Positions 1-64,000 of a DNA stretch of 64,000 nt are shown in pieces; positions within the stretch are counted from its first letter, which is position 1; every line of letters starts with the position of its first letter. This DNA comes from Bacteroidales bacterium. GTDB taxonomy: Bacteria > Bacteroidota > Bacteroidia > Bacteroidales > UBA12077. Below the pieces are notes generated by a model, which was not told where the DNA came from, searched no databases, and saw only the letters and a list, made by a program, of their open reading frames with translations. Both the position numbers and the translations under genes were made by a program. The stretch covers positions 496,001-560,000 of the forward strand of contig JAEINU010000003.1 in NCBI GenBank assembly GCA_016342685.1. The letters run 5' to 3'.

Positions 1-1
1 A

Positions 2-1315
2 ATAGCAGAATCGGTTGAACATAAGATTACTACAGGAGCTATGTCTTTCGACCAGTTTTTCCGAGAAAGCGATAAATTATCTTTATATCTGTCGGGTCAA
101 TTGGTTGATAGAGATTCCTATTACGGTGCTCTTCAATCATTACAAGATTACGGGAAAACAAAAGGATTTACATATATTGCTGGGGCTCAGTATAGTGCCA
201 ATTTTGAGAAGTCAAGTTTAATTGGAGGTATAGAGTATAAGAATGAAACTTTGGATGATCAGAAATTAGGTTACCCTGATTTAAATAATGCTCAGATAAT
301 CAATGATACGCTGATTGTTCCTCAGGTAGGAAATAGAATTGTAGCCGATCAAGTATCAACAATATATGGAGCTTTTGCTCAATTTGAACGAACGTTTAAT
401 AAATTAAATATTTCTGTTGGCGCACGTTTAGATCGTTACGAAATTGAAGACAAAGTCCAGAATACAAAAAAATCAGGAAATGTATTAAGCCCTAGATTAA
501 CACTGAAATATGATATTCTTAAATCATTACAAGCTCGGGTTAGTTACTCGCAGGGTTATCGTTCTCCTCAAATTTTTGATGAAGATCTGCATATCGAAAC
601 ATCTGGTTCTAGGAAGGTTTTGCATAAAAACGATCCTAATTTAAAGCAAGAATCTAGTCAAAGTTATATGGCATCGTTAGATTTTAATAAGAAAGTGGGA
701 CGTTTTAACACAGGATTACTTGTCGAAGGTTTTTATACAAAATTAGATGACGCTTTTGCGGGAGTTCCTGCGCCACATCCTACCGAAGAAGGTGTTGTTG
801 TATACACTAGAACAAATGCTGAAAGTGGAGCAACAGTGCGTGGTGTTAATTTGGAACTCAATTTGATTCCTGCAGGAACTGATTTTACTTTTACCGGGGG
901 ATTTACAATTCAGAAGAGTGAATTTGAAGATTCACAAGAAGAGTTTAACGAAAAATCCTTTTACAGAACACCGAATAAATATGGATATGCAACAATTGAT
1001 TGGGATTTTATAAAGGGATTTTGTTTTTCTGCTACAGGGAATTATACAGGAAGTATGTTGGTTCCATTTTATGGAGTTGAATTAACTAAACCTGAACTGC
1101 GAGAGTCAGATTCTTTTATGGATATAGGTGCAAAATTGAGTTATCAGTACAAATTGAACGGTGCTAGCATGCAGTTATTTGTTGGAATGAAAAATATATT
1201 TAATTCATATCAAAACGATTTTGATTCAGGAATTAATCGCGATCCTGGTTATTTATATGGACCTTCATTACCAAGAACAATATATTTTGGTATTAAAATA
1301 GGTAATTTATTATAA
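2..1315 (+). CDS. TonB-dependent outer membrane receptor, C-terminal part (5' end outside the window)
   Basis: The frame is open from base 2 to the stop at 1313-1315, so the gene begins before the window. The visible 437 residues look like the second half of a TonB-dependent receptor barrel: alternating aromatic and polar strands, a GYRSPQIFDED segment, and a closing strand RTIYFGIKIG typical of this family's C-terminus. The plug domain and TonB box are not in view, so the substrate cannot be told. Family knowledge gives an outer-membrane, TonB-energised uptake channel for siderophores, cobalamin, metals or glycans. A hairpin terminator follows immediately. The next genes are on the other strand, so there is no operon evidence for its ligand; the metal efflux operon 2.7 kb away is only suggestive. 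Confidence 0.85.
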   Translation: MAESVEHKITTGAMSFDQFFRESDKLSLYLSGQLVDRDSYYGALQSLQDYGKTKGFTYIAGAQYSANFEKSSLIGGIEYKNETLDDQKLGYPDLNNAQIINDTLIVPQVGNRIVADQVSTIYGAFAQFERTFNKLNISVGARLDRYEIEDKVQNTKKSGNVLSPRLTLKYDILKSLQARVSYSQGYRSPQIFDEDLHIETSGSRKVLHKNDPNLKQESSQSYMASLDFNKKVGRFNTGLLVEGFYTKLDDAFAGVPAPHPTEEGVVVYTRTNAESGATVRGVNLELNLIPAGTDFTFTGGFTIQKSEFEDSQEEFNEKSFYRTPNKYGYATIDWDFIKGFCFSATGNYTGSMLVPFYGVELTKPELRESDSFMDIGAKLSYQYKLNGASMQLFVGMKNIFNSYQNDFDSGINRDPGYLYGPSLPRTIYFGIKIGNLL

Positions 1316-1333
1316 TTTGGTTAGGTTTTTATT

Positions 1334-1374
1334 AAAAGCGGAAAGGCAATGTTTTGAGGTCTTTTCGCTTTTTT
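1334..1374 (+). terminator. Rho-independent terminator after the TonB receptor
   Basis: Arms 1334-1345 and 1361-1372 pair over 12 bp with one G-T pair and are followed by a T run. It lies 19 bases after the receptor stop. The A-rich 5' flank could let it also serve the convergent gene at 1387. Confidence 0.7.
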
Positions 1375-1386
1375 AGTAGTATTTAA

Positions 1387-2415
1387 TTAAAATTCCCACC
1401 ATTCAATTTTAGTGTTAATAAGTTGATCGTAAATAACTTTAATGTTTACAGGAAATTGACTTTCATATCCATTTAAGCCATAATCATTAACATCACATTT
1501 TTCAATGATCTGCTCAAGATTCATCCCTTCATTTTTTAATCTTTCAATTTTTTTTGCAAGATTTTTAAAATAATCCGATTGTTCTTTTAGTAGAATCTTC
1601 TCTCCAATTTCTCCATGCCCTGGAATTACAGTATAAATATTTTCTTTGTAAAGATCATCTAAAATTGTTACCCAATTATAAATGTCTACTCCATGTTCGT
1701 CAATTGTGTATGGAAACATATTGTTAAAAACTAGATCTCCAATATGTATTACATTATGATAAGAGAATTTCACAATAATATTATCGAAGGTATGTCCAGG
1801 ACCAGGATATTCAAGAATAATACGTTCATCACCAAGTTTTAACCTAAAGAAATCTGTAAAAGTAATATCTGGTTTTCTGAATTCTATTTTTTTAATGTCT
1901 TCGAAGTAATCAACGTTGGTATTGTATTCGTTGATTAATGTATTATAAGCTTCGCTGTCTTTATTTTTTATTGAGTCAAGCTGAATACGAAGATTTTCTA
2001 AATAATTAGGAAGAATATTTTCGGTATAATTTATAAGATCTTTCTCATTAAACTCAGAGTTGTTCTTTTCTAAATCGGCGTGGGCAATTATTTTAACATC
2101 TCTTGGAAATCCTGATACCCCATTTACATGATCTCCATGAAGGTGGGTCAATATTAAATACTTAATTGGTTTTTTTGTAACCGATTTAACAATCGAAACT
2201 ATTTTTTTTCCGTCATTGGGTGTTGATCCAGCATCCACCACAATAACTCCTTTTCTGGTAACTAAAAAAGCAATATTACCGCCGTTAGGATTTTCAATTC
2301 CATAAAGATTTGTTTCAAAATCGATAAGTTCCATTTTAGATTGCCCAAAGGAATTCGAAAAAAGAAACAATAATATAATCAGAATGAATACTGATTGATT
2401 ATAAATGGATTTCAT
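1387..2415 (-). CDS. Secreted metallo-beta-lactamase-fold hydrolase
   Basis: This 342-residue protein has an N-terminal signal peptide (hydrophobic residues about 8-24, ending SFGQ), so it is probably periplasmic. The zinc-binding HxHxDH motif is complete (THLHGDHVNG, H91, H93, D95, H96). Later metal ligands are also visible: HIGD around the second half and PGHGEIG further on. The family includes glyoxalase II-like and quinoprotein-relay MBL hydrolases; the PGHGE context resembles the latter group, but the substrate is unknown. It sits downstream of the HAMP-GAF gene and is separated from it by a terminator hairpin, so it probably has its own promoter. The N-terminal half contains a long helical insertion rich in Asn and Lys (about 115-170). 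Confidence 0.8.
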   Translation of the reverse strand: MKSIYNQSVFILIILLFLFSNSFGQSKMELIDFETNLYGIENPNGGNIAFLVTRKGVIVVDAGSTPNDGKKIVSIVKSVTKKPIKYLILTHLHGDHVNGVSGFPRDVKIIAHADLEKNNSEFNEKDLINYTENILPNYLENLRIQLDSIKNKDSEAYNTLINEYNTNVDYFEDIKKIEFRKPDITFTDFFRLKLGDERIILEYPGPGHTFDNIIVKFSYHNVIHIGDLVFNNMFPYTIDEHGVDIYNWVTILDDLYKENIYTVIPGHGEIGEKILLKEQSDYFKNLAKKIERLKNEGMNLEQIIEKCDVNDYGLNGYESQFPVNIKVIYDQLINTKIEWWEF

Positions 2416-2441
2416 ATAATAGTTAAAAATTTGGCATAAAA

Positions 2442-2465
2442 ATACCCTTTTTTACAAAAGGGTAT
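2442..2465 (-). terminator. Terminator of the HAMP-GAF gene
   Basis: A perfect 10-bp stem (2442-2451 with 2456-2465) with a 4-base loop is followed, on the minus strand, by a T-rich stretch. It lies just beyond the stop of the gene ending at 2484 and before the start of the next minus-strand gene at 2415. Confidence 0.7.
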
Positions 2466-2483
2466 ATATCTTAAAGCGGTATT

Positions 2484-3773
2484 TTATTTCTTTTTTTGAT
2501 TTAATTCAAGTGCAGCTATTTCTTTTTTAAGATTGTTTATTTCCCGTTCGAATTCGTCATTAGAATCTTGTAATTCAATGATTTGCATTTCGGAATCTTC
2601 TGCACGTCTTGACGATTCTTCTTGAGTTGCTTGAAGTTCTTCCATGTTCTGGCGCATTTCTTCTTCCTGCGCAGCCATTTCTTCAGCTTGTTGTTGAGTT
2701 CTCTCAAGAAGCTCTGATGTTCGTTTATTTGTAGCTGCCATATTAAGCGAACTTGCAATACTTAAGGATGCGTCTTCTAAAAACTGTATCTGATAATCTT
2801 CAAAATTTTCGAAAGACGCAATCTCGATAACACCAAGAACTTCATCTTCCATTTTCATTGGTACTAAAACTAAGCTTTTAGGATTAGATCCTCCTAGTCC
2901 ACTTGTAATCTGAATATAATTTTGAGGTATTTCAGTTAAATGTATTTTTTGTTTTTCAAGTGCACAGTTACCAACTAATCCTTCACCAAGTTCAAAAGAT
3001 TTCTGCACAAATTTTCTTCTGTTAAAAGCATAAAATGATTTCAGCTCAAAAATAACATTGTTTTTATCTTCATCATTTTTTATAAAAATTCCACCCTGAT
3101 TGGCATTCATGTAATTTATTAAATAACTCAAAATTTGATATGATAATTCATCAACATCGTCTTGTTTTCTTAGAATCTCATTTAGTTTTGCAAGACCTTC
3201 ATTTGCCCACGATCTTTTTTCTTCGTCAATGCGTTTTTCTTCTTGTAATCTTGCTGCTTCATTCAATTTATCACGCATTTCGAAAAGTGCACTTCTTAAA
3301 TGATCCGATTCTCCTAATAATTCGATTTCATGGTCTAAATTTCCTTCCCCCACCTGACGAGCAAATTCTGCCGTATCTTTTAAATTATGAATCATTTCAT
3401 CAAGAGCAATATTCATATGTCCTGTTTCGTCGTTGCTCTCTTTAACATCATCTTCTATCTTAACATTAAGATCACCTTTCGATACTTTTGTTAAGGCATC
3501 AATTGAAGCCTTAATTGGACGCTGCACAAATTTTTTAAATACGAAATTGCCAAGGAATAAAGCAACATATCCAATGGGAATATACCAAAATATCAATTTA
3601 ATGCCGTAAAAACCTATAATGAAAGATCCAATGGCAACTAACATATTTGTTATTAAAATTGCAAAGGCAGTTTTATATATTATTGTCCCTTTATATTTAA
3701 ACCAATAAACCAATACTGATAGTGGTAATATTCCAAAAATCATTACCAAAATAAAAATTACTAAATCATTCAT
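2484..3773 (-). CDS. Membrane HAMP-GAF sensor protein with C-terminal coiled coil and no recognisable output domain
   Basis: This protein has 429 residues. Two or three membrane segments occupy about residues 3-80. A HAMP-like linker (RPIKASIDALTKVSKGDLNVKIE) follows at about 86-140, with a second HAMP-like stretch (VGEGNLDHEIELLGESDHL) at about 140-175. A GAF domain spans about 200-345. A Gln/Glu-rich coiled coil (QQQAEEMAAQEEEMRQN) runs from about 355 to the end. There is no histidine kinase, GGDEF, methyl-accepting or phosphatase domain. GAF domains bind small ligands or act as dimer switches, and the HAMP units would relay signals to or from the membrane. In related proteins of this phylum the same coiled coil precedes kinase or response modules, so this one may act through a partner. 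The gene is monocistronic with its own terminator. Confidence 0.75.
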   Translation of the reverse strand: MNDLVIFILVMIFGILPLSVLVYWFKYKGTIIYKTAFAILITNMLVAIGSFIIGFYGIKLIFWYIPIGYVALFLGNFVFKKFVQRPIKASIDALTKVSKGDLNVKIEDDVKESNDETGHMNIALDEMIHNLKDTAEFARQVGEGNLDHEIELLGESDHLRSALFEMRDKLNEAARLQEEKRIDEEKRSWANEGLAKLNEILRKQDDVDELSYQILSYLINYMNANQGGIFIKNDEDKNNVIFELKSFYAFNRRKFVQKSFELGEGLVGNCALEKQKIHLTEIPQNYIQITSGLGGSNPKSLVLVPMKMEDEVLGVIEIASFENFEDYQIQFLEDASLSIASSLNMAATNKRTSELLERTQQQAEEMAAQEEEMRQNMEELQATQEESSRRAEDSEMQIIELQDSNDEFEREINNLKKEIAALELNQKKK

Positions 3774-3989
3774 ATGTATAAGTTTTTACCCGTTCTAAAG
3801 TACATAAAATTTGATAAAAAGAAAAGAATACAGAGCATACTTAAATTTTTTTAAATAAAAAAAAAGGTGTTAATATTCTTTTAGGTAGTAATTTAACTCG
3901 TTCTTTTTTATTTGTAAGATTAAAATCGATACCAAGAAATTAAACGAATATACCTAAATGTGGTCATACCAAGTATAAAATTTATTGAT

Positions 3990-3997
3990 TATCTTTG
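3990..3997 (+). promoter_or_regulatory. Bacteroidota -7 promoter element ahead of the metal efflux operon
   Basis: TATCTTTG matches the TAnnTTTG consensus of the major Bacteroidota sigma factor. It ends only four bases before the GTG at 4002, so the transcript would be leaderless or have a very short leader; alternatively translation starts at the ATG at 4038. Confidence 0.55.
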
Positions 3998-4001
3998 ACG
4001 C

Positions 4002-4376
4002 GTGATAAAGAATAAATATATCATATTACCTTTTTTGATGTTCGCTTGGACAATTATTTTTGCCCATAGCATTGTTCCGCATAATCATCACGATATTCAA
4101 GTCGAGTGTAATCATTCGCATGTACATTCTCATGATCAAATTGGGGTGGAAGAATTTCAATGTTGTGATCATGATAGTAAAGAACATGCTTGTCATTTTC
4201 ATGTAGAAATATTTACTCAAGGATCAATAGATAATATTTTTATTCCGAATAATGAAAATTCATTATTTGCCGATTCTATATCCGTTGAGACAAACAGTTA
4301 CATATATTATAAAGAGTTTGTTTCAGAGCAAGTTTTTAAAACGAATTATCTTCGAGGGCCACCTCAATTAGTATAA
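4002..4376 (+). CDS. Small exported His-rich protein leading the metal efflux operon
   Basis: The 124-residue product has a basic, then hydrophobic N-terminus (about residues 3-22), so it is probably exported to the periplasm. Next comes a His/Cys cluster: HNHHD, CNHSHVHSHD and CCDHDSKEHACHFH fall within residues 27-68. This is a plausible binding site for Zn, Co, Ni or Cu ions. The C-terminus ends in a RGPP-type motif that I have seen in short proteins beside RND metal pumps in this phylum. The GTG start at 4002 gives a proper signal sequence; an ATG at 4038 would remove its basic part. It lies 86 bp upstream of the adaptor gene and probably shares its promoter. Its role as a periplasmic metal chaperone or sensor is inferred. 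Confidence 0.65.
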   Translation: MIKNKYIILPFLMFAWTIIFAHSIVPHNHHDIQVECNHSHVHSHDQIGVEEFQCCDHDSKEHACHFHVEIFTQGSIDNIFIPNNENSLFADSISVETNSYIYYKEFVSEQVFKTNYLRGPPQLV

Positions 4377-4462
4377 CGAACTATAATTAACATTCACGTT
4401 CCTTCTTTTTCCAAAAAAAATCAGGAACAAAAATCAAATACAAATTTAAAATCTTAGATAAT

Positions 4463-5704
4463 ATGAAGAAATCAATAATTCTTCTGGTAGCGTCGTTCTA
4501 TATCATAATGATGAGTTGTCAAAATAATGATCATACTAATGATGAACATAATCATAAACAAGAATCAGCAGAACATGATCATGAAGGACACGATCATGAA
4601 AATGAAGAACATGACCACGATCATGAGGAAGTAGAGAGCGAAGTTAGTCATGACCATGTAAACGAACACGACAATGAACATGAAGAACATGCTCATGAAG
4701 GGCATCATCACGATTATACTACGGCTAAAGTTGAATTAATGTCGTTTAATCAAATCATAAAGGCAAGTGGTGAAATACAGTCTTCTGTAAATAGTGAAAA
4801 GGTTCTAGTAGCTACAAATTCTGGAATAGTGCATTACGCTGATCAAAAGATAATCGAAGGAATGGTTCTTAAGGCAGGACAAACGGTTTTTTATATTTCT
4901 GGTGAAGAGATGGTTGATGATAATATTAGCGTAAAATACGATCAAAAGAAAGCGGCTTATGAAAAATCTAAATATGATTATGAAAGAGCGGAACAGTTAG
5001 TAAAACAAAATATCATTTCTGATAGAGAATTTCAGAAAATCAAGTTGGAATATTTAAATATTAAATCGGAATTTGAACTTATATCGAAAAGCTATAAGAA
5101 AGGACGAGGTAATATTACAAGCCCATCAAAAGCTTTTATTAAAACTGTTTTTGTGGAAGAAGGTCAGTATGTTGAGGCAGGAGAAAAATTGGCTTGTGTT
5201 ATTAAGCAAGATAAATTAGTTTTAAGAGCAGAAGTATCTCAAAAATACCTGAATAAATTATCGGATATTAAGTCGGCAACTTTTTTATTACCTAATAATT
5301 CAAAAATATATAATACTGAGGAATTAAATGGAAATCTTTTAACTTATGGTAAATCCTTAAATGCAGGGAATTTCTATATTCCCGTGAATTTCGAAATTGA
5401 TTATAATAACGAATTATTTCCGGGATCGTTTGTTCAGGTTTTTCTCAAAGGGAAAAAAGAAAATAATTTGATTGTTATTCCTAAAACATCTCTAATTGAG
5501 GATCAGGAGCATTATTTTGTTTATGTTGAAGAATCTCATGATAAATTTCTAAAGCGTCAGGTGAAATTAGGTAGCCAGGACGGTGAAAACATTGTAATAC
5601 TCAACGGACTAAAAGTTGGAGAGACAATTGTTACTCAAGGTGCATATTTTGTTAAACTGGCAAGTATGACAAGTACATTGCCTGCTCATAATCATTCACA
5701 TTAA
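4463..5704 (+). CDS. czcB: RND metal efflux periplasmic adaptor lipoprotein (CzcB/CusB type) with long His-rich N-terminus
   Basis: This 413-residue membrane fusion protein has a lipoprotein signal ending MMSC (C19). Between about residues 22 and 88 it carries about 19 histidines in HDHE and EHDH repeats. The rest follows the HlyD/CzcB plan: a barrel-sandwich half near 100-150, an alpha hairpin at about 155-200 (YDQKKAAYEKSKYDYERAE), the second barrel half (KTVFVEEGQYVEAGEKL), a beta-barrel, and a membrane-proximal domain ending at GETIVTQGAYFVKLAS. It would link the inner-membrane pump to the outer-membrane channel encoded next. The His tract probably captures metal ions. It lies 11 bp upstream of czcA in the same operon. 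The metal (Zn/Co/Cd versus Cu/Ag) cannot be told from sequence. Confidence 0.88.
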   Translation: MKKSIILLVASFYIIMMSCQNNDHTNDEHNHKQESAEHDHEGHDHENEEHDHDHEEVESEVSHDHVNEHDNEHEEHAHEGHHHDYTTAKVELMSFNQIIKASGEIQSSVNSEKVLVATNSGIVHYADQKIIEGMVLKAGQTVFYISGEEMVDDNISVKYDQKKAAYEKSKYDYERAEQLVKQNIISDREFQKIKLEYLNIKSEFELISKSYKKGRGNITSPSKAFIKTVFVEEGQYVEAGEKLACVIKQDKLVLRAEVSQKYLNKLSDIKSATFLLPNNSKIYNTEELNGNLLTYGKSLNAGNFYIPVNFEIDYNNELFPGSFVQVFLKGKKENNLIVIPKTSLIEDQEHYFVYVEESHDKFLKRQVKLGSQDGENIVILNGLKVGETIVTQGAYFVKLASMTSTLPAHNHSH

Positions 5705-5715
5705 ACCATAAAATT

Positions 5716-8700
5716 ATGCTGAATAAGATTATAAGATTTTCGCTTGATAATCGTTTGTTAGTTATTTTTGGGGCTGTACTGCTGCTTGTTGCAGGCGGTT
5801 ACATGTCTTCGAGAATGGAAGTCGATATTTTCCCGGAGCTTACAGCTCCTACTGTTGTAGTTATGACTGAGGCTCATGGAATGGCTCCAGAAGAAGTTGA
5901 AAAACTCGTTAGTTTTCCTATCGAAACTACTGTAAACGGCGCAACTAATATTCGCAGGGTGCGTTCTTCTTCTTCAATGGGATTTTCAATTGTTTGGGTC
6001 GAATTTGATTGGGGTACTGATATATATAATGCCCGACAAACGGTAAATGAAAGATTGGTAGCTGTTCGTGATCAATTGCCAGAACAGGCAGGAGATCCAT
6101 TTATTGCTCCTCAGTCGTCCTTGCTTGGTGAAATAATGCTTGTTGCCATTACTTCGGATACCAAAACTCCTATGGAGCTTCGAACAATTGCAGAATGGAA
6201 TTTGCGACCCCGCTTGTTGTCAATAGGTGGTGTAGCACAGGTATCTACTATAGGTGGTGAATTTAAAGAATACCAGATTCTTCTAAATCCTGAATTAATG
6301 AAATATTACGAAGTTTCATTACCTGAGGTAATTGAGACTTGTAAGAATATGAATGAGAATGCTACTGGTGGATTTATTGAACAGTATGGAAGTCAGTATA
6401 TGGTTCGGGGTTTTATAAGAACAAATAATACTGACGAAATGGGTAATGCTGTTATTAAAATGGCAAAGAACTATCCTATAAAAATTTCCGACGTAGCAGA
6501 AGTAAAGATCGGTAGTGCTCCAAAAATTGGCGATGGATCATATAAAGGTGAAAAAGCTGTTATACTTTCAGTTACTAAGCAACCCAATGTTAATACTATT
6601 GAATTAACCAAAAGAATTAATGAATCATTGGAAGATATTCAAAAAAACATTGGAGGTGATGTGAGTTTTCATACTGATGTTTATAATCAGTCGGAATTTA
6701 TTGAGACATCAATTAATAATGTAAAGAAAGCTCTACTTGAAGGCTCATTCTTTGTTATTATTATTCTGTTTTTATTTTTAATGAATTACCGAACAACTCT
6801 AATATCGCTTTTAGCAATTCCTTTATCCTTATTGGTTTCTATTCTTGTTTTAAAAGCTATGGGATTTACAATAAACACAATGAGTTTAGGGGGTATGGCT
6901 ATTGCAATAGGCTCTTTGGTTGATGATGCTATAATTGATGTAGAGAATGTATATAAACGACTAAGACAAAATGTAGGTGCTAAGGCGGATAAACGCCAGA
7001 AACCTATGAAAATTATATACGATGCGTCAACCGAAATTAGACCATCAATTATGAATGCTACCATTATTATTATTGTTGCATTTATTCCTCTTTTCTTTTT
7101 AGGTGGGATGGAAGGTCGAATGTTAAAACCTTTGGGTGTTGCGTATATTGTAGCTCTTTTTGCTTCTTTGGTTGTTGCAATCACAATTACTCCTGTTTTG
7201 TGTAGTTATTTATTAACTGATGAAAAAAGGTTGAAAAAACATAAAGATGGAAGTTGGTTCGAGAGAAAATTAAATAAAGCATATTCTGATTCTTTAAAGT
7301 GGGTTTTAAATAAAAAATCGCTTGTTGTTGGTTTTTCAATCGCATTATTTGTTTTTGCTTTAGTAATATTTACTCATTTGGGAAGTAATTTCTTACCTCC
7401 ATTTAACGAAGGATCATTAACCATAAATTTAAGTTCATTACCGGGTATTTCATTAGAAGAATCAAATGATATTGGAGTTAAAGCCGATAAAATATTGTTA
7501 AGTATTCCTGAAATAAAATCAATAGCTCGAAGAACTGGGAGATCAGAATTGGCAGAACATTCCTTCGGAGTTAATGTGTCTGAGATAGATGCTCCTTATG
7601 AGTTAAGTGATCGTTCACGATCTGAATTTTTAGCGGATGTAAGAAGTAAATTATCGACTTTAAAAGGTGCATCTGTAGAAGTAGGACAGCCAATTACACA
7701 TCGTATGGATCATATGCTGTCAGGAACAAAAGCAAATATTGCGATAAAACTGTTCGGGAATGAGTTAAATGAAATGTATCAGTTAGCTACGGGGATAAAA
7801 AATGAAATCCAGGATATTGAAGGAATAGGCGATTTAAATGTTGAACAGCAAATCGAAATTCCTCAGTTGAAAATCAAACCAAATCGTGACATGTTGGCTA
7901 AATACGGAATTCCGTTAAATAAATTCATGGAATTTGTTGATTATAGCTTTGCAGGCGAAAAGGTGTCGGATGTATTTGAAGAAGAAAAATCTTTTGATTT
8001 GGTATTGCGTTTTGATGATAAACATCGAAATACAATTGAAAGCATTCGTGAAGCGATGATTGATACACACGATGGAAAAAAAATACCATTATATTATGTG
8101 GCTGATATTAGTTCTTCATCGGGACCAAATACCATAAGCAGGGAAAATGTACAACGTAAGATCGTAATATCGGTAAACGTGGCTAATCGTGATGTGGGTA
8201 GTGTCGTTAAAGATATCAGAAAAAGACTTGATGAAGCCGTTACTTTACCTGAGGGGTATAGAATCGAATATGGAGGACAATTTGAAAGTGCCGAAAGTGC
8301 TTCACGAACACTTGCCGTTACTTCAATTATAGCTATATTAATTATCTTTTTGATCCTTTTTCAGGAGTTTAAAAGCACACATTTAGCTGGGATAATATTA
8401 TTAAACTTACCTCTTGCATTAATTGGTGGTGTTTTTGCTATTTGGTTTTCGTCTGGTGTGGTTAGTATTCCTGTAATTATAGGATTTATTACCCTCTTTG
8501 GTATCGCAACACGAAATGGGATTTTACTGGTTTCTCGTTATCAAAATATGGAAGCAAATGGTATAAGTCTTTACGAAAGGGTTGTAACAGGATCACTGGA
8601 TCGATTAAATCCGATTTTAATGACCGCGCTTACAGCGGCCCTTGCTCTTATTCCTTTAGCTATGGCAGGCGATAAGCCTGGCAATGAGATACAGAGCCCT

Positions 8701-8811
8701 ATGGCTGTTGTAATCTTAGGAGGGTTATTAAGTTCAACATTCTTAAATATATATGTTGTTCCTGTAATTTATTATTTAATGTATCGAAAAAAGGAAAAGA
8801 ATGAAAAATAA
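5716..8811 (+). CDS. czcA: RND heavy-metal efflux pump, inner membrane subunit (CzcA/CusA type)
   Basis: With 1031 residues it has full RND length. TM1 lies at about 14-31 (LLVIFGAVLLLVAGG), followed by the first porter domain (EVDIFPELTAPTVVV). A TM2-TM6 block follows at about 345-500, and a second half repeats the plan with TM7 near 540. TM4 carries VDD (402-404) and DVEN (408-411), matching the charged proton-relay region of heavy-metal RND pumps rather than the VDNAIVVVEN form of drug pumps. The last helices contain TRNGILLVSRY and PGNEIQSPMA, which are family hallmarks. It would export divalent or monovalent metal ions by proton antiport with the adjacent adaptor and TolC-like protein. 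The downstream gene overlaps it by 11 bp. Confidence 0.92.
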   Translation: MLNKIIRFSLDNRLLVIFGAVLLLVAGGYMSSRMEVDIFPELTAPTVVVMTEAHGMAPEEVEKLVSFPIETTVNGATNIRRVRSSSSMGFSIVWVEFDWGTDIYNARQTVNERLVAVRDQLPEQAGDPFIAPQSSLLGEIMLVAITSDTKTPMELRTIAEWNLRPRLLSIGGVAQVSTIGGEFKEYQILLNPELMKYYEVSLPEVIETCKNMNENATGGFIEQYGSQYMVRGFIRTNNTDEMGNAVIKMAKNYPIKISDVAEVKIGSAPKIGDGSYKGEKAVILSVTKQPNVNTIELTKRINESLEDIQKNIGGDVSFHTDVYNQSEFIETSINNVKKALLEGSFFVIIILFLFLMNYRTTLISLLAIPLSLLVSILVLKAMGFTINTMSLGGMAIAIGSLVDDAIIDVENVYKRLRQNVGAKADKRQKPMKIIYDASTEIRPSIMNATIIIIVAFIPLFFLGGMEGRMLKPLGVAYIVALFASLVVAITITPVLCSYLLTDEKRLKKHKDGSWFERKLNKAYSDSLKWVLNKKSLVVGFSIALFVFALVIFTHLGSNFLPPFNEGSLTINLSSLPGISLEESNDIGVKADKILLSIPEIKSIARRTGRSELAEHSFGVNVSEIDAPYELSDRSRSEFLADVRSKLSTLKGASVEVGQPITHRMDHMLSGTKANIAIKLFGNELNEMYQLATGIKNEIQDIEGIGDLNVEQQIEIPQLKIKPNRDMLAKYGIPLNKFMEFVDYSFAGEKVSDVFEEEKSFDLVLRFDDKHRNTIESIREAMIDTHDGKKIPLYYVADISSSSGPNTISRENVQRKIVISVNVANRDVGSVVKDIRKRLDEAVTLPEGYRIEYGGQFESAESASRTLAVTSIIAILIIFLILFQEFKSTHLAGIILLNLPLALIGGVFAIWFSSGVVSIPVIIGFITLFGIATRNGILLVSRYQNMEANGISLYERVVTGSLDRLNPILMTALTAALALIPLAMAGDKPGNEIQSPMAVVILGGLLSSTFLNIYVVPVIYYLMYRKKEKNEK

Positions 8812-9979
8812 ATTAATTATTATAATCGGTTTGTTTTCATTTATTTCTACGGCTGTTATGGCTCAATCATTTAATGAGCTTTTGAATACAATCGAAGAAA
8901 ATAATACTGAAATACAAGCTGCTAAAAAGTATGTTGAGAGTAAAACGTACGAATATAAAAGTGAAAATCTTCCTGATGGACCAAGTTTCTCTTATGGATA
9001 TTTTCCAGATAATTCAACAGTTTCAGGCACAAAAGAAGTTTTAGAAGTAAGTCAATCCTTTCAAATGCCTTGTTTTTACAGAAATCAATCGGCATATTCT
9101 AAACTTAGAATTAGTCAGGAAGAATTGTCGCAGAAGGTTTTAAGGCAGAATATCTTGATCGAGGCTAAACAGTTGTTAATAGAATATACTTATCGATTAA
9201 AGCAGATGGCAATTGTAGATAAACGATTAAAATTTGCTGAAGATATTTACAGCGCTTATATGATTCGCTTAGAAACTGGAGATGCAAATGCTTTGGAAGT
9301 AAATAAAGCGAAATTGCATTTAATGCAAGTTAAACGAAAAGAAAAAGATGCACGTAATGAGATTCTTTCTATTAAAGAGAAACTTAAGTATTTTAATGGT
9401 GGAAACGATCTTGAAATAAAAATCAATGATTATCCGCTTGTTAATTTGGTAGAATTGGATTCATTATTGTTTGATAAAATGGCAAACGATCCGGAAGTTC
9501 AGTTGAATCAAAAAGCAGTTGAAGTTTCTGAAAAACGAATTAAGGTTACTAAGAACTTACAATTACCTGAATTAAGTTTAGGATATGGAAGTGAAACTGT
9601 TGCCGATGAAAAATTCCAAGGAGTATTAGTTGGTATTTCTATTCCATTATGGGGAAGTAAAAGAACTATTCAACAATCGAAATTAGAGTCGGAGTATTTT
9701 AGCTTAAATAATAGCAGAGCAAAAAGAGCAAAGATTTCTGAAACAAAAGTAATGTTCGATAAGGTAACTACTCTAGATGAAAATCTTAAATCGTATAAGA
9801 ATATCTTAAGTTCGGTAAATAATGAAGATTTACTAAAACAATCATTGGAGCTTGGAGAGATTTCGGTTATTGAGTTCTTTACCGAGATGTTTTACTATTA
9901 CGAAGTGTATGATGATTTTCTTGATGTAGAAATGGAGTTTCATCAAGAATTAGCAAACTTATATAAGTATAAATTATAA
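8801..9979 (+). CDS. czcC: TolC-family outer membrane efflux protein (CzcC/CusC role)
   Basis: This 392-residue protein has a signal peptide ending VMAQ (about residue 22). It is predicted to be mainly long alpha-helical coiled coil (RLKQMAIVDKRLKFAEDIYSA, then a second similar repeat), with short beta parts such as PELSLGYGSETVADEKFQGV, as in the OEP/TolC family. It would form the trimeric outer-membrane channel of the efflux system. Its start overlaps the end of czcA by 11 bp, indicating translational coupling. It is slightly shorter than enteric TolC, as is usual for CzcC-like members. A stem-loop follows at 10022-10076. Confidence 0.85.
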   Translation: MKNKLIIIIGLFSFISTAVMAQSFNELLNTIEENNTEIQAAKKYVESKTYEYKSENLPDGPSFSYGYFPDNSTVSGTKEVLEVSQSFQMPCFYRNQSAYSKLRISQEELSQKVLRQNILIEAKQLLIEYTYRLKQMAIVDKRLKFAEDIYSAYMIRLETGDANALEVNKAKLHLMQVKRKEKDARNEILSIKEKLKYFNGGNDLEIKINDYPLVNLVELDSLLFDKMANDPEVQLNQKAVEVSEKRIKVTKNLQLPELSLGYGSETVADEKFQGVLVGISIPLWGSKRTIQQSKLESEYFSLNNSRAKRAKISETKVMFDKVTTLDENLKSYKNILSSVNNEDLLKQSLELGEISVIEFFTEMFYYYEVYDDFLDVEMEFHQELANLYKYKL

Positions 9980-10021
9980 TTTAGACTACGGTCTTTAAAG
10001 AGGCTAAGGTTTTATCATATT

Positions 10022-10076
10022 AAGCTTGTCGAAAGATCTATTAAGATTAAAATAGAATATTCCGACAAGCTTTTTA
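10022..10076. terminator. Hairpin between convergent czcC and nqrM-like genes
   Basis: Arms 10022-10031 and 10063-10072 are a perfect 10-bp inverted repeat followed by T residues. The left arm contains the GCTTGTCGAAAGAT core of the dispersed repeats seen at 14975, 29726 and 53729, so the terminator may derive from such a repeat. Confidence 0.6.
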
Positions 10077-10084
10077 ATTTTCCC

Positions 10085-10276
10085 TTATAAACTGGTTTCG
10101 CAAGATCCACCGCCGCATCCGCAACCAATTCCTTGGTCTTTTAATTTATCGGGATGACTCTGACACGATCCTCCTCTAAATTCTCCCTTTTTTGTAAAAA
10201 TCATTCTAACCGATAAGGCTAACACAACAATTACAATAAGTATAACAGTTAGAATAAACAATTCTAATATTGGCAT
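10085..10276 (-). CDS. nqrM: Small Cys-rich membrane protein, probable Na+-NQR maturation factor NqrM
   Basis: This 63-residue protein has one membrane helix (about residues 5-26, ILTVILIVIVVLALSV) and a short cytoplasmic tail with five cysteines (GSCQSH, GCGCGGGSC). That matches NqrM (formerly DUF539): a single helix, a basic GEFRGGSC-like junction and a Cys-rich tail. In Vibrio, NqrM is needed to deliver iron to the site between NqrD and NqrE. The window encodes nqrABCDEF about 9 kb away, which supports the assignment although the gene is unlinked. The alternative is the FeoB-associated Cys-rich membrane protein family, similar in size, but no feo genes are present. It has no partners nearby. 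Confidence 0.55.
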   Translation of the reverse strand: MPILELFILTVILIVIVVLALSVRMIFTKKGEFRGGSCQSHPDKLKDQGIGCGCGGGSCETSL

Positions 10277-10364
10277 AGCTTATGTTTTTGTTTCTATAAC
10301 AACAAAAATATTTAAGTGTTCATATTATAAATTATAATCAATATAATTAATCTCTACGTATTGA

Positions 10365-10372
10365 TATATTTG
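10365..10372 (+). promoter_or_regulatory. -7 promoter element ahead of the formate dehydrogenase operon
   Basis: TATATTTG matches TAnnTTTG and lies 47 bases before the ATG at 10420. No clear -33 element was found. Confidence 0.45.
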
Positions 10373-10419
10373 GATGCTTCCTTTATATTTATATGATATA
10401 ATTACTTAATTACTTTTTT

Positions 10420-10890
10420 ATGGATAAAAGTGCAATTATATCTAAGTTTGAGCCGCAAAAAGATAATATGCTCAACATTCTTCATGAGCTTCAAAATAGT
10501 AATCCGCAAAACTTTTTAACTACCGAAGATTTAAAACTTGTTGCAAATTATTTAAATACTACGTATAGCTCGGTTTATGGAGTTGTTAAGTACTATTCAA
10601 TGTTTAGTGTGGAACCAAGAGGAAAATATCTGATTAGGATATGTAAATCGCCTTTATGTAATATGGTTGGCGATAAATCTGTTCTTAATGATATAAAAGA
10701 AAATATAGGGATTGGAATTGGTGAAACAACCGATGATTTAATGTTCTCGGTTGAGGCATCTGAATGTCTTGGACACTGCGCCGAAGCTCCTGTTATGATG
10801 ATAAATGAAGGGGTCTATAAAAATCTAGATTCCAAAAAAATCAAGGATATCTTTCAAAATATTAAGTTAAACCATAAAAATACCGATTAG
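10420..10890 (+). CDS. NAD-dependent formate dehydrogenase, NuoE-like [2Fe-2S] subunit (FdsG type)
   Basis: The 156-residue protein is a thioredoxin-like NuoE/HndA-family subunit. Four cysteines ligate a [2Fe-2S] cluster in the family pattern: C75-x4-C80 (CKSPLC) and C116-x3-C120 (CLGHC). The N-terminal helical region (about 1-60) matches the NuoE dimerisation helices. It would pass electrons between the flavin subunit and the molybdenum subunit encoded next. It is first in a tight operon: the following GTG start is 2 bp after its stop. NuoE-like subunits also occur in NAD(P)-linked [FeFe] hydrogenases, but the third gene here is a formate dehydrogenase, so the complex is assigned as FdsGBA-like. 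Confidence 0.88.
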   Translation: MDKSAIISKFEPQKDNMLNILHELQNSNPQNFLTTEDLKLVANYLNTTYSSVYGVVKYYSMFSVEPRGKYLIRICKSPLCNMVGDKSVLNDIKENIGIGIGETTDDLMFSVEASECLGHCAEAPVMMINEGVYKNLDSKKIKDIFQNIKLNHKNTD

Positions 10891-10892
10891 CC

Positions 10893-12137
10893 GTGGTTTC
10901 AGAAAAGAAAATAGCATTAAGAAATGCAGAAAAGTATAATCCAATAAAGATAGACGAGTACATTAAGCTTGGAGGTTATAAGAATGCTCAAAAGGCATTA
11001 AAAATGAATCCGGTGGATATTGTCGATCTTGTAATTGATGCCAGATTGAGAGGTCGGGGAGGCGCAGGTTTTTCAGCAGGTCAGAAAAAAAAATATACCA
11101 GCGAAGCAATTTGCGATCGATGCATTCAAAAATATATTATTTGTAATGCGGATGAAGGTGAACCTGGAACGTTTAAGGACCGGGTAATAATGGAACAAGA
11201 TCCTCACATATTATTAGAAGGGATGATTATTGGAGCTCACGCCATTGGAGCAACAAAAGGTTTCATTTACGTTCGTGGCGAATACACCGATTCTATTTAT
11301 ATTTTAGGAATAGCAATTGAACAAGCAAAACAAAAAGGCTTTCTTGGTAAAAATATTTTTAATTCAGGATTCGATTTCGATATAGAACTTAAGCTAGGTG
11401 CTGGATCATATCTTTGTGGCGAAGAGCTAACGCTTTTAGAATCTTTAGAAGGTAAGCGAGGTTATCCTAGAATAAAACCCCCATTTCCAGCAGAGAAAGG
11501 TTTGTTCGGAATGCCAACATTAATAAATAATGTAGAAACATTTGCACACATTCCTTACATTATTGAATATGGTGCTGATCATTATAGAACGATGGGTACC
11601 GAAAATTCTCCTGGAACTAAAATATTTACAATTAGCGGCGATGTAAATAAACCTGGATATTACGAAGTTGCTATGGGAACAACATTGAGAGAGTTAGTGT
11701 ATGAACTTGCTGGAGGAATAAAGAATAATAAAAAATTTAAGGCTGCAGTATTAGGTGGTGCAGCAGGGACTTTTGTCGATGAAACAGTGCTTGATACGCA
11801 AATGGGTTTTGATACTTTAAAAGAAAAAGGTGCAGTACTTGGATCAGGTGCAATAATGGTTATGTCGGAAGATCGATCAATTTTTGATATGACTCATTCT
11901 ATTCTAAAATTCTTTAAACACGAATCATGCGGAAAATGTGTGCCTTGCCGAATTGGTACTGCACAATTAATGCAGCTTATGAAACAAACTAAAGAGAATG
12001 GAACGGATCGTAAAGTGTTATTAGATCAATTGCTTTCCGAAGCAGAATATATGGCAAAAACATCATTATGTCCTTTAGGACAATCTCCAATTATGCCAAT
12101 AAAAAGTTTGAAACAATATTTTGAAAATCAATTTTAG
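10893..12137 (+). CDS. NAD-dependent formate dehydrogenase, NuoF-like flavin subunit (FdsB type)
   Basis: This protein has 414 residues. The NADH/FMN-binding glycine-rich loop is GRGGAGFSAG (54-63), followed by NADEGEPGTFKDR (85-97) and the GAGSYLCGEETL-like segment typical of NuoF. An SLBB-type domain follows (GTKIFTISGDVNKPGYYEV). The C-terminal [4Fe-4S] ligands are ESCGKCVPCRIGT plus a later SLCPLGQS cysteine. It would transfer electrons between formate dehydrogenase and NAD+. The start is GTG, 2 bp after the upstream stop, and no other start precedes GRGGAGF sensibly. The N-terminal thioredoxin-like domain of some FdsB proteins is absent, since that module is the separate gene upstream. 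Confidence 0.9.
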   Translation: MVSEKKIALRNAEKYNPIKIDEYIKLGGYKNAQKALKMNPVDIVDLVIDARLRGRGGAGFSAGQKKKYTSEAICDRCIQKYIICNADEGEPGTFKDRVIMEQDPHILLEGMIIGAHAIGATKGFIYVRGEYTDSIYILGIAIEQAKQKGFLGKNIFNSGFDFDIELKLGAGSYLCGEELTLLESLEGKRGYPRIKPPFPAEKGLFGMPTLINNVETFAHIPYIIEYGADHYRTMGTENSPGTKIFTISGDVNKPGYYEVAMGTTLRELVYELAGGIKNNKKFKAAVLGGAAGTFVDETVLDTQMGFDTLKEKGAVLGSGAIMVMSEDRSIFDMTHSILKFFKHESCGKCVPCRIGTAQLMQLMKQTKENGTDRKVLLDQLLSEAEYMAKTSLCPLGQSPIMPIKSLKQYFENQF

Positions 12138-12152
12138 AACAGACATAAGAAT

Positions 12153-14876
12153 ATGAGCAAGATTGTAAATATTACTATCGACGGAAAAAAAATAAAAGCA
12201 CAAGAAGGAGCAAATCTTTTAAAAGTAGCTCACGAAAATGGAATTCAAATCCCAAGTTTGTGTTATCATCGAAAGTTATCGCCAACAGGTGCCTGTCGTT
12301 TGTGTGTTACAAAAATAAAAGGCACAAATGGATTGCTTATGTCGTGTACTGTTTCTGTAAAAGAAGGTTTGGAAGTTATTGCATTTGATGAGGAGCTTGA
12401 AGAAACAAGAAAACATACATTAGATTATTTATTAGCAGAGCATAACGATTCTTATGATGGAACTTATACCGATGAGTTTCGAGATTGGGTAATTCATTAT
12501 GGTTTAGATAATCCAAAGAATCGTAAATATCCAAATATTAGTAAAGATTTAAATTATAAGATTGATTCTAGTTCCCCAATTTTAACTTACGATGCATCAA
12601 AATGTATAAAATGTTTTCGATGCATTAAAGCGTGCGACGAAGTGCAAGGGAAAAATGTATTGTCATTCTCCGAGAGAGGAATTACTTCGTATATTATTGC
12701 AGGATTTGATAAATGGAACGAGTCTGAATGCGACGGTTGTGGTGAATGTGTTCAGCTTTGTCCTACAGGAGCTTTGGTTGAGAATCCGCATCGGAACGAA
12801 ATCAGTGTAAATAAAATCGATAAAAAGGTAATAACAACTTGTCCATATTGTGGGGTTGGTTGCCAGATTGAATTAAATATTCAGGATGGAAAAATTGTCC
12901 GTTCCAATGGTGTTGAAGGGGTGTTACCAAACGATGGCAGATTGTGTGTAAAAGGTCGGTTTGGATACGATTATGTTCAAAGTCCAGAACGATTAACGAC
13001 TCCATTAATAAAGAAAAACGGGGAGTTTGTTGAGGCAAGTTGGGACGAAGCGCTCGATTTAATTGCAAGTAAGTTTGGAGCGATTAAAGAGAAATATGGA
13101 AATGATGCCCTTGCGGGATATGCATCGGCAAAATGTACAAACGAAGATAATTATCTATTCCAGAAATTTATTCGAGTGGTGTTTGGAACAAATAATATTG
13201 ATTATTGCACGCGTTTGTGCCATGCATCAACGGTAACAGCCATGTTAAAATCAATTGGCGATGGGGCAGGAACAAATTCCATTGAAGATTTTGAAACCAC
13301 AGATTGTTTATTTGTTACTGGTAATAATATTATTGAGACACATCCTGTTACAGCAACGTATGTAAAGAATGGCAAATACAATGGGCAAAAGATAATTGTT
13401 TGCGATCCAAAATGGACTCCATTAGTTAAGTATGCCGATATATGGTTACAACCTAGACTTGGAGCGGATGTGGCCTTATTAAATGGAATTATTCACGTAA
13501 TTATTAAAGAAGATTTAATCGATTTAGATTTTATTAAAAAGCGAGTTGATCGTGGCGAAGAAGCTTTCGAAGAATTAAAGCTTTTAGTTGAAAAATATAC
13601 GCCTGAAAAAACAGAGGAATTAACATCTGTTCCTAAAGAAAAAATTATTGCTGCAGCAAGAATGTATGCTACTGCAGAAACTTCAATGATAGCAACCGGT
13701 ATGGGAATGAGTCAGCAAGTTACAGGAACAAATAATGTTTTTTCTTTAATTAATATGATGTTGATTACCGGTCAAATTGGTAAAGAAAGAGCCGGAATTG
13801 ATCCACCACGTGGACAAAATAATGTTCAGGGAGCAACCGATGTAGGATGTTCTCCTATCGTTTATCCGGGTTACATTCCAATTATCGATGAAGAAAATAG
13901 AAAGCGTATTGCTAAACTTTGGAATGTGAATTTTGACAATTTATCGGGGAAGCCAGGATTAACAACGGTAGAAATAATGCATGCTGCATATGATGAAAAA
14001 ATAAAGGGTTTATATATAATGGGAGAGAATCCTATGGTAACAGATCCCGATTTGAATCACACCGAAAAAGCTTTGAAAAAAATGGACTTTGTGGTTGTTC
14101 AAGATATTTTCCACACAGAAACAACTCCATATGCAGATGTTATTTTACCTGCAGCTTCGTTTGCAGAAAAAGAAGGCACATTTGTAAATAGCGATCGTCG
14201 TGTGTTGCGAGTTCGAAAAGCAGTTGAATCGCCAGGAGAAGCTCGCGAAGATTGGAAAATTATTATTGATATTGCCGAAAGAATGGGATATGATATTGGG
14301 AATTATAAATCGGGTTCAGAAGTATTTGATGAATTAGCGAAGGCTACTCCAATTCTGTCGGGAATCTCATTCGATCGAATCGAACATCAGGGAATTCAGT
14401 GGCCATGTCCTACAAAAGATCACCCAGGAACGAGCACCTTGTTTTTAGATAAATTCAATACTCCAAATGGTAAAGCAAAATTAAATCCGGTTGAATTCGT
14501 TGCACAAAAAGAAAGGACATCAAAGGATTATCCGTTTCTTTTAAACAGTGGACGTATTTTATATCACTATCATACCACAACAATGTCTCGTAAGAATAAA
14601 TCATTAACCGATTTTGCAAACGAGTCGTATGTTTTAATGAATCCTGGAGATGTTCTAAAGTTTGGTTTAACAGATGGCGAACGAGTAAAAGTAAGTTCCA
14701 AACAAGGTGAGTTGGAAACAACACTGCAATCGAGCGATCAGGTTGCAGAGAGCGAATTATTTATGCCATGGCATTATTCAGAATCGCCGGTAAATAGATT
14801 AACACGTAGTGATTTAGATCCATTCTCAAAAATTGCAGCTTTTAAATTAACTGCTTGTAAAGTAGAGAAGGTATAA
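12153..14876 (+). CDS. fdhA: NAD-dependent formate dehydrogenase catalytic subunit (molybdopterin, Cys-type)
   Basis: Domains of this 907-residue protein, in order: a [2Fe-2S] ferredoxin fold (C37, C48, C51, C65); a remnant of the NuoG His-Cys linker (H97, but no cysteines); two [4Fe-4S] sites (C151, 154, 157, 161 and C193, 196, 199, 203); the [4Fe-4S] of the molybdopterin domain (C230, C233, C237, C265); then the bis-molybdopterin domains and a C-terminal dinucleotide-binding domain (about 790-900). The Mo ligand is C356 followed by H357 (TRLCHAS), so this is a cysteine and not a selenocysteine enzyme. It interconverts formate and CO2. It ends the operon; the cytoplasmic location fits the absence of a signal peptide. 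Chaperones (FdhD, cofactor genes) are not in the window. Confidence 0.92.
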   Translation: MSKIVNITIDGKKIKAQEGANLLKVAHENGIQIPSLCYHRKLSPTGACRLCVTKIKGTNGLLMSCTVSVKEGLEVIAFDEELEETRKHTLDYLLAEHNDSYDGTYTDEFRDWVIHYGLDNPKNRKYPNISKDLNYKIDSSSPILTYDASKCIKCFRCIKACDEVQGKNVLSFSERGITSYIIAGFDKWNESECDGCGECVQLCPTGALVENPHRNEISVNKIDKKVITTCPYCGVGCQIELNIQDGKIVRSNGVEGVLPNDGRLCVKGRFGYDYVQSPERLTTPLIKKNGEFVEASWDEALDLIASKFGAIKEKYGNDALAGYASAKCTNEDNYLFQKFIRVVFGTNNIDYCTRLCHASTVTAMLKSIGDGAGTNSIEDFETTDCLFVTGNNIIETHPVTATYVKNGKYNGQKIIVCDPKWTPLVKYADIWLQPRLGADVALLNGIIHVIIKEDLIDLDFIKKRVDRGEEAFEELKLLVEKYTPEKTEELTSVPKEKIIAAARMYATAETSMIATGMGMSQQVTGTNNVFSLINMMLITGQIGKERAGIDPPRGQNNVQGATDVGCSPIVYPGYIPIIDEENRKRIAKLWNVNFDNLSGKPGLTTVEIMHAAYDEKIKGLYIMGENPMVTDPDLNHTEKALKKMDFVVVQDIFHTETTPYADVILPAASFAEKEGTFVNSDRRVLRVRKAVESPGEAREDWKIIIDIAERMGYDIGNYKSGSEVFDELAKATPILSGISFDRIEHQGIQWPCPTKDHPGTSTLFLDKFNTPNGKAKLNPVEFVAQKERTSKDYPFLLNSGRILYHYHTTTMSRKNKSLTDFANESYVLMNPGDVLKFGLTDGERVKVSSKQGELETTLQSSDQVAESELFMPWHYSESPVNRLTRSDLDPFSKIAAFKLTACKVEKV

Positions 14877-14883
14877 TAGTAAA

Positions 14884-14964
14884 TGTCATTCCCAACTTGA
14901 TTGGGAATCTCTCAGGTGCGGGAATTAAAAAATGATAGATTCCGGTTCTTCGCCCGGAATGACA
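14884..14964. repeat. Palindromic intergenic element, copy 1 (81 bp)
   Basis: The ends form a 12-bp perfect inverted repeat (14881-14892 with 14956-14967). Inside are two smaller hairpins: TCCCAA-N5-TTGGGA near 14890-14906 and TCCGG..CCGGA near 14941-14957. Two further copies are at 29825-29906 and 42273-42354; all begin TGTCAT and end ATGACA and share an AACTTGATTGG-type segment. There is no coding capacity. Confidence 0.75.
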
Positions 14965-14974
14965 TTTAAGGGTT

Positions 14975-14999
14975 TGTCATCTTGAGCTTGTCGAAAGAT
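14975..14999. repeat. Dispersed GAGCTTGTCGAA repeat
   Basis: The sequence TGTCATCTTGAGCTTGTCGAAAGAT is a small hairpin (ATCTT/AAGAT arms around GAGCTTGTCGA). Relatives are at 29726-29750 and 53729-53755, and a partial one is inside the hairpin at 10022. Confidence 0.65.
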
Positions 15000-15028
15000 A
15001 GACATGTTCAACTAATAAATAATAATCT

Positions 15029-15059
15029 AGCAGAAAATTTATTTTTTCTGCTTTTTTTT
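15029..15059 (+). terminator. Terminator of the formate dehydrogenase operon
   Basis: A perfect 9-bp stem (15029-15037 with 15044-15052) is followed by a run of T residues to 15059. It lies about 150 bp after the catalytic subunit gene, beyond the two repeat elements. Confidence 0.7.
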
Positions 15060-15123
15060 ATTTTAAATTGTAACATCTCACTAGTTGGGTTTACTAAATA
15101 AGCAAATGAATCATTTTATTAGA

Positions 15124-15636
15124 ATGAATAAAAAAGAAGATCAGTTTCGAAAAATAATTGTAGACAACGAAAATAAAATTCAAGGTATTTGTAAATACTA
15201 TTCCTTAAACGATTCAGATCAACAAGATATGTATCAGGAGGTACTTATTAATATATGGAAAAGCATTGATTCTTTTCGTGGAGATGCTCAATTGAGTACC
15301 TGGATTTATCGGGTTGCTGTAAATACTGCAATGGGGTTTGCAAATAAAGAAATCCGTAGGCAGAAAATCTTTCTTGATCAAAAAGATAAGAGCTTGCAGC
15401 ACCTTATTGATGTTGATGAAAATACTTCGAAAGAAAAAGAAAAATTATTTCAGACTTTGGAAAATCAGATAAATCAACTCTCGGTTATCGATAAAATAAT
15501 TATAACTCTGGTTTTAGAATCTGTTAATCACAAAGAAATTGCTTCTGTAATTGGAATTACAGAATCGAATGTTAGAGTAAAAGTTCATCGTATTAAAAAT
15601 GAACTGAAAGAAGCTCTTAAATCATCAAATTTATAA
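15124..15636 (+). CDS. ECF-type sigma-70 family RNA polymerase sigma factor
   Basis: This is about 170 residues. Region 2 is clear (DQQDMYQEVLINIWKSIDSFRGDAQLSTWIYRVAVNTA), as is region 4 with its helix-turn-helix (LESVNHKEIASVIGITESNVRVKVHRIKNELKEAL). I chose the ATG at 15124 because it places region 2 at the usual distance from the N-terminus. An in-frame ATG at 15106 and a TTG at 15085 would add 6 or 13 residues. It is followed within 9 bp by a four-helix membrane protein and then by a two-helix one, ending at a strong terminator, so the three form an operon. ECF factors are usually held by an anti-sigma factor; no classical one is present. Confidence 0.85.
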   Translation: MNKKEDQFRKIIVDNENKIQGICKYYSLNDSDQQDMYQEVLINIWKSIDSFRGDAQLSTWIYRVAVNTAMGFANKEIRRQKIFLDQKDKSLQHLIDVDENTSKEKEKLFQTLENQINQLSVIDKIIITLVLESVNHKEIASVIGITESNVRVKVHRIKNELKEALKSSNL

Positions 15637-15645
15637 TTCAAGATT

Positions 15646-16203
15646 ATGAGAAAAAATAGACAAAATATGAATTTAGACACGCTTATCGTTGATATGCAGT
15701 CTAAGGATAAAAAATTCAAGAATATATTTAAACGATTTCAGGTTGTGTTCTTTCTTTTTGTGATTTTGTATGGTGGACTGTTTCTGGTTAATCCAGATTC
15801 GGAGTTAACATTGAATCACCGTATAGCTGGCGTGTTTTATGTGCTTGGGTTTAGTGCTTTTACATTTTATCTAAGAAAATATTATAAAATATATAACAAA
15901 GTAAATTACTCTGATCCTGTAAAAAAGGTTTTGGAAGATGCCGAAAAGAGATATCGTAAGTTTAAACCAGATTCATTAATTGTTTTTACTGGTGTGCTTT
16001 TTATTAATGCAGCTACTTTATTAATGACAATTGGGAATATATTTGAGAGTCGAGGTACCTTATATAGTTTCTTATTAGTTGAAATGTTATTTCTTGGTTC
16101 GTTGGGGTTTGGACTTGTAATTGGAATTTTATGGTGGCGCAGAGATAGTAAACCAATCTGGTTGTCGGTAAAGAATTTATTAAAAGAATTAGAAGAAGAA
16201 TAG
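15646..16203 (+). CDS. Four-helix membrane protein of unknown function next to the ECF sigma factor
   Basis: This 185-residue protein has a charged N-terminus (about 1-30) facing the cytoplasm if the helices follow the positive-inside rule. Helices lie at about 31-48, 65-82, 118-135 and 145-165, with a charged loop between (SDPVKKVLEDAEKRYRKFKPDS) and an acidic tail. I recognise no family. Its position directly after the sigma factor suggests a regulator, possibly sequestering the sigma factor at the membrane through the N-terminal segment. It has no zinc-binding anti-sigma (HxxxCxxC) motif. Confidence 0.6.
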   Translation: MRKNRQNMNLDTLIVDMQSKDKKFKNIFKRFQVVFFLFVILYGGLFLVNPDSELTLNHRIAGVFYVLGFSAFTFYLRKYYKIYNKVNYSDPVKKVLEDAEKRYRKFKPDSLIVFTGVLFINAATLLMTIGNIFESRGTLYSFLLVEMLFLGSLGFGLVIGILWWRRDSKPIWLSVKNLLKELEEE

Positions 16204-16215
16204 AAAAATGTGATT

Positions 16216-16440
16216 ATGAAATTAGAAAAGAGTACTTTAAAACGAATTCAGTATGTAGCTTTAAGCTTTTCTTTGTTGGGATATGCCGGATTCACAGTTA
16301 ATTTAATGTTTAGCGAAAAAATGAGTGATTTCTTTAAAGGTTTTCTGGAAGGTATGTCATTTATGATGATTGCTACATGGGGCGTATATATGGTATGGAG
16401 CGCTTTTAGTAAAAGGAATCCCTACGAGATTATTAAATAA
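16216..16440 (+). CDS. Small two-helix membrane protein, end of the sigma factor operon
   Basis: The 74-residue product has two predicted membrane helices (about 9-29 and 41-62). The likely start is the ATG at 16216 (MKLEKST); an in-frame GTG lies two codons upstream at 16210. I do not recognise the family. It is separated from the preceding gene by 12 bp and followed directly by a palindromic terminator, so it is the last gene of the ECF operon. Its small size and paired helices would suit a membrane partner of the 185-residue protein, which is inference only. Confidence 0.55.
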   Translation: MKLEKSTLKRIQYVALSFSLLGYAGFTVNLMFSEKMSDFFKGFLEGMSFMMIATWGVYMVWSAFSKRNPYEIIK

Positions 16441-16448
16441 AAAATAAA

Positions 16449-16476
16449 AAAGCCCGAATCAATTGATTCGGGCTTT
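16449..16476. terminator. Bidirectional terminator between the ECF operon and proline dehydrogenase
   Basis: This is a perfect 28-bp palindrome, AAAGCCCGAATCAA followed by its complement, with A-rich sequence on one side and T-rich on the other. It serves both convergent transcripts. Confidence 0.85.
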
Positions 16477-16494
16477 ACTTTTATCTTATAAAGC

Positions 16495-17406
16495 TTATCC
16501 TTTAAAGAAAATAGCTTTCATAATATGATTAGCCATTTTTGGATTTTCTTTTAATCTACGAGTTGAATATCCGAACCATTGTTTTCCATAAGGTACATAA
16601 ACTCTCATTCTGTGTCCTTTTTCAATAATTGACTGACGTAATTTTGGAGTTACACCATATAACATTTGGAATTCATATTTTTCTTTAGGTGTATTGTATT
16701 TTTCAAGTAATTCATAAGCGCCTTGAACAATAGGTTTGTCATGAGTAGCAATACTTGGATAAACACCATTCTTTAAACATAGATCAATATCTTGAAGGAA
16801 ATGCTCATTAACTTCTTCGTATTTTTTGAATGCAATTTCTGCAGGTTCTATATAAATACCTTTACACAATCTATAATTTACAGGAACCTCTTCGGTATTA
16901 ATGTCCATTAAATCTTGAATATCCTGATATGTGCGTTTCATGTATGCTTGTAATACAAGACCAACATTTTTAGGGAACTCAGCTTTTAATTTTCTGAATA
17001 TTTCAATTGTCATATCTGTACATGGACTGTCTTCCATGTCTACTCGGATAAAGTTGTTATATTCAGCAGCTTTTGCAACAATCTGGCGAATGTAACCATA
17101 ACAAGCATCTTTATCAATTAATAATCCAAACATAGTTGGTTTTACAGAGTAGTTTCCGTTGATTCCTTCTTTTTCAATTCGCTCAATTAATTCAATATAC
17201 TCTTGAGTATTGGCTTCAGCTTCTTCTAAGGTTTTGATAAATTCACCCAAAATATCCATGGTAACCATGCAACCTTTTGAATTTAGATCTTTAGCAGCTT
17301 TTACTGCATCATCAATATTTTCTCCTGCAATGTAAGGCTTTGAAAATAGCCATACGAACTTCTTTGGGAAGAATGGCAACATTGCTGCGATTAATTTATT
17401 AAACAT
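16495..17406 (-). CDS. putA: Proline dehydrogenase (monofunctional)
   Basis: This 303-residue protein is a beta/alpha-barrel PRODH domain. The conserved C-terminal substrate-binding motif YSxRRLKENP is present as YVPYGKQWFGYSTRRLKENP. Also visible are RVDMED around the FAD site, an NYRLCKGIY strand and ATHDKPIV. It oxidises L-proline to pyrroline-5-carboxylate using FAD and donates electrons to the quinone pool. The length fits the stand-alone bacterial form rather than bifunctional PutA; the partner pyrroline-5-carboxylate dehydrogenase is not in the window. It shares the palindromic terminator at 16449 with the convergent operon. The upstream region is 328 bp of AT-rich DNA. Confidence 0.9.
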   Translation of the reverse strand: MFNKLIAAMLPFFPKKFVWLFSKPYIAGENIDDAVKAAKDLNSKGCMVTMDILGEFIKTLEEAEANTQEYIELIERIEKEGINGNYSVKPTMFGLLIDKDACYGYIRQIVAKAAEYNNFIRVDMEDSPCTDMTIEIFRKLKAEFPKNVGLVLQAYMKRTYQDIQDLMDINTEEVPVNYRLCKGIYIEPAEIAFKKYEEVNEHFLQDIDLCLKNGVYPSIATHDKPIVQGAYELLEKYNTPKEKYEFQMLYGVTPKLRQSIIEKGHRMRVYVPYGKQWFGYSTRRLKENPKMANHIMKAIFFKG

Positions 17407-17734
17407 ATCTTTTGATTATTAGTTATTTAATTATTTTAAATGCTTTTGGATATTTAATTCCAATGGCATAATTATGAATAAAAAATACAATAAAAAAGGA
17501 GAAAAGTCAGCTTTTTGATTTCGTAAAAAGTATTGTTCTATAAAACTATGTATTAAAATATTTGTTAGAGCATAAGATCTATGGTAAAAGTGTTATTATT
17601 GGACTATATTTTTATTAATAAAGATTTATTTAATTATGAATGATTTTCCAACTAAACTAATTGGATCTAAGAAGTTAAAAGGCAAAAAAGAATCCATTAA
17701 GATTTATAAATTTGAAAATTCCTTTTAATCCGAT
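17407..17734. other. 328-bp intergenic region upstream of proline dehydrogenase
   Basis: This is AT-rich, with no convincing gene. A 30-codon reading frame at 17636-17728 on the plus strand (MNDFPTKLIGSKKLKGKKES...) resembles the last residues of class III nucleotide cyclase or TPR proteins and may be a relic. No consensus promoter was recognised for the proline dehydrogenase. Confidence 0.5.
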
Positions 17735-18760
17735 TTACTTAATTTCTGTAATAAGTTCTTTTATTAATTCTGTAGATGTAACATGGAATTTTCCATCTTC
17801 GTCGCTATATATTAAATATGCCTCAATATTGGGAAGTGTTTTAAGTAAGTCAAGAGATTTTTCTAAACCCATAACCATAAAAGCAGTTGCATAAGCATCG
17901 GCTGTCATGCAGTCTTTAGCTATAACTGTTGCGCTTAAAAGTGAATGTGTTACCGGATATCCTGTGTTCGGATCAATGGTATGAGAATACTTTATTCCAT
18001 TTCGCTCATAAAATTTCCTGTAATTACCCGATGTTGCTAATGATTTATCTGACAATTTAATAATAGCCTGTAAGTTTTGTCCAGGAATATTATTGTTATC
18101 AATTGGTTTATCAATTCCAATTTTCCATTCTTTTCTTTTTTTATTTACACCCTTGGTTTTTACTTCGCCACCAATTTCAACGAGGTAATTAGCAATACCT
18201 TTATTATCGAGAAAATCAGCTACTACATCAACTGAATATCCTTGAGCAATTGCATTAACATCAATTGATACACGTGGATCTGTTTTTGAGATTGTTGAGT
18301 TATTTAAATCAATTTTATTGAAACCAACAAAAGTAAGTATGCTATCAATTTTGGCGTTGGTGATTTCTGCTTTGTTTTTAAAGCCAAACCCCCAGGCATT
18401 AACTAATGGTGCAACTGTTAAATCAAATGCACCGTTTGTTTTAGTATAAACTTCTTTTGATTTATTAAAAACTGTATTGAAATAAAAATCGGTTGTAATC
18501 AATTCATTATTGTTAATCTTAGTGATTAATGATTGGTTGTTGTATGTAGATAATGAAGTATCGAATTCAGCTAAAAGGTTTTCTATATCATCTTTAAAAA
18601 TAACTCCATCCAAAGTCTCATAAGTAATACTATACGTTGTTCCCTGAACAAATCCACCAAAGTTTATGTAATCAGAATTTTGTTGATTACAAGATATTGT
18701 TATAAATACGATGAATATAAATGCAAATAAGTTTCTCATAATCAAGATTATATTTTTCAT
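17735..18760 (-). CDS. apbE: FAD:protein FMN transferase, lipoprotein
   Basis: This 341-residue protein has a lipoprotein signal ending TISC (C24). ApbE landmarks are FGGFVQGTTYSITY at the mature N-terminus, GGEVKTKG in the middle, the YSHTIDPNTGYPV segment, and DAYATAFMVMG for the Mg-binding Asp. It transfers FMN from FAD to a threonine of target proteins. The obvious targets are NqrB and NqrC, encoded immediately upstream, both of which keep the threonine motif. It follows nqrF by 120 bp, beyond a strong terminator, so its expression is probably separate from or lower than the nqr operon. Confidence 0.93.
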   Translation of the reverse strand: MKNIILIMRNLFAFIFIVFITISCNQQNSDYINFGGFVQGTTYSITYETLDGVIFKDDIENLLAEFDTSLSTYNNQSLITKINNNELITTDFYFNTVFNKSKEVYTKTNGAFDLTVAPLVNAWGFGFKNKAEITNAKIDSILTFVGFNKIDLNNSTISKTDPRVSIDVNAIAQGYSVDVVADFLDNKGIANYLVEIGGEVKTKGVNKKRKEWKIGIDKPIDNNNIPGQNLQAIIKLSDKSLATSGNYRKFYERNGIKYSHTIDPNTGYPVTHSLLSATVIAKDCMTADAYATAFMVMGLEKSLDLLKTLPNIEAYLIYSDEDGKFHVTSTELIKELITEIK

Positions 18761-18830
18761 TGAAAAGTACCACGAAGTTAAGAAGATTTTGTGCTACAAA
18801 TCAAGTGATTTGGTAAGATTTTTAAAAATA

Positions 18831-18860
18831 AAAAGCCAGAAACAAGTGTTTCTGGCTTTT
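18831..18860 (-). terminator. Terminator of the nqr operon
   Basis: A perfect 14-bp stem (18831-18844 with 18847-18860) with a 2-base apex sits 20 bases beyond the nqrF stop. On the minus strand it is followed by a T-rich run. Confidence 0.85.
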
Positions 18861-18879
18861 AGATTCTGTATTGAGTTAA

Positions 18880-20136
18880 TTATCCTCCGAAATCGTCAAA
18901 TGCTAACATTTCGTCTGGAATACCTAAATCATAAATAAGTTTTTGAACCGCATCGTTCATTACAGGAGGTCCACAGAGATAATACTCTATTTCTTCTGGT
19001 TCTTCGTGTTTACTTAGATACTCATTGTAAAGAACATTATGTATGAATCCTGTTAAACCAGTCCAGTTATCTTCTTCTTTTGGCTCCGAAAGAGCTATGT
19101 TAAATTTAAAATTTGGAAATTCTTTTTCAATTGCTCTAAACTCTTCTTCGTAAAACACTTCACGTTTAGAACGTGCTCCATACCAATATGTAACTTTTCT
19201 TCCAGATTTAAGTGTATTAAACAAATGGAATATATGTGAACGTAATGGAGCCATTCCAGCACCACCACCTATATACATCATTTCGCGTTCAGTATCTTTA
19301 ATGAAGAATTCACCATAAGGACCCGAGATCATAACTTTATCGCCTGGTTTACGAGAGAAAATATAAGAAGAACAAATTCCAGGATTTACCTTTTGGAAAG
19401 CTCCTTTTGATCTGTCCCAAGGTGGAGTTGCAATACGTATATTTAGTTTTACAATATTTCCTTCTTTAGGGTAGTTTGCCATTGAATATGCACGATAAGT
19501 TTCTTCTGGATTTTTCATCTTTAAATCCCACATATTAAACTGATCCCATTCTCCTCTGAACTCGTCTTCAATATCCATATCTTTAAAATCAACGTTGATT
19601 TTTGGAACGTCAATTTGAATGTATCCACCCGATTGGAAATTTAATTCTTCACCTTCTGGTAGTCTAACAACAAACTCTTTAATAAATGTAGCAACATTTT
19701 TATTTGAAATAACTTCACATTCCCATTTCTTAATTCCCATTACCTCTTCAGGAACATGAATTTTCATATCGCTTCGTAATTTCACCTGACAACCTAAACG
19801 CCAATGATTCTGTGCTTCTTTTCTTGTAAAGAATCCAGTTTCAGTTGGGAGAATGGTTCCTCCTCCTTCAATAACCTGACAACTACACATGCCACAAGTT
19901 CCACCGCCTCCACAAGCCGATGGTAAAAATATTTCGTTGTTTGATAGAGTTGTAAGTAAAGTATTTCCTGGATCTACTTCTATTTCTTTCTCATCATTAA
20001 TATTTAACTTAACAGATCCCTGGGGTGTAAGCTTTGTTCTAGCGTATAAAAGAACCATTACCAATGCAAGAATCAATGTTAAAAAGATCGCAATGCTTAA
20101 CAGTATAACTGTAATTTGTGATGTTAATAATATCAT
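18880..20136 (-). CDS. nqrF: Na+-translocating NADH:quinone reductase subunit F
   Basis: The N-terminal membrane helix of this 418-residue protein lies at about 5-31. A plant-type [2Fe-2S] ferredoxin domain follows with C75, C81, C84 and C116 (ACGGGGTCGMC). A ferredoxin-NADP reductase-like part comes next, with an FAD site (RAYSMANYP) and an NADH site (MYIGGGAGMAPLRSHIF, later YYLCGPPVMN and the C-terminal FDDFGG). This subunit is the entry point where NADH is oxidised. It ends the nqr operon. Length and motifs are as in Vibrio NqrF. Confidence 0.96.
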   Translation of the reverse strand: MILLTSQITVILLSIAIFLTLILALVMVLLYARTKLTPQGSVKLNINDEKEIEVDPGNTLLTTLSNNEIFLPSACGGGGTCGMCSCQVIEGGGTILPTETGFFTRKEAQNHWRLGCQVKLRSDMKIHVPEEVMGIKKWECEVISNKNVATFIKEFVVRLPEGEELNFQSGGYIQIDVPKINVDFKDMDIEDEFRGEWDQFNMWDLKMKNPEETYRAYSMANYPKEGNIVKLNIRIATPPWDRSKGAFQKVNPGICSSYIFSRKPGDKVMISGPYGEFFIKDTEREMMYIGGGAGMAPLRSHIFHLFNTLKSGRKVTYWYGARSKREVFYEEEFRAIEKEFPNFKFNIALSEPKEEDNWTGLTGFIHNVLYNEYLSKHEEPEEIEYYLCGPPVMNDAVQKLIYDLGIPDEMLAFDDFGG

Positions 20137-20156
20137 TTTCTAAGTTCTTTTATAAT

Positions 20157-20774
20157 TTATAATTTAATTCCCATAAAGCCCATAAAGGCTATTCCCATTA
20201 ATCCTGTAATTATAAACGTGATTCCAAGACCTTTTAACGGATCGGGTACATTTGAATATCTTATTTTCTCTCTAATTGCTGCAATACCAACAATTGCTAA
20301 GAACCAACCAACTCCAGAACCTAATCCAAATGCAGTTGCTTCTGCAATGTTATTATAAGCACGTTCTTGCATGAATAAAGAACCACCTAAAATAGCACAG
20401 TTTACTGCAATAAGAGGTAGGAATATTCCAAGCGAATTATATAGGGTAGGAGAGAATTTCTCAATAATCATCTCAACTAATTGTACCATGGATGCTATAA
20501 TTGCAATAAAGATGATAAAGCTTAAGAAGCTTAAATCAACATCTGCAAATTTGGGGCTCAACCAAGTTAATGCACCTTCTTTTAACAAAAAGTTTTCGAT
20601 TAAATAGTCAACCGGAACAGTAAAACCTAATACGAAAATTACTGCAATCCCTAATCCTGTTGAAGTCTTTACTGTTTTCGATACTGCCAAATAAGAACAC
20701 ATTCCTAGGAAGTATGCAAATATCATGTTATCGATAAAAACAGACTTGACAAATATATTTACTAAATTTTCCAT
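20157..20774 (-). CDS. nqrE: Na+-translocating NADH:quinone reductase subunit E
   Basis: This integral membrane protein of 205 residues has six helices and the paired NqrD/E fold. It carries [15 protein letters not shown] near the N-terminus and [11 protein letters not shown] in the middle. The cysteine of each of these segments corresponds to the residues that, with those of NqrD, hold the intramembrane iron site. It lies 24 bp downstream of nqrD and 20 bp upstream of nqrF. Confidence 0.95.
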
Positions 20775-20798
20775 TTTTTACAATTTTGCAATTTCTAA

Positions 20799-21446
20799 TT
20801 AATTAGATTCTACTAGTTTCTTATTTTTGGCGCGTTGTACCCAAATAATTACTCCAACAACTATTAAAGCCATAGGAGGGAGAATCATTAATCCATTATT
20901 TTCGTATCCAAAGTCATATACACTCTCTGGTATTACCTTAAAGCCCCAAACTGTGCCAGAACCAAGAAGCTCTCTAAAGAAAGCAACTATAATCAGAATA
21001 ATTCCGTATCCTGCAGCATTTCCAATTCCATCTAAGAACGATTGCCATGGTTTGTTACTTAAAGCAAATGCTTCAAGACGTCCCATGATAATACAGTTTG
21101 TAATTATTAATCCTACAAAAACAGAAAGTTGTTTGCTTATATCAAATAAGAAAGCTTTTAAAACCTGATCCACTAAAATTACCATTGAAGCAATTACCAC
21201 TAATTGAACAATGATTCTTATTCTTGGTGGAACCGTTTTTCGTAATAAAGAAATTACAACATTCGAAACTGCCATTACTACCATAACTGATACTGCCATT
21301 ACAAAGGCAGGTTTAACCTTTACGGTTACAGCTAAGGCTGAGCAAATACCCAAAACCTGAACAGTAATCGGATTACTATCATTTAATGGTTCTGTAAGTA
21401 ACTTAATATTTTTGCTCGAAAAGAGTGGTTCTTTTTCTGCGCTCAT
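20799..21446 (-). CDS. nqrD: Na+-translocating NADH:quinone reductase subunit D
   Basis: The 215-residue membrane protein is homologous to NqrE in inverted topology. Key segments are QVLGICSALAVT and ITNCIIMGRLEAFA; their cysteines would contribute to the iron centre shared with NqrE, and the second segment is a family signature. LGSGTVWGFKVIP follows in the last third. It sits between nqrC and nqrE with gaps of 24-30 bp. Maturation of its iron site would need the NqrM-type protein at 10085. Confidence 0.95.
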   Translation of the reverse strand: MSAEKEPLFSSKNIKLLTEPLNDSNPITVQVLGICSALAVTVKVKPAFVMAVSVMVVMAVSNVVISLLRKTVPPRIRIIVQLVVIASMVILVDQVLKAFLFDISKQLSVFVGLIITNCIIMGRLEAFALSNKPWQSFLDGIGNAAGYGIILIIVAFFRELLGSGTVWGFKVIPESVYDFGYENNGLMILPPMALIVVGVIIWVQRAKNKKLVESN

Positions 21447-21476
21447 TATATATAGTTTAAATTTTCAACTTAATAA

Positions 21477-22247
21477 TTAATTATTTACCTGAGATTCTTC
21501 AGAAACTACTTCAGAAACATTCTCAATATCCATTTCAGGTGTAAGCTGTTTAATAGATTTTAAATAAGATTCGTAGCTACTCAAACAATCTTTAAGCATA
21601 TCGTCAACACCATTACTAGTAATAGTACCACCAGAAATACCGTCGATTTCGTATTTTGAGTTTGGATCTGCGGCACCACCTTTTAAAATGCTGATTGAAA
21701 CAAATTGACCTTCTTCATTGAAAATTTGCTTGCCAAAAAATTTAATTTGGAAATCTTTGGTGTCAATTTCAGCACCTAATCCTGGAGTTTCTCCTTTGTG
21801 TGCAAAATTAGCACCGTAAATTGTTGAAAGATCATCACCTAAAGCAACATATCCCCATATTGGACCCCAAAGTCCTTTTCCGTAAACAGGAATAATATAT
21901 TGTTTGGAATCATTCAATGAGCTAATAAAAATTGGCAAGTTTTGTTTTTCGATAGGTTTTGCCAATTCTTTTTTCATATCAATATTAAAAGCATCAACCT
22001 CATTGTTAATTTCACCTTTAGAGCTTATTGTAAAGCTTTCAAGAATATATTTTTCGTAAAGAGCTTCAGCATCTTTTGCGGTACTTTCAATATTAACTGA
22101 TGTTAAGATGTTTTGTTTTTTGTTTATTTCGACATTTTTTTTCTGAAATGGTTGTAATGTCATTGCAGCAACTGATAAGATGGCTGCAACAATAATAACC
22201 ATTATAGCAGAAAAAACGAATATGTATGTATTACTATATGATCTCAT
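21477..22247 (-). CDS. nqrC: Na+-translocating NADH:quinone reductase subunit C
   Basis: This 256-residue protein has one N-terminal membrane helix (about 9-31) and a periplasmic FMN-binding domain. The flavinylation motif is SGGTITSNG, with T208 as the FMN acceptor; Vibrio has SGATLTSNG. GETPGLGAEI and YGKGLWGPIWGY are also conserved. The covalent FMN is attached by ApbE, encoded at 17735. The gene overlaps nothing and is closely spaced with nqrB (12 bp) and nqrD (30 bp). Confidence 0.95.
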   Translation of the reverse strand: MRSYSNTYIFVFSAIMVIIVAAILSVAAMTLQPFQKKNVEINKKQNILTSVNIESTAKDAEALYEKYILESFTISSKGEINNEVDAFNIDMKKELAKPIEKQNLPIFISSLNDSKQYIIPVYGKGLWGPIWGYVALGDDLSTIYGANFAHKGETPGLGAEIDTKDFQIKFFGKQIFNEEGQFVSISILKGGAADPNSKYEIDGISGGTITSNGVDDMLKDCLSSYESYLKSIKQLTPEMDIENVSEVVSEESQVNN

Positions 22248-22259
22248 AACTTAAATTTT

Positions 22260-23420
22260 TTATGCATTCACTTTAGCTCTTTTTAATCGCCTTTTAATAT
22301 TACTTTCAATAACGTAATGATCAATAAGCGGAGCAAAAACGTTCATTAAAAGAATTGCTAACATTACTCCTTCAGGATAAGCAGGATTAATTACGCGAAT
22401 TAATATTGCCATAAAACCAATTAGAAATCCATAAATAATTTTTCCTCGTGCAGTTTGTGCTGCCGATACAGGATCTGTTGCCATGAAAACGGCTCCAAAT
22501 GCAAATCCTCCAAGTAATAAGTGTTCCCATGCTGGTATCTCCATGAATGGATTAACTGCAAATAGATTTAATAGTATTCCCATTACTAATCCACCAATTA
22601 CTGTTGATATCATAATTCTTGCACTTCCAATACCGGTAATAATAAGTATGGCGGCCCCAATTAAAATAGCCAGAGTAGATGTTTCTCCAATAGAGCCAGG
22701 AATTGTTCCAATAAACATTTCTGCTACACTCGGTAGGTTTGAAATGTTTCCAGCCGCTGCTTCAGCCAATGGCGTCGCACCAGAAAAAGAATCAATAATT
22801 CCTTCTCCCGACATCATGCCATGTGTCCAAACAGAATTACCAGACATATATGAGGGGTAAGCAAAGAATAAGAAAGCTCTGGCTGTTAATGCCGGATTTA
22901 AAATGTTCATTCCGGTTCCACCAAAAACTTCTTTGCCGATTACAACCGCAAAGGCTGTTGCTACTGCTACCATCCATAAAGGAACATCAACAGGAAGAAC
23001 TAATGGGATTAACATTCCTGAAACAAGAAAGCCCTCATTAACTTCATGACCTCGATATTGTGCAAAGGCAAATTCAATCCCTAAACCAACAACATATGAA
23101 ACAACAATTATTGGAAAGATTTTTAGAAATCCTATCCAAAACATTTCAAGCATTGTACCTTCTTGACCTGTTGCTAAATAATGCTGAAAACCTGCATTCC
23201 ACATTCCAAAAAGAACGGTAGGAACTAAGGCTAATACAACAACAATCATTGTTCTTTTCATATCGTTTGCATCACGAATATGAGTTCCTTTGTTCGTTAC
23301 TTTATTCGAAACAAATAAAAAAGATTCAAAAGCTTCGAAAGTAGACTCTAGTTTTGCAAACTTCCCACCTTTCTCGAAGTGAGGTTTTAATTTGTCTATA
23401 TATCTTCTTAATGATTTCAT
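22260..23420 (-). CDS. nqrB: Na+-translocating NADH:quinone reductase subunit B
   Basis: The main membrane subunit (386 residues, about ten helices) binds riboflavin and a covalent FMN. The FMN site is SGAT at 213-216 (T216). NPALTARAFLFFAYP and GAVFMATDPVSAAQT are conserved segments. It belongs to the Na+ channel portion of the complex. It lies downstream of nqrA with a 47-bp gap and 12 bp before nqrC. Confidence 0.96.
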   Translation of the reverse strand: MKSLRRYIDKLKPHFEKGGKFAKLESTFEAFESFLFVSNKVTNKGTHIRDANDMKRTMIVVVLALVPTVLFGMWNAGFQHYLATGQEGTMLEMFWIGFLKIFPIIVVSYVVGLGIEFAFAQYRGHEVNEGFLVSGMLIPLVLPVDVPLWMVAVATAFAVVIGKEVFGGTGMNILNPALTARAFLFFAYPSYMSGNSVWTHGMMSGEGIIDSFSGATPLAEAAAGNISNLPSVAEMFIGTIPGSIGETSTLAILIGAAILIITGIGSARIMISTVIGGLVMGILLNLFAVNPFMEIPAWEHLLLGGFAFGAVFMATDPVSAAQTARGKIIYGFLIGFMAILIRVINPAYPEGVMLAILLMNVFAPLIDHYVIESNIKRRLKRAKVNA

Positions 23421-23467
23421 TAATTGATTTATTTTATAAGCTAATGGCTAATCGCTAAAAGCTGGTT

Positions 23468-24820
23468 TTAACTCATTTCTTTTCTCATCAAATCTAATCC
23501 AGTTCTAATAATAGTCTGAACTTCTGTTTTTGACGTACAAACATATTCGCATAATGCGAAATCTTCTTCGTCAACTTCGTAAATTCCAAGTTGTTCCATT
23601 TTGTCAATGTCTTCAACGAGAATAGATTTTATAAGTTGAACCGGATAAATGTCCATTGGGAAAACTTTTTCATACTCACCTGTCATTACATAGGCTCTGT
23701 TTCCGCCATGATAATTCGTATCAAGCTTATATTTCCGACCTGGTATTAACCACGAGAATACAGCTCTGGAAGCTGAATGTTTTTTAAATCCAGGTAATGC
23801 CCAGCCAAAGAATTCGTAATACTTTCCTTCTGGTATTACAGTAATCTGATTATCATAATAACCGACATAACCGTCTTTGCTAATTTTTGATCCTGTTAAT
23901 ACATTTCCTCCAATATATCTTAGTTCTCCATCATTTACATTGTTGGATGCAATATTCTTGATGCAAGCACCATTTAAAATCTTAAAATATTTTGGGGTTT
24001 TTATTTCTGATCCGGCAAGCGCGATTATTTTTGTTGCATCGTAAATGCCATTTTCAAATAATCGGCCAATTGCTATAATTTCCTGAGGATAAGTATACCA
24101 AACAATATCACCTTTATTAATCGGATCGATTTTATTTATTTGTACACCAACATTTCCTGAAGGATGAGGTCCTGTAAATTTATTTATTTCAACACCTTTT
24201 GCTTTTGTAAAAGTTTCAGCTGCCGGATAATCATTATTGATGTTTAAATGAATTTTACCACTTGTTAGCTTTGATAAAATATCAATTCCCTTTTGAAAAC
24301 AACTAACACAATCTTTTACAATATAATCCATATCCGGTGCTAATGGAGCACTATCAAAAGCAGAAATAAATATTGCTTTTGGATCATCATTTGGATTTGC
24401 AATTGTAGAATAAGGTCTTTGACGAATTGAAGGCCACAAACCGCTTTTTTGCAATGTTTCTACAATTTGTTCTTTTGTAAGATTATTAGGATCTCCAGTA
24501 TTGAAATTTTCATATTCAATATTAGTGTCAGCTTTTACTACAACTTCAAGGATTGCTCTTCGTTCGCCACGATTTATCGCTGTTACCTCACCACTTACTG
24601 GCGCTGTAAACTGAACTTCTGGTTGAAATTTGTCATAAAAAAGTGGTGTTCCAGCTTTTACCTTATCACCAACTTTAACAACCATCTTGGGGCGAATGCC
24701 TTGGAAATCAGTAGGCTTTACGGCATAAAATTCGGCTTGGTCGGCTTTCTTAATAATCTTTTCTGCAGCACCAAGCATACTAATGTTTAAACCTTTTTTG
24801 ATTTTAATAACTTTCGACAT
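23468..24820 (-). CDS. nqrA: Na+-translocating NADH:quinone reductase subunit A
   Basis: This 450-residue soluble subunit is the first gene of the operon. The N-terminal barrel-sandwich (GLNISMLGAAEKII, then VGDKVKAGTPLFYDK and APVSGEVTAINRGERRAI) and the central Rossmann-like part (DPKAIFISAFDSAPLAPD) are typical. It holds no redox cofactor and caps the cytoplasmic side near the quinone site. Transcription likely starts at the TAnnTTTG element at 24856-24863. The operon order A-B-C-D-E-F is the standard one. Confidence 0.95.
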   Translation of the reverse strand: MSKVIKIKKGLNISMLGAAEKIIKKADQAEFYAVKPTDFQGIRPKMVVKVGDKVKAGTPLFYDKFQPEVQFTAPVSGEVTAINRGERRAILEVVVKADTNIEYENFNTGDPNNLTKEQIVETLQKSGLWPSIRQRPYSTIANPNDDPKAIFISAFDSAPLAPDMDYIVKDCVSCFQKGIDILSKLTSGKIHLNINNDYPAAETFTKAKGVEINKFTGPHPSGNVGVQINKIDPINKGDIVWYTYPQEIIAIGRLFENGIYDATKIIALAGSEIKTPKYFKILNGACIKNIASNNVNDGELRYIGGNVLTGSKISKDGYVGYYDNQITVIPEGKYYEFFGWALPGFKKHSASRAVFSWLIPGRKYKLDTNYHGGNRAYVMTGEYEKVFPMDIYPVQLIKSILVEDIDKMEQLGIYEVDEEDFALCEYVCTSKTEVQTIIRTGLDLMRKEMS

Positions 24821-24855
24821 GCTAAGTTGTTCTATTGATTTTACTTAAGTATTTA

Positions 24856-24863
24856 CAAATTTA
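24856..24863 (-). promoter_or_regulatory. -7 promoter element of the nqr operon
   Basis: On the minus strand this reads TAAATTTG, a full TAnnTTTG match, 35 bases before the nqrA ATG. Confidence 0.5.
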
Positions 24864-25091
24864 AAAAATATATAAAAACTATTTATTATTTATCCTGTGC
24901 TATTAACAACTATTTTAAACCTTTTTTGTTTGCAAAAACTGTTAAAAAAATAACACTATTCAAGAAAAACACACTATTCCATTATAAAACACTATATTTC
25001 TGATTCTTAAAAAAAAGTTGTTTCGTTTTGTTAATAGGCGTGTGCAAATTTAATTTTATTTTTCTATAAACATATATAAATTAGTCAATAA

Positions 25092-25105
25092 ATGACTTTT
25101 GTCAT
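25092..25105. promoter_or_regulatory. Candidate Crp/Fnr-type operator, ATGAC-N4-GTCAT
   Basis: The 5-4-5 palindrome has the geometry of Crp/Fnr-family sites (FNR: TTGAT-N4-ATCAA). A further GTCA half-site lies at 25084-25087, so three half-sites alternate. It lies between the regulator gene and nqrA, about 270 bp from the nqrA start. Purely a sequence suggestion. Confidence 0.3.
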
Positions 25106-25113
25106 GGATGATA

Positions 25114-25137
25114 TAGATCAACTTTTTTATTGATCTA
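25114..25137. repeat. Inverted repeat downstream of the FNR-like gene
   Basis: TAGATCAA-N8-TTGATCTA is an 8-bp perfect inverted repeat 21 bases beyond the regulator stop. It could be a weak terminator for the minus-strand gene or an operator; it contains TTGAT-like half-sites but with the wrong spacing and orientation for FNR. Confidence 0.4.
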
Positions 25138-25158
25138 ATACTATGTTTATTCTTTGTT

Positions 25159-25854
25159 TTACCCTTTAAGGCTAATTTGTTGAAGTGTATTCTTATCTTT
25201 TATTTTAATATATCCTTTTTCGTCTTCAATTATATTCTCTGATTTTAAATCTTTTAAGGTTCTTACAACACTCATCATCGACATTCCTGTAAAATCTGCC
25301 AGATCTTTTCTTGATAGAATCATTTTAAATTTTGTTGACTTAAAAATATTTTCCGATAAGTATAGAAGAGCATCAGCAACCCTTCCATTCATTTGTTTTT
25401 GTGTAAGACTAGCCATTTTATCATAAAACTGAAGAGATTCTTCATTTAATGATGCAATTACTGATTTTGCAAATTGGTTATTTTGTTGTATTAATTTTTC
25501 GATAGTAGTTCTATCGATAGAACATACTACTGAGTTTTCAAGAGCACTTACCGAGAACCTTGCAATGTTATCATTGTTATATAAAGATGTTAAACCAATT
25601 AATTTACCTTCCGGAATAATATCTAAAATTAAATTATGATCAATATCTGTTTCCTTATAGACTTTTGCAAAGCCAGATTTTAAATACATAATATGTGTTA
25701 CAAAAGAACCTTGTTTAGATATTATTTCGCCTTTCTTAAAATTTATCTGAACTCTATTTTCATTCGTAAGTAAAAGTTCTTCTTCGTTTAATTGCTTAAA
25801 GCAAAGTGACTTTTCTTTACATTCAAAACATTTTATTGATTGATATTTAGTCAT
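25159..25854 (-). CDS. Crp/Fnr-family regulator with FNR-type iron-sulfur cysteines
   Basis: This protein has 231 residues. The N-terminus has C9-x2-C12-x5-C18 and the sensor domain has C111; E. coli FNR has C20-x2-C23-x5-C29 and C122. Both short spacings and the 93-residue gap to the last cysteine are the same, so an oxygen-labile [4Fe-4S] cluster is very likely. The cyclic-nucleotide-like beta-roll spans about 35-115, the dimer helix about 118-150 and the helix-turn-helix 181-204. In the recognition helix R198 matches FNR R213, but M194 and V197 replace FNR E209 and S212, so its site should differ from TTGAT-N4-ATCAA. It lies directly upstream of nqr on the same strand and is probably an oxygen-responsive switch. 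Confidence 0.85.
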   Translation of the reverse strand: MTKYQSIKCFECKEKSLCFKQLNEEELLLTNENRVQINFKKGEIISKQGSFVTHIMYLKSGFAKVYKETDIDHNLILDIIPEGKLIGLTSLYNNDNIARFSVSALENSVVCSIDRTTIEKLIQQNNQFAKSVIASLNEESLQFYDKMASLTQKQMNGRVADALLYLSENIFKSTKFKMILSRKDLADFTGMSMMSVVRTLKDLKSENIIEDEKGYIKIKDKNTLQQISLKG

Positions 25855-25907
25855 ATTCTTTCTTTGATAGACGTTGTTAAGTTAATAAAATATCCCTTTC
25901 GAGTTTG

Positions 25908-25915
25908 CAAATATA
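25908..25915 (-). promoter_or_regulatory. -7 promoter element of the FNR-like gene
   Basis: The minus strand reads TATATTTG, a full TAnnTTTG match, 53 bases before the ATG at 25854. Confidence 0.45.
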
Positions 25916-26066
25916 GAACAATTAAAAAATAAACATAAATCAACAAATAAACAGACAAAAGATTAAGCAAAAGGTTTTGTACAATAGGTTGAAGCTGGAT
26001 GTTATTTCATATATGGTATTGCAGATTGGTAAACATGTAAATGTGTAGAAAAATAAACATCACAAT

Positions 26067-26561
26067 ATGAAGATAAAGAATCAGTTAGCAATATTTTTCG
26101 TTTTAATAGTCATCTGGATATTATTTAACAATAGTCTGGAATTAGAAATTTTAGGTGTTGGATTCATATTATCCTTAAGTCTTGCTTTTATTTTTGGGCG
26201 ACGCACCGATGTATTAGATGAGTTTAAATTCTCACCAAAAGCATTCTTTTATACAGGAGTTTATTTGTTGGTTTTCTTTTGGGATTTAGTGAAATAAAAC
26301 ATCAACGTAGCACTAATAGTTTTAAAACCATCTCTTCTAATTAATTCTGGAATTGTTAAAACTAAAACGGTTTTAAAATCAAAAATGGCTCGCATGATCC
26401 TGACCAACTCTATAACTCTAACTTCAGGAACATTGACTGTGGATATCGAAGATGATATATTATATATACACTGGATTAATGTTGAATCGGAAGATATTGA
26501 TATCGCAACAGAGAAAATCGTAAAGAAGTTTGAAAAAATCTTAGTTAAAATATATGGTTAA
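26067..26561 (+). pseudogene. mrpE: Mrp-type Na+/H+ antiporter subunit E, interrupted by an in-frame stop
   Basis: The first 76 codons (two hydrophobic helices, then FSPKAFFYTGVYLLVFFWDLVK) match the start of MrpE/MnhE. A TAA at 26295-26297 interrupts the frame. Reading continues in the same frame with NINVALIVLKPSLLINSGIV, ARMILTNSITLTSGTLTVDI and ILYIHWINVES to a second stop at 26559-26561. The whole 164-codon span has normal MrpE length and conserved motifs on both sides of the stop, so a single base change is enough to explain it. The next gene overlaps the end by 8 bp, as in working mrp operons. Unless the stop is a sequencing error or is suppressed, the subunit is lost. Confidence 0.82.
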
Positions 26562-26835
26562 TACAATTTTAATAATAGTCGCATGTATAATGATGTTAGC
26601 AATATTGCTAACATTTTATCGATTTTTTAAAGGCTCAACAGAATGTGATCGATTGGTTGCATTTGATTTAATGACAGTGAGTTCCTCATCTATTATTGGT
26701 CTTATTGCAAAGTTTTCTGGACGAATAATCTATTTGGATGTTGCTATGGTTTATGGATTACTCAGCTTTTTAGGGGTAGTATTGTTGCACGTTATTTTGA
26801 GAAAGGACTGTAATTATGGAAAATTCAACAATTGA
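26554..26835 (+). CDS. mrpF: Mrp-type Na+/H+ antiporter subunit F
   Basis: This 93-residue protein has three helices. It has the MrpF/MnhF plan: a first helix, then FKGSTECDRLVAFDLMT (matching the RGPTxxDRVVAxD consensus), and GRIIYLDVAMVYGLLSFLGVV. It overlaps the mrpE remnant by 8 bp and the mrpG remnant by 20 bp. The frame is intact, but the flanking mrpE and mrpG are broken, so it probably no longer works in a complete antiporter. Confidence 0.8.
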   Translation: MVNTILIIVACIMMLAILLTFYRFFKGSTECDRLVAFDLMTVSSSSIIGLIAKFSGRIIYLDVAMVYGLLSFLGVVLLHVILRKDCNYGKFNN

Positions 26836-27109
26836 AATAATAGGTGCCGTTTTGGTTTTATGTGGATCAATATTTTGATTCCTTGATGCACTTGGATTGG
26901 TTCGAATGCCTGATGTTTATAATAGAATTCAGACTGGAACAAAAGCTTCAACCCTCGGAACATTTTTATCACTATTTGTATTAATCACAAATCCGGTTTC
27001 ATCGCATGTTGTAGCAAGAGCATCGCATTGTATTAAAGTTCATTTTTTTACTAAAAACGGAGTAAATCAATACGAAAAAGATGCCGAGATATTTTTAAAG
27101 AAGAACTAA
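26816..27109 (+). pseudogene. mrpG: Mrp-type Na+/H+ antiporter subunit G, broken by a stop and an internal deletion
   Basis: From the ATG at 26816 the frame encodes MENSTIEIIGAVLVLCGSIF, then a TGA at 26876-26878, then FLDALGLVRMPDVYNRIQ and TGTKASTLGTFLSL as in MrpG. The usual region of about 25-30 residues before the LTNPVSSHVVARASH motif is missing, while the frame is kept (SLFVLITNPVSSH). The C-terminal tail is charged and intact. The single TGA probably replaced a Trp codon or similar. With both a nonsense change and a deletion of a helix, this is a pseudogene. The ORF from 26897 is only its 3' part. Confidence 0.8.
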
Positions 27110-27121
27110 ACAAAGATTAAT

Positions 27122-27358
27122 ATGCAAAGTATAATTCCAGCCTTATTTCTAGGGATTCTAATATTGGTTTTGGCAGTAATGGCTTTTCAGAATAAAAATA
27201 TTGTTGTGGCAATTATTGCCGCAGGAGCTGTTGGTTTGTTTGCTTCTATTCTATACATAGTGCTTGCAGCAACTGATGTAGCAATGAGGGAAGCAGCAAT
27301 TGGTAGCGGTTTATCTACTATCATTTTTTTATTTGCGTGTAACATTTTAGATGATTAA
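27122..27358 (+). CDS. MbhD/MrpA-C-terminal-like (DUF4040) membrane protein
   Basis: This 78-residue protein has three helices (about 5-22, 28-48, 55-74) and the conserved APDVA.tEAavGaG-like segment seen as AATDVAMREAAIGSGLSTIIFLF. This is the MbhD-type module that in other Mrp antiporters is the C-terminal part of MrpA or a separate gene after mrpG. It is intact and 12 bp after the mrpG remnant. The genes expected next (mrpB, C, D and the large A subunit) are absent; an unrelated gene follows 41 bp later. Confidence 0.75.
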   Translation: MQSIIPALFLGILILVLAVMAFQNKNIVVAIIAAGAVGLFASILYIVLAATDVAMREAAIGSGLSTIIFLFACNILDD

Positions 27359-27399
27359 TTTGTTAGTTGAATATAAAATTAAATTAAACAAATAAGCTT

Positions 27400-28383
27400 A
27401 TGATAGATTTATCAACAAAATATATGGGATTTGATTTAAAAAATCCAATAATCGCAGCCAGCTCAGGAATGACTGACACTGCGGATAAAGTGAAGAATCT
27501 TGAAATGAATGGCATTGGAGCGGTGGTTTTGAAATCGCTATTCGAAGAACAAATAATGATGGAGATTGATGCAGTATCTGCATCTAATATCTACAATAAC
27601 TATGGCGAGGCCGACGATTATATTTCTTATTACACCCGAAAACATAATGTAGATAATTATTTGCGTTTAATTGAAGATTCGAAGGAGCAAGTTGATATTC
27701 CTGTAATTGCAAGTTTGAATAGTTTCTCAATTGGTCAGTGGGTGAACTTTGCAGAACGAATAGAATCGGCTGGGGCAGATGCATTGGAATTAAATATGTT
27801 TATTTTACCTGGAGACCAGAAATTTTCTGGGCAGGAAATCGAAGAAATTTATTTTGATGTTATTAATAGCATCAGAAAAAACACAAGTTTACCAATTGCC
27901 TTAAAATTAAGCACATACTTTTCAGGAATGGCAGATAGCTTGATTAAAATGTCGCGCGAAGATATTTCTGCGATGGTTTTATTTAATCGTTTTTATAGTC
28001 CAGATGTTGATTTGGAGAGGGAAGAAATTGTTTCATCACGAATTTTTAGTTTGCCTGAAGAAAACTCTAATTGCATCCGTTGGATAGGAATGATTTCGGA
28101 TAAAGTACAATGCGATTTAGCTGCATCAACTGGAATAATGAATGGTAACGATGTTCTTAAAAATTTGATGGTAGGAGCGAAGGCTGTTCAAGTAGCATCG
28201 ACATTGTATAAAAACACAGCAAAACATATAGAAGTTATGTTACAGCAAATGGAACAATGGATGCATCATAAAGGCTATAAATCATTAGATGAGATTATCG
28301 GAAAATTAAGCTATAGAAAAATTGAAAAGCCAATGATTTATGAAAGAGCTCAGTTTATGAAGTATTTTTACGAAGATGATTAA
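27400..28383 (+). CDS. Dihydroorotate dehydrogenase-like flavoprotein
   Basis: This 327-residue TIM-barrel protein has the PyrD-family N-terminus (DLSTKYMGFDLKNPIIAASSGMTDT) and FMN phosphate-site segments near AASTGIMNGNDVLKNLMVGAKAVQVAS. Motifs typical of genuine dihydroorotate dehydrogenases, such as the catalytic loop with Cys or Ser and the NxxxPN substrate pattern, are weak: NSFSIGQWVNFAERIESAGADALELNMF. Bacteroidota carry such PyrD-like proteins besides true PyrD; their substrate is not established to my knowledge. It has its own terminator hairpin. It could also be grouped with dihydropyrimidine dehydrogenase-type enzymes. Confidence 0.78.
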   Translation: MIDLSTKYMGFDLKNPIIAASSGMTDTADKVKNLEMNGIGAVVLKSLFEEQIMMEIDAVSASNIYNNYGEADDYISYYTRKHNVDNYLRLIEDSKEQVDIPVIASLNSFSIGQWVNFAERIESAGADALELNMFILPGDQKFSGQEIEEIYFDVINSIRKNTSLPIALKLSTYFSGMADSLIKMSREDISAMVLFNRFYSPDVDLEREEIVSSRIFSLPEENSNCIRWIGMISDKVQCDLAASTGIMNGNDVLKNLMVGAKAVQVASTLYKNTAKHIEVMLQQMEQWMHHKGYKSLDEIIGKLSYRKIEKPMIYERAQFMKYFYEDD

Positions 28384-28402
28384 TACTTAAAAAAACTTAA
28401 TG

Positions 28403-28436
28403 ATAAGCCAGCATGATTATTGCTGGCTTATTTTTT
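28403..28436 (+). terminator. Terminator after the dihydroorotate dehydrogenase-like gene
   Basis: An 11-bp stem (28403-28413 with 28421-28431), a 7-base loop and a run of T residues, 20 bases after the stop. Confidence 0.85.
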
Positions 28437-28443
28437 ATATTTG
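28436..28443 (+). promoter_or_regulatory. -7 promoter element of the T9SS plug protein gene
   Basis: TATATTTG matches TAnnTTTG, 18 bases before the ATG at 28461, and directly abuts the preceding terminator. It supports the 28461 start rather than the upstream in-frame ATG at 28413, which lies inside the terminator hairpin. Confidence 0.6.
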
Positions 28444-28460
28444 CTTCAAATCGATATTTT

Positions 28461-29717
28461 ATGAAAAACGTATTACTTTCAATAATAATTTCTGCTTTTT
28501 GTGTTTCTAGTTTTAGTCAGGAAATAATCCATAATCAGGTCAATGATCAGAATATTAAAACAGTGTTAATGTATTCTGGCAATAATGATTTATCAATGCC
28601 AATTTGGGATTTAGGAAGTGCAAGGCAATTGACTTTGAGTTTCGATCATTTAAGTCTTGATATTCAGGATTACTACTATACAATAATTCATTGCAATTCT
28701 AATTGGGAGCCATCTAACTTAGATCAAAGTGAATACATCGATGGTTATTTCGAAGATCAGATTTCGGAATATCAATCATCTTTTAATACCAATGTTAATT
28801 ACACGCATTACAAGTTAAAATTCCCAAGTGAATATATGCGACCAACAGTTTCTGGGAATTATATTCTACAGGTTTATGATAACTACAATCCTGATAAGAT
28901 ATTATTCACTAAACGATTTATGGTTGTTGAGCGAAAAACAAACATAGCTGCTTATGTTCGAAATATGAATCAAACTTCGAATTATAGTAACGATCAAGAG
29001 CTTGAAGTTGTAGTTGATTATACCGAAGATGAATTTTATGATATCATAGGAAATTTAAAAGTTCAGGTTTTAAAGAATCGTAATTGGACAAATTATTTGG
29101 AACTTACGCAGCCAAATTTAATTAAGGATTATGAATTTACTTTTAATGATTTTACAAAATTAAAATTCGAAGGTGGAAACGAATTTCACGTTTTTAACAG
29201 CAAAAATATTCATCATTATTCAGAAAATATTCAAAATATAAGTTTCATCGATAATATGTATCACTTTCAGTTGGCCGAAGATGTAGATCGAACCTTTGCC
29301 GATTATGTTTACAAACAAGAACTAAACGGACAATTTAAGATTGACGTGAATCCGAGTGAATATCCCGAAACCGAAGCAGATTACGTTTTTGCTTATTTTA
29401 CACTTAAAATGAACGCTCCAATGCAAGAAGGAGAGATCTTTGTTTGGGGAGGCTTAACAAATTATGATTTTACAGAAGATAGTAAGATGACATATAACTT
29501 CGAGCAAAAGGCTTATGAATGTCGACTGTTTTTAAAACAAGGATATTACACCTATCAGTATGTTTTATTTGAGAAAGGGGAATATGATTTCAAATACATA
29601 GAAGGGAATCATTCACAGACAGAAAATTCTTATACTGTTTTAGTTTACTATCATGATTTTAGAGGAGATTATGATCGTTTAATTGGTGTAAGCGAAGTAA
29701 GCTCAAGAATAAAGTAA
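28461..29717 (+). CDS. Type IX secretion system plug protein (DUF5103)
   Basis: About 418 residues with a signal peptide (MKNVLLSIIISAFCVSSFSQ). It belongs to the DUF5103 family: N-terminal segment DLGSARQLTLSFDHLSLDIQDYYYTIIHCNSNWEPSNLDQSEYIDGY-like, a middle beta domain around FMVVERKTNIAAYVR, and a C-terminal part with GEIFVWGGLTNYDF. In Flavobacterium the homologous Plug protein seals the SprA translocon of the type IX secretion system from the periplasmic side. The window also encodes a T9SS-sorted protein at 38513. It is monocistronic; a palindromic repeat and then a convergent peptidase gene follow. Confidence 0.85.
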   Translation: MKNVLLSIIISAFCVSSFSQEIIHNQVNDQNIKTVLMYSGNNDLSMPIWDLGSARQLTLSFDHLSLDIQDYYYTIIHCNSNWEPSNLDQSEYIDGYFEDQISEYQSSFNTNVNYTHYKLKFPSEYMRPTVSGNYILQVYDNYNPDKILFTKRFMVVERKTNIAAYVRNMNQTSNYSNDQELEVVVDYTEDEFYDIIGNLKVQVLKNRNWTNYLELTQPNLIKDYEFTFNDFTKLKFEGGNEFHVFNSKNIHHYSENIQNISFIDNMYHFQLAEDVDRTFADYVYKQELNGQFKIDVNPSEYPETEADYVFAYFTLKMNAPMQEGEIFVWGGLTNYDFTEDSKMTYNFEQKAYECRLFLKQGYYTYQYVLFEKGEYDFKYIEGNHSQTENSYTVLVYYHDFRGDYDRLIGVSEVSSRIK

Positions 29718-29725
29718 GTCATTTC

Positions 29726-29750
29726 TGTCATCCTGAGTTTATCGAAGGAT
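29726..29750. repeat. Dispersed GAG(C/T)TT(G/A)TCGAA repeat
   Basis: TGTCATCCTGAGTTTATCGAAGGAT forms a small hairpin with ATCCT/AGGAT arms. It is the same family as at 14975 and 53729. Confidence 0.6.
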
Positions 29751-29824
29751 AAACAAAATCTTTTTAAAAATGCAGTAAAGCGAAGAACCAAGCTTAACAA
29801 CATTGAGCTTGTAAATATGTATTC

Positions 29825-29906
29825 TGTCATCTTCAACTTGATTGGAGATCTTATAGTAAATTCTACATTTTACTAAAATGAGATTCTCTTTTTCAAGGGA
29901 ATGACA
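29825..29906. repeat. Palindromic intergenic element, copy 2 (82 bp)
   Basis: It starts TGTCATC(T)TCAACTTGATTGG and ends TCAAGGGAATGACA. It is the reverse complement of the element at 42273-42354 over both ends, and also matches 14884-14964. The middle differs between copies. The 68-codon reading frame crossing it is spurious. Confidence 0.72.
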
Positions 29907-29913
29907 TAGGATA

Positions 29914-29942
29914 AAAAGAGCGCATTTTAAATGCGCTCTTTT
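29914..29942 (-). terminator. Terminator of the S9 peptidase gene
   Basis: A 12-bp stem (29914-29925 with 29931-29942) lies 5 bases beyond the peptidase stop, with A-rich sequence on the far side giving T residues in the minus-strand transcript. Confidence 0.78.
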
Positions 29943-29947
29943 CATTT

Positions 29948-32464
29948 CTACAAATTCTTTTCAGGATACATATCATTCCATTGCTGAGGCTGATTTTTTA
30001 ATTTAAAATCGAACCACGACATTATAGTGTAATGCCACTCAATTCGTTTTTTATAATCCAGAATCCAGTGATTTTGTCCATCAACTAAAACCATTTCCAC
30101 ATCTTTACCTAAAAGATTTAATGCAGTATAGTACTGTAAACTTTCGCCAACAGGAACGTTTGTATCTGCTGTTCCGTGTAGTAATAAAATAGAATTTTGG
30201 AATTTATCTGCATTATAAATTGGGCTGTTATCTACAAAAATATCTTTTCTGTTCCATGGATATGAGAACTTTGCAGCTCCAGTATTGTAGGTGTAACCCC
30301 AATAACCTTCTCCCCAATAACTTGTTAAACCACTAATTCCGGCATGGGAAATGGCTGTTTTAAAAATATCAGTTCTTGTTTGAATTAACATTGTAGTATA
30401 ACCACCATACGATGCACCAATACATCCGACATTTTCGGCATCTGCTGTTGTATGCGTTTTAAGGAATTCTTTTGTTCCATCAATAATATCATCAATAGCA
30501 TCAAATCCCCAACCATTAACGTGTAAGGCAGAAAAATCTTGTCCAAAACCAGTAGCTCCACTTGGTTGCAATACATAAACAATGTATCCGCCTGCTGTCC
30601 AAACATTAATAGGATAACGTCCACCAAAAGAACGTTCAATTGGCGATGTGCCTGCATAGTAATTTACTATTACTGGATATTTCTTTGAAGCATCATAGAA
30701 TGGAGGATAATAAACACGACCATAAATAGTCGTTCCGCTTTTATTCACAAAGTTCCAAGGCTCGGTTTTACCAAACTGAATATCATTAAATCGTTCTTTT
30801 TCAGGGAATGATATTGTTGTATTTGTTCCTTTCTTTAGATCAATTGAATATAATTTATTTGGAGTTGAAATGCTTGTTCCAGTATAAACTGCAACTGGTT
30901 TATTGTGTGCAAAATCAATATCTCCTAAAACTTCAACAGATAAATTTATCTTATTAAAACTTTGTGATTTGACATCATATTTGTATAGGTTTCCGTAATC
31001 CTTTTCGCCAACCGACAAATAAATTTCTTTATTATTTACCCAGTATGCTGAACCAATAGCAGGATCAAAATTTTTGGTAATTGCTTCAATATTATTTGTA
31101 GCTAAATCGTAAAGGTATAATTGCGAGTCGTAGCTGTTTGGAATTCTTCCTTCGCTTACTTTAACTCCTAATTCTCCAAAACACTCTGGTCCACCTTGAA
31201 CCAAAAGCATTGTTCCATCAGGTGAATATTGACAATCTCCACCGTATATTTTATTCTCCCAAATAATTTTTAGCTCTGATGTTTTAACATTCATTTCGTA
31301 AAGATTCTGCTTTCGAAATGGAACTTCAGAATAATCCATTCGTGAAGTTGAGAATAAAATTTTTGATCCATCAGGTTTAATATCTTGCAAGGAAGATGAA
31401 AGATTTCCTGCTGTAAGCTGACTAACTATTTTGGTATTTACATCAATTTTATGTAAAAATGATCTGTTTCTGAAATAGGGTAAACGATCATCAGATCCAT
31501 AAATGCGTTTTAAATCACCAGGTTTATCAGCTGTTATATATGTGCTATAAACAATAAAATCTTCGGTTGGAGACCATACATAATACGATAGATCTTTTAT
31601 CCCATTAATGATAGATGTTTCCTGAGTTTTAGCAATATCGTAAATAAAGATTTCTGATTTTTCATCAATATCTGTAGAATAAGTTAAACGATCCGTGCTT
31701 GGCAACCATGCTATATTTGAGATGTTTTTATTTCTTAATACAGAGATGTTTTTTTTATTTTCAAGATCATAAATCTCAGAATACTTTATGCTTTTTCCGT
31801 TTCCATGAACCTTCTCAGAATAACTGATTAGAACATATTTTCCAGATGGTGAGATAGTTGAAGAAGAAATATTGTTTCCTTCTAAAACATCATTAATTGT
31901 AAAATATTTTTTAGAATTTAAGCTTGCCGTTGCTTCACAACCCTTAAAATCATCTTTATAATCGAAGTTTGCTGCTAATTTAACCTTATCATTCGTTGAA
32001 ATACATTTGATTTCTATTTTATGATTTCCTGAATTTAATTCTAAATCGATTTTATTTTCTTTTAAATCAGAGCTTGTTTCGGTTTTAATTAATTCATCAT
32101 TAATATAAACTTGATATGAGCTATTTATTGTTAGATTTAAAGAACCTTTTGTCCATCGATTAACCGATAAGTAACTTTTTAGTACAAATAAATTATTTCC
32201 TTTGGTCTGATTTAGAATAATACTGTCAGCACCTAACTCAGTTGTTTTCCAAATTAATGATTTAGCATTTAAATCAATTGCAGTAGTATTCAATAAATTG
32301 GATGCTTCAAATATATTTCCATCAATAGATTTTACGTTAGAAAATACAGGCATATTAATTTTCTGTGGATTTGTAATCATCCACTTGTTTAATTCTATGT
32401 TATTTTGAGCCCATGATAATTGAGTAAAAATAACTAGTAAGAATATAAAATTGATTTTTTTCAT
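29948..32464 (-). CDS. S9-family prolyl oligopeptidase-type serine peptidase, secreted
   Basis: This 838-residue protein has a signal peptide ending SWAQ (about 20). An N-terminal beta domain (about 20-170) and a WD40/PD40-like propeller (about 200-560; repeats such as SPSGKYVLISYS and SPTEDFIVYST) precede the alpha/beta hydrolase domain (about 575-838). The catalytic triad is visible: Ser in GASYGG, Asp in HGTADTNVP and His in DGQNHWI. It would cleave peptides in the periplasm, in the manner of dipeptidyl peptidase IV or acylaminoacyl peptidase. It is a single gene with its own terminator. Substrate preference is not evident. Confidence 0.9.
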   Translation of the reverse strand: MKKINFIFLLVIFTQLSWAQNNIELNKWMITNPQKINMPVFSNVKSIDGNIFEASNLLNTTAIDLNAKSLIWKTTELGADSIILNQTKGNNLFVLKSYLSVNRWTKGSLNLTINSSYQVYINDELIKTETSSDLKENKIDLELNSGNHKIEIKCISTNDKVKLAANFDYKDDFKGCEATASLNSKKYFTINDVLEGNNISSSTISPSGKYVLISYSEKVHGNGKSIKYSEIYDLENKKNISVLRNKNISNIAWLPSTDRLTYSTDIDEKSEIFIYDIAKTQETSIINGIKDLSYYVWSPTEDFIVYSTYITADKPGDLKRIYGSDDRLPYFRNRSFLHKIDVNTKIVSQLTAGNLSSSLQDIKPDGSKILFSTSRMDYSEVPFRKQNLYEMNVKTSELKIIWENKIYGGDCQYSPDGTMLLVQGGPECFGELGVKVSEGRIPNSYDSQLYLYDLATNNIEAITKNFDPAIGSAYWVNNKEIYLSVGEKDYGNLYKYDVKSQSFNKINLSVEVLGDIDFAHNKPVAVYTGTSISTPNKLYSIDLKKGTNTTISFPEKERFNDIQFGKTEPWNFVNKSGTTIYGRVYYPPFYDASKKYPVIVNYYAGTSPIERSFGGRYPINVWTAGGYIVYVLQPSGATGFGQDFSALHVNGWGFDAIDDIIDGTKEFLKTHTTADAENVGCIGASYGGYTTMLIQTRTDIFKTAISHAGISGLTSYWGEGYWGYTYNTGAAKFSYPWNRKDIFVDNSPIYNADKFQNSILLLHGTADTNVPVGESLQYYTALNLLGKDVEMVLVDGQNHWILDYKKRIEWHYTIMSWFDFKLKNQPQQWNDMYPEKNL

Positions 32465-32711
32465 TATGATTTTATTTATGTTTTGTGTTTGACTATGATT
32501 ATTTATTCAAGTTTAAATTGCGTTATTTATTTTACCTAATTCTTTTTTTAGAACCATAATTAAGAATTAACAAAGTTAAAATAAAAACAGATTTATTAAT
32601 CCCATAATTTATATTCATACAAATTAACAGGAAAGAAAATTTACTAGAAAAGAATGACTAAGTTGTTTTGTGGGTACTTTTAAATTAGAAAAATGTCTGT
32701 AGGCTGTTAAT

Positions 32712-33392
32712 CTATTTTATGTTAATTGTATCAAAAGAGTTAGATAATAAGTCTATTACAAGTATTTTTCCAAATAGCAGGTTGCTAAAATCACCAGTTA
32801 AATATTTTACCCCTTCGGAGACTTGCAGAGATGCCATGGTTGTTACAACTGGGGGGAATATTTCCTTGTTAATTTTTTCATCAAATTTTGTAGCATCTAC
32901 GGAAATTATTTTCCTCAGACATTCAGTTTTGCCAGGAATAATTACTGTGAGTTGTCCAAAATAAGTACTAACTCCAGCATGCACCATTGGGATGCCTTTA
33001 GGGAATATCAGATCATCAAGAATATATCGTGATGTAAAATTATCGAGACAGTCAAAAACCAAATCTACTTTCGGTATTTTCGTTTTTTTGTTGATTTTCT
33101 CACAATGAGCAATAATGTTAATGTTGGGGTTTATTTTTCTTAGCCCAGCAATAGCAATATCACATTTAGTGTTGCCAATATCTTCAGAATTATACAATAT
33201 CTGGCGATTAAGGTCGGGAGGATCTATTTCTGCAAATTCATAAAAATAAATGGTACCAATGCCTAAACGGGCGAGTAGGTTAAGAACAGAGCTGCCTAAT
33301 CCACCAGCACCTGCAACCATAACAGATGCTTTATGAATTTTTGCGAAATTTTCTTCGCCCAAAAGGTTCATATGTCGTGCGTATATTTCCAT
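32712..33392 (-). CDS. moeB: ThiF/MoeB/HesA-family adenylyltransferase
   Basis: About 226 residues. The ATP loop is GAGGLGS; RQILYNSEDIGNTKC and DCLDNFTSRYILDD are the E1-like active-site segments. The zinc-binding C-x2-C pairs of typical MoeB are not present: only CLRK remains at the first place and none at the second, and no catalytic Cys is obvious near FPPVVTTMASLQVSE. It would adenylate the C-terminal Gly of the MoaD-like protein encoded immediately upstream, activating it for sulfur transfer in pterin cofactor synthesis. The start is the ATG at 33392, which overlaps the moaD-like stop and has a strong AGGAGG seven bases before, unusual in this window; the ORF extends to 33434 but that region is the end of moaD. 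It is the last gene of the AOR cluster. Confidence 0.78.
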   Translation of the reverse strand: MEIYARHMNLLGEENFAKIHKASVMVAGAGGLGSSVLNLLARLGIGTIYFYEFAEIDPPDLNRQILYNSEDIGNTKCDIAIAGLRKINPNINIIAHCEKINKKTKIPKVDLVFDCLDNFTSRYILDDLIFPKGIPMVHAGVSTYFGQLTVIIPGKTECLRKIISVDATKFDEKINKEIFPPVVTTMASLQVSEGVKYLTGDFSNLLFGKILVIDLLSNSFDTINIK

Positions 33393-33394
33393 TA

Positions 33395-33682
33395 TCAACC
33401 TCCTCCGGAAGGAGGAAAAACAGATACTTCGCATTCCTCATTTATCATGGTTTCCAACTTTTCGGCATGGAGTATATTTTTCCCATTAATTAAAAGGATA
33501 GTTCCTACCATAATTTTTCCATCTTCAATTAATTCAGGAATAATATCGGAATTTAGTTGTTGTGAAGCTAACTTTAAAAGTTTTAGTATTGTAACAGGTT
33601 TGTCTATTTCAATTTCAAGCCCTGCTACACCCAGGTTTAAGCGTAAAGTGCTATATAGTTTGACTTGTATTTTCATTGGCAT
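33395..33682 (-). CDS. moaD: MoaD-family sulfur carrier protein of the AOR cluster
   Basis: This 95-residue beta-grasp protein starts MKIQVKLYSTLRLNLG (an ATG two codons upstream is equally possible) and ends VFPPSGGG, with the diglycine tail needed for adenylation and thiocarboxylation. GTILLINGKNILH is the usual mid-strand. In AOR operons a dedicated MoaD-like protein is thought to supply the dithiolene sulfur of tungstopterin. It lies between the AOR gene and the MoeB-like gene, 213 bp after the former and overlapping the SD region of the latter. Confidence 0.82.
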   Translation of the reverse strand: MPMKIQVKLYSTLRLNLGVAGLEIEIDKPVTILKLLKLASQQLNSDIIPELIEDGKIMVGTILLINGKNILHAEKLETMINEECEVSVFPPSGGG

Positions 33683-33819
33683 AAATTTCTTGATTGTATA
33701 TAAGCTTGCTTTTTATTCGTATTGGTATGTTGCACTCATCATTAATAAACAGCTAATACAATACAAAGTTTTAGATGATGTGAACTAAATTTAAAAACCA
33801 TGCTGGCTTTAAAGATTAT

Positions 33820-33857
33820 AATACCAGTCATTTCAAAATTCTGAAACAACTGGTATT
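33820..33857 (-). terminator. Hairpin between the AOR gene and moaD
   Basis: AATACCAGT (33820-33828) pairs with ACTGGTATT (33849-33857), with an inner TTTCA/TGAAA stem. It lies 38 bases beyond the AOR stop. It may be a terminator or attenuator that makes the cofactor genes less expressed than the enzyme. Confidence 0.6.
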
Positions 33858-33895
33858 GTATTTGGTGATAATCGAAAATTACACCTGTGTAATTT

Positions 33896-35695
33896 TTAGA
33901 GTCCCAGTTCACTTAATTTTTCATCCGTAGGGATACCGTCTTTTGTCCATCCTCTGATTTCATAATAGTGAGGTAGTAATTCGCTTAAACGGTGCACATG
34001 ACCTTTACTTGGGCCATCAGGAATAGGATCTTCAAGCAAGCGTTTAGGTAAGGTGTCGTCTGCTGCTGTCAGTCCGGCATTTAGGTTAAACTGTCGTTCT
34101 AAATTCCAAATTCGCTCGCCTGTCTGCATTAGTTCGTTAACAGAGTAATTAAAACCCGTGGCTTTGTTTAGTAATTCAGCATAATCAGGTGCACCCATAG
34201 CAAATGAAGTGAACAAACACAATCCGCTAGAGTCGATTACGGCAGTTAAATCCTGAAATATCTTCACCCATTCCGGTTTTCCTTTGATTTCCTGAGGATC
34301 TAGTTTTTCCGGTGTGCCCAGAACTTCAGGTGAGATCATATAACATCTCACATGGCATCCTCCACGGTTGTTTGTGGCATATCCAAGTCCATGTCCTTGA
34401 ATCCCTCGGGGGTCGTATGCTGGGATTTCCATTTTTTTAACTGTCATGGAAACTTCTGGATGTCCATAGCTTTCAGCCAAGCGATAAGAGCCAAGAGCTA
34501 ATTTTTCTCCAATACCTTCTTTGTGTCCCATTTTTTTTACGTAGTAGAGAATCGCTTCTGCGTTTCCAAATTTTAATTCTGGACCTTTTTCTAGTTCCTC
34601 TTTTTTAATATAACCTCGATCGTATAGTTCCATTGCTGTTGCAATAGTTACGCCTGCCGAAATAGAATCTAAACCTAATTCGTTACACATGAAATTGGCC
34701 TGTGAAATGGTATTTAAATCGTTTACTTCACATAGAGCACCAAATGCCCATCCTGGCTCATATTCAGGACCTTCGCCAGTTTTACCTTGTGGTAAGGTAA
34801 CTAATCGTCCGCAAGCAATTGGACATGCATAACAAGCTACATTTTTTACCAGATAGCCTTTCTCAACAAGAGCTTCTCCCGATACTTCATCGACAGATTC
34901 GTATTGTGCTTTTTGGAAGTTGCGTGTAGGATACGCTCCAATAGAGTTAATAATATTATCGAGTACTTTTGTTCCTAAAGCAGGCAATCCCTGGCCTGTT
35001 ACTCCATTCTCTTTTAATATCTTAACTTTCTCCTTAACAGCTACTTTAAAAGCTTCTTTATCATCAATGAGTGTTTTTTTCTTTCCAGAAACAATGATAG
35101 CCTTTAGCATTTTACTTCCCATTACCGCACCAACTCCAGATCTTCCAGCAGCACGGTTTTTATCATTCATTATACCTGATATAAGCGAAAGTTTTTCGCC
35201 AGAAGGTCCAATGCAGGCAACTTTTGCTGTTTTTTCCCCGATTTCTTCCATTAGAATATCTGTGGTTTCGTGGGAGTCTTTGCCCCAAAGATGACTTGCA
35301 TCTCTTAATTCAGCTTTTTCATCATCTAGATACAGATAACAGGCTTTTTCGGCTTTGTTTTCAAAAATTAACACATCGTAACCGGTATTTTTTAGTTTAT
35401 GTCCAAAAAATCCACCCGAATTACTTGATGCTATGGTGCTGCTAAGTGGAGATTTGGTTATTACCATATACCTACCACCGGTAGGAGCTATGGTGGAGGT
35501 TAATGCCCCGGTAGCAAATATTAGCTTGTTGTCCGCTGAGAGTGCGTCAACTTTAGGATCCACTTCGTCCGAAAATATTTTCGTTCCCAGACCTCGTCCA
35601 CCGATATACATTTTCGCAAGATCTTGTGATAGCTCTTCCGTTTTAATTTCTTTTGTAGCGAGATTTATTCTTAAAATTTTACCGTGGTAAGACAT
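33896..35695 (-). CDS. aor: Aldehyde:ferredoxin oxidoreductase (tungstopterin)
   Basis: This is a 599-residue protein. The N-terminus MSYHGKILRINLATKEIKTEEL and GGRGLGTKI are family marks. The [4Fe-4S] cluster ligands are C288, C291, C295 (CYACPIACG) and C493 (SSGLCLFT), almost the same numbering as Pyrococcus AOR. AAGRSGVGAVMGSK is the pterin segment. It oxidises aldehydes to carboxylic acids with ferredoxin as acceptor, or the reverse at low potential. It is first in a cluster with moaD and moeB. Substrate range is unknown. No ferredoxin or HycB-like subunit gene is adjacent. The enzyme is oxygen-sensitive, in line with an anaerobic habit. Confidence 0.92.
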   Translation of the reverse strand: MSYHGKILRINLATKEIKTEELSQDLAKMYIGGRGLGTKIFSDEVDPKVDALSADNKLIFATGALTSTIAPTGGRYMVITKSPLSSTIASSNSGGFFGHKLKNTGYDVLIFENKAEKACYLYLDDEKAELRDASHLWGKDSHETTDILMEEIGEKTAKVACIGPSGEKLSLISGIMNDKNRAAGRSGVGAVMGSKMLKAIIVSGKKKTLIDDKEAFKVAVKEKVKILKENGVTGQGLPALGTKVLDNIINSIGAYPTRNFQKAQYESVDEVSGEALVEKGYLVKNVACYACPIACGRLVTLPQGKTGEGPEYEPGWAFGALCEVNDLNTISQANFMCNELGLDSISAGVTIATAMELYDRGYIKKEELEKGPELKFGNAEAILYYVKKMGHKEGIGEKLALGSYRLAESYGHPEVSMTVKKMEIPAYDPRGIQGHGLGYATNNRGGCHVRCYMISPEVLGTPEKLDPQEIKGKPEWVKIFQDLTAVIDSSGLCLFTSFAMGAPDYAELLNKATGFNYSVNELMQTGERIWNLERQFNLNAGLTAADDTLPKRLLEDPIPDGPSKGHVHRLSELLPHYYEIRGWTKDGIPTDEKLSELGL

Positions 35696-36354
35696 AATGT
35701 ATAGTTTTTAGTTGTTGAATTTTCGGTAAAGTATAAAACAAATAGCTAACTAACAATATGTTAGGTTTTGCATATCGAAATCTATATCACGTCTTTATTT
35801 TATTAGTTTAAATTTATTATCCAGAAATTATACAAAAAAGTTAGATGCTATTCAAATATAAAAGATATAAGTGTCTTTTATATGCCTGTTTATTGTGTGA
35901 AAGTAAAGCCTAAGTAAATTTCTATAAAATTCTATTTTTTTAATGGGCTCAATGCGAAAATAAAAAGGTTTAAAAAATAAAAAGAAATCTTAATCAAATA
36001 AAAAATCTACTTAGGTGATATTTTTTTTAATCATTTTAATAAGTGATAATGTTTTTAATGCAAATCTAAAGGCTTGCGCGATTTAGTGAAACACAATTGT
36101 GGCTTAAGTTTACATATTATTGTAACTCCAAAGTGGTAGAAAGCATGTTGAACAATATTCTATCAATAATTATAAGGTTCAATAGAAGAGTCTTTTAAAT
36201 CAAAATTACTGGGAGTCTGTTTTGTGTGTTTTATTCAAATAATTGGAATAAGAGTACCTCGATGATAAATAAAATAGTTAGATTTATAAAAAAGCAATTT
36301 GAATAATATTGAGAAAGAAGATCCTTTATATCGAAATTAAAAGATATTTAAAGA
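35696..36354. other. 659-bp intergenic region
   Basis: Very AT-rich, between the divergent AOR gene and the glycerophosphodiester phosphodiesterase. Only frames of under 30 codons occur and none looks coding. It should hold both promoters, but no clear TAnnTTTG element was recognised near either start. No repeat or RNA structure was apparent. Confidence 0.5.
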
Positions 36355-37116
36355 ATGAATAGACAACTCATCATTGCTCACCGGGGAGAATCTTTTATTG
36401 CTCCCGAGAACACATTGTCTTCCGTTAATCTGGCCTGGAGAAATGGAATAAATGCTGTTGAGATTGATGTGCGTTTAAGTAAAGATAATCAAGTAGTTGT
36501 TGTTCATGATTCAAATACTTGGAGAATTTCCAGAAAACTAAAATGGATTCGCTATACCAAATTAAGAAAACTTAAACGTATTGATATAAGGATACAAAAA
36601 AATCATAAGTATAAAGGAGAAGTAATTCCTACATTGCAAGAAGTTTTAAGTACTGTTCCAAAGGGAAATAAAATAATTATCGAAATAAAAAGTAGTTGTA
36701 AAATCATTCCTTATCTTAAAACTGTAATAAATACCTCTTCTTTACAGGCAGATCAAATAGAGATCATAAGTTTTAGTTTGAAAACTTTAATTGAAGTTAG
36801 AAAGCAACTTTCAGAATATTCTGTTTATTGGATTCGAGAACTTGATTATTATTGGATAAGAAAAATCTTTCGTCCATCGATTAATAGAATCATATCAAAA
36901 GCAATTAAATATAATATGAATGGCTTAGATTTGTGGGCAGGACGAATGCTGGATCAGCATGTTATAAATGAAATTAAATCGGCTGATCTGAAACTATATG
37001 CGTGGACCGTAAATAAACCCCAAAAAGCAAAATCTCTTTTTGATATGGGTGTTGATGGAATTACCACAGATAGGGCCGGGTGGATTAAGAATCAGTTAGA
37101 ATCACACAATAAATAA
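36355..37116 (+). CDS. Glycerophosphodiester phosphodiesterase family protein
   Basis: This 253-residue TIM-barrel protein opens with IAHRGESFIAPENT, the GDPD signature: H8-R9 and E16-N17 with EIDVRLSKDNQVVVVHD containing the metal-binding E and D and the second catalytic H. The C-terminal KLYAWTVNKPQKAKSLFDMGVDGITTDR is conserved. It would hydrolyse glycerophosphodiesters to sn-glycerol-3-phosphate and an alcohol. No signal peptide is seen, so it is cytoplasmic. It is 20 bp upstream of an alpha/beta hydrolase, perhaps in one transcript concerned with lipid turnover. Confidence 0.88.
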   Translation: MNRQLIIAHRGESFIAPENTLSSVNLAWRNGINAVEIDVRLSKDNQVVVVHDSNTWRISRKLKWIRYTKLRKLKRIDIRIQKNHKYKGEVIPTLQEVLSTVPKGNKIIIEIKSSCKIIPYLKTVINTSSLQADQIEIISFSLKTLIEVRKQLSEYSVYWIRELDYYWIRKIFRPSINRIISKAIKYNMNGLDLWAGRMLDQHVINEIKSADLKLYAWTVNKPQKAKSLFDMGVDGITTDRAGWIKNQLESHNK

Positions 37117-37136
37117 ACTATTATCGTACTAAACGA

Positions 37137-38111
37137 ATGGGAAAAATAATTATCGGTATTCATGGTTTAGGAAACAAACCATCGGAAGAAACTCTTAAGA
37201 ACTGGTGGAAGGAGTCAATGCTCGAAGGGCTAAAAAACATAGGTCAGGATATTGTACTTCCTAAATTCGAACTTGTTTATTGGGCCGATATATTACATGA
37301 ACAACCTCTGGATGAGACCCTAAAAGATGAGAAGCATCCTTTATATTTAAAGGAAAAATATATTGAAGGGGGAAAGGAAAAACCGGATGTAAAACACCCA
37401 ATTAGAAAAAAGATTTTGGACTGGTTTGATCAGGCTGCCGATAAAATTTTCTTAAACGACGATATGACTGTTAACTATTCTTACATTACGAATAAGTTAA
37501 TTCATAACTATTTTAAAGATCTTGAAGCATATTACGAAAATGGAGAATTACACAGTAACGGAAAAATCTATCATGCTAGAGATCAGATCAGAAGTAGATT
37601 GATTGAAATCTTGAAGAAATATGAGAATGATGATATCTTTTTGATTTCGCATAGTATGGGGACGATTATAGCTTTTGATGTACTTACATTTCATTTGCCA
37701 GAACTAAAAGTCCAAACATTTGCTACCATGGGTTCTCCATTGGGAATTCCTTTCGTAAGAAGCAAGATAGCTCAAGAAAAGAAGGTAGTTTTAAACGATC
37801 ATAATAAATTAAAAACTCCGCGTGGAGTTAAAAAATGGTATAACTTTTCGGACCTTGAAGATGATGTGGCAATTAACTATAGCCTTAAAGATGATTTTGA
37901 TGAAAATAAATCAGGAGTGAAAGCTATAGATTTTATTGTACACAACGATTATGAAATGGATAATGAAGAAAACCATCATAAATCGTTTGGTTATTTACGT
38001 ATACAGGAATTTTCAAATGTTTTATTAGATTTTATTCAGCAAAAAGAAAGAAAATTTATTCAAAAGATTAAAGACTTTTTTACGAAAAACGAGTATTCTG
38101 ATATTGATTAA
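37137..38111 (+). CDS. Alpha/beta hydrolase (putative lipase/esterase)
   Basis: This 324-residue protein begins KIIIGIHGLGNKPS (oxyanion-hole loop) and carries the nucleophile elbow SHSMG (S173) followed by TIIAFDVLTFH, in an arrangement seen in PGAP1-like or DUF676-like lipases. Later FATMGSPLGIPFVR is typical of the same group. A candidate catalytic His is in the C-terminal part (NHHKSFGYLR). It has no signal peptide. It follows the GDPD gene by 20 bp. The substrate is unknown. Confidence 0.7.
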   Translation: MGKIIIGIHGLGNKPSEETLKNWWKESMLEGLKNIGQDIVLPKFELVYWADILHEQPLDETLKDEKHPLYLKEKYIEGGKEKPDVKHPIRKKILDWFDQAADKIFLNDDMTVNYSYITNKLIHNYFKDLEAYYENGELHSNGKIYHARDQIRSRLIEILKKYENDDIFLISHSMGTIIAFDVLTFHLPELKVQTFATMGSPLGIPFVRSKIAQEKKVVLNDHNKLKTPRGVKKWYNFSDLEDDVAINYSLKDDFDENKSGVKAIDFIVHNDYEMDNEENHHKSFGYLRIQEFSNVLLDFIQQKERKFIQKIKDFFTKNEYSDID

Positions 38112-38512
38112 CTAAGACTTGTTTTCTAATTTTTCTATTACTTCCTTTTAATTAGAATTTCGTTTGAATTAATTTTAAGATATTCATCGGTTAATGGATC
38201 TATCAGTATTTATTCTTATAAAATAAGTTTAAGAATATTTTTTCAAATTCGAAGTGTTAATGTCATATTAAACTTTTTTCCCACAGTGTTTTATTGAATA
38301 AACTCTAATAAAAGTCAAACAAATATTTTGCTTTATTATAAAAAGATTGATTAAAAAAAACAAACCAAATTTCTATATTTCCGTATTGTAAATCAATATT
38401 ATGTTCGAAACATATAGCTTCTAAATCTATAATTCTATTCTTTTAGATTTTATTTGAATATTACAAAAGCAATTTTATTGTAATGACACGTTTAATTATT
38501 AAGCATAAAAAT
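38112..38512. other. 401-bp intergenic region
   Basis: AT-rich with no coding frame. A near match to the -7 element (TATATTTC at 38374-38381) lies about 130 bp before the T9SS-sorted protein gene. Confidence 0.4.
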
Positions 38513-39001
38513 ATGACGAAAAATTATATTAGATTATTTATTGTATTCATTTTTGTTTTTGTACTAACAAAAGTAAATGCTCAAGAAATATTATCTACTT
38601 CTGGAAATAATGCTGCAGGAGGAAGTGGAACTGTAACTTATACTGTAGGGCAAATAGTTTATTCAACAATTATAGGAGAATCAGGTTCATTGGCTCAAGG
38701 TGTACAACAGGCTTATGAGATCACTGTGATATCAGGCTTTGAGCATAAAAAAGATATTAAGCTTATGTGTAAAGCTTATCCAAATCCAACAGTTGATAAT
38801 CTTATATTGGAGATTGCAAATTATGAAAGTGATAATTTGACTTACCAACTTGTAGACGTAAACGGGAAACTAATTCAAACAAAAAAAATTACTGTCAACG
38901 AGACAGATATTTACATGAATAATTGTGCTGTTGGGGTTTATTTTTTAAAGCTCTCTAGCAATTGTAATCCAATAAAAACATTCAAAATAATTAAACAATA
39001 A
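38513..39001 (+). CDS. Small secreted protein with type IX secretion C-terminal sorting domain
   Basis: About 162 residues. The signal peptide is MTKNYIRLFIVFIFVFVLTKVNAQ, which favours the ATG at 38513 over the ATG at 38483 that adds a charged decapeptide. The mature start (STSGNNAAGGSGTVTYTVGQIVYSTIIG) is a motif often found in small Bacteroidota surface proteins. The C-terminal third (CKAYPNPTVDNLILEI, LTYQLVDVNGKLIQTKKI, GVYFLKLSSN..IKTFKIIKQ) is a type A T9SS sorting domain. It is followed by the FISUMP gene 83 bp downstream. A degraded copy of its last 30 codons occurs at 41149-41245. Confidence 0.85.
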   Translation: MTKNYIRLFIVFIFVFVLTKVNAQEILSTSGNNAAGGSGTVTYTVGQIVYSTIIGESGSLAQGVQQAYEITVISGFEHKKDIKLMCKAYPNPTVDNLILEIANYESDNLTYQLVDVNGKLIQTKKITVNETDIYMNNCAVGVYFLKLSSNCNPIKTFKIIKQ

Positions 39002-39084
39002 AATTTATTACAAGATATCAGAATTATGTTATTTTTTAAGATGACATAATAAAAATCCAATCTAAAAACTTCAAAATAATCCAT

Positions 39085-41130
39085 ATGAAAAAAATATTTA
39101 CATTTATTATAAGTCTACTCTTAATAGCAAATGCTTGGGCTCAAAGCCCCGAAAAAATGTCGTATCAGGCAGTAATTCGAGATAATAGTAATAACTTGGT
39201 TACCAACCAGAAAGTTGGAATGCAAATTAGTATTTTGAATGGTTCAGCGGATGGCATAGCAGTTTATGTTGAAAGCCAAACGCCAGCATCTAATGCCAAT
39301 GGATTGGTAAGTTTAGAAATTGGGACAGGTGCAACAAGTGATAGTTTTTCTTCAATAGACTGGACAGAAGGACCTTTTTTTATCAAAACTGAAACCGATC
39401 CGTTAGGAGGTGACAATTATAGCATAACAGGAGTAAGTCAATTGTTAAGTGTACCTTATGCAATGCATGCAAAAACTGCCGAAAATATAAGTGGAGAAAT
39501 TAACGAAACCGATCCGGTATATACTGTATGGGATAAAAGTACAGGAATAAGCATAACCGAAACTCAAATTAGTGATTTGCAGAATTATTTAACTTCCGAA
39601 GTTGATCCTCAATTTGCATCATGGGATAAAGAAAGTGGCATAGTAATTACTGAGAGCCAAATTTCTGATTTAAAAACCTATTTAACAGAGGAAATCGATC
39701 CTGTATATACTTCTTGGAATAAAAGTACAGGTATAAATATTACCGAAAGTCAGATTAGTGATTTACAGAACTATTTAACCGCTGAGGTTGATGGATCTGT
39801 AACCAACGAGATCGAACTTCCAACTCAAACAGGGAACTCAGGAAAAATACTTACGACGAATGGAACAAGTCCAGCATGGAGCTCCGTAAGTTTTAATGAT
39901 TTAACTAATGTACCTGCAAATTTGGATAAGGATGCAACAGACGATTTTGACGGATCATTTTCAAGTTTGGTTGATGTTCCCGTAGGTTTAAGCGATGGTG
40001 ACGATGATACACGTTTAAGTGAAGACGAAGTGGATACTTTTGTTTCCAATAATGGATATTTAACCGCTGAGGTTGATGGATCTGTAACCAACGAGATCGA
40101 ACTTCCAACTCAAACAGGAAACTCCGGAAAAATACTTACAACGAATGGAACAAGTCCTGCATGGAGTGCGGTAAGTTTTAATGATTTAATAGATGTACCT
40201 TTAAATCTTGATGTTGATTTTAGTGATGATTTTAATGGATCATTTACCAGTTTGACAGACATTCCTGCAGGATTAAATGATGGTGATGATGTATTAACAG
40301 AAGACGAAGTGGATACTTATGTTTCCAATAATGGATATTTAACCGCTGAAGTTGATGGTTCTGTAACTAACGAATTACAAAATTTTGCTCAAGTTTTAGC
40401 CCAAAGTAATGATGGAGGTGCAAAACAGATAAAAAATATTGCCGATCCAACCGAAGATCAGGATGCTGCAACTAAAGCATATATTGATGCACGAATAGCT
40501 GAAATATATGGTGTGTTGTATAGATCCAAAGATTTTGAGGGTAATTCTTATGAGGGTGTAAAAATTGGAAACCAGCTTTGGATGGGAGAAAACCTGAAAA
40601 CTACTCATTATGCTAATGGTGATGAAATAGAAGATGGTAGTGATTTATCTGATTATTCTGGTGAAGTTGAACCTAAATATTGGTTTGCTTATGATGATGA
40701 TCTAAATAATATTGATACATATGGTAGATTATATACTTGGTATGTTGCAACTGATGAAAGAAACGTTTGTCCAGATGGTTGGCATATTCCTTCTCATGAT
40801 GACTGGGCAGAATTATTTACTTTTTTAGGAGGAGTAGATAATGCAGGTGGAAAATTAAAGGAAATTGGACTTGAGCATTGGAATGAACCAAACAATTGGG
40901 CTACTGATGAAGTTAATTTTAAAGGCTTACCAGCTGGTGGTCGTTATTACGCATCTAAAAGTTATATGGATATAGGTAAAAAAGGACATTGGTGGTCTAC
41001 TGAAGAGTTTGAGTATCTGGGAGAATTAACTCATGCAAGAGATCAGGTTATAGAATACGATGAAAGAAAAGTATCTAGTTATGCTGACACAAAGAAATTT
41101 GGTTATTCTATTCGTTGCATTAAAGATTAA
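39085..41130 (+). CDS. Secreted FISUMP-domain protein with tandem repeats
   Basis: This is a 681-residue protein. After a signal peptide (MKKIFTFIISLLLIANAWAQ) comes a beta domain of about 115 residues (SPEKMSYQAVIRDNSNNLV to LLSVPYAMHAKTAENI). About three repeats of 33 residues follow with DP.[FY]xxWDKSTGIxITESQISDL (about 150-240), then a repeat of about 95 residues (EVDGSVTNEIELPT to VSNNGYL), present twice and partly a third time (about 232-430). The C-terminal part (from about 478) is a Fibrobacter succinogenes major paralogous (FISUMP) domain: GVKIGNQLWMGENLKT, CPDGWHIPSHDDW, GLPAGGRYY, YSIRCIKD. It has no T9SS sorting domain. The function is unknown; FISUMP proteins are surface or secreted lipoproteins and proteins. 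Confidence 0.85.
   Translation: MKKIFTFIISLLLIANAWAQSPEKMSYQAVIRDNSNNLVTNQKVGMQISILNGSADGIAVYVESQTPASNANGLVSLEIGTGATSDSFSSIDWTEGPFFIKTETDPLGGDNYSITGVSQLLSVPYAMHAKTAENISGEINETDPVYTVWDKSTGISITETQISDLQNYLTSEVDPQFASWDKESGIVITESQISDLKTYLTEEIDPVYTSWNKSTGINITESQISDLQNYLTAEVDGSVTNEIELPTQTGNSGKILTTNGTSPAWSSVSFNDLTNVPANLDKDATDDFDGSFSSLVDVPVGLSDGDDDTRLSEDEVDTFVSNNGYLTAEVDGSVTNEIELPTQTGNSGKILTTNGTSPAWSAVSFNDLIDVPLNLDVDFSDDFNGSFTSLTDIPAGLNDGDDVLTEDEVDTYVSNNGYLTAEVDGSVTNELQNFAQVLAQSNDGGAKQIKNIADPTEDQDAATKAYIDARIAEIYGVLYRSKDFEGNSYEGVKIGNQLWMGENLKTTHYANGDEIEDGSDLSDYSGEVEPKYWFAYDDDLNNIDTYGRLYTWYVATDERNVCPDGWHIPSHDDWAELFTFLGGVDNAGGKLKEIGLEHWNEPNNWATDEVNFKGLPAGGRYYASKSYMDIGKKGHWWSTEEFEYLGELTHARDQVIEYDERKVSSYADTKKFGYSIRCIKD
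39781..40400 (+). repeat. Internal 285-bp tandem repeat in the FISUMP gene
   Basis: The segment beginning GCTGAGGTTGATGGATCTG at about 39781 recurs at about 40066 (285 bp later, 95 codons) and in part at about 40345 (279 bp later). The first two units agree nearly exactly over their first 120 bases and diverge after. It allows unequal recombination. Confidence 0.7.
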
Positions 41131-41148
41131 ATTTATTAATAATTTGGC

Positions 41149-41245
41149 TTTTCAGCTTTTATCAATTGAAAATTGTGTTGCTGGTGTTTACTTATTAAAA
41201 GTGATAAGCTTCAATCGCAAAATAAAAACATTCAAAAATCATTAA
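41149..41245 (+). pseudogene. Relic of a T9SS C-terminal sorting domain
   Basis: The frame SIENCVAGVYLLKVISFNRKIKTF matches the C-terminus of the protein at 38513 (NNCAVGVYFLKLSSNCNPIKTF), and the DNA after AAAAACATTCAAAA is also alike apart from a small indel. No start or upstream domain remains. It lies directly before the broken FISUMP copy, mirroring the order of the intact pair. Confidence 0.7.
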
Positions 41246-42208
41246 ACATAAAAATATTTACATTTATTATAAGTCTACTCTTAATAGCAAATACTGGGCT
41301 CAAAGCCCGGAAAAAATGTCGTATCAGGCAGTAATACGCGACAATACCAATCAATTAGTTACGAATCAGGAAGTGGGAATGCAAATTAGTATTTTACAAG
41401 CTTCAGCTGATGGTTAGGCAGTTTATGTTGAAAGTCAAACGTCAACAACTAATGCCAATGGATTGGTAAGTATAGAAATTGGGATAGGTACAACAGTGAT
41501 AATTTTTCTTCAATAGACTGGGCACAGGGTCCGTATTTTATTAAAACTGAAACCGATCCGGAAAGAGGTTTCAATTATAGTATAACAGGAGTAAGCCAAT
41601 TGTTAAGTGTGCCCTACGCAATGCATGCTAAAACAGCTGAAAATATAAGTGGCGAAATCAACGAAACCGATCCTGTTTTTACTGCTTGGGATAAAAGTAC
41701 AGGAATCAGCATTATCGAAAGTCAGATTAGTGATTTGCAGAATTATTTAACTGTCGAAGTAGATGGATCAATTACCAACGAATTACAATTTCTAAGTCTT
41801 TCGAATGATACATTGTATTTATCAAATGGCGGTTTTGTTAAAATACCTTCCGGTGAACGACAAATGTTAAGTTTATCAAACGACACAATATATTTAACGA
41901 ATGGAGGATTTGTAAAATTTCCTGCTTCTTTTACAGGAGCAAATTTATTGGTGAATTATACAAAAACAGATAATGTGTGTGTGTACAGCGAAAATGGAAG
42001 TATCAATGTTACGGTTAGTGGTGGTACACCTCCATACACTTATAGGTGGGGTAATTTTTCTTTTAGCTGGAAAAATAGTAGTGGAACAGAAATTTCTACC
42101 GAAGAAGATTTATCAGGTGTTGGAGTAGGAAACTATACACTCGAAATAAGCGACCTTAATAATTGTATCTATGAGATACATTATTTTGAAATTAACATGA
42201 GTCATTAA
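41246..42208 (+). pseudogene. Broken paralogue of the FISUMP-type repeat protein, SprB-like C-terminus
   Basis: From 41251 the DNA matches the start of the gene at 39085 closely. The start codon region is damaged. A deletion in the signal peptide (GCAAATGCTTGGGC became GCAAATACTGGGC) shifts the frame. A TAG interrupts the ADG..AVYVES segment near 41416, and a further indel lies near 41500. From 41600 the frame is open for 202 codons: LLSVPYAMHAKTAENISGEINETDP, one repeat with ESQISDLQNYL, two SLSND repeats, and a SprB-like repeat (VTVSGGTPPYTYRW, LSGVGVGNYTLEISDLNNC). The C-terminal half differs from the intact gene. It is a pseudogene overall; the 3' part has an ATG-less internal start and is unlikely to be secreted. 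Confidence 0.82.
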
Positions 42209-42251
42209 CTAAATAAAAATATAATAATTCTAGCGATCTAATGTTAAGGGG

Positions 42252-42374
42252 CTGTCCAAAAAGTAAATGAACTGTCATTCCCTTGAAAAAGGGAATCGCC
42301 TAAATGGCTGCTTAACAACTAATAATGAGATCTCCAATCAAGTTGAGGATGACAATAATTGACTTTTTGGACAG
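42252..42374. repeat. MITE-like element with CTGTCCAAAAAGT terminal inverted repeats
   Basis: The arms CTGTCCAAAAAGT and ACTTTTTGGACAG are perfect inverted repeats, extended by imperfect flanks (GGGG and AGTC). The sequence GGGCTGTCCAAAAAG resembles ends of several bacterial insertion sequences. No transposase is present. A T run follows at 42379-42384, so it could also end the upstream pseudogene's transcript. Confidence 0.5.
42273..42354. repeat. Palindromic intergenic element, copy 3 (82 bp)
   Basis: It starts TGTCATTCCCTTGAAAAAGGG and ends CAATCAAGTTGAGGATGACA. It is inverted relative to the copy at 29825-29906 and nested in the larger inverted repeat 42252-42374. Confidence 0.72.
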
Positions 42375-42532
42375 AGTCTTTTTTATAAACTATTAAACAT
42401 AGTTTACTAATTCAAAAGGTTTAATAATTTGATATGACTATAAGGTGGATGAAACGAAATATAAGAAGAGAAGCAAATTAATTAGGAAGACAAAAAGAAG
42501 TAATAGCTGCTGTTTCAAGTTATAACAATTTG

Positions 42533-43249
42533 TTAAGCAATCGTTAATCTTTTTATTACTTCATCTTTATAACTTCTACTAATTGGAATTTCATTTTCAC
42601 CAATCTCAATATATTCGTTGGTAAATGAATCAATCTTATCTATTGAAACTATAAAAGAACGATGTACTCTAATGAAATCTTTTTGCGGAAGTTTAGCTTC
42701 AATATTTGTAATTGTTTCTCGAGTGATAATTGTGTTATCGACTAAATGAATTTTTATATAATCGCTTAAGCTTTCGATATATTTTATTTCGTAAAAATTA
42801 ATTTTAATCATCTTTCGATCAGCGCGCACAAAAATATAATCGCTTTGATCATTACTAATTACATGTGCAGATTCTTTTATTTCTTGATGGTTTTCATTTC
42901 TATATTTATAAATTGCCTGAAGCAATCGATCAAAGGAAATTGGTTTTAAAAGATAATCAACAGCTTGTAAATCGAATCCATCAACGGCATATTCTCGGTA
43001 AGCGGTAGTGAAAATTATTTTTAAGTCTTTATTTATTGATTTGGCAAAAGACAAACCCGATATTTCGGGCATATTAATATCTAGGAAAATTAAATCTATT
43101 TCATGTGTGCTAATTGCATTAAATGCTTCTACTGCCGATTTGCAACTACAAACTATTTCTATTGCATCAATTTTGGAAAGGTGACTTTCAAGAATTTCTC
43201 TTGCAACAGGTTCATCATCAACAATAATACATTGAATTGCATTAGCCAT
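42533..43249 (-). CDS. LytTR-family response regulator
   Basis: The receiver domain occupies about residues 6-125, with the acidic pair DD at 11-12, phospho-acceptor D57 (LIFLDINMPEISG) and K107-like LKPISF. A LytTR DNA-binding domain follows (about 140-238: DYIFVRADRKMIKINFYEIKYIESLSDYIKIHL, RVHRSFIVSIDKID). The 238-residue protein would be activated by the histidine kinase encoded upstream, whose stop overlaps its start by 8 bp. LytTR regulators often control envelope or transport genes; the permease and serine hydrolase genes at 45-48.5 kb are candidates by proximity only. Confidence 0.92.
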   Translation of the reverse strand: MANAIQCIIVDDEPVAREILESHLSKIDAIEIVCSCKSAVEAFNAISTHEIDLIFLDINMPEISGLSFAKSINKDLKIIFTTAYREYAVDGFDLQAVDYLLKPISFDRLLQAIYKYRNENHQEIKESAHVISNDQSDYIFVRADRKMIKINFYEIKYIESLSDYIKIHLVDNTIITRETITNIEAKLPQKDFIRVHRSFIVSIDKIDSFTNEYIEIGENEIPISRSYKDEVIKRLTIA

Positions 43250-44312
43250 TTTTTGATTTGTTTAAATCATTAATAATAAGATTTACTAAGTACCAATTAT
43301 TTTTGGTTTCTATATTAAGAGAGTAATGTTCTTTATAGTTAATATCAAGTCTTTTTCTAATGTTTTCTAATCCAATACCACCTGTATTGTTTGTTGCTTC
43401 TTGGCTTAAAACCGTATTTCTAATAGAAAAATTTAATTGATTGTCAGAAACATGTACATCAATTTCAATTTGTAAAAATCCATCGATTAAACTACCATGT
43501 TTAAATGCATTTTCGATAAATGGAATAAGAAGCATAGGAGCAACCTGAATACTCTCGCTGAAATCGTTCGATTTAAAAATTATTTTAAGTGTGTCTTTAA
43601 ATCGAATTTTTTCTAAATTGATATATTCTTTTATATGCAGTACCTCTTCTTTTAAACTTACTTTTGGTTTGTTGATTTGATATAAAATATAATCAAGTAG
43701 ATTTGATAACATTAAAATGATCTCTGGTGTTTGTTCCGATTGTTTTAAAGCAAATCCATAAATCGTATTTAGTGTATTGAATAAAAAATGCGGATGAATT
43801 TGCATTTTTAAATAATGAAGCTCTTGTTCTTTTAGTTTTAACTGTGTTTCCAGTATTTTTGTTTGTAGTTCCTTATTCTTCGAAATGTTATTAAAATTCT
43901 GATTTAAAATTCTTACAAAGCTTACCATACCAACCACTAGAAAAACCAGAATGAGTACAAATACAAAGTTTTTACTCATTGGTGGCATAATCGAAATATT
44001 AAAACTCAATAAGAATATTAAGCAACCGTAAATTATCAGTACAATTAAATAAGACGATACTACGAATGTATAGAAACTGTAAAGCCCAAAAAGAAAGTAA
44101 TTTTTAGTTAACAGATAGCGCGGAATTAAAAAGTCTACAACAAAATAAGTAACAGCCATGGTTAATGGGAGTAGTAAGCTTGAAAACCAGGTTGCATATC
44201 TCGATTCAATGGAGTTGTAACTATAAAAATATACAAAGAAAAACCACACTGCTATCCACAATAAGATATGTAGGAGTATAAAGCGTATTTTATTTTTTTG
44301 AAATATTTTCAC
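43242..44312 (-). CDS. LytS/YehU-type sensor histidine kinase
   Basis: About 356 residues. Four membrane helices lie in about the first 150 residues, then a coiled-coil linker, then the His_kinase domain with the phospho-acceptor in MQIHPHFLFNTLNTIYGFALKQSE and an HATPase-like domain (PMLLIPFIENAFKHG, GGIGLENIRKRL). There is no extracellular sensing domain beyond short loops. The preferred start is the GTG at 44312 (MKIFQKNKIRFILL); the ORF reaches a GTG at 44345. It is cotranscribed with the LytTR regulator and divergent from the TolQ-like gene. Confidence 0.88.
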   Translation of the reverse strand: MKIFQKNKIRFILLHILLWIAVWFFFVYFYSYNSIESRYATWFSSLLLPLTMAVTYFVVDFLIPRYLLTKNYFLFGLYSFYTFVVSSYLIVLIIYGCLIFLLSFNISIMPPMSKNFVFVLILVFLVVGMVSFVRILNQNFNNISKNKELQTKILETQLKLKEQELHYLKMQIHPHFLFNTLNTIYGFALKQSEQTPEIILMLSNLLDYILYQINKPKVSLKEEVLHIKEYINLEKIRFKDTLKIIFKSNDFSESIQVAPMLLIPFIENAFKHGSLIDGFLQIEIDVHVSDNQLNFSIRNTVLSQEATNNTGGIGLENIRKRLDINYKEHYSLNIETKNNWYLVNLIINDLNKSKNG

Positions 44313-44419
44313 AATAACAATATTACATAAAATCTTTAGAACCACATTTTTTTAGCGATAAATAACCAAATTAGTACTTGATTTTACAATCTTGATTAAC
44401 CATTTGCATTTTGTATCTT

Positions 44420-44427
44420 TAAATTTG
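44420..44427 (+). promoter_or_regulatory. Possible -7 promoter element for the TolQ-like gene
   Basis: TAAATTTG matches TAnnTTTG but is 98 bases from the ATG at 44525, so the assignment is tentative. Confidence 0.3.
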
Positions 44428-44524
44428 TTAAAGAGTAAGGTAAATAAGTTATCCATCGTAATTAAAAAATGCGAAGCTAAATCCTGTTTACATTTGATTT
44501 AGTATTCATCTAAAACAATTTATT

Positions 44525-44896
44525 ATGATTACACAAATAATTAACAAATTCAACGAAGGTGGACCTTCTTATACTTATCCAATTTTAATTTTATTGATTG
44601 TTATTATAGCTTTATTTGTTTATGGAGTTATTAAAAAAGATAACAGAAGTAAAATGATTGAACTCATTAAATCGTTTAGTTGGTTTACTGTTGCATGGGG
44701 TTTTTATGGACGTACTATTGGATTGATTGTTGCATTTGATAATGTAGAGGCCCACGGAGAACTTACTCCAAGTCTTTTAGCCGAAGGTTTAAAAATGGCA
44801 CTCATAAATCCGATTTTTGCAATTTCTGTTTTTTTAATTGCTCGCGCAGGGATTATTGCTCTAATTCTACTAATAAAGAAAGAAGACTTTAATTAA
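44525..44896 (+). CDS. MotA/TolQ/ExbB-like small membrane protein
   Basis: The 123-residue protein has three helices (about 16-36, 48-68, 92-116). FNEGGPSYTYPILILL at the start, a GFYGRTIGLIVAFDNVEAHGELTPSLLAEGLKMALINP segment and the final FLIARAGIIALILL are shared with the proton-channel domain of the TolQ/ExbB/MotA family, but it lacks the large cytoplasmic loop. It would be half of a channel, perhaps working with a partner encoded elsewhere. It is divergent from the LytS-type kinase gene and separate from the following serine hydrolase (114 bp). Confidence 0.6.
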   Translation: MITQIINKFNEGGPSYTYPILILLIVIIALFVYGVIKKDNRSKMIELIKSFSWFTVAWGFYGRTIGLIVAFDNVEAHGELTPSLLAEGLKMALINPIFAISVFLIARAGIIALILLIKKEDFN

Positions 44897-45010
44897 GTTA
44901 AAGCCTTCTTTAATTCATTATCCATTACAAGCATATTCTTAAGTTTATACTATATGTCATTCTTGAATGTGCTTGCTTTTCTAATAAGTAAATCAAAAAA
45001 ACATTTTATC

Positions 45011-46072
45011 ATGAAAGCATTTCTTACCACGATTATATTTTTATCCTTAAACTTCAATTATTTATGTGCTCAGATTAATACTGAAAGAATTGATTCTGTT
45101 ATTAATAATCATTTCGAAAATGGAGAGTTTAATGGGAGTGCGTTAGTTACAGAAAATGGAAAAGCTATTTATAAAAACGGTTTTGGATACTCAAATTTTG
45201 AATGGGAAATAAAAAATAGCCCTGACACGAAATTTGCAATAGGATCTTGCACTAAACAGTTTACGGCTACTCTTATCATGAAGCTTATCGAAGAAAATAA
45301 ATTGTCTTTAGAAGATAATATCTCCAAATATATTCCTGAGTATCCTGCAGATAAGGGCAGTAAAATTACTATTCACAATCTGTTAAGTCATACATCAGGA
45401 ATTCCTGATTTTTTTGGTTTGCCACAGATGAGAACTTTAATGTACAAAGAAAATAAACCAGATGATTTTATTAAAACTTTTTGGGATTTGGAATTGGATT
45501 TTGAACCAGGATCGCAACTGAAGTATTCGAACTCAGGTTACTTCATACTTGGAGTAATCATTGAAAAAGTAACAGGTTTATCTTATGCAAAAGCTTTGAA
45601 AGAATATATATTTAATCCTTTACAAATGAATAACTCCGGTGTTTTAAAAGATAGAGAAGTTTTAAAGAATAAAGCATATGGCTATATTAAAGTAAATGAA
45701 ATTTATAGGACAGCACCATATTTTAATCCTTCCGGAGCTTTTTCGGCAGGAGCTATTTATTCAACAGTTGAAGATTTATTAAAATGGCAAAACTCAATTA
45801 ATTCTAATTCAATTCTGAGCCAAGAAAGTATAGATAAAATGTTAACGGTTAATTTTTCTAGATATGGATATGGTTTTGCTATTTTAGAAAAAACTTTAGA
45901 AAATGGAGATATAGTTACTTTATTTGGACACGAAGGACAGATTTTTGGATTCAGATCTTTAATTCAAATCATTAAGGAAGATAATTGTTCTGTAATTCTT
46001 CTAGATAATTCCCAGAGTACCGAATTAGGGAAAATAGCTTCGGAGATTAGAAAGGTATTGTATAAGAATTAG
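45011..46072 (+). CDS. Secreted beta-lactamase-family serine hydrolase
   Basis: About 353 residues; the signal peptide is MKAFLTTIIFLSLNFNYLCAQ, which supports the ATG at 45011 over the ATG at 44954. The SxxK motif is S79-C-T-K82 (GSCTKQFTA), the YxN motif is in LKYSNSGYFILG, and the third motif is GHEGQIFGF near the C-terminus. This is the class C beta-lactamase/esterase (DUF302-free, AmpH-like) group, which includes D-aminopeptidases and penicillin-binding proteins. The natural substrate is unknown. It lies in front of the ABC permease with a 62-bp gap. Confidence 0.87.
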   Translation: MKAFLTTIIFLSLNFNYLCAQINTERIDSVINNHFENGEFNGSALVTENGKAIYKNGFGYSNFEWEIKNSPDTKFAIGSCTKQFTATLIMKLIEENKLSLEDNISKYIPEYPADKGSKITIHNLLSHTSGIPDFFGLPQMRTLMYKENKPDDFIKTFWDLELDFEPGSQLKYSNSGYFILGVIIEKVTGLSYAKALKEYIFNPLQMNNSGVLKDREVLKNKAYGYIKVNEIYRTAPYFNPSGAFSAGAIYSTVEDLLKWQNSINSNSILSQESIDKMLTVNFSRYGYGFAILEKTLENGDIVTLFGHEGQIFGFRSLIQIIKEDNCSVILLDNSQSTELGKIASEIRKVLYKN

Positions 46073-46134
46073 CACAATTACAGCGGATATAATTACAGCA
46101 GGATTACTGCAATTTATTTTAATCAATTTATAAT

Positions 46135-48507
46135 ATGTTTAAAAAGAATATAACTCTAGCTCTAAGAATATTTGTAAAAAATAAATATTACTTTTTCTTA
46201 AATCTTGCTAATCTGACTTTAGGAATTGTTTGTGGTATAATAATTTTACTTTACTTGTTGAATTTTTCAAGTTTTGATAAACATCATTCAAATCATGATA
46301 GGATTTATAGAGTAGGATATGAATTTAATACTTCGTCTGGCAGATCAATGAAAGGAGCTAGATCATCCGAGAGAATAGGTCCCATGTTTCAAGATGAATG
46401 TCCTGAAGTTGAATCATATGTTAGATTCCGACCAATGGATAAAGTTGTTGTTAAATATAATGATAAGTCTTTTCTTGAAAAAAATATACTCTATGCTGAC
46501 ACTAGTGTTTTTAATGTTTTTACGCATGAATTTATTGAAGGTAATGCCAAAACTTGTTTTAAAAAGATAAATTCTATTGTATTAGTAAAAGCTATGGCCA
46601 GAAAGTATTTTGGTGATAATTCTGCAATTGGGGAACAAATAAAGATTGACTCTGTTAATTACGAAGTTACAGGAGTAATAAAAGATCTGCCAGAGAATAT
46701 CCACTTAAAATTCAATGCCTTGATTAGATTTGAGCCAATAGGTACACAGTGGTTTACTACATCATGTTATACATATCTTTTTTTAGATAAAAATTCAGAA
46801 ATAGATGGAATATATGCGAAATACCCTTTATTGTTTGAAAAATATATGTCTGAACAAGCACAGCATATTAAAGCTACCATAGATATTATTCTTGAACCTT
46901 TAGCTGATATTCATTTTAATTCTGATTTGCCCCAAGATTTTCCGCAGGGAAATAAAATGTATGTATACATATTTGGAATTATAGGACTATTTATAGTTGT
47001 TATCACTTCTATTAATTACATAAATATGTCAACAGCTTTTTCAATAACCAGAACGAAAGAAATTGGAATTAAAAAAATATTTGGAGCAAATAAAAAAACA
47101 CTTAGATTTTATTTTGTATTTGAATCGATTTTTATAACATTAATTGATTTCTCAATAAGCCTGTTCATAGTGCGATTAATTATTAATTCAGATAGCTTAT
47201 GTCAGATTTTGAATGCAAAACTTCAATTTAGTTTATTTGAGAATCCTGAACTTTACTTAATTTCTTTCGGATTCGCTTTAGTTGTTGGATTATTTTCCGG
47301 ATTATATCCGGCATTTCATTTATCGTCGATTCCTTCTATAGGTGCAACAAGTTTAGGTTTTAAAAACAAAAAAAGAAGTGTTATTTTAAGAAAAGTCTTA
47401 ATTGTTTTTCAGTTTGTTCTTTCTATAGGAGTTTTAATTGGAGTTTTAGCAATGAACAAGCAAATGAAGTTTATTAATAGTAAGGATCTTGGATACAATA
47501 AAGAAAACTTAATTGTTATTCCTGTAGATAATCTGGGAAATTCAGAAATATCTGTATTGGAAGAAAAATTACATGAAAATCCGAATATTATTTCTATTTC
47601 AACAGCCTATATTCTTCCGAATGCTCAACAAATGATGTGTAATTTTAGAATAGAGACAGAGTCAGGATTTGAAGAACAATTATTTAATTGGTTAGTTGTT
47701 GATTATGATTATTTAAAAACAATGGAAATAGAAACCATTGAAGGTAGAACTTTCGATAAAAACATTTCTTCAGATGTTAACACAGCTTATATAGTTAATG
47801 AGTCTTTTTTAAAGCATTTTGGTTGGAATAATGCTGTCGATAAAAGAATGCAAATTATTAATGGAGGATATTTCAGTTGGCCTGAAGGAAAGATTATTGG
47901 AGTTGTAAAAGATTTTAATATTACTTCATTGCATGAAAAAATAGAACCGGTGATTATTGTTTTACATCCAGGTGGCTATTTGCATGTAAGAATAAGTGGG
48001 ACGAATATCAAGAATACATTACAGGATATTAATACAGAATGGTCCAAGATTGCTCCAAACACAGATTTTGACTATTCATTTATGAATGAACATCTGTCCG
48101 ATTCCTATAAAACTGAAAAAAGTCAGTTTAGTTTGGTTAAGTTATTTTCTATTATCTGTTTTATTTTATCTTGCCTTGGCCTGATAGGATTATCTGCTTA
48201 TACTATAGCTCTAAGAATTAAAGAAGTTGCAATTCGAAAGCAGTTGGGAGCATCTATAATTCAAATAATTATGGTGCTTTATAAAGATATAGCCATTTTA
48301 ATATTAATTGCTGTTTGTATTTCAATCCCATTATCGAATTGGGCAGTGAATTTGTGGTTAGAAAGTTTTGCATACAAAACGAAAATAGGGAATTCATTAT
48401 TTGTTATTTCAAGTTTTACTGCTTTTGTTATTGGGTTTTTATCTGTTTTGTATCACTCAATAAAAGCTGCCTATATTAATCCTGTGGAAGCGTTAAAACA
48501 TGAATAA
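46135..48507 (+). CDS. FtsX/MacB-type ABC transporter permease
   Basis: This 790-residue protein has the double-FtsX plan: TM1 at about 20-41, a periplasmic MacB-PCD domain (about 45-270: RIYRVGYEFNTSSG, LADIHFNSDLP), four helices at about 280-420 with the FtsX segment TRTKEIGIKKIFGANKKTL, a second periplasmic part, and a second FtsX region (LRIKEVAIRKQLGASIIQIIMVLYKDI). It would function with an ATPase that is not encoded nearby. Such permeases in Bacteroidota often sit near LytTR or two-component systems, as here. Substrate unknown. Confidence 0.88.
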   Translation: MFKKNITLALRIFVKNKYYFFLNLANLTLGIVCGIIILLYLLNFSSFDKHHSNHDRIYRVGYEFNTSSGRSMKGARSSERIGPMFQDECPEVESYVRFRPMDKVVVKYNDKSFLEKNILYADTSVFNVFTHEFIEGNAKTCFKKINSIVLVKAMARKYFGDNSAIGEQIKIDSVNYEVTGVIKDLPENIHLKFNALIRFEPIGTQWFTTSCYTYLFLDKNSEIDGIYAKYPLLFEKYMSEQAQHIKATIDIILEPLADIHFNSDLPQDFPQGNKMYVYIFGIIGLFIVVITSINYINMSTAFSITRTKEIGIKKIFGANKKTLRFYFVFESIFITLIDFSISLFIVRLIINSDSLCQILNAKLQFSLFENPELYLISFGFALVVGLFSGLYPAFHLSSIPSIGATSLGFKNKKRSVILRKVLIVFQFVLSIGVLIGVLAMNKQMKFINSKDLGYNKENLIVIPVDNLGNSEISVLEEKLHENPNIISISTAYILPNAQQMMCNFRIETESGFEEQLFNWLVVDYDYLKTMEIETIEGRTFDKNISSDVNTAYIVNESFLKHFGWNNAVDKRMQIINGGYFSWPEGKIIGVVKDFNITSLHEKIEPVIIVLHPGGYLHVRISGTNIKNTLQDINTEWSKIAPNTDFDYSFMNEHLSDSYKTEKSQFSLVKLFSIICFILSCLGLIGLSAYTIALRIKEVAIRKQLGASIIQIIMVLYKDIAILILIAVCISIPLSNWAVNLWLESFAYKTKIGNSLFVISSFTAFVIGFLSVLYHSIKAAYINPVEALKHE

Positions 48508-48665
48508 TTTTTGATATTTGTGAATAGAACAAAATGCATGGAATTTATTGTGAGAGAGCTTAAATTTCTCTAGGTCAAAGTGTTCGATAATAATTTTGTG
48601 CCAATTGTAATAAGTAGGAAATAATTAACCGATATTCTTCTGTGAATAAAATAGATTTTTAAAAG

Positions 48666-48694
48666 AAACACAGGCTTTATTGTCTGTGTTTTTT
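48666..48694 (+). terminator. Hairpin upstream of the small lipoprotein gene
   Basis: AAACACAG (48666-48673) pairs with CTGTGTTT (48684-48691) around a 10-base loop and is followed by T residues. It would terminate transcripts from the permease side. Confidence 0.55.
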
Positions 48695-48711
48695 ATTCTA
48701 AAAATTAACTC

Positions 48712-48719
48712 TATTTTTG
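48712..48719 (+). promoter_or_regulatory. -7 promoter element of the 270-residue lipoprotein gene
   Basis: TATTTTTG matches TAnnTTTG, 32 bases before the ATG at 48751. Confidence 0.5.
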
Positions 48720-48750
48720 ATAGTCTATTGAATTTCAATATTATCTAATT

Positions 48751-49563
48751 ATGAGAAGGAATTTTGTTTTATTGTTAAGTTTAAATATCTGTTTGTCATT
48801 TTTGCTTTCTTGTGAAAAAGAAACTATTTATCCCGATTATCATAAATATCGAATTAAGAATATTTATTCAAAAAGTCAATCTAACGAATCTGGATTTGGC
48901 TCTAAAGAAGAATATATTTACAATCACAATTCGACTATTGATCGTATTAATTTATATTATAATACAGGAAAAATCGATTTTTATAGAACGTTTGGGTATA
49001 GTAATGGTAAATTATCTACAATTAAATATTTTAATGTTAATAGTGCAGGGTATACAGAAATTAAAGGAATAGATTTTTTAATTTATAGTAAGGTTGGTTT
49101 ACTTCAAGAAGTCTTGTTTATGAATAAGGACGGTCGAGAGGAATTATTATTAACTTTTGTATATAACGATGATGGTAGAGTTTCTAAAAAATTCTATAAG
49201 AATATGTCCAGTGACTACTTCTCGGAAATTGAAGAATTCTTGTACGATCAAATGGGAAACATCATTCAAAGAGATCAATATATTTATAAATACGACTCTG
49301 ATGAGTTAGAGTCTTCTGTTACTGAATTATATAAATATGATACCTGGGTTAATCCTTATTTCAATAGAGGATTCATTGGAATATATTGTAGTTGGCCAAT
49401 ATCTCCTAATAATGTTGTTGAAAGGATTGATCGAAAAACTGAATTGGAAGACAAAACTTACATCTTCTATTATGAATACTTAAGAGACGGTTATCCAATT
49501 AAAACAAATTCGACATTACACTCATTAGATGCTTATACTGAATTTGAATATGAAAATAGTTAG
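48751..49563 (+). CDS. Lipoprotein of unknown function with YD-like repeats
   Basis: This 270-residue protein has a lipoprotein signal ending LLSC (about residue 21). The rest is rich in Tyr, Asp and Asn and contains units such as EEYIYNHNSTIDRINLYYNTGK, FGYSNGKLSTIKYFN, FVYNDDGRVSKKFYK and EFLYDQMGNIIQRDQY, resembling the RHS/YD repeat with a Y.Y...G pattern, though not the full toxin-bearing RHS. I do not recognise a named family. It is monocistronic, flanked by a terminator and a convergent EamA gene. Confidence 0.65.
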   Translation: MRRNFVLLLSLNICLSFLLSCEKETIYPDYHKYRIKNIYSKSQSNESGFGSKEEYIYNHNSTIDRINLYYNTGKIDFYRTFGYSNGKLSTIKYFNVNSAGYTEIKGIDFLIYSKVGLLQEVLFMNKDGREELLLTFVYNDDGRVSKKFYKNMSSDYFSEIEEFLYDQMGNIIQRDQYIYKYDSDELESSVTELYKYDTWVNPYFNRGFIGIYCSWPISPNNVVERIDRKTELEDKTYIFYYEYLRDGYPIKTNSTLHSLDAYTEFEYENS

Positions 49564-49572
49564 TATTTAGTG

Positions 49573-50421
49573 TTATTTTTTATTCTTTAAAATACTATGT
49601 ACAATAACTCCTAAAAGAATAAAAGAAGCACCAATAAGTTCTCTGCTATTAAGAATTTCGTGTATCGCAAAGTAGCCAATAATGGCTGCAAACACAGGTT
49701 CTAACGAAAATATAATTGCAACTTTAAGTGCTGAAACATATTTCATAACCCATACAGTTATAAAATAGCAAAATAAAGTTCCGAATAATCCTAAATATAT
49801 TAAGGAGCCCCAGGCTTTTGCGCTAATGTTTATGGTTTCGTGATCAGTGAAAATAAATGCAGCAAGCCCAACAATTGCTGAAGCAAAAAATTGATACGTA
49901 ACCAATGTTACAGCATCTGCCTTTTTTATGAACTGACCAGCCAGGACAACATGAAATGCATACGATATGGCGGTAATAATTGTGATAATATCACCAACAT
50001 TCATTTTAGTTTCAAAATCGTAGGTTAAAAGAAACAAACCTCCAAAAACAATTGAAACCGCGAGAATATCAATTTTTAAAAGTTTCGCTTTATAGAAAAA
50101 GAAAAGAATAAATGGTACAATAATAACTGCTGAACTTGTTATAAATGCACTATGACCAGTACTTGTGAATTTTAAGCCAATAGTTTGAGCTCCATAAGTG
50201 ATAGCCATTAAAACTCCCATTATGGAGCCATAAATGAATGCTTTTTTATTAAGTAACTTCTTCCTATCTTTAAAAATCTGGTAAAGAAACATTGCCGCAA
50301 AAGCTAATGCCGAACGAATAAAAACAATTAAATATTCATTAACCGAACCAACCGTATCTTTAACAATAAAGAATGTTGATCCCCAAACTATTGTAACTAA
50401 TACCAACCAAAAGGTTTTCAT
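49573..50421 (-). CDS. EamA-family drug/metabolite transporter
   Basis: The 282-residue protein has ten predicted helices arranged as two EamA domains (about 2-130 and 143-280). The first begins LVTIVWGSTFFIVKDTV and contains FIRSALAF; the second holds SLEPVFAAIIGYFAIHEILN, both family marks. It would move a small metabolite or amino acid across the inner membrane. Its start overlaps the end of the DUF4421 gene by 4 bp, so it lies in the same transcript as that gene and the membrane protein before it. Confidence 0.85.
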   Translation of the reverse strand: MKTFWLVLVTIVWGSTFFIVKDTVGSVNEYLIVFIRSALAFAAMFLYQIFKDRKKLLNKKAFIYGSIMGVLMAITYGAQTIGLKFTSTGHSAFITSSAVIIVPFILFFFYKAKLLKIDILAVSIVFGGLFLLTYDFETKMNVGDIITIITAISYAFHVVLAGQFIKKADAVTLVTYQFFASAIVGLAAFIFTDHETINISAKAWGSLIYLGLFGTLFCYFITVWVMKYVSALKVAIIFSLEPVFAAIIGYFAIHEILNSRELIGASFILLGVIVHSILKNKK

Positions 50422-51461
50422 ATTGATGATTTTTGTTTCTTTTTGAATAAATTATTTACATTAAATCTTTTGCCAAAATACAAACTCACATTCCCACCAG
50501 AAGAAGAAATATCAACCGATTCGTAATTGTAAGAATCAATAATAGAAATTAATCGGATTCCAGCATAAATATTTTTCCCTTCGTAGCCTAAAGCAATCCT
50601 TGTTGTTAGTGATCCTGTAAGCGTGGTGTTTTGTTTATTTGTTATGTCGTTTGCCCAGAATTCAGCATTTCTTATTCCTAAACCAGGTACAAGTGATCCG
50701 TTAATAAATACCCGTTTAAACAAAACAAGTGTGTACGTATAACCGGCAGAGAAGCCAACAGAGCCCGTTTTGTATCCTTCAATATTATAATATGATATAA
50801 GTGTATCTGGTAACTCATCTGGTACTAGTCCATTTGGAGCATCGGCCATATTTACATTGGCATAGATACCCATAATGAATGAGCCTGCACTTTTTTTCTG
50901 AATTTGGGTTCGTGTAAAAGCTGCTTTATATGAAAAGCGTTTGTTGTTTGTAAAATAATAACCCGACACTCCAAAAGAATAAGATTCTAAATCGGGACGA
51001 AAAGGGAAGGCATCATTTTGCCAATTGATGAAATTATCAGGATTTTTCAAATAAAATCCTTTATAATATTGGAAATAGGCATCAGCACCAAAAGTGTTTG
51101 TGTAGATATTTAGTTGAGTATCAAAGCTTTTTGTTTTACCGTAAATTTCATCATCTTTATTAATAAAACTAGGACTAAAACTTACTCCTAAACCAATCCA
51201 TTTATAACTAAATCCTAATCCGAGGCTGGTTTTTCCGTTTGGTTCTAATTTTAACTTTTTATTAATTGCTGAATTATTAAGTTCGATGCTATAGAATTTA
51301 GCATAAGTTCCAGTATAAATATTTAGTTTATCTGACAGATCAGTAATTCGTGCAGTATCGTATTTATTTTTTTTTACTTCAGAAGAAAACGATTCAGATT
51401 CTTGTGAATATAAATTAGTTGCAGCTAAGATAAGAAAAACGGGGAGAAGATATCTTTTCAT
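50418..51461 (-). CDS. DUF4421-like outer membrane protein
   Basis: About 347 residues from the ATG at 51461 (MKRYLLPVFLILAATNLYSQ, signal peptide). The ORF extends 32 codons upstream but those lie within the preceding gene and lack a signal peptide. Beta-strand repeats such as GLGFSYKWIGLGVSFSPSF, KSFDTQLNIYTNTFGADAYFQYYKGF and YSFGVSGYYFTNNKRFSYKAAFTRTQIQKKSAGSF show a barrel similar to DUF4421. Role unknown. The start is one base after the stop of the 456-residue membrane protein, indicating tight coupling. Confidence 0.72.
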   Translation of the reverse strand: MKRYLLPVFLILAATNLYSQESESFSSEVKKNKYDTARITDLSDKLNIYTGTYAKFYSIELNNSAINKKLKLEPNGKTSLGLGFSYKWIGLGVSFSPSFINKDDEIYGKTKSFDTQLNIYTNTFGADAYFQYYKGFYLKNPDNFINWQNDAFPFRPDLESYSFGVSGYYFTNNKRFSYKAAFTRTQIQKKSAGSFIMGIYANVNMADAPNGLVPDELPDTLISYYNIEGYKTGSVGFSAGYTYTLVLFKRVFINGSLVPGLGIRNAEFWANDITNKQNTTLTGSLTTRIALGYEGKNIYAGIRLISIIDSYNYESVDISSSGGNVSLYFGKRFNVNNLFKKKQKSSI

Positions 51462-51462
51462 T

Positions 51463-52833
51463 TTACTCTTTCCAAAATGGTACAAATGCGTAATCTTTAA
51501 AGATTTTTTCATCACCTTTAAAACGAATTTTTTTAATAAGTAAAATATTTTCACCAATTTCCAATTCAGAAATATTTATCATGGTAAATATTCCTTTTTC
51601 TTCTTTCTCAGCACTTTGCTTAAAATAAAATTTTTGGTTTTGTATTAACGAATCGTTCAAGTAAATTTGGTAAAGACTCGTTAAGTATTCTAAGGATTTC
51701 TTTTGTTGATCAATCATTTTTTTTGATCCAATTGACAAACCTCGATTATGGAAATCCATATTAATCTTAGAGTTAAAACCTTCGTTAATATCAGGCGTAT
51801 ATTCGGGATATAGTTTTTTTACAATTTCATTATCTTCTGGGATGTATGTAAGAAAAATAGGTAAAAACTTATTATCAATAACATAAGATGGAATATCTAC
51901 TTTTTCGATATGATCTTCACTTTTTCGAAGTTCAGAATAATAATTGTTTTCTATGTGAGATGATTCTGATTCTTCAGGAAAATAAATGTAATGACTAAAA
52001 TTTGTTAATGGGACTATTAATATTATTGATAAGTATGGGATTAAAATTAATCCTATTTTACGTTTTGAAAATTTCGAAATTAAATTATAATATAGAGTTC
52101 TATATAAAAATGATAAAGTAATCCATCCAAAGAAGTGATAAATAGGATAGTAAATTTTTGATAACCATTTGAATTTCTTAAAGAAACCTAAGGTTAAGAA
52201 ATCAATCATATATATTATTCCTGCAAAAGTGTAAACCAAAGAAATAATTATTGTAGTTACCTGTAAAGCTGTTGAAAGTTTTTCACCTGAAATTGAAACA
52301 AAGAAAACACCTATTTCGGAAATTAGAGTTAATCCAATTAAAAATAATCCTACTGAAATAAGAAAAAAGATAATTAAAAAAGCAAATGTGAAAATTAAGC
52401 TACTTATTTTATCAACGACAATTACTAAATCATCGAGCTTAACAATTTTTTTCTTTAATTTTTTAACAAAGAATTTGCTGTACTTAAGTTTAGCGAAATC
52501 AGTGTTTGGAGCAACGGATCCTAGTCCTACTATTCCAACCCAAAAACCCCTAAAAACCAAGTGAACAATTAAGTTGATAATTAATGCATAGGATGCTAGA
52601 AGTAGAAATGACATAAAAAAGAAAATTGCTGCGGAGAAGCTATCATGCATGTTTATAGTAAATGGTATGTCATTAATTAAAACTTGCAGCCATTCTGTTA
52701 ATTTCGATAACAAAACAATTGAAAAACCTGAGACTAAAAGTTCAAGTTCCCAACTTTCTTGTTGTAATTTTTTTACCCACTTATTGCTATCTTGTGGTTC
52801 TGAGTTTTCATTTCTTGATTCGCGGCCTAACAT
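51463..52833 (-). CDS. Large membrane protein of unknown function with C-terminal soluble domain
   Basis: This 456-residue protein begins with a charged segment and WELELLVSGFSIVLLSKLTEWLQ. Hydrophobic helices lie at about 33-55, 68-95, 140-165, 165-190, 195-215 and 255-290. From about 290 the protein is a soluble domain of some 165 residues, rich in Glu, Lys and Tyr (SESSHIENNYYSELRKSEDHIEK), likely periplasmic. I know of no named family. It is followed without gap by a barrel-like DUF4421 protein and then EamA, suggesting an envelope module of three genes. Confidence 0.65.
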   Translation of the reverse strand: MLGRESRNENSEPQDSNKWVKKLQQESWELELLVSGFSIVLLSKLTEWLQVLINDIPFTINMHDSFSAAIFFFMSFLLLASYALIINLIVHLVFRGFWVGIVGLGSVAPNTDFAKLKYSKFFVKKLKKKIVKLDDLVIVVDKISSLIFTFAFLIIFFLISVGLFLIGLTLISEIGVFFVSISGEKLSTALQVTTIIISLVYTFAGIIYMIDFLTLGFFKKFKWLSKIYYPIYHFFGWITLSFLYRTLYYNLISKFSKRKIGLILIPYLSIILIVPLTNFSHYIYFPEESESSHIENNYYSELRKSEDHIEKVDIPSYVIDNKFLPIFLTYIPEDNEIVKKLYPEYTPDINEGFNSKINMDFHNRGLSIGSKKMIDQQKKSLEYLTSLYQIYLNDSLIQNQKFYFKQSAEKEEKGIFTMINISELEIGENILLIKKIRFKGDEKIFKDYAFVPFWKE

Positions 52834-52869
52834 ATGAATTTAGAGTTAGTTTTTATAAATATAGTAAAA

Positions 52870-53655
52870 TTACACAAGCATTATTCCTGTAGCTAAACGT
52901 CCTGTTTTAACACCATCTCGGCGAGCCGAATAAAATAACTCCGGATTAGAATAAGTACAAATTCCTGCAATTTCAATTTGATTTTCAGGAATTCCACTGT
53001 TCAATAAAATTTGTTTATTTACTTTCCAAAGATTCAACAAGCCTTTATCTGAATTTTCAATTGCTGTTACTACATGATCTTTACTAAATTGATTATAAAA
53101 CTGTTCTGCAACTTCCGGGCCAATTTCATAAACTTCGGGACCAATAGATGGACCAATTCCAGCAATTAAGTCTTCAGGTTTTGTTCCAAATTCTTTTTGC
53201 ATGGTTTCAATCGTATGTTTTGAAATTTCTTGTATTGTACTTTTCCAACCTGAATGAATTGCAGCAGCAGCATTTTGCACAGGATCATATAATATAATTG
53301 GGACACAATCGGCTGTTCTAATAAAAATGCATACTTTGGGAACATTTGTTACTAGTGCATCTGTATTAGGAAAAATATCATTTTCAGTTTTTACAATTCC
53401 TACATTACAACTATGTGTTTGCTTCGGCGAAACCATTTGTTTTCGTTCAAATCCCAAACTGTGAGCCAGTGAATCTAAATTGTGTGTTACATTTATAGGA
53501 TTATCATTAACGGTATAACCTAAGTTTAATGATTCCAGCTTATCTGAGCTTATTCCACCTATTCGTGTTGTAGAAAAATGAATTAAATTCTCAAACTTAA
53601 ATAAGTTTTTAAACTGCAAATATTTTATTGATTTTTTGTTTTTTAGATTCATCAA
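52870..53655 (-). CDS. pgeF: Peptidoglycan editing factor PgeF (YfiH/laccase-domain protein)
   Basis: This 261-residue single-domain protein of the DUF152/PgeF family has the conserved Cys/His ligands: QTHSCNVG near residue 80, RTADCVPIILYD near 113-125 and AAIHSGWKST near 132-142. In E. coli PgeF removes misincorporated L-Ser from peptidoglycan precursors; homologues show adenosine deaminase/phosphorylase or laccase activity. The last stretch GICTYSNPELFYSARRDGVKTGRLATGIML is also conserved. Two alternative initiation Met codons (MM) overlap at the start. Single gene on the minus strand. Confidence 0.9.
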   Translation of the reverse strand: MMNLKNKKSIKYLQFKNLFKFENLIHFSTTRIGGISSDKLESLNLGYTVNDNPINVTHNLDSLAHSLGFERKQMVSPKQTHSCNVGIVKTENDIFPNTDALVTNVPKVCIFIRTADCVPIILYDPVQNAAAAIHSGWKSTIQEISKHTIETMQKEFGTKPEDLIAGIGPSIGPEVYEIGPEVAEQFYNQFSKDHVVTAIENSDKGLLNLWKVNKQILLNSGIPENQIEIAGICTYSNPELFYSARRDGVKTGRLATGIMLV

Positions 53656-53728
53656 AAAAGTTGTTCATATTTATGCTTTGCTTGAAAAAGTTCGATTAAC
53701 TAAACACGACAAATTTATGGATAAAGTT

Positions 53729-53755
53729 TGTCACACTGAGCTTGTCGAAGTGTGA
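53729..53755. repeat. Dispersed GAGCTTGTCGAA repeat
   Basis: TGTCACACTGAGCTTGTCGAAGTGTGA folds into a 7-bp stem (TCACACT with AGTGTGA) with an 11-base loop. It lies in the 178-bp divergent region between pgeF and the B3/4 gene. Confidence 0.65.
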
Positions 53756-53833
53756 TATATTTCAGCTAAAGGATCGTTAGCAAAAGAAGTAAACTTTTTC
53801 TAGATTTACGATGCTTTAATAAAAAAAATCAAT

Positions 53834-54496
53834 ATGCTTGACATTAAAATTTCCGATCAGTTAAAACTAAAATGGAGCAACATTGCAATTGCATCTTTGC
53901 AAGCTGATATAATTGTGAAATCTTCCGAAGAATTATTACTGCAGAATTTAGACAATGTTTGTAACAAATTTGCAGCAAATCATAAAGTTGAAGACATTTC
54001 TAAAATCCAGATAATTTCTGATTCACGAAAAGCATATAAAGCTTTAGGAAAAGATCCTGCCCGTTATCGCTTATCTTCGGAAGCTTTGCTTAGAAGAATT
54101 GTTAAGGAAAAAGGGATTTATAAAATCAATAATATTGTCGATATTAATAACCTAATATCAATTAGTTCATACTATTCAATTTGTGCGTTTGATACAATTA
54201 AACTGCAAGACCCAATAGAATTTACAATTGGCACTAAAGAAGATGAATATTATGGTATCGGGCGTGGATTATTAAATATTGAAAATCTGCCTGTTTTTGA
54301 AGATCAAATAGGCAAGTTTGGAAGTCCAACCAGTGATTCTGAACGTGTTAAGATTACAAACGAAACCGAATCCATATCAATGAATATTATCTCATTTAGC
54401 GGAACCGAAGGATTAGAGTTTCATCTAAATCAATTACAAGAGAATTTAATTCAATTTGCAAATGCCCAAAACATCGAAAAGGCAATAATAGTTTAA
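53834..54496 (+). CDS. B3/B4 domain protein (tRNA synthetase beta-like)
   Basis: This 220-residue cytoplasmic protein is of the B3/B4 family found as an editing domain of phenylalanyl-tRNA synthetase beta and as stand-alone proteins. The conserved part is AYKALGKDPARYRLSSEALLRRI and INNIVDINNLISISSYYSICAFDTIKL, with YYGIGRGLLNIENLPVFEDQIGKFGSPTSDSERVKI later. It may hydrolyse mischarged tRNA; this is family inference. It stands alone, 3 bp before the stop of a convergent outer membrane gene. Confidence 0.85.
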   Translation: MLDIKISDQLKLKWSNIAIASLQADIIVKSSEELLLQNLDNVCNKFAANHKVEDISKIQIISDSRKAYKALGKDPARYRLSSEALLRRIVKEKGIYKINNIVDINNLISISSYYSICAFDTIKLQDPIEFTIGTKEDEYYGIGRGLLNIENLPVFEDQIGKFGSPTSDSERVKITNETESISMNIISFSGTEGLEFHLNQLQENLIQFANAQNIEKAIIV

Positions 54497-54499
54497 GCC

Positions 54500-55174
54500 T
54501 TAAAAAAGTGTTATTCCTAATCTGCCACCACCAATAAACTGAGTCCCATTGTAGCCATAATCTATATTGCCTCTATCGTATTCGATAGTAGCATTTTCAG
54601 GCGAGCTATGTGCGCTATACCTTAAACCAAAACCCATATACAAATCAATATAAAATCTTGGAGCGGGATTAAATTGATGGCCTAATACAAGTGAGCCATT
54701 GTAGCTATTTATGTTTATCGTATAATCTGTATTTCTTAGATCATAGTATTTAAGTCCATCATCTCCGGTAATTTCAACATAGGTATAGTTATTGGCTTCT
54801 ATATTAAAATGTCGGTATGTTAAACCAACCAATACATATAAGCCTTTTGCTGTTGCTTTCGCTTTAAAGAAAATTTTTCTTGAAACACCTAAACCATATC
54901 CCTGCATACTTTCATATTCTGTTGAATTGTAATAAGATCCACTTCCACGGTTTAAAAAACTTCGATCCGATCCATCGGAGTAATAGTACGGAGATATTAT
55001 CCACCATTTATTTGAATCTGATTTTCGAAAATCGACATCAATTCTTACTCCATTAGTAAATAAATATTGTGGATTAAAAAACAAAACTACATTTTCAGAT
55101 TTACTATCTTGTGCGTGTGAAAATAGACTGCAAACAGTTATAAATAATAAAGTTATAATATATTTATTTTTCAT
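54500..55174 (-). CDS. Putative outer membrane beta-barrel protein, paralogue 1
   Basis: This 224-residue protein has a signal peptide ending FSHAQ (about 22). Predicted strands include VVLFFNPQYLFTNGVRIDVDF, GYGLGVSRKIFFK, LYVLVGLTYRHFNIEA, GSLVLGHQF and RFYIDLYMGFGLRYS, ending GGRLGITLF. It aligns along its length with the next gene (PQYLINHGIRLDIE, SIDLYTGVGTRFS), so the two are tandem duplicates. I know no function. Together with two LVIVD-like genes it forms a four-gene minus-strand cluster (54500-57105). Confidence 0.7.
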   Translation of the reverse strand: MKNKYIITLLFITVCSLFSHAQDSKSENVVLFFNPQYLFTNGVRIDVDFRKSDSNKWWIISPYYYSDGSDRSFLNRGSGSYYNSTEYESMQGYGLGVSRKIFFKAKATAKGLYVLVGLTYRHFNIEANNYTYVEITGDDGLKYYDLRNTDYTININSYNGSLVLGHQFNPAPRFYIDLYMGFGLRYSAHSSPENATIEYDRGNIDYGYNGTQFIGGGRLGITLF

Positions 55175-55194
55175 GATATTCTTTTTTACGGAGT

Positions 55195-55836
55195 TTATAG
55201 AATTAAGCCAACTCTAAATCCTATATGCAATAAATTTCCACTGTAATTGTAACTGAAATAGTTATCGTTAAAGCGATTTGTATTTCCCGTGTTATTATCT
55301 AGTTCGCTAAATCTTGTTCCAACACCAGTGTATAAATCAATCGATAATTTATTTTTTAAAAAGAATTGATATCCAATTAAAAGATCTCCACCCATCTTTT
55401 GAATTGTTCCTGTTGTATTTATGGTGTTATCGAGGTATTCTTCCAGATAATCAATTTCGAAATAGCTATAACTAAATCCATAACTAAAATAGACTCCATT
55501 ATCTAAGAAGTTTTTATTTGCGAATATTTTATGATAAATATTAATTCCACCACCAATTACATTGTCGTAATCATCTTCTTCATAGCTAATATCATTGTAA
55601 TAATTGCCATTAGAGCTGTTATCCTTTTGTTCTCCAAGATAAAACTGAGGGCAAAATTGAATAAAACTTCTAGGGGTAATTTGTTTTTCGATATCTAATC
55701 GAATACCATGATTTATTAAATATTGAGGAACAAAAGAGTAAATCATTCCTTTAAGTTTTGTTGTATCTTTTTGGGCATGTGATTCTGCGTTAAAGAGAAC
55801 AGAGAAAAGGATGGCAATTATGAGTATTTTTTTCAT
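55195..55836 (-). CDS. Putative outer membrane beta-barrel protein, paralogue 2
   Basis: This 213-residue protein has a signal peptide (NAESHAQ). The strand order and motifs match the previous paralogue: SFVPQYLINHGIRLDIEKQ, GGGINIYHKIFANKNFLDNGVYFSYGFSYSYFEID, GGDLLIGYQFFLKNKLSIDLYTGVGTRFSE and a final HIGFRVGLIL. It lies 20 bp upstream of paralogue 1 and 4 bp after the LVIVD lipoprotein gene. Sequence identity between the pair is low, so the duplication is old. Confidence 0.7.
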   Translation of the reverse strand: MKKILIIAILFSVLFNAESHAQKDTTKLKGMIYSFVPQYLINHGIRLDIEKQITPRSFIQFCPQFYLGEQKDNSSNGNYYNDISYEEDDYDNVIGGGINIYHKIFANKNFLDNGVYFSYGFSYSYFEIDYLEEYLDNTINTTGTIQKMGGDLLIGYQFFLKNKLSIDLYTGVGTRFSELDNNTGNTNRFNDNYFSYNYSGNLLHIGFRVGLIL

Positions 55837-55840
55837 GAGA

Positions 55841-56581
55841 TTATATATTAGAATGTAAGGTGCTTAGTAAATTTAATTGAGTGTCAGATATTTCATAAAT
55901 GTATAAGCCTGATTCAGCAGTTACTATTAATAAATCATCAATAGGAATTACGTCGAATGCATCTATAGCTTCTTTTTTGATAAATATTGGTAACTCTGGA
56001 TTTGTAAGGTCGTAAATTTTAATTCCATTATCGCAAACAAATAGCAGATTATCTGAAATAACAAGACCTTTAGGACTTTCCATTTCGATTTCAAGTACTG
56101 TAAATGGATTTGATTTATCTGATATATCAATTACATCTAATTGATTAGATCCTCTGCCGCAAGGGCCCGAAGAATTTAAAGTAGAATAAGCATAATCGCC
56201 ATTAACAATAACCGGATCGCAACTATATACATGGGTGTAATATGAAATTTGAATAGGATTCTCTCTATTTGAAATATCGTAAATATAAACACCATTTCTT
56301 GAGCCTAAAAATAAATAGTCGCCATTGGCAAAAATAGTTTCGATACCAAAACCTGGAGATGTTTGCTTAATAAACATCGGTGATCTTTCGACTGAAATAT
56401 CGAATACTTTTAGATGTTCTAGCTCAACTGTATAAAGGTAGTTTCCTGCTATTGCAAATCGCGCAAGAGAACCAGAAGTTCCTGTGTCACTTGATCCGTT
56501 CGATGAATAATCTGAATCGTATTCACAACTGTATATAATGACTGCTGCAACTATTAGCATTAGAAATTTAATTGCTTTCAT
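55841..56581 (-). CDS. LVIVD-repeat lipoprotein
   Basis: This 246-residue protein has a lipoprotein signal ending YSC (C19). It contains about five LVIVD-type propeller repeats: LKVFDISVERSPMFI, YLFLGSRNGVYIYDISNRENPI, LDVIDISDKSNPFTVL, IKIYDLTNPELPIF and LYIYEISDTQLNLL. These form a beta-propeller of unknown binding function, at the cell surface or facing the periplasm. It is 4 bp from the downstream barrel gene and 17 bp after the preceding LVIVD-like protein. Confidence 0.8.
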   Translation of the reverse strand: MKAIKFLMLIVAAVIIYSCEYDSDYSSNGSSDTGTSGSLARFAIAGNYLYTVELEHLKVFDISVERSPMFIKQTSPGFGIETIFANGDYLFLGSRNGVYIYDISNRENPIQISYYTHVYSCDPVIVNGDYAYSTLNSSGPCGRGSNQLDVIDISDKSNPFTVLEIEMESPKGLVISDNLLFVCDNGIKIYDLTNPELPIFIKKEAIDAFDVIPIDDLLIVTAESGLYIYEISDTQLNLLSTLHSNI

Positions 56582-56598
56582 AATTTTAATTTACAAGG

Positions 56599-57105
56599 TT
56601 AAAATGTGGTTGGTTCCCATCTCACAATAATGGTTCCTTCTGGCCTAATTGTATGATTAAACGAAGAAGGAATATAATCTAAATCGGGAGGAGTGCTTTC
56701 TGGAAACACATAACGAACACGCCTGGTAACAGACAAACTCTGAATTCCATTACTCAAATCGATTGCAACTAAATCGACTGCATTATCTGCCAATAGACTA
56801 TTGTTTTTAATAGCTATGTCGATACAGCCTGGGATATTTATGAATCCCTTATTTATAGGCGATGATGGATTCGAATTATCTATAACATGAATACCTTTGT
56901 ATCTTTCGTTTAAATAGATAACATTATCCTTGTAATAAATTTTACCTGGGTTTTCAATCTCTTGCGATTCTTTAAAGAATATACTTTTTTCTAATTCTGA
57001 TCTTTCCATTAAAACAGGATAATAGCTTGTGGGATTGTAGTAATCATCGGATGTAGATGCTAGTATTAAGGGTACCAGCAGCAATAAATAATAAATTCTT
57101 CTCAT
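56599..57105 (-). CDS. Short LVIVD-like exported protein, possibly truncated
   Basis: This 168-residue protein has a hydrophobic signal (about 3-16) but no Cys in the lipobox position (LILASTSDD). One or two LVIVD-like units are seen: IHVIDNSNPSSPINKGFINIPG and VDLVAIDLSNGIQSL. Proteins of this group in related bacteria are longer and begin in the same way (YYPVLMERSELEKSI, NPGKIYYKDNVIYLNERYKGIHVI), so this may be a shortened member. It is the first gene of the 57.1-54.5 kb cluster. Confidence 0.6.
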   Translation of the reverse strand: MRRIYYLLLLVPLILASTSDDYYNPTSYYPVLMERSELEKSIFFKESQEIENPGKIYYKDNVIYLNERYKGIHVIDNSNPSSPINKGFINIPGCIDIAIKNNSLLADNAVDLVAIDLSNGIQSLSVTRRVRYVFPESTPPDLDYIPSSFNHTIRPEGTIIVRWEPTTF

Positions 57106-57260
57106 AGTTCGGTTTTCTCTATTGATGCGATTAAAACAAATATGGTTGCTTCTTTATTAACAACTTGCAATAAATTAACAAGAGCTTAATATTCGTTCCA
57201 TCTTAAAATAAAGGTACCGAATCTTAATTTAAGATAAAAACAATGAAAATTTTAGGCTTA

Positions 57261-57698
57261 TTATTTCTTCTTCTGAGGTTTAAATTTTAAGGAAATTGAA
57301 TTTACACAATGGCGCGTATTTTTTTGGGTGAATCCTTCGCCTATAAATACATGACCTAAGTGAGCTTCGCAATTAGCACATACGATTTCTGTTCTGTTTC
57401 CATCAGCATCAGGTATTCGCTTTACTGCACCTTCTAATTCATCATCAAAACTGGGCCATCCACAATGCGAGTCAAATTTATCATTCGATTTATATAAAAC
57501 TGCCTCACATCTTTTGCAAGTGTATACTCCTTCCGATTTATTAGTGAGATATTTTCCTGAATAGGGCATTTCAGTTCCTTTATCAATAATAACACGTTTT
57601 TCTTCTAAGGTTAGTTTATTATATCGCATAGTGTCTTTTTGTGAATAAACATGGGTGCCTATTAGAACAATAATAAGTGTTAATAGAACTCTAAGCAT
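57261..57698 (-). CDS. msrB: Secreted peptide-methionine (R)-S-oxide reductase
   Basis: This 145-residue protein has a signal peptide ending VYSQ (about 20), so it works in the periplasm. The zinc ligands are C61-x2-C64 and C107-x2-C110, the catalytic cysteine is C131 (RHCVNS) and the possible resolving Cys is C79 (HCGWPSFD). It reduces methionine-R-sulfoxide in proteins, repairing oxidative damage. It is a single gene, divergent from the MESH1-like gene. Confidence 0.93.
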   Translation of the reverse strand: MLRVLLTLIIVLIGTHVYSQKDTMRYNKLTLEEKRVIIDKGTEMPYSGKYLTNKSEGVYTCKRCEAVLYKSNDKFDSHCGWPSFDDELEGAVKRIPDADGNRTEIVCANCEAHLGHVFIGEGFTQKNTRHCVNSISLKFKPQKKK

Positions 57699-57753
57699 AG
57701 CTTTTTATTATAGAACAAAATCATTAGTAAAAAAGTTTAACATTAAAATAATA

Positions 57754-57761
57754 TATCTTTG
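57754..57761 (+). promoter_or_regulatory. -7 promoter element of the MESH1-like gene
   Basis: TATCTTTG matches TAnnTTTG and ends only four bases before the ATG at 57766, so the mRNA should be leaderless or nearly so. Confidence 0.55.
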
Positions 57762-57765
57762 AGTT

Positions 57766-58326
57766 ATGAGTGATTACATTATTTTTGAAGCTCTTGCTTT
57801 TGCAGCGGAACGCCATAAAAATCAGACCAGAAAAGGGGAAGGGAATATTCCATATATAAATCATCCCATTGCAGTAACAAGATTATTATCCAAATTCGGA
57901 GAAACAAACCAGGATTTATTGGTTGCTGCTTTATTTCACGATCTTATTGAGGATACGGCAAAAGGTAAGAAGGAAATAAAAGAGCTGTCAGATTTAATTC
58001 GAGATAAGTTTAGCGAAAATGTTCTTAATATTGTTTTGGAGGTTTCCGATGACAAATCTTTACCTGTCGAAGAGCGGAAGCATTTACAAATAATTCATAC
58101 GCCTAAACTATCAAGTTTAGCAAAGAAGCTTAAAATTGCCGATAAAATTTGTAATTTAATCGATATTAAAGATAATCCGCCTAAAGATTGGACTGTAGAA
58201 AGAAAACTTAATTATCTCAATTGGGCAAAGCAAGTTGTTAATGGTGCACGAGGTTTAAACAAAGAGCTTGATCAGTATTTTGATCAAGTTTACGAAGAAG
58301 TTTATCGTTTTTTGAAAAGTACCTAA
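57766..58326 (+). CDS. MESH1-like HD-domain hydrolase
   Basis: This 186-residue single HD domain contains HKNQTRKGEGNIPYINHPIAV (first His), ALFHDLIEDT (HD pair) and a C-terminal KIADKICNLIDI Asp. The stretches DDKSLPVEERKHLQI and SLAKKLKIADKICNL closely follow the small alarmone hydrolase/MESH1 family. It would remove pyrophosphate from (p)ppGpp; MESH1 also dephosphorylates NADPH. There is no synthetase domain, so it is not RelA/SpoT. Its stop overlaps by 4 bp the stop end of the convergent NhaC gene. Confidence 0.85.
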   Translation: MSDYIIFEALAFAAERHKNQTRKGEGNIPYINHPIAVTRLLSKFGETNQDLLVAALFHDLIEDTAKGKKEIKELSDLIRDKFSENVLNIVLEVSDDKSLPVEERKHLQIIHTPKLSSLAKKLKIADKICNLIDIKDNPPKDWTVERKLNYLNWAKQVVNGARGLNKELDQYFDQVYEEVYRFLKST

Positions 58327-60278
58327 TATGGTTTCGCTACAAGTTTTACAATTATAAACATTACCAATAATCCTGTTGGGAATAATATCCATGAAGATAT
58401 TCCAAAAGCAGAAGGTATGGTTCCAATTATTATAGAAACACTACCAACGGTTAATGCATAAGGGAGTTGAGTTCGAACATGTTCGATGTGATTACATGAA
58501 CTTGCCAATGAGCTTAGAATTGTTGTGTCAGAAATAGGAGAGCAGTGGTCTCCTAATACAGAACCAGCTAAAACCGCTGAAACAACATTGTAAAATATCG
58601 ATAAGGAACTTTCGTGATCCATCCCAAAGTTTTGTGCAATTAACCACGAGGCTGGAAGTATTAATGGATACAATATTGCCATTGTTCCCCATGACGAACC
58701 GGTTGAAAAAGCAACTAAAGCTCCCAAAATAAATGTAAAAGCAGGAATAAATTGTGGTGATATATTAATACTCACTAAGCTTTGAGAGATAAAATCGGCT
58801 GTATGTAAATGTTGTGTTACTAAGGCAATTGACCATGCTAAAACAAGAATAATAATTGCAGTTAACATGGTTCTAAAGCCATTTATCATACTATCAATTG
58901 TGGTTTTTAGATCAAGAATTTTCTGAACAAGAGTTAATAGTATTGCTATTAAAACCCCCGAAATTGAAGACCATAAAAGAGCTTTGTATGAGTCGCTATT
59001 TCCAATTACTGTTGATAATTTGGTTGAGAATGAAATTGTATTATCATCCCAAACCGATTGATCCCATCCTGTATATAATAAACCTGCAAAAGTTCCAAAA
59101 ATAATTATGAATACAGGAATAGCTGCATTATACCATCTGGGCTTTATATGCTCAGGTACATCAAGTTCGTTCAGTTTATTAGAAAAAGTATTGCTATCAT
59201 CATCCAGATCGAGATCTTTTACTAATCGTGCTTTTTTCTCAGCATGATACATTGGTCCAAAATCGACTTGTTTTCTAATAAGAATCAAAATGAAAACTAA
59301 AGTAAAAACAGGATAAAAAGCATATTTTAATGAGCTAATAAAAATGCCATAAGCACTTTCGGTTAGTCCAATTGTATTAATACCATCTTGAATATAACTT
59401 AATTCGGCACCAATCCATGTTGTTACAAAAGCGATGGCCGTAATTGGTGCGGCTGTAGAATCTACAATGTATGCGAGTTTTTCTCTTGAAATTTTGAGTT
59501 TATCTGTTACAGGTCGCATAGTATTTCCAACAACCAGTGTATTTGCGTAATCGTCAAAGAATATTGCTATTCCAAGCAGCCAGGTAATAAATTGCCCTGA
59601 ACGGGGACTTTTAGCAAATTTCGATAAAATATTTACAACGCCTTTCATGCCACCGTTCCGGGTTATAATGTTTACCATTGCACCAATAAGCATCGAAAAT
59701 ACAATGATAGACATGTGGCCTGGTTCCGTGAGAGAATTAATTATATAGGTGTCGATAATTGAAAATAAGCCTTTGAAAATTGCAGGCAATAAAGCAGTGT
59801 CTTGGTACCAAAAAATAGTGGCAGTTCCTACTAAAATTCCTATAAACAAAGCCGTAAAAACTTCTTTAAAGATTAGAGCAAATAAAATTGCAATAAGTGG
59901 AGGAATTACCGAAAACCAAAGTGGAATAGGGGTTATATCTTTTTTAAAAGTGTATTCTGAAATACTAATTTGGAATTCTTCTTTCTTTTGAAATCTATAC
60001 TTTATAGTAGCAGTTCCTTTAACTAATTTAGCAACAATAGGTTTGTTGTTAATTTTTATTGTAATTGGGTAACCCTCAAATGTTTTTCGAAACTCCGGAT
60101 TTTTTATATTTAAATGAATGTCTACCTCAATTCCCTGAACAATAATACTAGTCATTTCAATTTCAACATCGTTGGCGCCAAGAGTAATAGTTTCATTTAA
60201 ATCATCTATTGCTGCAAAAGAATTTGCTGATAAAAAAAGGAGAAAACTAAAAATAAAATTTTTAAATAGAGAACTCAT
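58323..60278 (-). CDS. nhaC: NhaC-family Na+/H+ antiporter with N-terminal periplasmic domain
   Basis: About 651 residues. The NhaC-family core starts near 130 (WFSVIPPLIAILFALIFKEVFTALFIGILVG) and has about twelve helices; motifs include FFDDYANTLVVGNTMRPV, STAAPITAIAFVTTWIGAE, FSTGSSWGTMAILYPL and GDHCSPISDTTILSS. Before it come a signal peptide (SSLFKNFIFSFLLFLSANSFA) and an Ig-like region of about 100 residues (EIEMTSIIVQGIEVDIHLNI). I chose the ATG at 60278 over a TTG two codons earlier. Export of Na+ fits the Na+-NQR of this organism. The extra domain is unusual. Confidence 0.86.
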   Translation of the reverse strand: MSSLFKNFIFSFLLFLSANSFAAIDDLNETITLGANDVEIEMTSIIVQGIEVDIHLNIKNPEFRKTFEGYPITIKINNKPIVAKLVKGTATIKYRFQKKEEFQISISEYTFKKDITPIPLWFSVIPPLIAILFALIFKEVFTALFIGILVGTATIFWYQDTALLPAIFKGLFSIIDTYIINSLTEPGHMSIIVFSMLIGAMVNIITRNGGMKGVVNILSKFAKSPRSGQFITWLLGIAIFFDDYANTLVVGNTMRPVTDKLKISREKLAYIVDSTAAPITAIAFVTTWIGAELSYIQDGINTIGLTESAYGIFISSLKYAFYPVFTLVFILILIRKQVDFGPMYHAEKKARLVKDLDLDDDSNTFSNKLNELDVPEHIKPRWYNAAIPVFIIIFGTFAGLLYTGWDQSVWDDNTISFSTKLSTVIGNSDSYKALLWSSISGVLIAILLTLVQKILDLKTTIDSMINGFRTMLTAIIILVLAWSIALVTQHLHTADFISQSLVSINISPQFIPAFTFILGALVAFSTGSSWGTMAILYPLILPASWLIAQNFGMDHESSLSIFYNVVSAVLAGSVLGDHCSPISDTTILSSLASSCNHIEHVRTQLPYALTVGSVSIIIGTIPSAFGISSWILFPTGLLVMFIIVKLVAKPY

Positions 60279-60509
60279 TAGCAACTATTTTAAGGTAAAT
60301 TACATCTCTAAAATAGAGAAAAAAAAGAAATTATTTCTTTTTTTTGACAAGATACTTTTTGTTTGGTTTAAAAACGCATTTGATTCAAAATTTATAGACT
60401 TATCAGAACTTTTTAAAGAAATAATCGTTTTTATTAAAGACGCATTACTATTTTAAGGTTTGTTATTTTATTAAAAAAGATTTAACTTGTATAAACACAT
60501 ATTTGAATT

Positions 60510-61103
60510 ATGGGAATGTATCTCGATTTCGATTTTCTGAATATTGATCACGAAAATCTAGTTCCAAGTCAAGGTAGGATACTCATTTCTGAACCATTGT
60601 TATCTGACTCCTACTTTAAGCGATCTGTTGTTCTAATCACAGAGCACTCGGAGGAGGGAGCTGTTGGTTTTGTTTTAAATAAATCGATTGATATTCCTTT
60701 AAATGAAATACTAGCAGATTTTCCCAGTTTTAAAGCAAAAGTTTATGTAGGAGGCCCGGTTGCAAAAGACACAGTTCACTTTCTACATACGCTCGGAGAG
60801 CTTGTTCCTAATTCTGTTCATGTTACTGATAATATTTATTGGGGTGGCGATTTTGATTGTTTAAAAGAGTTAATAAACGAGGGTATTGTAAAATCGACTC
60901 AGGTACGATTTTTCTTGGGTTATTCAGGTTGGAGTCCCCAACAATTAGAAGAAGAAATTCAAAATAATGCATGGTTAGTTACCGAAGTCGATTCTAAAAA
61001 AATAATGTCTGCCGATAAAAATATTTGGAAAAAAACTTTAAATGAACTGGGGCGTAAATATAAGGTTTGGTCGAATACCCCAGAGAATCCAACAATGAAT
61101 TAG
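60510..61103 (+). CDS. YqgE/AlgH family protein (DUF179)
   Basis: This 197-residue protein has GRILISEPLLSDSYFKRSVVLITEHSEEGAVGFVLNKS and VGGPVAKDTVHFLHTLGEL, then RFFLGYSGWSPQQLEEEIQNNAWLV, all typical of YqgE/AlgH. The biochemical role is not settled; AlgH affects alginate and redox enzymes in Pseudomonas. A near -7 element (CATATTTG at 60498-60505) lies 4 bases upstream of the ATG. It overlaps the 3' end of the convergent aminotransferase gene by 4 bp. Confidence 0.92.
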   Translation: MGMYLDFDFLNIDHENLVPSQGRILISEPLLSDSYFKRSVVLITEHSEEGAVGFVLNKSIDIPLNEILADFPSFKAKVYVGGPVAKDTVHFLHTLGELVPNSVHVTDNIYWGGDFDCLKELINEGIVKSTQVRFFLGYSGWSPQQLEEEIQNNAWLVTEVDSKKIMSADKNIWKKTLNELGRKYKVWSNTPENPTMN

Positions 61104-61957
61104 TTGGTGAAAGCAACCGAATTTAACTTCTCGATTAGTTTTTTAGAATTTTGATTAAAGTAGCGTTTTTCTTTATATGCTAGTACCCACTGAATCCCTT
61201 TTATACTGTTCGTTAAAAATACTTCATCAGCATTTAATAAATCATTTTCTGTAATTGATGATTCGTGATTAATTTCAAAACCAACTTCATCTGCAATTTT
61301 AAGAATTTGTTTACGCATAATGCCGGCTACAGGGCCATCCTTTAAAGACGGTGTTGACATAGTACGTCCCTTAATAAGAAATAAATTAGAACTAATTCCC
61401 TCAATTAAGTTTCCTTTCTCGTTTAACAGAATGCAATCGTTTAGTTTTTTTTCTTGGGCAAACATCCCAGCCATCACATAAATTAAAGCATTGGAAGTTT
61501 TTAAATTTGAAAACCGATTTATTGGCTTTTTAATATCCTTAAAGATATCAATAATAAAACCTTTCTGATTTAATTCGAAATGATGATTTTCGATGTATTC
61601 GGTTTCTACTAGATAAGATACACTATTATCGATTGGTGTATATTTGCCACCATCATTTCTAAAAACGCTTAGTCGGATTCGTACTCCTTGATACAACTTG
61701 TTTTTATGCAATAGCTTTATAATTTCCTTTTTAACGACGGTGGTTTTAAATATCTCAGGAACGCTCATTTTTAATTCTTGCATTCCATAGATCAATCGAA
61801 CCATATGATCCTCAAAGAATTGAATTTCGGTTCCATTGCCGTGCATTGTTTCAAATAAAGCATCTCCATAACAAAAGGCCCTATTTTTATAGCTTAAGCC
61901 GAAATTATCTTTAAAGTGATAATCACCATTGAATAATATAAAGGAGTTTACTGCCAT
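61100..61957 (-). CDS. Class IV aminotransferase (D-amino acid/branched-chain/aminodeoxychorismate lyase type)
   Basis: This 285-residue protein has the PLP lysine in FSNLKTSNALIYVMAG and LNEKGNLIEGISSNLFLIKGRTMSTPSLKDGPVAGIMRKQIL, which are the family marks. The start AVNSFILFNGDYHFKDNFGLSYKNRAFCYGDALFETMHGNG is typical of PabC-like or D-amino-acid transaminase members. The substrate (4-amino-4-deoxychorismate, D-alanine or branched-chain amino acids) cannot be told from these motifs. A gap of 77 bp separates it from the GmhB-like gene upstream. Confidence 0.85.
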   Translation of the reverse strand: MAVNSFILFNGDYHFKDNFGLSYKNRAFCYGDALFETMHGNGTEIQFFEDHMVRLIYGMQELKMSVPEIFKTTVVKKEIIKLLHKNKLYQGVRIRLSVFRNDGGKYTPIDNSVSYLVETEYIENHHFELNQKGFIIDIFKDIKKPINRFSNLKTSNALIYVMAGMFAQEKKLNDCILLNEKGNLIEGISSNLFLIKGRTMSTPSLKDGPVAGIMRKQILKIADEVGFEINHESSITENDLLNADEVFLTNSIKGIQWVLAYKEKRYFNQNSKKLIEKLNSVAFTN

Positions 61958-62034
61958 AAGGGGAATTAATATTCAAAACCAAATTACAAAAATCAAATTT
62001 AAACTAAATATTTATTTTCGGTGATTCTGTTTTG

Positions 62035-62529
62035 TTATTTTAATGTGTTGATTATTTGATCGACATAAGATTCTATGTTTTTATTTATTTCGACTTGAAT
62101 TCCCTTTACTCCAGCGTTTTCTGCACATTCTACATCACGCATTTTATCGCCAAGCATAAAAGATTTCTTAGGATCGATATCAAAACGTGCTAAAGCTTTT
62201 TCAATCATTAATGAATTTGGTTTACGACAAATACATTTTTCATTGATACTGTGATGAGGACAATAATAAACCTCTGTAAGCTTCACACCAACTTTATTTA
62301 ATTCATCGGCTAAATATTTATGAATCTCCTCTACGTTTGCGTGAGAATAAAGCTTCTTGGATATTCCTCCCTGATTAGTAATCAGTATCAATAAAAACCC
62401 TTTATCGAATAATATTTTAAGGTTTTCAATTATACCATCATTCAATTTAAACTCGTTTACATTGTAGGTATAATCACCCGGATCATAATTAATAACTCCA
62501 TCTCTATCGAGGAAAACAGCTTTATTCAT
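62035..62529 (-). CDS. HAD-IIIA phosphatase, GmhB-like
   Basis: This 164-residue protein has HAD motif I FLDRDGVIN (D8, D10), motif II LILITNQGG, the zinc-binding CPHHSINEKCICRKP and motif III MLGDKMRDVECAENAG. The Zn loop and length match D-glycero-D-manno-heptose-1,7-bisphosphate 7-phosphatase (GmhB); the alternative is histidinol phosphatase, which has the same fold. GmhB would supply heptose for LPS core. It lies 6 bp from the rhomboid gene, whose stop precedes its start. Confidence 0.85.
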   Translation of the reverse strand: MNKAVFLDRDGVINYDPGDYTYNVNEFKLNDGIIENLKILFDKGFLLILITNQGGISKKLYSHANVEEIHKYLADELNKVGVKLTEVYYCPHHSINEKCICRKPNSLMIEKALARFDIDPKKSFMLGDKMRDVECAENAGVKGIQVEINKNIESYVDQIINTLK

Positions 62530-62535
62530 GCTTTA

Positions 62536-63153
62536 TCAAAAATTAAATAACTGATTCAAAAATACATTAATCAATTTGGGTTCTAAAAGAATTGGGAAAA
62601 GAAACCCAAAAACAGCACCAATAAAATGGGCATCATGATTTACATTGTCTTTACCCCGTTTGCTCATGTATTGTGAATAAACAAGATAGGCAACACCTAA
62701 AATAATTCCGGGTATTGGTATTATAGCATATAATTCAATAGCTCGTAAAGGGAAAAAGAAAATATGAGTAAAAACAATTGCAGAAACGGCTCCTGATGCT
62801 CCAACGGAATTGTACCAATAATCATCTTTATGGTTTTTTATAGATGTTATTGTTGCGAATATCATTCCACCAAAATACAATATTACAAATGACAATACTG
62901 GAGATTTTATTATTCCTTCGACAGCTAATTGTTTAAAAATATTTTCTACAGATTGTCCAAAAGAATATAAAACAAACATGTTTATGAATAAGTGAATCCA
63001 ATCGGCATGTAAAAAACCATGTGATAGAACTCTGAACCATTCTTTTTTATGAAAGACGGAGTATGGATTTAGCTGTAGTTTCCCAAAAAGCGTTCGATTA
63101 TTAAATGCAAGTATAGAAATTATAGATGTTAAGGCAATTAATAAGTATGTCAT
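62536..63153 (-). CDS. Rhomboid family intramembrane serine protease
   Basis: This 205-residue protein has six helices. HLFINM (H54, N58) lies in the second helix, GASGAVSA (S120) is the catalytic Ser, and the paired His is in NHDAHFIGAVFG (H176). WFRVLSHGFLHADWIHLFINM is a family hallmark. It cleaves membrane protein substrates within the bilayer; substrates unknown. It follows the holA gene by 10 bp. Confidence 0.9.
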   Translation of the reverse strand: MTYLLIALTSIISILAFNNRTLFGKLQLNPYSVFHKKEWFRVLSHGFLHADWIHLFINMFVLYSFGQSVENIFKQLAVEGIIKSPVLSFVILYFGGMIFATITSIKNHKDDYWYNSVGASGAVSAIVFTHIFFFPLRAIELYAIIPIPGIILGVAYLVYSQYMSKRGKDNVNHDAHFIGAVFGFLFPILLEPKLINVFLNQLFNF

Positions 63154-63163
63154 AATGTGAAAA

Positions 63164-64000
63164 TTAGTGAAGAATTCGGTAAACTAATTCTTTTAAGAGT
63201 TCTCCATGCGAAGTGCTAACATTATTATAGCCTTTGGATTTTAAATCATACTCTCGTAATAAACTAATAATATCTACTGTTTTCTTTGGATTGTATTGCT
63301 TGGCAGCTTTTTCGTAATCGCCTACAAAATAAGGATTTACTTTTAATGTTGCTGCAACTGTTCTTTTATCACCTTTATTTTTTATAAAATGATACGTAAG
63401 TACTTTACTGTAAAAATGATATAAGGTAGAAATGGTTAAGGTAAATGGATTATCTTTTGGATTATGGCTAAAATAATTTACAATTCGATTTGCTTTTAAA
63501 ACATTCTTTTGAGTTAGTGCTTTATTTAACTCAAAGTTATTGTAATCCTTGCTAATGCCTATGTTTCGTTCAATATGTGATGAGGTTATGTTAAACTCTC
63601 CATCGGGTAAAGTAATAATTAGTTTATCGAGCTCATTTGCAATCTTGCTTAGATCATTTCCAAGATATTCGTTTAACAAGGCTCCAGCACCAGGATCAAT
63701 AGTTCTCTTTTTGTTTTTCAAATAACCATTAATCCAAGAAGGAACTTCGCTGTCGTAAAGTTTTTTCGATTCGTATAAAACACCAGATTCATTAATCGAT
63801 TTGTATAACTTTTTTCGTTTGTCGAGCGTTTTATATTTATAATTTATTACTAATAAGGTTGATTTTAGAGGAGCATTTGCATAATGAATAAGTTCATCGA
63901 TATTTTTAATATTTTGAGCTTCTTTAACAATAATAACCTGATGATTGGCCATCATAGGAAATCTTTTAGCCGAATTAATTACAGTATGTATTTCGGTTTC
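63164..64000 (-). CDS. holA: DNA polymerase III subunit delta, C-terminal part (5' end outside the window)
   Basis: The frame remains open to base 64000, 15 codons beyond the ATG at 63955 (VINSAKRFPMMANHQVIIVKEAQ), so that ATG is internal. About 279 residues are visible: the AAA-like domain 1, then PSWINGYLKNKKRTIDPGAGALLNEYLGNDLSKIANELDKLIITLPDGEFNITSSHIERNIG, and the collar-forming C-terminus. HolA is the clamp-loader subunit that opens the beta clamp. The N-terminus is outside. Confidence 0.9.
   Translation of the reverse strand, partial: ETEIHTVINSAKRFPMMANHQVIIVKEAQNIKNIDELIHYANAPLKSTLLVINYKYKTLDKRKKLYKSINESGVLYESKKLYDSEVPSWINGYLKNKKRTIDPGAGALLNEYLGNDLSKIANELDKLIITLPDGEFNITSSHIERNIGISKDYNNFELNKALTQKNVLKANRIVNYFSHNPKDNPFTLTISTLYHFYSKVLTYHFIKNKGDKRTVAATLKVNPYFVGDYEKAAKQYNPKKTVDIISLLREYDLKSKGYNNVSTSHGELLKELVYRILH

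Follow-up and report, generated by a model that had tools for sequence, protein, structure and literature searches.

Background

The closest described relatives of the repeats considered here are the REPs of the CGTC superfamily which, according to the sections of PMC3733652 devoted to them, carry an unpaired CGTC or TGTC tag at one end, a stem of 8-9 bp starting with AT, a loop of 4-5 bases and a short unpaired tail, which is CCA in most members. The same sections describe these REPs as predominantly HH dimers, with heterodimers in CGTC-2, that are not associated with transposase genes, the mover being left open; section 7 adds that in H. neapolitanus and A. variabilis REP dimers occur within palindromes (Di Nocera et al. 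2013, PMC3733652).

The window analyzed here, that is, the whole stretch of 64,000 nucleotides (C38:496001-560000), comes from a source genome of 4,771,206 bases in 54 contigs and holds three copies of a palindromic repeat whose 82-bp unit, as judged from sequence, consists of two CGTC-superfamily REPs in feet-out order. The likeness to the published elements extends to the TGTC tag, the 8-bp stems starting with AT, the CTTGA and GAAA loops, the inverted units with a variable spacer, the location downstream of genes and the host, Bacteroidetes being among those listed in the part of PMC3733652 concerned. The differences are that the tail after the stem begins with CT in 38 of the 43 source-genome copies and with CCA in none, and that many copies are enclosed by IS1182-type inverted arms, which the sections of PMC3733652 on these repeats do not describe. 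The 43 copies are the core-like ones (<=3 mismatches) in the fetched source-genome loci and so represent a local rather than a genome-wide count. Thus, the repeat is of a known kind, whereas its packaging in a shell of the IS1182 type was not seen in the literature searched; a literature search with the shell and REP motif strings returned, as judged by title, no work on bacterial repeats. We assume that HH stands for feet-out and take the present pair to be a dimer of a CGTC-2-like and a CGTC-1-like unit.

Two other systems invite comparison. Like IS1182 MITEs, the shelled copies have inverted arms that resemble IS ends, are often ~130 bp long, contain no gene and occur in several copies and in many genomes; unlike such MITEs, they have a REP pair for an interior, not an internally deleted IS, and no target duplication stood out. 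The REPIN/RAYT systems (GTAG REPs) likewise have hairpins in pairs and a conserved tetranucleotide at the foot; the repeats differ from them in the TGTC tag and in that the Y1 genes belong to another palindrome.

Three copies in the window

The features of the three copies are as follows.

14884-14964, + strand: copy 1, feet-out REP pair without a shell, 7 bp past the stop of a gene that we call NuoG-like
14884-14909, + strand: CTTGA-loop hairpin of copy 1 (C38:510884-510909), TGTCAT-hairpin pattern
14938-14964, - strand: partner hairpin of copy 1 (TGTCATTCCGGGCGAAGAACCGGAATC; C38:510938-510964), TGTCAT-hairpin pattern
29825-29906, + strand: copy 2, feet-out REP pair without a shell, flanked by convergent T9SS plug protein and S9 peptidase genes
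29825-29850, + strand: CTTGA-loop hairpin of copy 2, TGTCAT-hairpin pattern
29882-29906, - strand: GAAA-loop hairpin of copy 2, TGTCAT-hairpin pattern
42248-42378, - strand: copy 3 entire, 131-bp shelled MITE-like element with the REP pair inside
42248-42265, + strand: shell arm of copy 3, GGGGCTGTCCAAAAAGTA (C38:538248-538265), arm pattern
42361-42378, - strand: shell arm of copy 3, GACTCTGTCCAAAAAGTC (C38:538361-538378), arm pattern
42273-42297, + strand: GAAA-loop hairpin of copy 3, TGTCAT-hairpin pattern
42329-42354, - strand: CTTGA-loop hairpin of copy 3, TGTCAT-hairpin pattern

The original prediction placed the copies at 14884-14964 (81 bp), 29825-29906 (82 bp) and, inverted, at 42273-42354 (82 bp), and these coordinates are correct. 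The TGTCAT...ATGACA ends and the AACTTGATTGG segment that it ascribed to the family are found in all three copies, and the two hairpins with a variable middle correspond to the standard copy, in which two hairpins with their feet outward surround a variable spacer. Only the extent of copy 3 has to be revised: its ends hold, and beyond them lie additional inverted arms that bring the element to 42248-42378. The proposed placement at the 3' ends of genes is true of 3 out of 3 copies by inspection of their neighbors. The gene before copy 1 encodes molybdopterin-oxidoreductase and Nqo3-type domains, hence our choice of name for it; the convergent genes around copy 2 encode a T9SS plug domain and an S9 peptidase, and copy 3 is flanked by an ORF with a SprB repeat and by a convergent LytTR regulator gene. 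The predicted RNA folds of the three copies are more stable than those of shuffled sequences (z from -4.0 to -5.5), and no Rfam family reaches the gathering threshold within the window. Single TGTCATCCTGAGCTTGTCGAAGGA-type units, which represent another subfamily with a short stem and a long loop, adjoin copies 1 and 2 (14975-15005 and 29726-29750).

Anatomy and abundance of the REP pair

The repeat family is real and abundant, and the original observation belongs to a larger picture. The core TGTCATYNNNAACTTGATTGGNNATC, when up to 2 mismatches are allowed, has 39 matches in the 4.77-Mb source genome, compared to 0 for the reversed pattern, so that the alternative under which only three copies would exist fails; the broad TGTCAT-hairpin pattern has 99 matches, compared to 10 in the control. 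One side of the pair reads TGTC-ATCCCCAA-CTTGA-TTGGGGAT-C and the other, inverted side TGTC-ATTCCCTT-GAAA-AAGGGAAT-C, with stems of 8 bp, loops of 5 and 4 bases, respectively, and the TGTC tags outside; most source-genome copies pair the two loop types in this feet-out fashion.

Among 45 chosen distinct CTTGA units from the source and related genomes, tag and loop are nearly invariant, with TGTC in 44 and TATC in the remaining one, a count to be read with the fact that the patterns used to find units demand TGTC with few mismatches. The stems of these units are paired in 95.8% of cells, compared to 81.3% after shuffling and at most 57.5 in slid versions, and 71 cells show changes on both sides, compared to 23.2 in shuffled sets (sd 6.7; 0 of 500 shuffles as high). 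Weaker measures of covariation give 5 versus 4.6 pairs changed on both sides and 15 versus 12.5 further pair types. The covariation of the stems is, accordingly, good but biased, because the search patterns themselves favored partly complementary stems.

Several local elaborations of this architecture were observed. In the right hairpin of L012, L039 and other loci, a mini-hairpin of ~24 bases sits in the loop (e.g. ACTCGCTTCGCTCATGAGAGAAGT), and in L003 and L038 an insert related to this mini-hairpin adjoins the foot, a palindrome nested in a palindrome. TGTC hairpins with several types of stem are densely clustered on both sides of an apparent polysaccharide locus (L071 and L073; G000:C4:108000-127999 and 148000-160000). 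Between clustered units, no transposase gene was recognized by eye on ORF starts in seven source-genome stretches.

The shell around the pair

In many copies the pair is enclosed by inverted arms, GGGGCTGTCCAAAAAGTC...GACTTTTTGGACAGCCCC, often with an A before and a T after. The arm pattern has 37 matches, compared to 1 in the control. Both arms are present in 16 of the 43 copies, one arm in 6 and none in 21, when 699 random flanks are used to set the 99% level; an alternative count that allows up to 6 mismatches gives 15, 5 and 23, respectively. In the window, copy 3 is shelled and copies 1 and 2 are shell-free.

The spacers of the shelled copies are related to one another (mean identity 0.594 versus 0.515 after shuffling, n=21), whereas those of the shell-free copies are not (0.503 versus 0.497, n=16); the comparison uses 37 of the 43 rows, the six in which the right end was not found being excluded. 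The shelled copies share their spacers and often their total length, and therefore appear to have been multiplied as a whole. Shells with other interiors also occur, for example with GAGCTTGTCGA pairs, in the source genome and in the genus; in two genomes of the genus, G012 and G008, the arm matches number 56 and 35, yet there is no CTTGA unit.

One arm of the shell is often a hairpin of its own followed by a T run (L067, L053, L060, L204, L206), as if a terminator were carried along; this hairpin is GGGGCT/AGCCCC in the source genome and GAGGCT/AGCCTC in others. In Bacillus renqingensis (L269, L281, L309), the arms span 116-117 bp, the interior repeats part of the arm, and the interiors look terminator-like and have no REP pair.

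Sites in relatives and gene context

For site 1, the interval from the NuoG-like gene to a terminator, 12 stretches were read; six are readable, and the other six are rearranged or devoid of the downstream flank. Where the source genome has its feet-out pair, other units arranged feet-in are present in G010, G018 and G004 and a single unit in G016, and G008 and G012 are empty; thus, the units in 4 of the 6 readable relatives are of the same superfamily and are built differently. At site 2 (17 stretches, 13 with both flanks), a CTTGA unit, in this case shelled, is present in G013 only, other palindromes occupy the site in G007 and G017, and in G011, G012, G003 and G006 there is just a short terminator. 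At site 3, a shell lies within ~400 bp in none of the 10 genomes that have the right-hand neighbor, a weak test given that the left side is not syntenic. Because presence and absence differ at sites 1 and 2, the units are, to judge from these comparisons, changing insertions at gene 3' ends. The comparison of empty sites proposed in the original prediction thus bore out the existence of empty or differently occupied sites and fell short of exact boundaries, the relatives, mostly 70-85% identical in DNA, being too distant; no base-exact empty site was found among them.

The preference for gene ends is not confined to the window. For 42 copies with both neighbors, the context is convergent in 23 cases, co-directional in 19 and divergent in 0, compared to 11, 49 and 14 among 74 background gaps from the window and seven other stretches, some of these picked as repeat-rich (Fisher p 1e-5 and 0.002). 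With one copy per locus the respective counts are 21, 14 and 0 (p 3e-6 and 0.004). Separate terminators adjoin some copies, for instance at sites 1 and 2 of the window, and a terminator scan of 42100-42550, around copy 3, found none.

Distribution across genomes

CTTGA units were found in 15 of the 59 genomes searched, 13 of these 15 belonging to the source's own genus, for which 20 genomes were available. With the pattern used, the number of units per genome ranges from 0 to 26, and the dominant stems differ between genomes. Arm matches are present in 19 of the 20 genus genomes, and copy 3 aligns over at least 118 bp in at least seven other genomes of the genus (G002, G004, G007, G011, G013, G017, G018). 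Phages and plasmids searched as carriers of copy 3 gave no match, and neither did viral contigs searched with the shell pattern.

A scan of GTDB for exact 14-base arms spanning 111-141 bp, in which 84,980 species were represented by one genome each, yielded 60 stretches in 38 genomes (counted by accession prefix), at least three of which (L268, L270, L297) belong to the same genus as the source. The hosts named in the records comprise Bacteroidota groups, Balneolaceae, Ignavibacteria, KSB1, Desantisbacteria, Planctomycetota, Armatimonadetes, Spirochaetes, Caldithrix and Bacillus; lone odd phyla in this list may be misbinned because many of the scanned genomes are metagenome bins. A CGTC-type hairpin lies inside 18 of the 57 distinct GTDB shells, seven of which hold two, and inside 15 of the 32 distinct genus shells, eight of which hold two, compared to 0.02-0.03 each for shuffled interiors. 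Such hairpins fall in only 2 of the 22 interior clusters of the GTDB shells and 1 of the 7 of the genus, the largest ones among them, and in Balneolaceae and Desantisbacteria, CGTC pairs with CTTGA loops were recognized by eye.

Candidate movers

So which enzyme could have mobilized these elements? The original prediction named a TnpA(REP) Y1 protein, and there are indeed two Y1 genes in the source genome; the one protein of the two that was tested is of the REP-associated type (NF047646, over cut-off). Each gene, however, sits directly between GCGCAAGCG palindromes, and the TGTCAT units near both genes are of another subfamily (GAGCTTGTCGA). The source Y1 protein carries the NHVH and YIHNNP motifs, which are those of the Bacteroidetes Y1 subclass 2.6; the part of PMC6006769 on this subclass describes atypical flanking structures, and the GCGCAAGCG palindromes would fit. 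In the genus at large, there are 74 Y1 matches across 18 of the 20 genomes. Under the stricter definition, a CGTC-type hairpin occurs at 1 of the 30 Y1 loci inspected, ~670 bp off and with a different loop, and under the looser one there are weak hairpins at 4 of the 30. Nor are units and Y1 genes linked: G013 (12 units) and G004 (3 units) have CTTGA units and no Y1 match, whereas the reverse holds for G003, G012 and G014, which have Y1 genes but lack CTTGA units. The RAYT-cognate test found, at the loci inspected, no Y1 gene flanked by a matching REP, and the foot is TGTC, not GTAG or GTGG. With these gene flanks and this pattern of presence and absence, we have to reject a Y1 or RAYT protein as the mover. 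As an aside, the near-identical Y1 genes of L031 and L032 (G000:C9:197948-201190 and 245489-248731), 47 kb apart and each between GCGCAAGCG palindromes, adjoin a duplicated lipoprotein-like gene.

Another candidate is suggested by the arms, which resemble the ends of IS1182-family insertion sequences. The search employed the PF13751 (IS1182 domain) profile and the NCBIfam IS1182 cut-off of 270 bits. The source genome has no PF13751 match, so the mover would now be absent or too diverged, and five of the 20 genus genomes, the source not among them, do have matches. Three whole proteins of the genus exceed the NCBIfam cut-off (354, 345 and 380 bits), and a broken transposase in G008 gives two partial matches (190 and 87 bits). 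This G008 IS of 1872 bp has AGAGGCTGTCTAAAAAG at both ends, with 1 mismatch to the arm, and the IS1182 element of G015 starts with GGGGCTGTCGAAAAAGGC. Among ten IS1182 loci over cut-off in shell-bearing genomes, the 14-base arm is present on both sides within 300 bp in six at up to 4 mismatches, one of the six (L339) being the G008 element again, and in three at up to 3 mismatches; the controls gave 0 of 22 Y1 loci, 3 of 300 random places (0 at up to 3 mismatches) and none of the 10 loci when the arm was reversed. The other four loci, one of which is truncated at a contig end, lack arms on both sides. In a Balneolaceae genome, the IS1182 end (L340) and the shell end (L318) are identical over CCTTTTTGGACAGCCTCAT, the IS1182 match there being 171 bits, below the cut-off, in a match cut by the contig start. 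At the level of whole genomes, IS1182 matches are not significantly enriched, with 22 of the 38 shell-bearing genomes (9 over cut-off) compared to 6 of 14 named controls (1 over; p 0.37 and 0.25).

IS1182 elements tend to favor palindromic targets, and in two cases here a palindromic target was recognized by eye. The flanks of the GTDB shells are complementary at 3.56 of 10 positions, compared to 2.96 after shuffling, with 1 of 2000 shuffles as high; for the genus shells, the complementarity is not significant (0.129). Target-site duplications of lengths 2-6, 8 and 9 at offsets 0-3 were sought, and none was more than 3 above the shuffled mean.

Element lengths

The GTDB shells cluster near 116, 127 and 137 bp, or ~120, 131 and 141 bp with two outer bases per side. 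Within the searched range of 111-141 bp, to which the phase results apply, a 10.5-bp phase was detected both when every interior cluster contributes a single length (n=21, R=0.586, a value reached by 0.001 of random sets) and when every genome does (n=37, R=0.633, reached by 0 of 2000 random sets). When only distinct lengths are counted (n=19), the phase is weaker, with a value of 0.022, and that for the best period is 0.11; the eight genus lengths outside the 127 class do not support the phase (0.61). A follow-up over 395 genomes yielded four elements, three of them new, of ~150, 153 and 158 bp by the same measure, where the predicted peaks are 148 and 158.5. Shared ancestry of differently filled shells could, as an alternative to phasing, give the same length modes.

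Discussion

The original prediction left the choice between a REP/BIME and a MITE pattern, and it is partly borne out. The REP/BIME class is supported because there is a hairpin pair with conserved feet, in many copies and with patchy presence in the genus. The MITE half holds in form for the shelled copies, and the proposed mover is not supported. In 16 of the 43 source copies (22 with at least one arm), copy 3 included, the pair would be the interior of a MITE, typically ~131 bp long, with IS1182-type arms. On balance, therefore, we are inclined to regard the shelled form as an IS1182-type MITE that encloses REP pairs. Under this hypothesis, a transposase of the IS1182 family, present in the cell today or at some earlier time, would cut at the arms and move the shelled pair in trans; copies would persist at the 3' ends of genes, where an insertion is nearly harmless, and in transcripts would fold into stable hairpins. 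Against this reading count the negative PF13751 search in the source genome, the 21 of 43 copies devoid of arms, the IS1182 loci that lack arms on both sides, the shells with other interiors, the negative search for target-site duplications and the non-significant difference in IS1182 presence between shell-bearing and control genomes. The shell-free pairs, copies 1 and 2 among them, may have lost their shell or may owe their spread to another mover.

The alternative that deserves most attention is that what moves is the pair itself, bounded by TGTCAT and ATGACA, through an as yet unknown enzyme that is specific to CGTC repeats and prefers palindromic DNA, the shell being no more than a favored target palindrome. 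The existence of shell-free pairs with unrelated spacers, the arrays of units, the different dominant stems in different genomes and the precedent of H. neapolitanus and A. variabilis, at least as section 7 of PMC3733652 presents it, all speak for such an enzyme, and we consider it possible, if doubtful, given that shelled copies share spacers and often total length, that the pair is off-centre in several Balneolaceae shells and that inspection by eye of the ORFs between units in seven source-genome stretches revealed no transposase. One could also imagine that the element is immobile now and functions in RNA at the 3' end, as a terminator or mRNA stabilizer kept by selection and multiplied by recombination. 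Such a role would suit the 3'-end location, the conserved stems, the stable folds of the three window copies and the terminator-like hairpin with a T run held by some arms (GGGGCT...AGCCCC or GAGGCT...AGCCTC); it is difficult to reconcile with the scattered occurrence across the genus and among orthologous sites, with the negative terminator scan around copy 3 and with the separate terminators that already adjoin some copies, and we find it improbable. The Y1 enzyme originally proposed retains very little credibility: two Y1 genes, the one tested being REP-associated in type, and the nearby GAGCTTGTCGA units are all that can be adduced for it, against flanking palindromes of another kind, a single CGTC-type hairpin at the inspected loci and the lack of linkage across the genus.

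Returning to the shelled MITE, a broader and decidedly tentative version of the hypothesis, one that we would not yet bet on, is that the movers so far missing for a substantial share of CGTC pairs, across several phyla, are IS1182-family transposases. A MITE of ~120, 131 or 141 bp would insert into 3'-end palindromes, its length being kept near whole helical turns as both ends are gripped on one face of the DNA. In any case, CGTC pairs inside IS1182-like shells give a concrete, testable candidate for the mover and, if this proposal is true, it would explain why two unrelated-looking layers of repeats co-occur at the ends of genes in several bacterial groups, most of whose members are uncultured.
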